In this document: positions 1 through 34,952 of the stretch, piece by piece
How positions within the stretch are numbered: position 1 is the first letter of the stretch
How the letters are laid out: every line of letters begins with the position of its first letter
From: an uncultured Lachnospiraceae bacterium
Lineage (GTDB): Bacteria; Bacillota; Clostridia; Lachnospirales; Lachnospiraceae
DNA: 34,952 bases
Reading direction: 5' to 3'
Assembly (NCBI GenBank): GCA_949740385.1
Contig: CATJJD010000203.1
Location: 1 to 34,952 of the forward strand
The notes under the pieces: generated by a model
What the model saw: only the letters and a program-made list of their open reading frames with translations
Told to the model about the DNA's origin: nothing
The model's database searches: none
Position numbers and translations under genes: made by a program

Positions 1-1580
1 CCAGCTTTGAGGCTTACCCTGGCATTCCGGTGTTTCACAGCCGGGATCTGGCCAACTGGGAGCAGATCGGCTATGCCATGACAAAGGAGAACGGCTTCCA
101 TGTGGAGGCCAACACCTACGCCGGAGGCGTGATGGCGCCGACCATCCGCTGGCACCGGGGAACCTTCTATATTATTAACTGCAATTTTGCGGACAGAGGC
201 AATTTCATTATCACTGCAAAGGACCCGGCAGGCCCCTGGTCTGCGCCCCACTGGCTGGACGATGTGCCGGGCATCGACGCATCCTTTTTCTTTGACGGGG
301 ACAAATGCTTCGTTATGGGAACCGGCGATGTGGTGAAGCATCCGGACGGCTCCTTCGAGCGGGGCATCTGGGCGGCGGAGTACGACATCGAGAATTTCCG
401 CCTCCTGGGCGAGCCAACGACAATCTGGGACAGCGCGCTGCGGAACGCAGCCTCCCCGGAGGCCCCGCACCTCTACAAAATCGGCGGTTACTACTATCTG
501 ATGATCGCAGAGGGCGGCACCGAGCACTACCACGCCGTCACCGTGGCCCGCAGCAAATCGGTGCTTGGCTGGTACGAGGGCAACCCGGCCAACCCGGTTA
601 TGACCCACCGGCACTTCGGCTTCGACTGCCCCATCGCAAACGTTGGGCACGCGGACTTCGTGGACACGCCGGAGGGAAACTGGTATGCGGTGATGCTGGC
701 ATCCCGCACCATTGAGGGCATCTACAAAAACCTGGGCCGGGAGACCTACATCTGCCCGGTGCTCTGGGAGCGTGACTGGCCCGTCTTTTCTCCGCGCACC
801 GGAAAGCTTGAGTGGGAATATCCGGCCGACGGCAGCCTGCCCTGGACGGAATATGAGCCGGAGCCGCCGCGGGACGGCTTTGACTCACAGGAGCTTCCGC
901 TGTACTGGAGCTTCTGGGGCACGCCCTACGACGATTTCTGGCGCATTGAGAACAGCCGCCTGTACTTAAAATGTCTGCCTCACGGCATCGCGGAGGATTT
1001 AAAGCCCTTTGGCGGTCCGAAGCAGACGGGGGACAGCATCAGCCTGCTTGGCCGCAGACAGCGGCAGATCAATTTCGACGCAGCGCTCTCCATGGAGTTT
1101 ACACCGGAAGGTGCGGAGGCGGCGGGATTTATCGTGCTGCAGGCAAGCAACCATCAGCTGAGAGTGGAGCGGGCCGTGGCCGGGGAGCCGTCGCTTCGGA
1201 CGGACAGCGTGTGGGACTGTCCCCGTCAGCCGGCGGGCACACAGGTGCTGCGCCTTGTGCTCTCCACCTGCGATTTTGACCTTATGCCTTTTATGCCGGG
1301 CTTTACGAGCAAAACGAACACCACGGTTCTCGCGGAGGTTCCATGGGACAGCCACACGACGATCATCCGTCTGCAGGCAGTCGGGGAGCACTACACCTTC
1401 ACATACGGCGCAGACGAGTCGCATCTTCTGCCGCTGGCGGAAGATGTGGACGGAAAACGGATCAATCCTGAGAAGGTCGGAGGCATGGTCGGCACCATGC
1501 TTGCCATGTTCGCCACCGGAAACCGGACGGAAAGCGAAAATGAGGCTGCCTTCGACTGGTTCGAATACCGGGAGAAGTAA
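1..1580 (+). CDS. Glycoside hydrolase family 43-like (beta-xylosidase/arabinofuranosidase type) with C-terminal beta-sandwich; 5' end outside window
   Basis: Frame is open from base 3 (SFEAYPGIPVFHSRDLANWEQIGYAM...), upstream of the called GTG at 30. GH43-like 'PVFHSRDLxNW', 'EAPHLYKIGGYYYLMIAEGGTEHYHAVTVARS'. Stop at 1578-1580. Confidence 0.88.
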   Translation, partial: SFEAYPGIPVFHSRDLANWEQIGYAMTKENGFHVEANTYAGGVMAPTIRWHRGTFYIINCNFADRGNFIITAKDPAGPWSAPHWLDDVPGIDASFFFDGDKCFVMGTGDVVKHPDGSFERGIWAAEYDIENFRLLGEPTTIWDSALRNAASPEAPHLYKIGGYYYLMIAEGGTEHYHAVTVARSKSVLGWYEGNPANPVMTHRHFGFDCPIANVGHADFVDTPEGNWYAVMLASRTIEGIYKNLGRETYICPVLWERDWPVFSPRTGKLEWEYPADGSLPWTEYEPEPPRDGFDSQELPLYWSFWGTPYDDFWRIENSRLYLKCLPHGIAEDLKPFGGPKQTGDSISLLGRRQRQINFDAALSMEFTPEGAEAAGFIVLQASNHQLRVERAVAGEPSLRTDSVWDCPRQPAGTQVLRLVLSTCDFDLMPFMPGFTSKTNTTVLAEVPWDSHTTIIRLQAVGEHYTFTYGADESHLLPLAEDVDGKRINPEKVGGMVGTMLAMFATGNRTESENEAAFDWFEYREK

Positions 1581-1582
1581 TT

Positions 1583-1639
1583 ATCATCCAACTCCATGTC
1601 ATAATTGTCCTATTTCTGTAATGATAATGTTGATAAAAT
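1583..1639 (+). promoter_or_regulatory. Candidate AraC-type operator plus promoter (copy A) upstream of binding-protein gene
   Basis: ATCATCCAACT (1583-1593) and ATTGTCCTATTTCTG (1604-1618) start 21 bp apart. Extended -10 TGATAAAAT with TAAAAT at 1634-1639. Same layout as 3300-3356. Confidence 0.5.
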
Positions 1640-1675
1640 GGACGCATCATATATAACAGAAAGGGGATTTACATT

Positions 1676-3217
1676 ATGAAAAAGATGGTTTCATTGCTTC
1701 TGACTCTCGGCATGACTGCCGGGCTGCTGGCCGGATGCGGCGGCGGCGCAGACGCCGGGAAGGACAATAACAATGCCACAGGCGGCACGCAAAGCGCAGA
1801 CGGAAGCGGCGCCTCGGACGGCGAAACTTACCACATGGTTATGGAGCTGATCACCTACGGCTTCGACGATCCGGATCTTCCGATGATCCAGGACGCGGTC
1901 AACGCGATTTCCGTTCCGGCGATCGGCGTGGAGGTTGAGTTCATGACCGTACCGATCGGTGAGATGGCTACCAGGCTCGGGCTTTTGGTATCCGGCAATC
2001 AGCAGATCGACCTGGTTGTGACCGGACTTCTGACTACTCCGGCAAATCTTGCGGCCGAGGGACTGATCCAGCCGATCACCCGGTACGTGGAAGACTCCGG
2101 GGATCTTATGAAGCTGGCGGACGGCATTATCGACGCGTGTAAGGTGAACGGGGAGATTTACTGCTATCCGGGCAGCACGGCATGCGGCGCGCAGGTTACG
2201 TTCTTCTACGACGCTGACCTGGCGGCGCAGTACAACATCCAGATGCCGGAGCAGCTGAAATCTGAGGCAGACTGGGAAGCGCTTCTCTCACAGGTTAAGG
2301 AGAGCGGCATGGAGCAGTACGGCGTTTCACTGGGCGACGGCAATGCCTGCGAGTTCGAGTGGATGGACTTCGATGCGCTCGGCGATACTGCTTACAACTC
2401 CTACGGCGTAATTATGGCTGACGGCGACGGCAGGACTGTCGAGAATATATATGCAACGGAAGCTTACAGGGCAAAATGCCGGATGCACCGCTCCTGGTAC
2501 GAGAAAGGCTACTGCGTTCCGGACTCCATCAGCAACGGCTATACAACACATGACACTATGGCACAGGGCGCGATCTTCGGCTTCGTCTCCAACGGCGGTG
2601 TCGGCATGAGCGCGGCTTACTGGAGCAAAATCACCGGAAAGAATATCGCCGGCATTCCGATGGAAGATATTACCACAACCGGCGACAATGTCATCAACTT
2701 CAGCTGGGGCGTTTCCTCCACCTGCGAGCAGCCGCAGAAGGTGATCGATTTCCTGGAGCTGCTCTACACTAACACAGAGCTGGCAAACATTATGAACTAC
2801 GGCATTGAGGGAACCCACTATGTGACACACGAGGGCAGTCAGATTATCAGCTACCCGGAGGGCGTGGATGCGACCACCTGCGGCTACGGCAATTTTGTGG
2901 GAACCTACGGCGACAGCTCTAAAATTTACCAGAGAGAGCCTCTGACCGACGAGTTTGTGGCAAATATCTCTGATTACATGTACCCGAACGCAACCCCGGC
3001 CGAATTCCTGGGCTACACCTTCGATCCGAGCAGCGTAACGACCGAAATCACTGCTGTTACTGCCGTAATCGGACAGTATGCGCCGGCATTGGAGTGCGGT
3101 ACGGTTGACCCTGACCAGATGATTCCGGAGTTCCTGGATGCATTAAATGCGGCAGGTATGGACAAAATCATCGCGGAAAACCAGGCGCAGCTTGACGCGT
3201 GGCTGGCTTCAAAATAA
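1676..3217 (+). CDS. Extracellular solute-binding lipoprotein, CUT1-type ABC importer
   Basis: Signal peptide with lipobox (LLAGC), Gly/Ala/Asp-rich linker, solute-binding protein-like body, followed by two permeases. Confidence 0.9.
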   Translation: MKKMVSLLLTLGMTAGLLAGCGGGADAGKDNNNATGGTQSADGSGASDGETYHMVMELITYGFDDPDLPMIQDAVNAISVPAIGVEVEFMTVPIGEMATRLGLLVSGNQQIDLVVTGLLTTPANLAAEGLIQPITRYVEDSGDLMKLADGIIDACKVNGEIYCYPGSTACGAQVTFFYDADLAAQYNIQMPEQLKSEADWEALLSQVKESGMEQYGVSLGDGNACEFEWMDFDALGDTAYNSYGVIMADGDGRTVENIYATEAYRAKCRMHRSWYEKGYCVPDSISNGYTTHDTMAQGAIFGFVSNGGVGMSAAYWSKITGKNIAGIPMEDITTTGDNVINFSWGVSSTCEQPQKVIDFLELLYTNTELANIMNYGIEGTHYVTHEGSQIISYPEGVDATTCGYGNFVGTYGDSSKIYQREPLTDEFVANISDYMYPNATPAEFLGYTFDPSSVTTEITAVTAVIGQYAPALECGTVDPDQMIPEFLDALNAAGMDKIIAENQAQLDAWLASK

Positions 3218-3248
3218 CTTATTTTCTTTATATCTTTTCTCTTATTGG

Positions 3249-3275
3249 GGGAAGTCCGCAGGGACTTCCCTTTTT
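3249..3275 (+). terminator. Rho-independent terminator/attenuator between binding protein and permeases
   Basis: GGGAAGTCC (3249-3257), loop GCAG, GGACTTCCC (3262-3270), then TTTTTG. Confidence 0.8.
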
Positions 3276-3299
3276 GTTGCGCAATTTTTGCAGGTCATT

Positions 3300-3356
3300 A
3301 TTGTCCAACTGTTCATCACTATTTTCCTATTTCTGCAAATGAGTCCCTGCTACACT
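3300..3356 (+). promoter_or_regulatory. Candidate AraC-type operator plus promoter (copy B) upstream of permease pair
   Basis: ATTGTCCAACT (3300-3310) and ATTTTCCTATTTCTG (3321-3335) start 21 bp apart. Extended -10 TGCTACACT with TACACT at 3351-3356. Confidence 0.5.
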
Positions 3357-3398
3357 GTAATCAGTCAATACTTACAGTCAAAATAAGGAGGGTTATTT

Positions 3399-4349
3399 AT
3401 GAAAGCAGCGCAGACATCCGCAAACGCGATGCAAAAAAAAGCCGGACGCGCAAACATGAAAAAATGGCTCCCACTGTTTATCATGGGACTGCCCGGATTT
3501 CTCTATCTGTTTATCAACAACTACATGCCGCTGTACGGGCTCGTAATCGCCTTCAAAAAGTACAACTACAAGCTGGGTATTTCCGGGAGCCCCTGGGCGG
3601 GACTTTCCAACTTCGAGTATCTGTTTAAAACAAAGGATGCCTGGATTATCACAAGAAACACGCTGGCATACAACCTTGTATTTATCGCATTAGACGCGGT
3701 GCTCTGTGTCGCTCTCGCGATCTTTCTGAACGAGGTACGGAAAAAGACTACGAAAAAGTTCTATCAAACCGTAATTCTTCTTCCTTACCTTATGTCTCTT
3801 GTTGTGGTTTCCTACCTGGCCTACGCCTTTCTCGGGGACCGCACCGGACTGATCAACAGCGTACTGAATGCAGTCGGACTTGAGAGCGTCCAGTTTTACT
3901 CGAATAAGTCCTACTGGCCCTTCATCCTCACCTTTGTGCGGATGTGGCGGGGCATCGGCTACGGAACCATCATCTATCTGTCCACACTGGTGGGCTTCGG
4001 CGACACCTGGTACGAGGCGGCGGAGCTGGACGGCGCAACCAAATGGCAGCAGATTAAATTTATTACGCTGCCGCTTTTAAAGCCGACCATCATTATGCTG
4101 ACAACCCTGTCAATGGGAAATATTTTCCGCTCCGACTTCGGCCTGTTCTATCAGGTTCCGAGAAACCAGGGCCTTCTGTACGCGGCCACCGACACCATCG
4201 ACACCTACGTGTTCCGCGCACTGCTCCAGAACGGCAACATCGGCCTGTCCTCCGCGGCGGCGTTTTACCAGTCCATCGTCTGCCTCATCACGATTCTGGT
4301 ATTCAACGGTATTATCCGCAGGGTCAGCAAAGAGAACGCATTATTCTAA
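3399..4349 (+). CDS. CUT1 sugar ABC transporter permease (LplB-type)
   Basis: Multiple TM segments and EAA-like loop 'YEAAELDGATKWQQIKFITLPLLKPTI'. Confidence 0.93.
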   Translation: MKAAQTSANAMQKKAGRANMKKWLPLFIMGLPGFLYLFINNYMPLYGLVIAFKKYNYKLGISGSPWAGLSNFEYLFKTKDAWIITRNTLAYNLVFIALDAVLCVALAIFLNEVRKKTTKKFYQTVILLPYLMSLVVVSYLAYAFLGDRTGLINSVLNAVGLESVQFYSNKSYWPFILTFVRMWRGIGYGTIIYLSTLVGFGDTWYEAAELDGATKWQQIKFITLPLLKPTIIMLTTLSMGNIFRSDFGLFYQVPRNQGLLYAATDTIDTYVFRALLQNGNIGLSSAAAFYQSIVCLITILVFNGIIRRVSKENALF

Positions 4350-4361
4350 GGGGGTGTATGT

Positions 4362-5228
4362 ATGAGAGGACATAAAAAATTTCTTGCACTGTCGCACGCA
4401 GTACTGATTCTGGTATCCATACTGGCTATCCTTCCGTTCTGGCTGCTCATTATGGCATCCTTCACGGAGGAGAGCTGCGCGGTAAAGCACGGATACTCCC
4501 TCCTTCCGAAGGAGTGGTCCCTTGCGGCCTACCAGTATCTGGCAGACAAATGGCAGCTCTTCGGCAAGGGCTACCTGATCACAATTGTCGTCACCGTCGC
4601 AGGCGTGTGCGTCTGCGTCCTGATCACGCTCATGTTCAGCTATATGCTCTCCCGGCCGGGGCTTCCGGGCAGAAAGCTCCTGACCTTCTACGTGATCTTT
4701 ACGATGCTGTTCAACGGAGGTCTTGTTTCTACTTATATTATGTACTCACAGACCTTCCATATTAAAAATACGCTGTTTGCGCTGATTATTCCAAATCTGC
4801 TCACAAATGCCTTTTACATAACGATGGTGCGGAATTATTTTACAGGCAGCATCCCGCAGGAGCTTCTGGAGGCCGCAAGAATCGACGGCTGCTCGGAGTT
4901 CGGCATATTTTTCAAAGTGGCGCTGCCCCTCTCGAAGCCGATTATCGCCACCCTTGGGCTTCTCGTTGGCGTCAACTACTGGAACGACTGGCAGAACGGT
5001 ATGTACTATCTGGACGATTCCAGTCTCTACGGAATCCAGAATATCTTAAACGCCATCAACGAGAACAGCAAGTACCTGATGCAGGGCGGCGGAAGCGGCA
5101 CGGTGATGCCGACGGAGACGGTCCGCATGGCGGCTGCCATCCTTGGAATACTGCCGATTCTGATTGTATACCCGTTCTTCCAGGATTACTTCGTCAAGGG
5201 TATCACGATGGGCGCCGTCAAGGGATAA
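4362..5228 (+). CDS. CUT1 sugar ABC transporter permease (YtcP/LplC-type)
   Basis: EAA-like loop 'LLEAARIDGCSEFGIFFKVALPLSKPIIATL' and C-terminal 'PFFQDYFVKGITMGAVKG'. Confidence 0.93.
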   Translation: MRGHKKFLALSHAVLILVSILAILPFWLLIMASFTEESCAVKHGYSLLPKEWSLAAYQYLADKWQLFGKGYLITIVVTVAGVCVCVLITLMFSYMLSRPGLPGRKLLTFYVIFTMLFNGGLVSTYIMYSQTFHIKNTLFALIIPNLLTNAFYITMVRNYFTGSIPQELLEAARIDGCSEFGIFFKVALPLSKPIIATLGLLVGVNYWNDWQNGMYYLDDSSLYGIQNILNAINENSKYLMQGGGSGTVMPTETVRMAAAILGILPILIVYPFFQDYFVKGITMGAVKG

Positions 5229-5255
5229 TTATTAAGTTATCATTTAATTAATCAC

Positions 5256-6107
5256 TCACAGGCCGTGAGCGAACTGCTGCGGCGTCATATGCTCCGTCTT
5301 TTTGAATACGGAGCAGAAATAGCTCGGGGAGTCGAAGCCGCACAGGCGGGCGATCTCCCCGACCTTCTTTTCCGGGTGAGAGAGAAGCAGCACCTTCGAC
5401 TCCGCCACCCGCGTCTGGGTCAGGTGCTCCAAAACAGTCGATCCGGTATATTTTTTAAAAATATGGCACAGATACTCCTTCGAGAGTCCCGCCGCCTCCG
5501 CGATCTCCGCAAGGCCGATGCTCTCGGAATAGTGGTCCTGCATAAAACAGACCGCGGTGTGGATTTTTTCATTCTGAGGCTGGTATTTGCCGGCGCGGGT
5601 GAGGCTGATTTCCTGCGACAGCTCCGCAAGCAGCTGGTAGAGAAGGGCGGACAGCTCAATGTGCCCGTTGATCCCGTGGGCCTCGTATATCTCCCTCAGC
5701 CGATCCCAGTATGCCAGAATATGTTCCGGGTCGGACAGCCGGTACACGCCCGCCGCGTCCAGCCCGAACTGATGGGTGATCTCCTTCACAAGCGCTCCCC
5801 CGCAGCAGAGAAAATTGATGTACCAGTCCTCCCCGTTGTCGTAATAGATACTTGCAACTCCCGGCGGGAGCAGCATCCCGCTCCCCGGCGTCACCAGATA
5901 GGTTTTATCCCCCACAAACAGCCTGCCGCTCCCTTTCGTGCACTGAATCCACTGCCAGAAGTCCATGCCGTCAGGGCGGTCGATCGGCTCCTGCAGATGC
6001 CCGATTCCAAAACCGTCGAGAGCCAGCGGAAGATTCGGGTAGATTCTGGAATGTCCCGCAAAATTCAGCCGGTCGGAATCAGCGGTCTTCTTTTTTGCTT
6101 CTGCCAT
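5256..6107 (-). CDS. AraC family transcriptional regulator with N-terminal cupin-like sensor
   Basis: C-terminal two-HTH AraC domain 'IGLAEIAEAAGLSKEYLCHIFKKYTG...EIARLCGFDSPSYFCSVFKKTEHMTPQQF'. Confidence 0.93.
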   Translation of the reverse strand: MAEAKKKTADSDRLNFAGHSRIYPNLPLALDGFGIGHLQEPIDRPDGMDFWQWIQCTKGSGRLFVGDKTYLVTPGSGMLLPPGVASIYYDNGEDWYINFLCCGGALVKEITHQFGLDAAGVYRLSDPEHILAYWDRLREIYEAHGINGHIELSALLYQLLAELSQEISLTRAGKYQPQNEKIHTAVCFMQDHYSESIGLAEIAEAAGLSKEYLCHIFKKYTGSTVLEHLTQTRVAESKVLLLSHPEKKVGEIARLCGFDSPSYFCSVFKKTEHMTPQQFAHGL

Positions 6108-6118
6108 ATTATCACCTT

Positions 6119-6199
6119 AATATTTTAATATACAATCTTAATAATCAACGATTTACTTACATTTGCGCTCCTGATATGATATTAATATATTAAAATATT
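6119..6199. repeat. Perfect 14-bp inverted repeat flanking the araC/esterase divergent promoter
   Basis: AATATTTTAATATA (6119-6132) and its exact reverse complement TATATTAAAATATT (6186-6199). Confidence 0.6.
6152..6180 (+). promoter_or_regulatory. Sigma70-type promoter for the esterase/GH3 genes
   Basis: TTTACT (6152-6157), 17 bp, TATGAT (6175-6180); strong RBS AAGGAGG before the ATG at 6231. Confidence 0.6.
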
Positions 6200-6230
6200 T
6201 CAGAAAAAATTTCAAGGAGGAACATTTGCC

Positions 6231-7169
6231 ATGCAGACTCAGACAATTCAGCTCTACGAAAACCGCACTGACGTGACGCTCACCGCCTACATACTCGACG
6301 ACTCCCGCGAGATGCTAAACGGCAGAAAACGGCCGGCGATCCTCGTCTGCCCCGGCGGCGCTTACGTGTTCTGCTCCGACCGGGAGGCGGAGCCGGTGGC
6401 GCTTCGGTTTGCGGCCATGGGCTACCACGCCTTCGTGCTGCGCTACTCTGTCTACAACAAGGGGGTTATGGTCGATCCCCGGGGCGAGCTTCCGGTTGAC
6501 CCGGACAGCCAGTACCCGAACGCCATGTGCGACGCTGCGGCGGCCATGCTCTGTATCCGGGACCACAGCGAGGACTGGCTCGTGGACACCGACCGGATCT
6601 TCTTAAGCGGTTACTCCGCGGGAGCCCACAACGCAGCCATGTTCTGTACCCACTGGAACGATCCGCTGATCCGGGAGCGCTTCGGCCGCCCGTCGTCCGA
6701 CTTCAGGCCTGCCGGCGCGGTGCTCGGATACGGCTACTACGACTGGGGCAGACTGCGTGAGGTCTCATCCCGGGACGAGATGGCCCGCATGATGGGCGAG
6801 GGCGTGGACATGTCCTACTTCGGAACGAGAAATCCTTCCAGGGAACAGTTTATTACCGCAAGTCCGGCGCTTGCCGTGACAGCTGACACGCCGCCGATGT
6901 TTCTCTGGACCACCTGCGGAGACCGCACGCTGCCCAGCGAGCAGTCCATGCTGATGGGATGCGCGCTGGCCAGGGCAGGCATTCCTTACGAGCTGCACAT
7001 TTTCGAGTCCGGCGACCACGGTCTCTCCCTGGCCGATCAGGCGTCCGCCGGAAATCCGGAGCAGATCAACGAGGATGTGGCGAACTGGATTCCTCTGGCC
7101 CAGCGCTGGCTCACAAGACATTTCCCGCTGGACGTCCCGACCGAAGTCGGCGGCAATCCCTTTGCGTAG
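6231..7169 (+). CDS. Alpha/beta hydrolase, acetyl-xylan-esterase-like
   Basis: 'AILVCPGGAYVFCSDREAEPVALRF', nucleophile elbow 'LSGYSAGAHNA', C-terminal 'FESGDHGLSL'. Confidence 0.88.
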   Translation: MQTQTIQLYENRTDVTLTAYILDDSREMLNGRKRPAILVCPGGAYVFCSDREAEPVALRFAAMGYHAFVLRYSVYNKGVMVDPRGELPVDPDSQYPNAMCDAAAAMLCIRDHSEDWLVDTDRIFLSGYSAGAHNAAMFCTHWNDPLIRERFGRPSSDFRPAGAVLGYGYYDWGRLREVSSRDEMARMMGEGVDMSYFGTRNPSREQFITASPALAVTADTPPMFLWTTCGDRTLPSEQSMLMGCALARAGIPYELHIFESGDHGLSLADQASAGNPEQINEDVANWIPLAQRWLTRHFPLDVPTEVGGNPFA

Positions 7170-7247
7170 CGCAGGGTGCGGCGAAGCTCATACCGGCGGA
7201 AATTTTGTCCGCAGTCCATACAACTACAACTATAGCAAGGAGAAATT

Positions 7248-9467
7248 ATGTCAGGATTTAACTTAACAGAAGCACAGAAGAAGCAGATTACAGACCTGCT
7301 TGCACAGATGACCGTGGAGGAGAAGGTCGGACAGATGCACCAGCTCTCCCCGTCCATTGTGGGCGGCTTCGACGTGTCCTTCGAGGAGCTGATCGAGATG
7401 GTGACCGACGGGCGCATCTCCAACGAGGAATTCGGGCGGATCATGGCAAACGCCGAGCGGGATTTCCACGAGGACGACATCCGGGCGGGCCGCGTCGGCT
7501 CCTACCTGCTTAACGACCCGAAGAAGGCCAACGAGCTGCAGCGCATCGCTGTGGAGGAGACGAGGCTTGGCATTCCCCTCATCTACGGCTTTGACGTGAT
7601 CCACGGTTTCCGCACCACCTTCCCGATTCCCCTCGCGGAGGCCTGCAGCTGGAACGAAGAGGTGTTTGAGGCATCCGCGGAGGTTGCGGCCCGGGAGGCC
7701 AGCGCCCACGGCATCAACTGGACCTTCGCCCCGATGCTGGACATCGCGAGGGATGCCCGCTGGGGCCGCATCAGCGAGTCCGCCGGCGAAGACCCGCATC
7801 TCGGCAGCGTCTACGCGAGGGCGAAGGTGCGCGGTTTCCAGGGGAAAAATCCGGCGGACCGGGAGCGCATCGCCACTACAATCAAGCATTTCGTCGCCTA
7901 CGGCGCGGCAGAAGCCGGCCAGGACTACAATACCGTCTCCATGGCAAAATCCATGCTGCACAACAGCTACCTTCCTCCGGTGAAAGCGGCGGTCGAGGAG
8001 GGCGCCATGACGGTTATGGCGGCGTTCAACGATTACAACGGCGTGCCCTGCACCGTCAACTCCTGGCTGCTGCGGGATGTTTTAAAGGAGAGCTACGGCT
8101 TTGAGGGCTTCGTGGTCAGCGACGCAAACGCCATCCGGGAGTGCGTCAGCCACGGCATCGCCGAAGATCTGGCGGACGCGTCCCGCAAAGCCGTAAACGC
8201 CGGGATGGACATGGATATGGGCTCCGGCACATATTCGGCCCACCTGGCACAGCAGGCCGCAGACGGCGAAGTATCTGCCGAGGTGCTTGACGAAGCGGTC
8301 CGCCGGATTCTCACCGTAAAGATGGCTCTCGGGCTGTTCGATCATCCTTACGTGGAGGAGGAGCGCATGGCGAGATACGACGGAGAGCTCGACAAAAAAC
8401 ACCGCGATATCGCATTGGACGCGGCAAAACGCTCCATTGTACTGCTGAAAAATGACGGAATTCTTCCTATTGAAAAGGAGCAGAAAATAGCGCTGCTGGG
8501 CGCTCTCGCAGACGACGGCGAAAACTGTCTCGGCGCCTGGAACGCCGACGGGCGCGGCAGCGACTGCGTAACCGTAAAGGCGGGACTGGAACGCGCGGGC
8601 ATTTCCGTCACTTATGCCGCCTGCTGCGATACAACATCCGGGCTGAACCGGCAGGAGCTTGACGGCGCGGTAAAGGACGCCGATGTTATCATTGCCGTGG
8701 TCGGTGAGACCAACGCCATGAGCGGCGAGGCCAGCTCCCGGGCGGACATCACGCTTCCGGGACACCAGAGAGAGCTTCTGGAGGCGGCCCTTGCCACCGG
8801 AAAGCCGGTGGTGGCCCTGCTGATGAACGGGCGTCCCCTGGCGCTGCAGTGGGAGCAGGAGCATGTTCCCGCCATTCTGGAGTGCTGGCAGCTGGGTGTC
8901 ACCCACGGGGACGCGGCAGCCGCCGTGCTGCTCGGCGAATACAACCCGAGCGGCAGACTCTGTGCCACCTTCCCGGCCATGACCGGACAGTGCCCGCGCT
9001 ACTACAATCATCCGAACACCGGAAGGCCGGGCAGCAAGAGCAAGTTTACCTCCCGCTATCTGGACGCTCCGCTTGAGCCGCTGTATCCCTTCGGATATGG
9101 TCTGAGCTACGCCAATTACTTATATTCCGATTTAACTGTCGAAGAATCCGGTGAAAGTTTCCGGGTATCTGTGTCCGTCGCAAATACAGGAGACCGCGCC
9201 GGGGAGGAGACGGTGCAGCTCTACATCCGCGATGTGGCCGGCTCCATCGTCCGCCCGGTAAAGGAGCTCAAGGCGTTCAAAAAAGTGACGCTTGCTCCGG
9301 GGGAGACAAAACAGGTTACACTGACACTGAACAAAACCGACATGGGCTTCTACAATGACGACATGGAGTACTGCAGAGAGGACGGCAGCTTTCTCTTCTA
9401 TGTCGGCGGCAACAGCAGAGACTGTCTGGAGGCCGAACGCAAAGTCGTGTTCTCCCAGAACGTTTAA
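7248..9467 (+). CDS. Glycoside hydrolase family 3 beta-glucosidase/xylosidase-like (BglX-type, with fibronectin III-like C-terminus)
   Basis: 'IPLIYGFDVIHGFRTTFPIPLAEACSWN', 'TIKHFVAYGAAEAGQDYN', nucleophile region 'GFVVSDANAIRE', C-terminal 'NTGDRAGEETVQLYIRD'. Confidence 0.95.
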   Translation: MSGFNLTEAQKKQITDLLAQMTVEEKVGQMHQLSPSIVGGFDVSFEELIEMVTDGRISNEEFGRIMANAERDFHEDDIRAGRVGSYLLNDPKKANELQRIAVEETRLGIPLIYGFDVIHGFRTTFPIPLAEACSWNEEVFEASAEVAAREASAHGINWTFAPMLDIARDARWGRISESAGEDPHLGSVYARAKVRGFQGKNPADRERIATTIKHFVAYGAAEAGQDYNTVSMAKSMLHNSYLPPVKAAVEEGAMTVMAAFNDYNGVPCTVNSWLLRDVLKESYGFEGFVVSDANAIRECVSHGIAEDLADASRKAVNAGMDMDMGSGTYSAHLAQQAADGEVSAEVLDEAVRRILTVKMALGLFDHPYVEEERMARYDGELDKKHRDIALDAAKRSIVLLKNDGILPIEKEQKIALLGALADDGENCLGAWNADGRGSDCVTVKAGLERAGISVTYAACCDTTSGLNRQELDGAVKDADVIIAVVGETNAMSGEASSRADITLPGHQRELLEAALATGKPVVALLMNGRPLALQWEQEHVPAILECWQLGVTHGDAAAAVLLGEYNPSGRLCATFPAMTGQCPRYYNHPNTGRPGSKSKFTSRYLDAPLEPLYPFGYGLSYANYLYSDLTVEESGESFRVSVSVANTGDRAGEETVQLYIRDVAGSIVRPVKELKAFKKVTLAPGETKQVTLTLNKTDMGFYNDDMEYCREDGSFLFYVGGNSRDCLEAERKVVFSQNV

Positions 9468-9478
9468 TATCTTTTCAC

Positions 9479-9506
9479 AGAGCGGCCGTTCGCATGCGGC
9501 CGCTCT
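9479..9506 (+). terminator. Hairpin downstream of GH3 (weak U tract)
   Basis: AGAGCGGCCG (9479-9488), 8-nt loop, CGGCCGCTCT (9497-9506). Confidence 0.55.
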
Positions 9507-9536
9507 TATCACAAAAGCTGTCATAAAGAAATAGAT

Positions 9537-9701
9537 CATCCCTTTCACATCAAACCGGATGCGCGTACACAGACTACCGGCGTAATTCTTTGCGATCAGG
9601 CAAAAATGCTGGATATTGGCGCAAAAAATACTCAGTTCCGTGAGAAATGTCCAAAAGATATCTTAAGGAAAGCAAAAGAACTGATTCTGTTTTTTCTGTA
9701 A
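9537..9701 (+). pseudogene. MazF/PemK-family toxin C-terminal remnant
   Basis: Frame reads HPFHIKPDARTQTTGVILCDQAKMLDIGAKNTQFREKCPKDILRKAKELILFFL*, resembling the C-terminal half of MazF/PemK toxins. No N-terminal half, start codon/RBS or antitoxin found. Confidence 0.6.
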
Positions 9702-9722
9702 TCCCGCATTCACTCCGAGCAA

Positions 9723-9762
9723 AAGCCCTTGACCGCCCCCCTGCGGCCAAGGGCTTATTTTT
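9723..9762 (+). terminator. Rho-independent terminator
   Basis: AAGCCCTTG-a-CCGC (9723-9736) / GCGG-c-CAAGGGCTT (9743-9756) with one internal mismatch, then ATTTTTGG. Confidence 0.7.
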
Positions 9763-9890
9763 GGTGCCCCCCGTAAAAATGTCCCTCTGAGCACGGTCAA
9801 TAATGACTTTTCTATGGAAAACTGTCTCTTTTTCTTTTCATCCCCTCAGCTATAATATAAATCAGCAAAAAAATATGGAGGGAATAAAAC

Positions 9891-11453
9891 ATGGCACATT
9901 CATTTATCTGTGATCCGAAAACTGCCGTCGTTGAGACTACGAAAGGCAAGATCCACGGCTACGTCTACGACGGCATTCATATGTTCAAAGGAATTCCATA
10001 CGCAAAGGCAAAAAGATTCCATGCGCCTGAACCGATGGATGCCTGGGACGGCGTTTTAGAGACGACGAACTACGGTTTCGTATGCCCGCTTCTGGACTTT
10101 GAATCAAAACCGATGGGAGAGCTGGCCGTGCCGCACCGCTTCTGGGTGATGAACGAAAACTGCCAGAACCTGAACGTCTGGACACCGGCATGTGACAATA
10201 AGAAACGTCCGGTTATGGTGTGGCTTCACGGAGGGGGATTTGAGGCAGGCTCCGCAATCGAGCAGATCGCATACGAGGGGGAGAACATGACAAAGCTGGG
10301 AGACGTTGTCCTTGTCTCTGTTAACCACCGCCTGAACATCCTGGGCTACTTTGACATGTCGGCTTACGGCAGTGAATACGCCAACTCCGGAAACGCCGGA
10401 ACAGACGATATTGTCGCTGCACTTCAGTGGGTTCACGACAACATCGAAGCCTTCGGAGGCGACAGGGACAACGTGGTTGTCTTCGGCCAGTCCGGCGGCG
10501 GCATGAAGGTTACAACACTGCTCCAGACTCCGGCAGCGGACGGACTCGTGGCTAAGGGAATCGTCATGAGCGGCGTGATCGCCTCGGAGCAGGCAGATCA
10601 GACCGGAAGCGGCGAGGAACTGGTAAAAGCCGTAATGAATGAGCTGAACATCAGCACTGCAAAGGAGCTGGAGGACGTTCCGTACGCACAGTTTGCAGCC
10701 GCATACAAGAAGATCCGCCCGGCAATGCAGGCAGAGGGAAAATATGTGGGATGCGCACCGCAGCCGAACGCGTACTACGCAGGCGAACCGCTCTCCAACG
10801 GCTTCCGCAGGGAGACCGCTTCCGTTCCGCTTATGATTGGCAGCGTGTTCGGCGAATTCGCCTCCTTTGCGCCGAACCGCTACGACAGAGCGAGCATGTC
10901 GGCGGAAGACGGCTGGAACACAATAAAAGAAGTGATGGGAGAGGATGCCGTAACGGAGCTTAAGCCGCTGTTTGACGCAGCTTACCCGGAGAGAAACCCG
11001 GTGGATCTGCTCAACCTCGACTTTATGATGCGGCTTCCGAAGCAGCAGTACATCCGGATGAGAAGCGAGATCAACCCGAACACGTACTCCTACCTCTTCA
11101 ATATGGATATGCCGATGGAAGGAGGAAAGACGCCGTGGCACTGCGTGGACATCCCGTTCTTCTTCCACAACACGGAGCTTGTTCCGGTAACTCAGGTGGA
11201 AGGCGTTACCGAAAAGCTTGAGGAGGAGATTTTCGAGAGCACCATCGCCTTTGCGCGCACGGGCAATCCAAACAACGCAAAGCTTGACACCTGGAAAGCC
11301 TCCACGGCCGACAACGAGCACACCATGGTACTCGGACCTTCCAGCGGTGTCCGGACGAATTTTGACAGAGAGCTGATCCCGGCGATTGCAAAGCACATGG
11401 GCCCTGTTTTCGAGCGCATGATGAAGGCCGCTTCCGGGAAGATTCAGCACTGA
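9891..11453 (+). CDS. Type-B carboxylesterase/lipase family protein
   Basis: 'PVMVWLHGGGFEAGSA', nucleophile elbow 'VVVFGQSGGGMKV', 'GIPYAKAKRF' N-terminus; candidate -10 TATAAT at 9851-9856. Confidence 0.92.
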   Translation: MAHSFICDPKTAVVETTKGKIHGYVYDGIHMFKGIPYAKAKRFHAPEPMDAWDGVLETTNYGFVCPLLDFESKPMGELAVPHRFWVMNENCQNLNVWTPACDNKKRPVMVWLHGGGFEAGSAIEQIAYEGENMTKLGDVVLVSVNHRLNILGYFDMSAYGSEYANSGNAGTDDIVAALQWVHDNIEAFGGDRDNVVVFGQSGGGMKVTTLLQTPAADGLVAKGIVMSGVIASEQADQTGSGEELVKAVMNELNISTAKELEDVPYAQFAAAYKKIRPAMQAEGKYVGCAPQPNAYYAGEPLSNGFRRETASVPLMIGSVFGEFASFAPNRYDRASMSAEDGWNTIKEVMGEDAVTELKPLFDAAYPERNPVDLLNLDFMMRLPKQQYIRMRSEINPNTYSYLFNMDMPMEGGKTPWHCVDIPFFFHNTELVPVTQVEGVTEKLEEEIFESTIAFARTGNPNNAKLDTWKASTADNEHTMVLGPSSGVRTNFDRELIPAIAKHMGPVFERMMKAASGKIQH

Positions 11454-11482
11454 TAAAAAATGAGAGAAGGAGTTTCGTTTGT

Positions 11483-12427
11483 ATGAAAAAAGCACCGGCT
11501 AAAATAAAAGAAAGAAAGTACACGAAAGAAGCGATCGTTAAGGATTTCCGCAGAAACGGCAAGCTCTATCTTATGGCGGTTCCCGCGATTGTCTGCCTGA
11601 TTCTCTTCGCCTACCTTCCGATGGGCGGAGTTGTGATGGCGTTTAAGGACTACAAGCCTAAGCTTGGTATTTTCGGCAGCGACTGGATCGGCTTTAAGCA
11701 CTTTACCGACTTTTTCACGTCCTTCTATTTTCCGCGGACGATGAAAAATACGCTCTGGATCAGCTTCCTGCAGCTGTTAATCGAATTTCCGGTCACAATC
11801 ATCTTCGCACTGCTTCTGAATGAGATTGTGAGCACGAAATTCAAGCGCACCATCCAGACCGTCAGCTACATGCCATACTTTATCTCCATGGTCGTAATCG
11901 CAGGTATCATCGTAGACTTCTGTTCGTCCAGAGGCGCGCTGACCGCACTTGTATCCCTGTTTACGGGAAGCAACCAGAATCTGCTCAGCCAGCCGGAATA
12001 CTGGCGGCCGATCTACATTGTATCCGACCTCTGGCAGGGACTCGGATTCGGCAGTATTATCTACATAGCCGCACTCTCCGGCGTGGACAAGGAGCTGTAT
12101 GAGGCGGCGGAGATCGACGGTGCAAACCGCTGGAAGCAGACGCTGCACGTAACAATCCCCGGCATCTCCTCCACGATCATCATCATGCTGATCTTAAAGA
12201 TCGGCAGTATGATGGGTGTCGGATACGAGAAAACCATTTTGCTCTACAACAATCAGATTTACGAGACTGCTGATATTATTTCATCTTATGTATATCGAAA
12301 AGGTCTGGAAGAGTTCAACTACGGCTACTCCACCGCCGTCAGCCTTTTCAACTCCGTAATCAACTTTATATTACTTGTAATATCAAACAAACTGAGCAAA
12401 AAATATACAGAGACGAGCTTATTCTAA
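11483..12427 (+). CDS. CUT1 sugar ABC transporter permease (LplB-type)
   Basis: EAA-like loop 'LYEAAEIDGANRWKQTLHVTIPGISSTI'; paralogous to 3399..4349. Confidence 0.93.
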   Translation: MKKAPAKIKERKYTKEAIVKDFRRNGKLYLMAVPAIVCLILFAYLPMGGVVMAFKDYKPKLGIFGSDWIGFKHFTDFFTSFYFPRTMKNTLWISFLQLLIEFPVTIIFALLLNEIVSTKFKRTIQTVSYMPYFISMVVIAGIIVDFCSSRGALTALVSLFTGSNQNLLSQPEYWRPIYIVSDLWQGLGFGSIIYIAALSGVDKELYEAAEIDGANRWKQTLHVTIPGISSTIIIMLILKIGSMMGVGYEKTILLYNNQIYETADIISSYVYRKGLEEFNYGYSTAVSLFNSVINFILLVISNKLSKKYTETSLF

Positions 12428-12455
12428 TTACAGAATGCAGCGGAAAGAGGGAAAC

Positions 12456-13349
12456 ATGAAACGTAAAAAATCGATTGGCAGAACTATTTTTCAAATATGT
12501 AACGGGCTGTTTTTTATCTTTATGATTGTCATTTGTATCGCGCCCATCTGGCACGTCGTGTGTGCTTCATTCTCGGATGCCTCCTGGGTTATGGCACAGA
12601 CCGGTGTCATCACACGCATCAAGGGATTTAACCTGCACGGATACCGGATGGTATTCCAGAACAAGGAGATCTGGAGCGGCTACTTAAATACCATCATCTA
12701 CTGTATCGGCACCACGGTGATCGGACTGTTAATTACCGTCATGATCGCCTATGTAACCGCAATCAAAGGTGTTCTCTGGGCGGACGCAATTATGCTTTTT
12801 GCATCCTTCACCATGATGTTCGGCGGCGGTATTATCTCCTCCTACATCATCAACACCCAGTTTCTGCACCTGTACAACAACCGCTGGGCAATTATTCTTC
12901 CGGGATGCTTCTCCGTTATGTATCTGATCCTGATACGTACCGCGATGAAATCCGTACCGGAAAGCCTTGTAGAATCCGCCATGCTGGACGGCGCGGGCCA
13001 CATGACGGTATTGTTCCAGATACTGCTGCCGCTCATCAAGGCAACCCTTGCAACCGTCATTCTCTACTACGTGGTTATGCAGTGGAATTCATGGTTCCAG
13101 GCCGCCGTTTACTTAAGAAAGCGCGATCTGTATCCGCTTCAGATCATCATCAAGGAGATTTTGATCACCGGCGATACCTCGTCATCCACAAACATGAGCG
13201 CAACCGATGTTACAGGAGACTTAACGCTTTACAAGCAGCTGATCAAGTACTGTACCATCGTCGTATCATCCGCACCTATTTTTGCTTTTTATCCGTTCAT
13301 CCAGAAATACTTTGAGTCCGGCGTTATGATCGGAGCAGTCAAGGGTTAA
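12456..13349 (+). CDS. CUT1 sugar ABC transporter permease (YtcP/LplC-type)
   Basis: ATG at 12456 with RBS AGAGGGA preferred over ATG 12435; C-terminal 'PFIQKYFESGVMIGAVKG'. Confidence 0.92.
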   Translation: MKRKKSIGRTIFQICNGLFFIFMIVICIAPIWHVVCASFSDASWVMAQTGVITRIKGFNLHGYRMVFQNKEIWSGYLNTIIYCIGTTVIGLLITVMIAYVTAIKGVLWADAIMLFASFTMMFGGGIISSYIINTQFLHLYNNRWAIILPGCFSVMYLILIRTAMKSVPESLVESAMLDGAGHMTVLFQILLPLIKATLATVILYYVVMQWNSWFQAAVYLRKRDLYPLQIIIKEILITGDTSSSTNMSATDVTGDLTLYKQLIKYCTIVVSSAPIFAFYPFIQKYFESGVMIGAVKG

Positions 13350-13383
13350 CCTGCAGACGGGTAAAAAATATCTCTTCACGCAA

Positions 13384-13416
13384 GACCGCCGCACCAGTCA
13401 TTCCGGTGCGGCGGTC
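13384..13416. terminator. Strong hairpin between convergent genes (likely bidirectional terminator)
   Basis: GACCGCCGCACC (13384-13395), 9-nt loop, GGTGCGGCGGTC (13405-13416). Confidence 0.65.
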
Positions 13417-13424
13417 GTCATGTG

Positions 13425-15797
13425 TCAGTCCTGTGCGGATTCCTTTTCTCCCTGATTCCTTGCGATTCCCTCCTTGTACTGCCCCGGCGTAATGCCCTCG
13501 TAGCGCTTGAAGGCGCGCTGGAGCGTCTTAATGTCGGTATAACCGGTTGCGTCCGCGCAGCTCCTGATCGTGCTGCCCTGCTCCAGCAGCTCCTTACAGC
13601 GGGCAAGGCGCACCGAGTGCACATAGTCGAGAATCCCAAATCCCGTCTGTCTGCGGAACCGGTTGCCTATATGGGCGGCGGACACCGCGAAATGCTCCGC
13701 GATAAAGGACACGTTCAGCTCCGGATTGCAGTAATTGTCGCGGATATAAGCCTTGACGGTCTCCGCCCAGGTGCTGTCGGAGGTGTTCTCGTTCTGATAG
13801 TGAAACATCTCGTCAAAAAGCTTTTCTATCTCCCGCTCCAGATCCGCCGTGGAGTGGGTCCCCAGCAGCCGGGATGAGTACTCCGTCTTGATCTCGTTGT
13901 TCATCCCCATGTCGCTCAGCTTGTCCAAAAGCATACTGATCAGCGCGTAGGCCTGGCACTGATTGTATGTAAAATACCGAATATCGTGCAGAAAACAGCT
14001 CTCCATAATCTCGCCGATCAGCTCCCTTGCCATGGCGTAGTTGTTCACCATCAGACTGTTGGAGAGGTTCTTTTTCAGCTGCAGCAGCACCGTGCCGTCC
14101 GGATTTAAGGCCTCCACCTCCGACGTATAGAAGTTGACCCGCGCGCTGTCCTTCCAGAAGGTGACATGGGACGTGGTCATGTAGGCCTCCTCGTAAGCGT
14201 AGGACAACTCCGTCCAGAGCTCGTGCCGGTCGCTGACCGCCACACAGGAATCCAGCTCAAACGCCTTTCGGAAAAAGTCGATACAGATGTCCGACCTTGC
14301 AATCAGCCGATGATGGTCGTCCTCCTCCTCACAGGCCGGCACCAGACAGACAACCATATTGTCCATCACAATGCTGATCCCCAGAGAATCCTTTTTATCC
14401 TTTTCCAGAAACGCCTCGTCGATGACATTTTTCAGCGAGAAAAACAGAAGAGAGTAGGATTCGCGGCTCTCCCGCTGGGCCCGTATAAAGCTGCAGGACT
14501 CAATATTCGAAAAGCAAAACAGAACAATCTGGTAGGCGCCGATCTCCTTAAGCCTCGGCTCACTCTCGTGAAACTCCAGAATCCAGTCCTCGTTGGGATA
14601 AACCCCCTTTAAAAATCCCGACAGCGTATCCTCAAACTCGCTCTCGTGCTGCCGATACACCTGGCGGGTTAACCGCTGGTTATCCCGCAGCAGCACAAGA
14701 AGCGCATCCTCCAGCTTGCGGTAGCTCTCCGAGAGCACAATATTCGTATTTTTCTTCTGACTGTCGTCGAGAATGGACAGCAGGTGATTCAGCGGCGCGC
14801 TGTTCTTCTTTGTAAAATAGAGCGCCGCGCATATGCCGATCACAATACTTAAGGCAATCCCGATCCCGTACTGGCGGACAAGCGCATAGATGTCCCGGTA
14901 AAAAACCTTCTTTGAAAGGCACAGTCCGTAGTAGAGATCCAGCTCGTCCGACGCCGTCCCCGAAATCAGAAGCGCATCGTCCGCCGTCTCCCAGAAGAAA
15001 TTCCTCCCCGCCTCCGCGTAAGCTACAAAGGTGTCATAGCCCGGCAGCTCCTCTGCCAGAACCGGCAGATTCTGATGATCGAACAGCACCTCTTCGTCTG
15101 TCCACACAAGAAACAGCTCGTCCTTCGGCAGATCCATGTAGCCGGTCTCCGCCCGGAGCGCATCCCATGAAATCAGCGCGTAGGATACGCCGACCTTCCT
15201 CTTTAAGCTGTAATCATAGATGCTCTGATAAATCAGAATATAAAAAACCCCCCCATTTTCCAGAATCTGATACCCGTTATAGCCGGCGGTTATCCTTTTA
15301 AACTCATCGATCTCTGTTCCGTAATACGCCAGATACTCGCGGTAGAGAATCGGCACATACCGCTTGGCATCCGTCACAAAGGAGTCATTGTTGTCAAAGT
15401 AAATTCCCAGACTGCTTATGTAGGGGTAGCTGTTTTTAAGGTCCGAGAGCGATTCCGAAAGATTGGACACACAGAGCATGTCCTTCGGGTTATAGGCCTT
15501 CTCCTGTTTCAGCTGCAGCGTGTTCGGATTGACCGACGCCGTCGCAGCCGCGATTCTTCCGTTGCGCAGCATGTTGTCGCAGATCGACTTCTCATGCTTT
15601 AATATGCTGCTCTGATACTGGTGCGCATCCCTGCGCATAATATTGTTCGCATTGAATATACAAAACAAAAATGCAGTAAACGGTATAAACAGAACGACAA
15701 GATAGGTGAAAAAAAGAAACTTATGCTCCTTCACAAATACCAGAATCTGATGGTTCAGATGAATGGGCCATGCTTTGTTTTTTTCCCCTGCAGTCAT
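13425..15797 (-). CDS. Membrane-bound AraC-type regulator (two TM segments flanking an extracytoplasmic sensor, C-terminal AraC HTH)
   Basis: Start at 15797 (MTAGEKNKAW...) preferred over the track start at 15977. TM 'FLFFTYLVVLFIPFTAFLFCIF' and 'YGIGIALSIVIGICAALYF'; HTH 'VSFIAEHFAVSAAHIGNRFRRQTG...ADATGYTDIKTLQRAFKRYEGITPGQYK'. Confidence 0.9.
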   Translation of the reverse strand: MTAGEKNKAWPIHLNHQILVFVKEHKFLFFTYLVVLFIPFTAFLFCIFNANNIMRRDAHQYQSSILKHEKSICDNMLRNGRIAAATASVNPNTLQLKQEKAYNPKDMLCVSNLSESLSDLKNSYPYISSLGIYFDNNDSFVTDAKRYVPILYREYLAYYGTEIDEFKRITAGYNGYQILENGGVFYILIYQSIYDYSLKRKVGVSYALISWDALRAETGYMDLPKDELFLVWTDEEVLFDHQNLPVLAEELPGYDTFVAYAEAGRNFFWETADDALLISGTASDELDLYYGLCLSKKVFYRDIYALVRQYGIGIALSIVIGICAALYFTKKNSAPLNHLLSILDDSQKKNTNIVLSESYRKLEDALLVLLRDNQRLTRQVYRQHESEFEDTLSGFLKGVYPNEDWILEFHESEPRLKEIGAYQIVLFCFSNIESCSFIRAQRESRESYSLLFFSLKNVIDEAFLEKDKKDSLGISIVMDNMVVCLVPACEEEDDHHRLIARSDICIDFFRKAFELDSCVAVSDRHELWTELSYAYEEAYMTTSHVTFWKDSARVNFYTSEVEALNPDGTVLLQLKKNLSNSLMVNNYAMARELIGEIMESCFLHDIRYFTYNQCQAYALISMLLDKLSDMGMNNEIKTEYSSRLLGTHSTADLEREIEKLFDEMFHYQNENTSDSTWAETVKAYIRDNYCNPELNVSFIAEHFAVSAAHIGNRFRRQTGFGILDYVHSVRLARCKELLEQGSTIRSCADATGYTDIKTLQRAFKRYEGITPGQYKEGIARNQGEKESAQD

Positions 15798-15898
15798 AAG
15801 TAGGCGCTCCTTTGCAGAATAAAATGCTGAAAATGACGTTACCCGTCCATTATACCAAAGCAGCATCGGCGCCTCAAGGAAAAAGGGGGCAAATCCAT

Positions 15899-15970
15899 AT
15901 TTTTGACGCGCATGTGAAAAATGGTATCCGAAGAAAACATAGAAAATACAGCAAAAAAGATTTTTGACGC
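15899..15970. repeat. Perfect 11-bp direct repeat ATTTTTGACGC upstream of the second binding-protein gene
   Basis: Copies at 15899-15909 and 15960-15970, 61 bp start to start, in a divergent intergenic region. Confidence 0.55.
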
Positions 15971-16051
15971 TTTTCAATTCCCCAATTTCGGGCTATGTTA
16001 GATGCAACCGAATGATTTCGGAAAAAAGATACGGCAAAAAGGAGAAATGCT

Positions 16052-17674
16052 ATGAAAAAGAAGAAAATCACAAGTATCCTGCTTACCGCCTCACTGCTTG
16101 CAGGTCTGGCAGCCGGATGCGGCGGCCCTGGCAAGGGCGGCAGCGACAGCAGCATTCCGGGCGGAACCGAGCTTGTCGCAGGAGAGTACGACGGAACCAT
16201 CAAGCTTCCGCTCTCGGAGGAACCCGTAACCTTAAAGATCTGGCTCACGGCCGACGCCAATTTCTTCACCGTTTTAAGCGACTACAATGAGAGTGAATTT
16301 TTCCAGGAGATGGAGAAAAGAACCAACGTACATCTTGAGTTCGACGTTCCGCCTTCCGGGGAGGAATCCACCGCCTACAACCTGATGATCTCCTCCGGCG
16401 AGCTTCCGGACATGATCTGTATGCCGGCTATGTATCCGGACGGCCTGGACGCGGCGGTCGAGGACGGGTACTACCTGGATCTGACCCCGTACATGGATAC
16501 ATACCTCTACAACTACAACAAGATCCGCACGTCGGATCCGGAATTTGAGAAGAATACGGTAACCGACTCCGGCCGCAACGCAATCATCTACATCCTCAAC
16601 ACCGAGCCGCAGGGACCGTGGGTAGGTATGCAGATCCGCCAGGACTGGCTTGACGAGCTCGGTCTTGAGACTCCGGTGACCTACGATGATCTGGAGAACG
16701 TTCTGACACAGTTTAAAGAGAAGAAGGGCTGCTACGCACCGCTCGCCTTAAGCTCCACCGCAAACTTCGCCTTCGGCGAGCTGGCTGCGGGCTTTGGCGT
16801 AAACGGAAGCTACTTTAATAAGGACGGCACGGTTGTTGCCGGCTACGCAACCGAAGAGTGGCGCGCATACCTTGCCAAAATGCACGACTGGTATGTAAAG
16901 GGCCTGATTGATCCGGACTTTATGACAGACTCTCCGTTCTTCGTGGACACTGAGCTTGTCACCACCGAGCAGTCCGGCGTATGGTACTCCATGTACACAA
17001 TGGCTTCCATGTATGAATCCAGCGTTCCTGGCATGGTAGTAAAGGCTCTCGCAGGACCGAAGCTCAACAAGGACGACACGACCCACATCCGTATTGCGGA
17101 CACACACATCGCAAACGGCGGTCTTGCAATCTCCGCGGATTCCGAGTACAAGGAAATCGCAATGCAGTGGATCGATTACCTGTTCTCAGAGGAGGGAATG
17201 GCGCTTGCAAACTACGGTATCGAGGGCAAGACCTTCAATTACAACGAAGACGGAAGCGTAGCTTTCACGGACGAGATCTTAAACAACCCGGACGGTCTGA
17301 CGGTCTCCCAGGCTCTGATCTCAAAGACCCTGGTTCCGTCCCAGATTCCGAGCAACTACGACTGGACGAGAGAGCTGATCATGGTAAGTGAGAAGGATCT
17401 TGAATCCTACGACATCTGGGCCGCCCCGGATCACCTTGACGACTGGGTAATGCCGGCATTTATGTCGCTTACCAGCGAAGAGAACGTTGAGTTTGCTTCC
17501 CACAATGCGGACATCAACACCTACGTACAGGAAGCATCCAGCCAGTTTATCTCCGGCGTGCTTGACATCAACGGCGCAGACTGGGATAATTACATGAAGA
17601 CCATTGAGGATATGGGTTACAAGCGCTGCGTGGAGCTCCAGCAGGCAGCCCTCGATCGCTACTTACAGCGTTAG
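16052..17674 (+). CDS. Extracellular solute-binding lipoprotein, CUT1-type ABC importer
   Basis: Signal peptide with lipobox 'LAAGCGG' and solute-binding protein-like body; probable partner of permeases 11483-13349. Confidence 0.9.
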   Translation: MKKKKITSILLTASLLAGLAAGCGGPGKGGSDSSIPGGTELVAGEYDGTIKLPLSEEPVTLKIWLTADANFFTVLSDYNESEFFQEMEKRTNVHLEFDVPPSGEESTAYNLMISSGELPDMICMPAMYPDGLDAAVEDGYYLDLTPYMDTYLYNYNKIRTSDPEFEKNTVTDSGRNAIIYILNTEPQGPWVGMQIRQDWLDELGLETPVTYDDLENVLTQFKEKKGCYAPLALSSTANFAFGELAAGFGVNGSYFNKDGTVVAGYATEEWRAYLAKMHDWYVKGLIDPDFMTDSPFFVDTELVTTEQSGVWYSMYTMASMYESSVPGMVVKALAGPKLNKDDTTHIRIADTHIANGGLAISADSEYKEIAMQWIDYLFSEEGMALANYGIEGKTFNYNEDGSVAFTDEILNNPDGLTVSQALISKTLVPSQIPSNYDWTRELIMVSEKDLESYDIWAAPDHLDDWVMPAFMSLTSEENVEFASHNADINTYVQEASSQFISGVLDINGADWDNYMKTIEDMGYKRCVELQQAALDRYLQR

Positions 17675-17681
17675 CTTTACG

Positions 17682-17714
17682 GCTGGCGGTACCAAAAAGT
17701 ACCGCCGGCTTTTT
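17682..17714 (+). terminator. Rho-independent terminator after binding-protein gene
   Basis: GCTGGCGGTAC (17682-17692), loop CAAAAA, GTACCGCCGGC (17699-17709, one T-G wobble), then TTTTTC. Confidence 0.8.
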
Positions 17715-17742
17715 CAAAAACATTTTCAACAGGGGAATCGTT

Positions 17743-19254
17743 ATGAATAAAAAAATAAAATTGTTAAGCGTTCTGACGCTGTCCGCACTTCTGTGCAGCG
17801 CCTGCGGAGGTTCGCCCAATCAGCCGGCCGGCTCCGGCGCCGACACGCAAAAGACAACAGACACACAGCAGCCGGACTCACAGCAGCCGGACTCACAGCC
17901 GGCCGACACACAGACTTCGGAAGGCCCGGCCGCCTCACCGGTCTCCTACGGCACCGTCATCGAGTGCTGCGACTGGGGCCCGGCAGTCACAAAGCTTGTG
18001 GTATCCTTCGACGGCGAGCTTGCGTCCGCCGCTCCGGAATCCTTTAAGGCCAGTGTCCGCCGCACCTACGCGGGAACCGACAATGTGGTACAGGAAATGA
18101 ATTATCAGACCTTTACACCCGAGGACTCCAAAACCGCCGAGGGCGAGCGAAACATCGAGAACGTTTACCTCTCCGACGAGAAGGGCAATGCCGTGGACGG
18201 CAGTTCTCAGTATGTAACCCTTGAAATGACTGTCGCGCCGGAGGAGGGCTACGGAAACGCTGCCGGCATGGAGACAGAGTCGGGACTTGGCTTTGCCGTG
18301 CTGCTGGACTGCAGCTATTCCGTCACCTACATCGGTGAAAACGGCGTCGAAACCATCTGCAGCGCAAAGGACGAAAACCTGTGCCGGATGCCGGTTGTGG
18401 ACAAATTCACGCACGACCAGTGCTACACCACCGAGACAGCCGCCATTCTGGAGGACGGTCTGGACAACGACAGCATCTGCTACTCCAGCTACGAGCCGCA
18501 GGATGAAGAGAGCCATCCGCTCCTGATCTGGCTGCACGGAGCCGGCGAGGGCGGAAAGGACACCAGAGTTCCGATGATGGGAAACAAGGCGTGCTCTTTC
18601 GCGGACGAGACCTTCCAGAACATTATGGGCGGCGCTTACGTGCTCATTCCGCAGACGCCGACCGTCTGGATGAACGCGACGGGAACTCCTTATGAGCTGA
18701 GCGCGGAAAATCCGACATCCATGTACACCCAGACACTGATGGAGCTGATCGAGAGCTACGTGGCGGTGCATCCGGGAATCGACACCAAACGGATCTACAT
18801 CGGCGGATGCTCCAACGGCGGATACATGACCATGAACATGATTCTCAGCTACCCGGACTATTTTGCGGCTGCATATCCGGTCTGCCAGGCATACGCGGAC
18901 GAGTTTATCAGCGACGAACAGATCGAGTCCATCAGGGATCTGCCGATCTGGTTCACCCACTCCTCCGACGACATGACGGTTGTACCTGCCACGACGACAA
19001 TCCCAACCTACAAGCGGCTGCAGGAAGCCGGAGCGAAGAATCTCCACTTTACCTACTGGACGAACGTGCACGACACTTCCGGAAAATACACGGGAATGGA
19101 CGGCAACCCCTATGTCTACTACGGACATTTCTCATGGATCTACGTCTTTAACAACGAGTGTACCGTCGACAACGACTACACCGAGGGCAAGACGACGGAC
19201 GCAAAGGGCAGCGGACAGACACTCTTCGAGTGGCTGGCAGAGCAGTCCAGATAA
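17743..19254 (+). CDS. Secreted lipoprotein esterase (PHB-depolymerase/feruloyl-esterase-like alpha/beta hydrolase)
   Basis: Lipobox 'LLCSAC', repetitive DSQQPDSQ linker, 'LLIWLHGAGEGGKD', nucleophile elbow 'IGGCSNGGYMT', 'IWFTHSSDDMTV'. Confidence 0.87.
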   Translation: MNKKIKLLSVLTLSALLCSACGGSPNQPAGSGADTQKTTDTQQPDSQQPDSQPADTQTSEGPAASPVSYGTVIECCDWGPAVTKLVVSFDGELASAAPESFKASVRRTYAGTDNVVQEMNYQTFTPEDSKTAEGERNIENVYLSDEKGNAVDGSSQYVTLEMTVAPEEGYGNAAGMETESGLGFAVLLDCSYSVTYIGENGVETICSAKDENLCRMPVVDKFTHDQCYTTETAAILEDGLDNDSICYSSYEPQDEESHPLLIWLHGAGEGGKDTRVPMMGNKACSFADETFQNIMGGAYVLIPQTPTVWMNATGTPYELSAENPTSMYTQTLMELIESYVAVHPGIDTKRIYIGGCSNGGYMTMNMILSYPDYFAAAYPVCQAYADEFISDEQIESIRDLPIWFTHSSDDMTVVPATTTIPTYKRLQEAGAKNLHFTYWTNVHDTSGKYTGMDGNPYVYYGHFSWIYVFNNECTVDNDYTEGKTTDAKGSGQTLFEWLAEQSR

Positions 19255-19258
19255 ATAA

Positions 19259-21754
19259 CTAAACCGGAATCAGTTCCACCAGCCGTACCTCAAGCGGCTT
19301 CAGCCGCCGGCGGTACGCGTATGTGCCGCCGGCGGTTTTTATTTCCAGAACCTGTCTGCCCGGCTGCGCCCGCGCCGCAAGATACGCCTCATCCTCCGCG
19401 GTGAGACTGTCCGGCGCACCCATGGCCGCCCAGGCGTCGAAGGAGGAGCCCCACTCCCGGTTGACAAACGTCTCCCTGAGCCGGTACCGCTCCCCGGGCA
19501 GGCCGGTCCATGTGAGAACAACCTCAAGCTCCATAAGCTCCGAGAACGCCGTGTAGCGTTTTGCCGGCGTCATGTCAAACACTTCCCCCGCAGAAAAAAT
19601 CCGGTCGTAGTGCTGATAGTTGTACAGCAGAAGCACCGCCGCATCGTCCGCACTCCTTCTCGTCAGAAACCATCCCCTTCCCCGTGACAGCACCGCGTCG
19701 CCGAGGCGCGACGCAAACACGAAGGTATTGTAGTGGGCCTTGGGAATTCCGTTGAAGGTAAACATGCCCAGCCCCCCGTGAAAGACCTGCTGCGGAAGCT
19801 GCAGCTCCCCGAGAAAATCCGTCAGCGACCAGTAGCCGAAGGACTCCAGTCGGTCGTAGTTTTCCAGCAGATTTTTCGTCAGGTAGCAGGACTTGAAGCA
19901 TGTGTCGTTAATCAGGTTGCGGTGACTCACCGTCAGGTTCCACTCGGTCATGTAGATGGGCTTTCCCCGAAGCCCGAACCGGTCCAGGTTCTCGTACAGC
20001 ATGTCGATATAGCGGGCAAAGGAATGCTCGTCCGCCGACAGCCGGTTGACAATCGAGGTTCCCCCGGTAAATCCCTCCACCACCTCAATATCATCGTCAT
20101 AAAAATGAATATTCAGAAAATCCGGCACACAGCCCTCTCTCCTGCAGAAGTCAAAAAACGGCTGATACCAGTGCAGCGGGTCCTCCGGAAGAAACAAAAG
20201 AGAGGGCGACCCGAATATAAAGGTCTCGTCGATGCCCTTTACCGCGGCATACGTCCGGCGGTAGAACTCCAGGAAATCCTCCTGGTGCTCGAAGCCGAAG
20301 CCGAACATATCGGGATTCGTGTCCGGCTCGTTCCAGAGAGAAAAGGGCCAGGTCCGCACCTCGGCGAGACCGTAGCGCTCGATGCAGTGGCGAACCACGC
20401 CGACAATCAGCGCACACCAGCGGTCCATATCCTTCGGCAGGCTCGTGTTCTGCCGCACAAAAAAGCTCTGATTGTCCGGGTCCCCGGCCAGCTCCTGCGG
20501 CATCACAAAAAACTGCATCATCGGCTTTAGCCCCACGCTCCGCAGAAAATCAAATACCTTGTCCAGCACCGTAAAGCTCAGAGAGATCTCTCCGTTTTTC
20601 AGCTCATGGTAGAGCATCATGTCGTCGGACAAAAGCCCGTGGAATTTCACATAGGAGAAGGGCATATCCCGCTGCATTTTTCGAATCATCTCCTGCACGT
20701 CGGCATAGAGAAGCTCCCTGGTGCTCCCGACGCAGCAGACGTTTCGCCAGGTGTGCCGCAGCGCCTGCCCCTGGCCGCCCGCCGGCACGCTGCCGATGTC
20801 CAGACGCCTTAAGGGCAGGCGCTTTTCGCGGTCCTTTGGCCGGTACGCATCCTCCTCCAGGTATTTCGCCAGCACCGACAGGGATGTGGAGGATGTGACC
20901 GTCAGATAGTTGATCTCATTGCGCATTTTGTCCGCCGGGATCACGGAGGAGTGACGGCTGCGGTACTCGCTTGGCAGCATCCCGTAATGCTTCTTAAAGA
21001 GCGACACAAAAGACCGCACGTCGGAAAACCCGTTGTGAGCCGCAATGTCCGCGATGGACTCACTGCTCGTGAGCATCTCATTGACCGCATGCTCCAGCCG
21101 GAGCCTGTTGTAATACTCCGTAAACGTCATATTCATGTTCTGCTTAAAAAACCGCGACAGGTACGACTGGGAAAAGTGAAACTGCTCCGCCACATCGGAA
21201 AGCCCGATCCCCTCGTCAAAATGTGCCCGGATATAGTCCGTAATCTGCGCCATCTGCCGGAGCGCTTTCTGCCGCACCGCGCTCCCTTCCGGCTGCGGCA
21301 CCTGAAAATTGCTCACCAGCTCATAGAGCAGAAGCGAAATCAGCGAGTGGGACAAAAGCACATTCTCCTCCATGGAGTTAACCTTAATCAGCCTCGCCAG
21401 CAGATGCCGCAGATAGTCGTAGCGCTCCTTGTGGCTGTCCCCCGCGGAACAGCAGTCGAAGCAGGCGTTTTTGTATACGTCGAAGACCGGAGACTTCGAC
21501 AGGTTGATCTGAAACGCCACCATCTCCGCCTCCTGCCCGTACAGCTCGTGGGTCGCAAGGGAGTTGACGATCATCACGTCGGTGCTGCCGAGCGTATAGC
21601 TCCTGTCGTCCACCACGATGTTTACGGTGCCGGACAGCACAAACAAAAGCTCAATGCTGCGGTGCCAGTGCTTGGGAACGCTCCCCAGCCGGTGCAGAAA
21701 TACCCGGCCCGGCACTCTGCTTGAAAATGGTATGATCTCATGCCTCTGTTCCAT
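19259..21754 (-). CDS. AraC family regulator fused to a GH39 (beta-xylosidase-like) glycosidase domain
   Basis: Start MEQRHEIIPF at 21754. N-terminal cupin-like 'PKHWHRSIELLFVLSGTV'; AraC HTH 'IGLSDVAEQFHFSQSYLSRFFKQ...IAAHNGFSDVRSFVSLFKKHYGMLPSEYR'; C-terminal GH39-like with 'SLWNEPDTNPDMF' (acid/base) and 'IYMTEWNLTVSHRN' (nucleophile). Confidence 0.88.
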   Translation of the reverse strand: MEQRHEIIPFSSRVPGRVFLHRLGSVPKHWHRSIELLFVLSGTVNIVVDDRSYTLGSTDVMIVNSLATHELYGQEAEMVAFQINLSKSPVFDVYKNACFDCCSAGDSHKERYDYLRHLLARLIKVNSMEENVLLSHSLISLLLYELVSNFQVPQPEGSAVRQKALRQMAQITDYIRAHFDEGIGLSDVAEQFHFSQSYLSRFFKQNMNMTFTEYYNRLRLEHAVNEMLTSSESIADIAAHNGFSDVRSFVSLFKKHYGMLPSEYRSRHSSVIPADKMRNEINYLTVTSSTSLSVLAKYLEEDAYRPKDREKRLPLRRLDIGSVPAGGQGQALRHTWRNVCCVGSTRELLYADVQEMIRKMQRDMPFSYVKFHGLLSDDMMLYHELKNGEISLSFTVLDKVFDFLRSVGLKPMMQFFVMPQELAGDPDNQSFFVRQNTSLPKDMDRWCALIVGVVRHCIERYGLAEVRTWPFSLWNEPDTNPDMFGFGFEHQEDFLEFYRRTYAAVKGIDETFIFGSPSLLFLPEDPLHWYQPFFDFCRREGCVPDFLNIHFYDDDIEVVEGFTGGTSIVNRLSADEHSFARYIDMLYENLDRFGLRGKPIYMTEWNLTVSHRNLINDTCFKSCYLTKNLLENYDRLESFGYWSLTDFLGELQLPQQVFHGGLGMFTFNGIPKAHYNTFVFASRLGDAVLSRGRGWFLTRRSADDAAVLLLYNYQHYDRIFSAGEVFDMTPAKRYTAFSELMELEVVLTWTGLPGERYRLRETFVNREWGSSFDAWAAMGAPDSLTAEDEAYLAARAQPGRQVLEIKTAGGTYAYRRRLKPLEVRLVELIPV
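19304..19343 (+). terminator. Rho-independent terminator for the + strand esterase, inside the antisense GH39 coding end
   Basis: CCGCCGGCGGTAC (19304-19316), loop GCGTAT, GTGCCGCCGGCGG (19323-19335), then TTTTTATT. Confidence 0.75.
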
Positions 21755-21775
21755 ACGTTTGCCCCCTTTTTGCCA

Positions 21776-21804
21776 ATCATATATCATTAACCGCTAATCG
21801 TCAA
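21776..21804 (-). promoter_or_regulatory. Sigma70-type promoter for the AraC-GH39 gene
   Basis: Reverse strand TTGACG (21799-21804), 17 bp, TATGAT (21776-21781). Confidence 0.7.
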
Positions 21805-21830
21805 ACAAATTGTGCAATCTGTTGCTGTCA

Positions 21831-21860
21831 GATCATGGAATTGACCTCATTTTCATGATC
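21831..21860. promoter_or_regulatory. Candidate operator: near-perfect 10-10-10 dyad between divergent promoters
   Basis: GATCATGGAA ttgacctcat TTTCATGATC; half-sites complementary at 9/10 positions. Confidence 0.5.
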
Positions 21861-21931
21861 TTTTGCACGAAATATGTCATGGCACACAAAAGAAATACAT
21901 CAATCTGCACTAATTGCGCACGCTGGATGCG

Positions 21932-21960
21932 TTGCCGCCCCGCCGTTTCTCCGCTATGAT
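21932..21960 (+). promoter_or_regulatory. Sigma70-type promoter for the CUT2 operon
   Basis: TTGCCG (21932-21937), 17 bp, TATGAT (21955-21960). Confidence 0.65.
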
Positions 21961-21993
21961 AAACGCAGGAGATTTTAAGAGGCAAGGAGATGA

Positions 21994-23505
21994 GTGAGCG
22001 CTGTGGAAGAGCTATTACTGGAAATCAAAAAAATGAACAAAAATTTCGGCCCCATTGCGGCCTTAAAGGACGTGGATCTTGCGATACGCCGCGGACAGAT
22101 TCACGGGCTGATCGGGGAGAACGGGAGCGGAAAATCGACGATTACCTCGATTGCCGCCGGCATGCAGGAGGCGACCTCCGGGGAGATGCGCTTCAAAGGA
22201 AAGCCATGGAAGCCCGCCTCCATGGTGGAAGCCCAGGCGGGGGGCATATCCATGATCCTGCAGGAGGCCAACACAATCCCGAACTGCTCCGTGGCGGAAA
22301 ACCTCTTCGCGGGGCAGGAAAATCATTTCTCCACCCTGGGCTTTGTCAACAGCAAAAAGATGAACCGGGCCGCGGACGAAATACTGCAGAAATTTAACCT
22401 TACCCACATGCGGGGGAAGGACTCCGTCAACGCCTACGGCTTTGAGGACCGCAAGCTGATCGAGCTGGCAAGAGCCGTCACCGACGAGACGGAAATTCTT
22501 GTGGTGGACGAGACCACCACCGCCCTCTCCTTTGAAGGTCGTGAAATTTTATACCGCTTGATGGATAAGCTCGCGGCAGAAAACAAGGCCGTCATCTTTA
22601 TCTCACACGATCTGGACGAGATCCTTCTGCACTGCAGCATTCTGACGGTTCTGCGGGACGGGGAGATCCGGGGCGTCATCACAAAAGAGGAGATGAAGCA
22701 GCCCGACAGCATCCACAAAATCAGACAGCTCATGGTGGGCAGAGATATCGGCGACAAATTTTACCGCAGCGACTGCGACGGCTCCCACGGCGACGAGGTT
22801 GTGCTGGAATACAAAAATGTCTCCAATGCGAACATCAAAAACTTTTCCCTGCAGCTTCACGCGGGGGAGATCATCGGCATCGGCGGGCTCTCCGGCTGCG
22901 GTATGCACGAGATCGGGCGCATGGCCTTCGGGCTTGAGCATCTCGACCACGGGCATGTGCTCTGCCGGGGCCGGGAAATCTTAAACACCGCAAAAGCGGT
23001 GCAGGCGGGCATCGGCTACATCTCCAAAAACCGCGATCAGGAGGCGCTGATTCTCGAGGGCGCAATCAGCACGAACATCGTGATGCCGTCCCTGCCGGAT
23101 CTTAAAAAGGCCGCCTTTATTCCCCCGGCGAGGGAGCGAAGGCTGGCAGACGAACAGATCCGCCTGCTGGCCATCAAGTGCGAGAACGGCGGACAGTGGG
23201 TCAGCACCCTCTCCGGCGGCAACAAGCAGAAGGTGTCCTTTGCCAAATGGATCGCGAAGGGAAGCGATATTATCATTATGGACTGCCCGACCCGCGGTGT
23301 GGACATCGGCGTCAAGCAGGCCATGTACCAGCTCATTTACGACATGAAAAAGGAGGGCAAAGCCATTCTGATGATCTCCGAGGAGATGGCGGAGCTGATC
23401 GGCATGGCGGACAGGCTGATTATCATGAAGGACTTTCAGATCGCAAAAGAATTTTCCCGCTCCGGGACGCTGACCGAGGGGGACATCATCGAATATATGA
23501 TTTAG
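21994..23505 (+). CDS. CUT2 sugar ABC transporter ATPase (RbsA/XylG/MglA-like, two NBDs)
   Basis: Probable GTG start with AAGGAG at 21984-21989. Walker A 'GENGSGKST', Walker B 'ILVVDETTTALS', second signature 'STLSGGNKQKVSFAKWIA', 'DCPTRGVDIGVKQ'. Confidence 0.93.
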   Translation: MSAVEELLLEIKKMNKNFGPIAALKDVDLAIRRGQIHGLIGENGSGKSTITSIAAGMQEATSGEMRFKGKPWKPASMVEAQAGGISMILQEANTIPNCSVAENLFAGQENHFSTLGFVNSKKMNRAADEILQKFNLTHMRGKDSVNAYGFEDRKLIELARAVTDETEILVVDETTTALSFEGREILYRLMDKLAAENKAVIFISHDLDEILLHCSILTVLRDGEIRGVITKEEMKQPDSIHKIRQLMVGRDIGDKFYRSDCDGSHGDEVVLEYKNVSNANIKNFSLQLHAGEIIGIGGLSGCGMHEIGRMAFGLEHLDHGHVLCRGREILNTAKAVQAGIGYISKNRDQEALILEGAISTNIVMPSLPDLKKAAFIPPARERRLADEQIRLLAIKCENGGQWVSTLSGGNKQKVSFAKWIAKGSDIIIMDCPTRGVDIGVKQAMYQLIYDMKKEGKAILMISEEMAELIGMADRLIIMKDFQIAKEFSRSGTLTEGDIIEYMI

Positions 23506-23529
23506 CGACCGATACAGGGAGGATGAACC

Positions 23530-24489
23530 GTGAAAAAACTAATACAGAACGACCGGCTGCGCGCGCACAGCGGCAGCCTGCTCAGCTACGGCGGTCTGGC
23601 GCTGTGCCTTATCGTCTTTTCTATTCTGAGCAAAGGGAGACTTTTCAGCGCCTACAATGTGGGCATTCTGATCCAGGCGGCCTGCGTCTACGCCATACTT
23701 GCCATGGGAGCCATATTTATCTACTCCATGGGCTACATGGACATAAGCGTCGGCGCACAGGTAGGCGTGTACTGTATACTCTGCATTTTAATTACAAACG
23801 CCACAGGCTCTCTCCTGCTCGGATTTGCGACGATTCTGGCACTGGCGCTCATATGCGGACTGATCAACGGCTATGTGTCCGTCATGCTGGGGCTTCCCTC
23901 CATCGTCACATCCATATTTCTCAACTCCATCTTCGGGGGCGTGCAGATGCTTCTGATGGAGTGGGTGGACACAAACAGCGTGGGAATTCAGTACGATATG
24001 AGCTTTCTGAAAAGCATTACGGCCATGGTGACCGCCATCGCCGTCATCGCCGTGATTGCGGTCTGCCTGTACAACTACACGCAGCTGGGCAAATATACCC
24101 GCGCAATCGGCGCGAACGAGAAAGCCGCACAGCTCTCCGGCGTAAGCGTCACAAAATGGAAGGTGCTGGCGTACATATTTTTCGGAATCTGCATCGCAGT
24201 GGCGGCGCTGTTCCTCACCGCCCGCACCGGCTCCGCCGGCAAGGGAACGGGAACCGGGTACGCCATGGACATTATGGTGGCGCTGCTCCTTGGCGGAATG
24301 CCGCTCTCCGGCGGAATGCGCTCCCGCATCAGCAGCTCTCTGATCGGCTCCTTCACCTACGTGATACTCTCCAACGGGCTGACGCTCTCCGGCGTGGACA
24401 CGTCCCATGTGTATGTGATCAAGGCACTTGTATTTCTGGCGGTCATTCTCATCACCTGCCGCAAGCGGGAAGGCGTACTGCCCCGATAG
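23530..24489 (+). CDS. CUT2 sugar ABC transporter permease (RbsC-like)
   Basis: Multi-TM protein with 'NEKAAQLSGVSVTKWKVLAYIFFGICIAVAALFLTART' CUT2 permease motif. Confidence 0.9.
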   Translation: MKKLIQNDRLRAHSGSLLSYGGLALCLIVFSILSKGRLFSAYNVGILIQAACVYAILAMGAIFIYSMGYMDISVGAQVGVYCILCILITNATGSLLLGFATILALALICGLINGYVSVMLGLPSIVTSIFLNSIFGGVQMLLMEWVDTNSVGIQYDMSFLKSITAMVTAIAVIAVIAVCLYNYTQLGKYTRAIGANEKAAQLSGVSVTKWKVLAYIFFGICIAVAALFLTARTGSAGKGTGTGYAMDIMVALLLGGMPLSGGMRSRISSSLIGSFTYVILSNGLTLSGVDTSHVYVIKALVFLAVILITCRKREGVLPR

Positions 24490-24501
24490 CAGCTGCATTT
24501 G

Positions 24502-24561
24502 TATATTACCGCACAGGCGGTCAATATAGAGGAACAAATTCATGCAAATACCAGTGAATTT
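24502..24561 (+). other. Two small hairpins in the leader between permease and binding-protein genes
   Basis: TATATTACCGC/GCGGT(c)AATATA (24502-24528, one bulge) and AAATTCA/TGAATTT (24536-24542/24555-24561). Confidence 0.4.
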
Positions 24562-24582
24562 GAGAAAAAGGAGGACTTTAAC

Positions 24583-25842
24583 ATGAGAAACGGAAAATTC
24601 AGAAAAACCATGGCAATCCTGCTGGCCGCTGCAATGGCCTTCGGCGGCCTTACAGCCTGCGGAAACAGCAGCGGCGGCAAAAAACCGTCCGGCGGCTCAC
24701 AGGCAGCCGACAGCACAGGCGGCGCGGCAGACGACAGTAACGGCGGCGCGCAGGACAGCACAGGCGGCGCGTCCGCAGAGACCAGGCATCACAAAATCGG
24801 CGTGGGCCTCTACACCGACTCCGGCAAGGGCGTGGAAGCAGTCAAGGCTTACTGCGAGGGCATTTCGGACGCCGTGGACTGCGAGTTCGTCTTTACAACC
24901 TTAAGCACCTACGACGAGGCGACGAACCTCTCCGAGATTCAGAACCTGATCTCCTCCGGCTGCGAGGGAATCATTATGACTGCGGATATGGGCACCACAT
25001 CCATCGTGCAGGAATGCCAGTCTGCAGGGGTATACCTGGCGGGCTTCCTTTGCGACTATAATCAGAGCATGAACACCGCATTCGACGAGACCTTCGGTAA
25101 CGAGTATTTCCTCGGCACCGTGTGCGACGGCATGGCGGACGTGACGCCGTACTGTGAGGCCGTTGCGGACGAGATCATCGCGAAGGGCTACAAAAACATA
25201 GGCGTTGTCATCTTCCCTTCCTACGCGTACCCGAACCAGACCGCCGGCGCGGAGGCGTTTAAGGCAAAGATCGACGCTTACAACGCAACCGCAGACGCCG
25301 CAGATCAGATTACCGTGGCAGACCCGGTGGAGCTGAACTTCGCCCCGCTTGAGGACACCTATTTCAGCGAGCATCCGGATATGGACTGCCTGTTCTCACT
25401 GGCGGCCGGCGCCGGCATGGTTTACCCGGTGATGGTGGCAAACGGAAAGACGGACATCAAGCTCTACACGACGGGCTTTGAGGGAACGGACGACACCGAC
25501 AACTTCGGCTCCGCAGGAAATCAGTGCTACCAGGGAACCATGTTCTCCACACCGGAGGCTATCGTCTACCCGCTTTGCCTTCTGATTGACCGGTTAAACG
25601 GAACCGTCTACAGCGATCTGCCAAAGACAACCGAGCGGGTGGAGTGCTCCCCGATGATGCTGCTCTCCGACGAGGACATGAAGGCCGTTGTCGACAAATC
25701 CATCTACTACACCGCGGATTACTCCAAAGCATTCCTGAGCGGCGAGGAGGTGGTACAGCTGTGCGCATCCTACAACCCGGATGCCACTTACGCAAAGCTG
25801 GTTGAGACCATCAGCCACATGGGTGTGGACGATCTGAAATAG
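24583..25842 (+). CDS. Periplasmic-binding-protein-type sugar-binding lipoprotein (CUT2)
   Basis: ATG 24583 after AAGGAGG preferred over 24499. Lipobox 'FGGLTACG', Gly/Ser linker, 'HKIGVGLYTDSGKGVEAVKAYCEG...SGCEGIIMTADMG'. Confidence 0.88.
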   Translation: MRNGKFRKTMAILLAAAMAFGGLTACGNSSGGKKPSGGSQAADSTGGAADDSNGGAQDSTGGASAETRHHKIGVGLYTDSGKGVEAVKAYCEGISDAVDCEFVFTTLSTYDEATNLSEIQNLISSGCEGIIMTADMGTTSIVQECQSAGVYLAGFLCDYNQSMNTAFDETFGNEYFLGTVCDGMADVTPYCEAVADEIIAKGYKNIGVVIFPSYAYPNQTAGAEAFKAKIDAYNATADAADQITVADPVELNFAPLEDTYFSEHPDMDCLFSLAAGAGMVYPVMVANGKTDIKLYTTGFEGTDDTDNFGSAGNQCYQGTMFSTPEAIVYPLCLLIDRLNGTVYSDLPKTTERVECSPMMLLSDEDMKAVVDKSIYYTADYSKAFLSGEEVVQLCASYNPDATYAKLVETISHMGVDDLK

Positions 25843-25872
25843 TCACTGTAATGTGAAGGAACGGAGTACATT

Positions 25873-26877
25873 ATGAAAACGAACAAAGCCTTTGAGTTTA
25901 TCAGACGATTTTTCCTGACCATACTGTTTCCTCTGGTGATCTATGTGGTGATGTACCTGATCACACACAGCAGGGGAGTCACCTATTTCGGGCTGAACCG
26001 GGATATGTGGCGCACCGTTCTGGTCAATACCTCCATGACGGGAGTCGCGGCCCTCGCCATCTGGACGCAGATCAAAAACGGGAGATTCGATTTTTCCGGC
26101 GGCGCGACGATGGTGCTCACCGCTATTCTGGCGGGCAACCTGTCGCTGGACCTTGCGCTCTCTCCCCTTTTGTACCTTCTGCTGTGCATTGTAATCGGAG
26201 CGGCCTTAAGTACCTTCACCGGCGTTGTCTACATCCTGGGCCGGCTTCCGATTATGATCTGCACCATCGGCGTGGCCCTCTTATATGAATCGTTCACCTA
26301 TCTCGTATACGACGCGGAAGGTCTTAACATGATGAGCAACACAAAGCTCACCGTTTTCGGCCGTATGCCCTGTATACTGATCGTGCTGGCGTTGGCAGTA
26401 ACAGTCTTTCTTGTGTACTGCTACCTGACCGTGCCGGGAAAGCGCGCAAAGCTTCTCTCCAACAATCAGCAGGCCGGCGTCAACATCGGTATCCGGGAAA
26501 ACCGCAATGTACTCCAGACCTTCTTTATGTGCGGCCTGCTGCTCGGCTGTGCCGCCGCAATTTACGGCTCAAACAACACCGTTGCGCCGCAGGCGGGACT
26601 GTCCACGGCAAACACGCTTTTTTCCAACATCATCCCCGCCTACATGGGAATCTTTGTGGGAGCGGTGAGCGTGGACGCCCTGGGCGTGGTGCTGGCCTCC
26701 ATGGGAATGGCCATCTTAAACTACGGGTTAAGCTGCATCGGCCTTGGCTCCGGCGGATGGCAGTCCATCATCATCGGAACCTTTATGCTGGCCTTTTACA
26801 CCTTAACCGCCCAGTGGCCGCGCTGGAAGGAGCACTGTCAACGGAGTAAACGATTAAAAGAGGAGGGAGCAGCCTGA
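25873..26877 (+). CDS. CUT2 sugar ABC transporter permease, second subunit
   Basis: Multi-TM, CUT2-like; stop overlaps the next start (TGATG at 26875-26879). Confidence 0.85.
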   Translation: MKTNKAFEFIRRFFLTILFPLVIYVVMYLITHSRGVTYFGLNRDMWRTVLVNTSMTGVAALAIWTQIKNGRFDFSGGATMVLTAILAGNLSLDLALSPLLYLLLCIVIGAALSTFTGVVYILGRLPIMICTIGVALLYESFTYLVYDAEGLNMMSNTKLTVFGRMPCILIVLALAVTVFLVYCYLTVPGKRAKLLSNNQQAGVNIGIRENRNVLQTFFMCGLLLGCAAAIYGSNNTVAPQAGLSTANTLFSNIIPAYMGIFVGAVSVDALGVVLASMGMAILNYGLSCIGLGSGGWQSIIIGTFMLAFYTLTAQWPRWKEHCQRSKRLKEEGAA

Positions 26878-28601
26878 TGTCTTACCAGAAACTGAGAGAA
26901 ATGACGGCCCGCGCGCCGTACAGCCTGAATCCGAAGCAGACGGACTGGGTTTTCGACACCCTGGGCGCGATGACTGCGGAGCAGAAAATCCGGCAGATCT
27001 TCTGCACTATTGCATACACGGACAACGAGGAATACTTAAAGCAGATCGCTGCCGGCGGGTTCGGCGGCCTGATGTGCCGCACCATGAAGGACGAGGAGCT
27101 TGTAAGGCTTGCCGAGGTTCTTCAGAAAAATGCCGCAATCCCGTTTCTGATTGCCGGAAACATGGAAGCCGGCATGGACCAGTGCTGTGAGACCGGAACG
27201 CGGGTCGGCTGCCAGATGTCGGTGGCGGCCACGGCGGACACGGCAAACGCGGCGGCTCTCGCCCGGGTGATCGGCCGGGAGGCAGATGCTCTTGGCATGA
27301 ACTATGCCTTTGCCCCGGTTATCGACATCGACATGAACTGGAGAAATCCGATCACCAACACGAGAACCTACGGCAGCTGCCCGAATCGGGTTGCGGAAAT
27401 GGGCGCAGCCTATGTGACAGAGCTGCAGAAGCATGGAATCGCCGCCTCCATTAAGCATTTTCCGGGAGACGGCGTGGACGAGCGGGACCAGCACCTGGTG
27501 ACTTCGGTCAATTCCCTGGACGCGGACGAGTGGATGGAAACCTACGGACATGCTTACCAGAAGTGCATCGACGCGGGAGCGCTGACGCTGATGGCGGGCT
27601 ACATTATGCAGCCGGCCTGGAGCAGACGGCTCAACCCGTCCCTGAAGGACGAAGAGATTCTGCCGGGCGCGCTCTCGAAGGAGCTTTTAACCGATCTTCT
27701 CCGGGGACAGATGCACTTTAACGGCACGATCATCACGGACTCCTCCGCCATGGCGGGACTCGGCTGCGCCATGTCCAGGGAGCAGGCTCTTCCAACCTGC
27801 ATCAACGCGGGCTGCGACATGATTCTCTTTGCGAAAAATATGGAAGAGGACCTCGGATATATCCGAAAGGCTGTGGAGACTGGCGTCATCAGCCCGCAGC
27901 GTCTCGACGAGGCGGTTGTCCGGGTGCTGGCGTTAAAGGCGGCCCTCGGCCTTCCGGAAAAACGGGAAAACGGCACTCTGATTCCGAGCCTTACAAAAGC
28001 CCGGGCGGTGGTTGGCTGCAGCGAGCATCTTCTGGCCGCAAAAGCGGTGGCGGATTCCTCCGTCACGCTCGTCAAGCAGGAGGAGGGGCTGTTTCCGATA
28101 ACTCCGGAGCGCTACCCGCGCATCCTCGTCTACCCGAAGGAATCCGGCGCAACCGACCTGGCCTTCGGCGTTGCCAGCCGGGTGGGTGCAGTCGTGGAGC
28201 GCCTTAAAAACGAGGGCTTTTCCGTCGATGTGTTCCGGCCGGCAGAAGGCTTTGAGGGGATCGAGGCTCCCATGTCCGATGTGATCGACCGCTACGATCT
28301 GCTCATTTACGTGGCAAATCTGGCGACAAAGTCCAACCAGACCGTCGTCCGCCTGGAGTGGGCGCAGCCCATGGGCGCGGACTGCCCGATCTACATTCAC
28401 GATGTGCCGACCGTATTTATCTCGCTGGAGAACCCGTACCATCTGGCGGACGTACCGCGCATCCGCACCTACATCAATACCTACAATTCCACGGACACCG
28501 TATTGGACGCACTTGTCGACAAGCTGGCGGGCCGAAGCGAATTTAAGGGAGAAAGCCCGGTGGACGCGTTCTGCGGAATGTGGGACGCACACCTGCAGTA
28601 A
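26877..28601 (+). CDS. Glycoside hydrolase family 3 (beta-N-acetylhexosaminidase/NagZ-like subgroup)
   Basis: 'NYAFAPVIDIDMNWRNPITNTRTYG', 'SIKHFPGDGVDERDQHL', nucleophile region 'GTIITDSSAMAGL'. Confidence 0.88.
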   Translation: MSYQKLREMTARAPYSLNPKQTDWVFDTLGAMTAEQKIRQIFCTIAYTDNEEYLKQIAAGGFGGLMCRTMKDEELVRLAEVLQKNAAIPFLIAGNMEAGMDQCCETGTRVGCQMSVAATADTANAAALARVIGREADALGMNYAFAPVIDIDMNWRNPITNTRTYGSCPNRVAEMGAAYVTELQKHGIAASIKHFPGDGVDERDQHLVTSVNSLDADEWMETYGHAYQKCIDAGALTLMAGYIMQPAWSRRLNPSLKDEEILPGALSKELLTDLLRGQMHFNGTIITDSSAMAGLGCAMSREQALPTCINAGCDMILFAKNMEEDLGYIRKAVETGVISPQRLDEAVVRVLALKAALGLPEKRENGTLIPSLTKARAVVGCSEHLLAAKAVADSSVTLVKQEEGLFPITPERYPRILVYPKESGATDLAFGVASRVGAVVERLKNEGFSVDVFRPAEGFEGIEAPMSDVIDRYDLLIYVANLATKSNQTVVRLEWAQPMGADCPIYIHDVPTVFISLENPYHLADVPRIRTYINTYNSTDTVLDALVDKLAGRSEFKGESPVDAFCGMWDAHLQ

Positions 28602-28618
28602 ACAGAACAGACAGCTGA

Positions 28619-28656
28619 AATGCCGCTGCAGAAAGGAACGCTTCTGCAGCGGCATT
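28619..28656. terminator. Perfect 15-bp hairpin between convergent GH3 and ubiA genes
   Basis: AATGCCGCTGCAGAA (28619-28633), 8-nt loop, TTCTGCAGCGGCATT (28642-28656). Confidence 0.65.
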
Positions 28657-28732
28657 CTCGTCATATCTGAAGGGAATCCTCATTTTGCAATACAAATATT
28701 TTCAATCACACGGCAGCGTTCAGCATCATTTA

Positions 28733-29644
28733 TTAAAAATTCCTGACGACTCCCCCAAGAAAAACAGAAAAGCAGTACGCGCTCATCAGAACGATATAGT
28801 TTTGAACAGCCGTAATAAACGTTTCCGATTTTATCTGCTTTTTGCAGAAGCCGCTGATGTTTTTCTGTATGACCGGAAACGTCAGAAGATACAGAAGACA
28901 AACCGGGTGCAGCATTCCAAGAACTACCATGAGACAGGGCGCGAGATATGCGATATAATAGAGGCCGGCAAAGAGCGCAAGCGCGTGTTTTACCCCGATA
29001 AAGAAGGGCAGTGTAAACCGCTTTGCCTTCACGTCGGCCTCCACATCGCAGATGTTGTTGGCCAGCATGATGTTGGCGGTGAGGCATGTGGGAACAACGC
29101 ACAGCAGAAGCAGCGTGAGCAATTCAAACGGCACAACGGTGAGGGTGACCGCATCGGAGGCGAAGGTCAGCGTGAGGAGCGTTCCTTTTGGCGCATTCAT
29201 GTAGAAAAGCAGAAAGGGAATCAGCGTGCCCTGAAAAATGCCGGAGAACACTTCTCCCAGCGGAAGCCTCGAGATCGGCACCGGCCCGTAGGTGTAGCAG
29301 ACGCCGCACGCAAAGCAGAGTATGCCTGTGATAAGCACGACAGCGTCCGTACACCAGGCCAGATACAGGCCCAGTCCCGCGCTGACCGCAAACATGACAA
29401 ATATGGCAATCAGGGCAGGACGCCTCGGCAGCGGGAGCATTTCCGGGTAGTCTCTGCTGTCGATGTAGTTGTTGATGGCGGTTGTCGTCAGATCAAAAAG
29501 AAACATGGATAAGAAGAACACCGCCGTCAGGCGGGCATTGACGGGCTGTCCGGAGTAAAATAAAAATGCCAGTGTAATCAGAAAAGCGAATACACTGGTA
29601 ATTTTAGTCATAATCTCGACGTATTTAAAAAAATTTTTAATCAT
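28733..29644 (-). CDS. dmkA: UbiA-family prenyltransferase (MenA/DmkA-like)
   Basis: Asp-rich motifs 'NNYIDSRDYPE' and 'NNICDVEADVKAKRFTLP', multiple TM segments, RBS AAGGAGC. Symbol is by analogy with the Listeria EET locus. Confidence 0.82.
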   Translation of the reverse strand: MIKNFFKYVEIMTKITSVFAFLITLAFLFYSGQPVNARLTAVFFLSMFLFDLTTTAINNYIDSRDYPEMLPLPRRPALIAIFVMFAVSAGLGLYLAWCTDAVVLITGILCFACGVCYTYGPVPISRLPLGEVFSGIFQGTLIPFLLFYMNAPKGTLLTLTFASDAVTLTVVPFELLTLLLLCVVPTCLTANIMLANNICDVEADVKAKRFTLPFFIGVKHALALFAGLYYIAYLAPCLMVVLGMLHPVCLLYLLTFPVIQKNISGFCKKQIKSETFITAVQNYIVLMSAYCFSVFLGGVVRNF

Positions 29645-29692
29645 GAAAGCTCCTTTATATTTTCAGAGGTTATGAATTATTTGCCAGAAGCC

Positions 29693-29721
29693 ATTGTAGC
29701 ACCGCATTCAGAAATTTGCAA
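29693..29721 (-). promoter_or_regulatory. Promoter for the UbiA-family gene
   Basis: Reverse strand TTGCAA (29716-29721), 17 bp, extended -10 TGCTACAAT (TACAAT at 29693-29698). Confidence 0.6.
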
Positions 29722-29812
29722 TAGTACAATTTGTGAAATATGCTTATACTATAGTGAATATGGCGATGCAGGAAGATAATAACAGGAAAAGCTGTATCAG
29801 GTGAAAATGTTA

Positions 29813-29841
29813 TTGGCATTTTTACAGAAATATGATATTAT
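29813..29841 (+). promoter_or_regulatory. Promoter for the ndh2-led operon
   Basis: TTGGCA (29813-29818), 17 bp, extended -10 TGATATTAT (TATTAT at 29836-29841). Confidence 0.65.
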
Positions 29842-29915
29842 CTTCTTTCAATCTGATTTGGGGCAGAAATGAGTATTGAAACAGAAAAATATGAATAATG
29901 GAGAAGGAGAAAATC

Positions 29916-31892
29916 ATGACGAACATCGTAGTGATTGGCGCCGGCTACGCGGGCGTTCTGGCCACTAAAAAGCTTGAGAAAAAGCTCCGAAAGCAGGGGG
30001 CTGCCGGAGACACTCAGATCACACTGATCGACAGGCACCCTTACCACACGATGCTGACAGAGCTTCACGAGGTTGCGGCGTGCCGTGTAGGTGAGGAAAG
30101 TGTTAAGCTGAATCTGGAACAGATTTTTGCGGGGAGAAAAGTCAATGTTGTTCTGGATACCGTGACCGGTATTCAATTTGAGAAAAATAAGGTCGTCGGA
30201 AAGAACGGTGCGTATTCCTACGACTACCTGATTCTGGCAGCTGGTTCCAAACCGACCTATTTTGGGGTGGAGGGCGCAGAGGAACACAGCTACACACTCT
30301 GGTCCTATGATGACGCGGTGCGGCTGAGAGACCGCATTCACGACTGCTTTCGTCTTGCCGCAGACGAGACGGACGATAAGAAGCGGCGGGAGCTTCTGAC
30401 CTTCTATGTGGTGGGCGCAGGTTTCACCGGCGTTGAGATGATCGGAGAGCTGGCGGAGTACGTGCCGATTCTGTGTAAGCGGTTCCACATTAAGCGGGAA
30501 GAGGTAAAGCTTGTGGACGTGGACGGACTGTCCCGTCCGGTGCCGGTTCTCCCGGAGAAGCTCTCCGGCAGGGTGGAGCGCAGGCTCACGAAGATGGGCG
30601 TGGACGTGGTGATGAACGCCAGCGTGGTGGGCGTGGGAGAGAACTTCATCCGGTTAAAGCAGAAGGATTCGGTCAGCCAGTACGCGGCCGGCACCGTAAT
30701 CTGGACCGCCGGTATCGAGAGCGCAGAGATCACGGCGGACGCGGCAAAGGAGCTTAAGAGCGCAGGCAGAGGAAGAATCGAGGTTGATTCCTGTTTAAGA
30801 AGCGTCGATCACGAGAATGTGTATGTGATCGGTGACAATATGTTTTACACGGCTCCGGGTGAGGAGCGCCCGGTACCGCAGATGGTTGAGAATGCGGAGC
30901 ACAGCGCGGACACCGCGGCAAACAATATTGCGGCCGCAGTCACGAAAAAGGGCAGCATGGAGGAGTACAATCCGAAGTTCCACGGCATTATGGTGTGCGT
31001 GGGCGGCCGCTGGGGAACCGCAAGGGGCGGTCTGGCCAGTCACCAGATAAATTTTGTCTCGTTTTTCGCCATGTTTGCAAAGCACTTTATCAACATTATA
31101 TACTTTATACAGGTTATGGGCTGGGCGAAGGTGTGGAGCTACCTGACCCATGAGATCTTTACCATCCGAAACAGGAGAAGCTTTGTAGGAGGGCATTTCT
31201 CCAACCGGACGCCGAGCTTTCTTCTCGTGCCGCTTCGGCTGTGGCTTGGCGCGGTGTGGGTGTTTGAGGCGGTCATGAAGATCGTGGAGGGCTGGTTTGA
31301 GAAACCGATGCTTAAAGATTTCTTCGGTTATGCGGACAGCTGGTACGACTCGATTATACGAAGCTATTTCGGCCTTGCCCCGGCGGTGGATGCGACGGCA
31401 GGCGCAACCGCGGACGCCGCGGCGGCGGAAACGGCAGCAAGTGTCGGCACTCTGCTTTTAGACTGGGATTTCGGGCTGTTTGAGACCATATTCGTAAGCG
31501 GAAAAGAGCTGGCACACTCCACGCTGGCGGACTACGCATTTAAGCTGAACGTGCCGTTTGTGAACTGGTCCATCGACAATATCGTGCTGGCCAGCGACGG
31601 CATGCAGGTATTTATGCAGGTTGTCATTGTGCTGCTGGAGCTGGCAATCGGACTGGGGCTTATCGGCGGCCTGTTTACATTCCCCTGCTCGGCGGTCTCC
31701 ATCATCCTGCAGTTTATGTTCCTGACAACGACAGGACTGTATTTAAACGGTGTCTGGATGATCTTTGCAAGCACTGCACTGCTCGTCGGCGCAGGCTACA
31801 CAATCGGATTTGACTATTACGTGGGACCGTTTTTAAAGAAGCACTGGAAAAACATAAAATGGGTAAAGAGGTGGTATCTCTATAATGACTGA
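29916..31892 (+). CDS. ndh2: Type II NADH dehydrogenase with C-terminal membrane domain (EET Ndh2-like)
   Basis: FAD/NAD motifs 'IVVIGAGYAGVLA' and 'VVGAGFTGVEMIGELAEYV', 'NVYVIGDN'; C-terminal third has several TM segments (DoxX-like). ATG 29916 after GGAGAAGGAG. Confidence 0.9.
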   Translation: MTNIVVIGAGYAGVLATKKLEKKLRKQGAAGDTQITLIDRHPYHTMLTELHEVAACRVGEESVKLNLEQIFAGRKVNVVLDTVTGIQFEKNKVVGKNGAYSYDYLILAAGSKPTYFGVEGAEEHSYTLWSYDDAVRLRDRIHDCFRLAADETDDKKRRELLTFYVVGAGFTGVEMIGELAEYVPILCKRFHIKREEVKLVDVDGLSRPVPVLPEKLSGRVERRLTKMGVDVVMNASVVGVGENFIRLKQKDSVSQYAAGTVIWTAGIESAEITADAAKELKSAGRGRIEVDSCLRSVDHENVYVIGDNMFYTAPGEERPVPQMVENAEHSADTAANNIAAAVTKKGSMEEYNPKFHGIMVCVGGRWGTARGGLASHQINFVSFFAMFAKHFINIIYFIQVMGWAKVWSYLTHEIFTIRNRRSFVGGHFSNRTPSFLLVPLRLWLGAVWVFEAVMKIVEGWFEKPMLKDFFGYADSWYDSIIRSYFGLAPAVDATAGATADAAAAETAASVGTLLLDWDFGLFETIFVSGKELAHSTLADYAFKLNVPFVNWSIDNIVLASDGMQVFMQVVIVLLELAIGLGLIGGLFTFPCSAVSIILQFMFLTTTGLYLNGVWMIFASTALLVGAGYTIGFDYYVGPFLKKHWKNIKWVKRWYLYND

Positions 31893-32844
31893 TTTGTCAC
31901 GTAACTATCAAACTGCCTTTGAAAAAACGAAAGAAGAGATTGACCGGGTTCTTTTGTCGGCGCCGTCTCTGATTTGCACCTGCACCTCGCACCTGACCTT
32001 ATCCCACGGCAAATTTGTCCGCGCCAGGGCGTTGCTTGCCTGTGCGCTGGACGAGGACGGATGTATCTGCAGGGATGCGGTGGTCTTCGCCGCGGCAATC
32101 GAGCTTCTTCATCTGGCGACACTGGTCCACGACGATATTATAGACGATGCAAATCTGCGGAGAGGCATTGCGACGCTGCAGAAGCGGTTCGGAAAGAAAA
32201 CCGCCGTCATATGCGGAGATTATCTGCTGGCGGCAGCGTTAAGGGAGCTTGCACAGGTCGAGGATAAGGATAAATACAGAAATGTTGACATGCCGGACTA
32301 CGTGCAGCAGATCTGTATGGGAGAACTCAGACAGAACATGAACAACTACAACTACAGTCTGTCCATGTTTCGTTATTTAAGCATTATCAACCGAAAGACG
32401 GCGGCGCTGTTTGAGGCATCTTATTTTGCGGGAGCCATAATCAGCGAACAGGATGAGAACAGGCTTCGCCTCTACCGCAGGCTCGGCAGATACACGGGCA
32501 TTATTTTCCAGCTGACGGACGACTGCATCGACTACGAGTGCGATGCGAATACAGCCAAAAAAAACGTGCAGCTGGACTATGAGCAGGGCGTCATCACCCT
32601 CCCGGTTATCTATACCTTCAGCAGTCAGCCGGAGCTAAGAGCGCGGGCCGAGGCGAAAGAGCTCCCGACGGAGGAGCTTCTCTCGGAAGTAAAGAAGAGC
32701 GGAGGTATCGATTTCACCCATCGGACTGCCGGGCGCTATTACGGGAAAGCCAAAGCGGCATTAACGGAGCTTGGGCTTTCCCGGCAGAAGGAGGAGCTTT
32801 TAGGGGAATTGCTGGACAGGTCCTACTGCGGACTGAAAAAATAG
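31885..32844 (+). CDS. dmkB: Polyprenyl diphosphate synthase
   Basis: FARM 'LVHDDIIDDANLRRG', SARM 'QLTDDCIDYECD'; start overlaps the ndh2 stop by 8 nt. Symbol by analogy with EET loci. Confidence 0.88.
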   Translation: MTDLSRNYQTAFEKTKEEIDRVLLSAPSLICTCTSHLTLSHGKFVRARALLACALDEDGCICRDAVVFAAAIELLHLATLVHDDIIDDANLRRGIATLQKRFGKKTAVICGDYLLAAALRELAQVEDKDKYRNVDMPDYVQQICMGELRQNMNNYNYSLSMFRYLSIINRKTAALFEASYFAGAIISEQDENRLRLYRRLGRYTGIIFQLTDDCIDYECDANTAKKNVQLDYEQGVITLPVIYTFSSQPELRARAEAKELPTEELLSEVKKSGGIDFTHRTAGRYYGKAKAALTELGLSRQKEELLGELLDRSYCGLKK

Positions 32845-32922
32845 TTATTTATCCGGCCATACCGCCGGACAGCTATTAAAGATTACAAAGGTATGGTGAA
32901 AGAAAACAGGGAGAACAGCTTT

Positions 32923-34107
32923 ATGAAGAAAAGACTTGCAGTATTACTTGGGATATCGTTTATGTTGTCCGCGCTTTCGGGCTGTACGAACAGGACGGCG
33001 GATGATGTGGCCGGAATTACCGCGGACAACACAACGACGGAAAGCCAGACGCCGGATAACGGCACGGCCGGCGGCGATACGGCCGGCGGAAACAGCGAGA
33101 CGGAGAACGTCCCGGCAGACGAGGGAACGGAAGCCGACGGAACGGCCGGCAGCACACCGACGGAAGGCGCCTTAAAGACAGGCCTTGCGCTTGTGACCGG
33201 CGTGGAAAGCTCTGCTGACGCTTCCGCGGACGCGGAGGGCATTGCGCAGGCGGATGCAATGATCGCGGCAGTCACCGTTGACGCGGACGGAAAGATTGCG
33301 GAGTGCGTGATTGACTGCGCACAGACGGTTGTAACCTTTGGGGCAGACGGAAAAATCACGGCGGACCTTACGGCGGACTTCCCTACGAAGAACGAGCTGG
33401 GACGAGACTACGGCATGAATCAGGCTTCCTCCATCGGAAAAGACTGGAATGAGCAGGCGGCAGCTTTTGCGGCTTACTGCGTGGGCAAGACGGCGGATGA
33501 GGTGAAGGGTATTGCGGTTGCGGAAGGCAAGGCGGCGGACGCGGATCTTGCGGCAGGCTGCACCCTCTACATCGGCGGATTCCAGGAGGTTGTTGCGCAG
33601 GCGGTTGCCAATGCGGTTCCGATGAGCGCGCAGCCGGGCGATAAGCTTGGTCTTGGCGTTACGACAAACATTGCAAAGTCGAAGGATGCAACTGCAGACG
33701 AGAACGGTCTTGCAGAGGCTTACACTACCGTTACCGCGGTGACCGTAAATGCGGACGGCTATATCACAAGCGCAGTCATTGACGCGGTTCAGGCAGATGT
33801 GAATTTTGACGCATCCGGAAAGATTACATCCGACATCAACGCGGCGGTTGATTCCAAGAACACGCTGGGCGACAGCTACGGCATGAAGGCGGCTTCCTCC
33901 ATCGGAAAAGAGTGGAACGAGCAGGCGGCGGCATACGCGCAGTATGCGGTCGGCAAAACCGTGGATGAGGTAAACGGCACGGCAGTGACAGAGGGTGTTC
34001 CTTCTGACGCGGACCTTGCGGCTTCCGTGACGATCCATATCACGGACTTCAACACTATCATCACAAAGGCAGTAAACAGCGCAAAACAGGCAGAAAGCAT
34101 CAAATAA
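32923..34107 (+). CDS. pplA: FMN-binding-domain lipoprotein with two tandem modules (PplA-like)
   Basis: ATG 32923 after GGGAG; lipobox 'LSALSGC'; long Thr/Gly/Asp-rich linker; two homologous modules, each with SSIGK[DE]WNEQAAA and a flavinylation-like motif (DLAAGCT, DLAASVT). Confidence 0.82.
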   Translation: MKKRLAVLLGISFMLSALSGCTNRTADDVAGITADNTTTESQTPDNGTAGGDTAGGNSETENVPADEGTEADGTAGSTPTEGALKTGLALVTGVESSADASADAEGIAQADAMIAAVTVDADGKIAECVIDCAQTVVTFGADGKITADLTADFPTKNELGRDYGMNQASSIGKDWNEQAAAFAAYCVGKTADEVKGIAVAEGKAADADLAAGCTLYIGGFQEVVAQAVANAVPMSAQPGDKLGLGVTTNIAKSKDATADENGLAEAYTTVTAVTVNADGYITSAVIDAVQADVNFDASGKITSDINAAVDSKNTLGDSYGMKAASSIGKEWNEQAAAYAQYAVGKTVDEVNGTAVTEGVPSDADLAASVTIHITDFNTIITKAVNSAKQAESIK

Positions 34108-34110
34108 CGG

Positions 34111-34140
34111 GGGGAGCGCGTTACGCGCGCTCCCCTTATC
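34111..34140 (+). terminator. Hairpin between pplA-like and apbE genes (partial terminator/stabiliser)
   Basis: GGGGAGCGCG (34111-34120), loop TTACG, CGCGCTCCCC (34126-34135), then TTATCTTTC. Confidence 0.55.
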
Positions 34141-34158
34141 TTTCAAACAGGAAAAATT

Positions 34159-34952
34159 ATGAATCGAATGAAAAAAGCCGGAATTGTGATTGTCTTTGCA
34201 GTGCTGATTGCCATTGCAGTGCGGTATAATACGTCAAAGGAGCTGACGCGTTATACGGCATCCTTTTTGAATGTATTTGATACGAAGACTGATATTGTAG
34301 GGTACGGAACGAGCGAGGCGGCATTTACAGAGCAGGTGGAGCTGCTTAAGGAAAAGCTTCTGTACTACCATGAGCTCTACGATATTTACCACAATTATGA
34401 CGGTGTGAACAACATAAAAACGATCAATGACAATGCGGGGATCGGCCCGGTTGCGGTAGACCCTGAGATTATCGGACTGCTGCAGTTCTGCGTGGAGATG
34501 TACGACAGAACCGGCGGGCAGGTCAACATCGCCATGGGCAGCGTGCTTCGTGTATGGCACGAGTACCGGGAGGCGGGAAACAACAATCCTTCCTCGGCCC
34601 GCCTGCCGAAGGAGGAGGAGATCCGGGAAGCCGCGGAGCACACGGACATTGGGGAGCTCGTCATTGACGAGGCGGCGTCCACGGTCTATCTGAGGGACCC
34701 CGGGATGTCTCTGGATGTGGGAAGCATCGGCAAGGGGTATGCGCTGCAGCGGGTCGCGGAGTACGCGAGAGAGCTGGGAATGGAGCATCTGCTCCTTAGC
34801 GTGGGAGGAAATGTCTGTGCCGTCGGAGCCCGTCTGGACGGGAGCCTGTGGAGGCTCGGGGTGCAGAACCCGGACACCGAAAGCGAGGAACCGTACATCC
34901 GAAAGGTGGATCTGGCGGATTGCTGTATTGTGACAAGCGGCAATTACCAGCG
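34159..34952 (+). CDS. apbE: ApbE-family FMN transferase (FmnB-like), 3' truncated by window end; not in ORF track
   Basis: Open frame ATG 34159 to window end: N-terminal TM anchor, 'GGQVNIAMGSVLRVWHEYR', 'SLDVGSIGKGYALQRVAEY', 'LLSVGGNVCAVG', 'CCIVTSGNYQ'. Confidence 0.92.
   Translation, partial: MNRMKKAGIVIVFAVLIAIAVRYNTSKELTRYTASFLNVFDTKTDIVGYGTSEAAFTEQVELLKEKLLYYHELYDIYHNYDGVNNIKTINDNAGIGPVAVDPEIIGLLQFCVEMYDRTGGQVNIAMGSVLRVWHEYREAGNNNPSSARLPKEEEIREAAEHTDIGELVIDEAASTVYLRDPGMSLDVGSIGKGYALQRVAEYARELGMEHLLLSVGGNVCAVGARLDGSLWRLGVQNPDTESEEPYIRKVDLADCCIVTSGNYQ

Follow-up and report, generated by a model that had tools for sequence, protein, structure and literature searches.

The window (the whole stretch of DNA analysed here, 34,952 bp) spans contig C203 from end to end, in a source genome that is fragmented (3.06 Mb in 481 contigs) and about 84% complete. 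The right-hand end of the window very probably carries a locus for flavin-based extracellular electron transfer (EET) of the Listeria type, in a bacterium of the Roseburia group of Lachnospiraceae; taken as a whole, this is the best explanation of the sequence. The locus is an example of a known system and not a new one; the new points are a conserved RNA hairpin found after pplA and indications that related species power the PplA protein with another electron pump. As proposed in the first-pass annotation of this DNA, genes for a UbiA prenyltransferase (ubiA), an NDH-2 (ndh2), a polyprenyl diphosphate synthase (pps), a lipoprotein (pplA) and an ApbE flavin transferase (apbE) sit together, and all five open reading frames were confirmed at the coordinates below.

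28733..29644, minus strand: DmkA/MenA-like UbiA prenyltransferase, 303 aa (PF01040, E=6e-16)
29645..29915, no strand: divergent intergenic region with promoter-like sites on both strands (consensus scan only)
29721-29693, minus strand: promoter-like TTGCAA-17-TACAAT (consensus scan only)
29813-29841, plus strand: promoter-like TTGGCA-17-TATTAT (consensus scan only)
ORF opening at 29898, likely start 29916, end 31892, plus strand: EET-type NDH-2, FAD/NADH domains plus a C-terminal membrane domain (PF07992, E=1.5e-35)
31885..32844, plus strand: DmkB-like polyprenyl diphosphate synthase, 319 aa (PF00348, E=1e-51; HepT-type matches)
ORF opening at 32893, likely start 32923, end 34107, plus strand: PplA-like lipoprotein with two FMN-bind2-type domains (lipobox, two homologous repeats)
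33562..33564, plus strand: predicted FMN-accepting Thr of domain 1, AGCT motif, residue 224 of the long ORF (alignment column, 2kzx profile match)
34030..34032, plus strand: predicted FMN-accepting Thr of domain 2, ASVT motif, residue 380 of the long ORF (alignment column)
34109..34137, plus strand: terminator-like hairpin between pplA and apbE, 13-pair stem with 9 G-C (same position in 34/63 internal pplA junctions)
34159..34952, plus strand: FmnB-like ApbE flavin transferase, cut by the contig end (PF02424, E=6e-43)

Expected family matches were obtained for four of the five proteins (UbiA, NDH-2, the synthase and ApbE), the lipoprotein being the exception. The ubiA gene diverges from the other four, with a gap of 271 bases to the likely ndh2 start, and it has the same position and strand in the loci of relatives. 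Ribosome-binding-site spacing indicates that the true starts of ndh2 and pplA are likely those listed. An Rfam search of the window, the divergent intergenic region included, returned no known RNA. The top NCBIfam models for UbiA were 1,4-dihydroxy-2-naphthoate polyprenyltransferases, PRK13387 (E=1e-71) and PRK06080.1-4, both below cut-off. The synthase contains both DDxxD motifs (DDIID and DDCID); its gene overlaps ndh2 by 8 bases and comes after it in almost every related locus. ApbE ends at residue 264, with its C-terminal part missing, because the contig sequence runs out at 34952. Its best match among solved structures is 7esa, according to the literature the FmnB of Listeria. The truncated protein is 72% identical to the complete 361-aa ApbE of congener G014.

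A published working definition of EET loci is an NDH-2 with transmembrane helices clustered with an ApbE or FMN-binding gene (PMC8238504). The window encodes an NDH-2 with about five hydrophobic segments in its C-terminal part, beyond residue 380, and apbE is found three genes downstream. Several hallmarks of the Listeria type are also present, namely a DmkA-type UbiA and a DmkB synthase beside ndh2, a two-domain PplA lipoprotein and an FmnB/ApbE transferase. In Listeria monocytogenes the EET locus consists of dmkA, dmkB, ndh2, pplA, fmnB, eetA, eetB and fmnA (Light et al. 2018, as described in PMC8906456 and PMC9973259). The window shares with it the gene set (eetA and eetB by way of relatives), the membrane domain of NDH-2, the two-domain lipoprotein, whose flavinylation is here predicted, and the FmnB-like ApbE. 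Unlike the Listeria locus, the window has its own gene order with a divergent ubiA, eetA and eetB are not in the assembly, and the source genome gave no menD or menB above cut-off; no gene for FmnA, the ECF-T partner of EetB, was recognised beside the window genes.

The nearest related loci carry the labels Roseburia, Lachnospiraceae, Butyrivibrio and Pseudobutyrivibrio. In Roseburia, Butyrivibrio and Pseudobutyrivibrio loci (L033, L035, L037, L040 and others) a leftward ubiA is followed by rightward ndh2, pps, pplA, apbE, eetA and eetB, which is the usual order of this group and matches the window as far as the latter can be read. In L033 and L037 a guaA-like gene follows eetB, in the region beyond the window end. 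In congener G014 the five genes recur in this order, at 68-84% identity, and are followed by genes of 133 and 165 aa, which Pfam assigned to NusG_II (EetA) and PF07456 (EetB), respectively. Both genes lie directly downstream in G014, in G021 and in most relatives. Gene order is strongly conserved across 80 loci of other Clostridia genomes, and chance grouping is excluded because the same genes recur in this conserved order in most of them. Of the related Clostridia loci, 59 extend 7 kb or more beyond ndh2 on its downstream side; read in all six frames, 41 of them hold the full set of ubiA, pps, pplA, apbE, eetA and eetB, and pplA was found in 57, apbE in 57 and eetB in 46.

Several results were counted against the EET reading. 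No eetB was found nearby in 13 of these 59 loci, and an EET-type NDH-2 was found in only 3 of the 36 searched genomes of the genus. A search of the 84%-complete source genome for eetA, eetB and the remainder of apbE found none of them, recovering only the cut apbE and an unrelated Rnf-linked ApbE. The first-pass annotation had placed eetA and eetB beyond the window; this holds for G014, G021 and most relatives, but in the source genome itself the contig ends inside apbE and neither gene was recovered. All 13 other congeners searched carry eetB (13/13). The missing genes are most simply explained by sequence lost where the contig breaks off, and from its relatives the window organism may be presumed to have both. 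Two irregular loci were also noted. L032 at first seemed to be without eetA and eetB, and this was rejected on all-frame reading: an ApbE without its C-terminal part runs in frame into EetA (L032:13241-14497, 418 aa), likely by a deletion or an assembly error, and eetB is intact; the fusion was left out of the evidence. The N-terminus of the G014 NDH-2 ORF (L019:10867-13044) looks frameshifted in that assembly.

The label of a 'double FMN-binding' lipoprotein given in the first pass proved apt on the grounds of conserved Thr/Ser residues, a profile match and orthology, yet the Pfam FMN_bind model (PF04205) gave no match above cut-off in the window PplA or in nine homologues, a result that was counted against the EET reading. 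The Pfam model used in flavinylation surveys misses the PplA family. The protein has an LSGC lipobox, with the lipobox Cys at about 32983, and its predicted model is confident (pLDDT mostly >90 for residues 100-400). A profile of the PplA family matched PDB entry 2kzx (E=8e-7), with AGCT aligned to SGAT. A PDB fold search with the PplA model gave no significant match, which also counted against EET, and a profile-profile comparison of PplA with RnfG gave a probability of 5.9. Of 138 PplA domains, 102 have Thr and 35 have Ser in the predicted flavinylation column (Thr/Ser in 137/138), and FMN is predicted to be carried on Thr224 and Thr380 in the window protein. Listeria PplA is flavinylated on Thr143 and Thr265, with Ser tolerated as a replacement (PMC8906456). 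FMN-bind2 proteins have paired domains of about 150 aa with Thr/Ser at the flavinylation position (PMC10979944), as in PplA here; their motif is [S/T]GA[S/T], compared with AGCT and ASVT in the window. Two domain copies are present in 66 PplA proteins, one copy in 2 and four copies in 1; the last (L062:11954-14020) is made up of two near-identical pairs of FMN-bind2-type domains.

Only residues 3-365 of the window NDH-2 align to a solved NDH-2, that of C. thermarum (4nwz, E=2e-55), the remainder forming the extra membrane domain. Single homologues of this domain (n=24) gave weak recurring matches to the related families MauE (20/24), DoxX (12/24) and DoxD (8/24). In Pfam naming, DoxD is the small subunit of thiosulfate:quinone oxidoreductase, and a quinone-linked role for the membrane domain is therefore plausible. 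A PDB fold search with the model of this domain, which is of intermediate quality (pLDDT 73), returned nothing significant, and this too was counted against the EET reading. The quinone site of ordinary NDH-2 enzymes is AQxAxQ, with the variants AQxAxR and APxAxQ (PMC5299459). At this site, by alignment to 4nwz, the window enzyme has PQMVENAEHS; PQxVEN[AC]ExS occurs in 75 of 80 EET NDH-2s and the canonical AQxAxQ, the form that was tallied, in none of the 80.

The supply of quinone was considered at the genome level. No menD above cut-off was found in 18 genomes (the source genome and 17 congeners, including G014) and no menB above cut-off in 16 (the source genome and 15 congeners, including G014); mqnA was absent from the source genome, with one partial match (G016) among congeners. 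The missing menD, menB and mqnA in the source genome were also counted against the EET reading, and they are the reason for the view that the quinone head group is probably scavenged, as DHNA from other microbes. The first-pass annotation had pointed to the head-group pathway as a check on its proposal; the pathway did not appear, but its absence does not refute EET because Lactiplantibacillus plantarum performs EET with imported DHNA (PMC8837199), and the account shifts from making the head group to scavenging it. The FLEET locus of L. plantarum (PMC8837199) has a ndh2/pplA core and relies on outside DHNA, as is probable here; that organism belongs to a distant lineage and was likened to the window from its published description. 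UbiD-type and second UbiA-type genes flank some EET loci: in L034 (16118-18690) Pfam confirmed them, and in L058 (14223-17444) and the left flank of L062 they were recognised by sequence similarity. This is a hint that these species may take another route to quinone.

The first-pass proposal that electrons pass from NADH by way of a dedicated (demethyl)menaquinone to a flavinylated lipoprotein is supported by the agreement with the published definition and by the closest relatives, which run on into eetA and eetB. In the proposed chain, a dedicated demethylmenaquinone would be built by UbiA (DmkA) from a polyprenyl chain, the product of the DmkB synthase, and a naphthoate head group that is probably DHNA obtained from neighbouring microbes. 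NDH-2 would oxidise NADH and reduce this quinone, and its DoxX-like membrane domain would probably help to carry electrons across the membrane or to receive the quinone. EetB, the FAD exporter for flavinylation of Listeria PplA (PMC9973259), would supply FAD, and ApbE would attach FMN to Thr224 and Thr380 of PplA. PplA may then hand electrons on outside the cell, to acceptors such as Fe(III) or flavins, and this disposal of electrons would let fermentation regenerate NAD+.

Two other uses of the same genes were weighed against this chain. The locus might power flavinylated extracellular reductases or surface redox chemistry, such as a fumarate-reductase-like enzyme or iron assimilation, and not metal or electrode respiration, with PplA as one outlet of a shared quinone chain. 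This is unlikely: the Listeria EET chain also feeds flavinylated reductases, according to work cited in PMC8238504, and no terminal acceptor is encoded at the locus, but the cluster contains no FrdA-like or iron-transport gene, and pplA lies beside ndh2 and pps in nearly every related locus, suggesting that PplA is the main partner. Somewhat less probable again is that the genes form an NADH sink that depends on quinone and lacks a dedicated acceptor outside the cell; NDH-2 and scavenged naphthoquinones would then shuttle electrons directly, with PplA as an accessory. The source genome without menD, menB or mqnA is in keeping with such a sink, as is the requirement of L. plantarum for Ndh2 and only conditionally for PplA (PMC8837199); against it, ndh2 is accompanied by pplA and by apbE in 57/59 loci each, and the FMN-accepting residues are almost invariant. 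Under the favoured reading, in which PplA is the flavinylated outlet of the chain, the lack of detectable menD and menB implies a probable dependence on the quinone precursors of other microbes, and NADH disposal becomes a testable question of cross-feeding.

The hairpin after pplA was recovered in a search of the 100 bases past every gene in the 80 loci. A terminator-like hairpin lies 3' of pplA at 34 of 63 internal junctions, compared with 0.2 expected from dinucleotide shuffles, and at 2 of about 290 internal junctions after ndh2, pps, ubiA, apbE, eetA and eetB combined. The Roseburia/Butyrivibrio-type group supplies about 22 of the 34 hairpin loci, so that not every locus counts as an independent case; hairpins with different sequences also occur in unrelated Clostridia. 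The hairpin probably lowers apbE transcription, so that pplA mRNA would exceed apbE mRNA and the substrate would outnumber the enzyme. A literature search, a weak negative, found no paper combining pplA, apbE or EET with a terminator at this junction. Together with the PQxVENxExS quinone-site motif, the pplA-apbE hairpin could help to recognise such loci elsewhere.

An rnf operon is also present in the source genome; its RnfG has an FMN_bind domain, and a second apbE lies on the rnf contig (C138). An RnfG-type FMN_bind gene is present in G014. An alternative is that the Rnf complex (RnfG/RnfD) is the main client of the window ApbE, which would sit at this locus incidentally. Such an assignment is highly improbable: the rnf contig has an apbE of its own, whose product is only 33% identical to the EET-type ApbE, whereas the window ApbE is of the EET type and is kept beside pplA. 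Congeners without an EET-type NDH-2 have pplA immediately adjacent to rnf genes, in most cases together with apbE, in the following loci.

L025 (G007), L023 (G012), L024 (G016), L020 (G027), L021 (G020) and L027 (G023)

This arrangement suggests, as a lead, that the electron donor may have switched in these congeners, with Rnf in place of NDH-2 feeding the PplA surface flavoprotein. It is possible, and put forward tentatively, that within one genus the same ApbE-flavinylated PplA outlet would draw on two sources, NDH-2 and demethylmenaquinone (the window, G014 and G021) or the ferredoxin-linked Rnf (the six congeners), with a conserved partial terminator after pplA setting the ratio of carrier to transferase. 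In enterococci, a PplA homologue, Cad (the cAD1 pheromone precursor), is coupled to apbE, NDH-2 and prenyltransferases (PMC7074142), as here. The cad-apbE cluster was reported there only where rnf is absent, a statement that fails in this case because the window genome and G014 carry both.

To the left of the EET locus, positions 3-28601 of the window encode a GH43, two GH3, a GH39 fused to an AraC-type regulator, BD-FAE/carboxyl esterases, ABC sugar transporters and AraC regulators, a gene content fitting xylan-type use. The first-pass annotation had described a polysaccharide-utilisation region beside the locus. These genes are indeed present, but a functional link between them and EET was rejected: Roseburia, Butyrivibrio and Pseudobutyrivibrio loci have left-hand neighbours unlike those of the window, and no such link is indicated because the neighbourhood is not kept in relatives. 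The xylan-type neighbours thus appear incidental to the EET locus, which itself places flavin-based EET in a Roseburia-group gut bacterium that is probably fibre-degrading.
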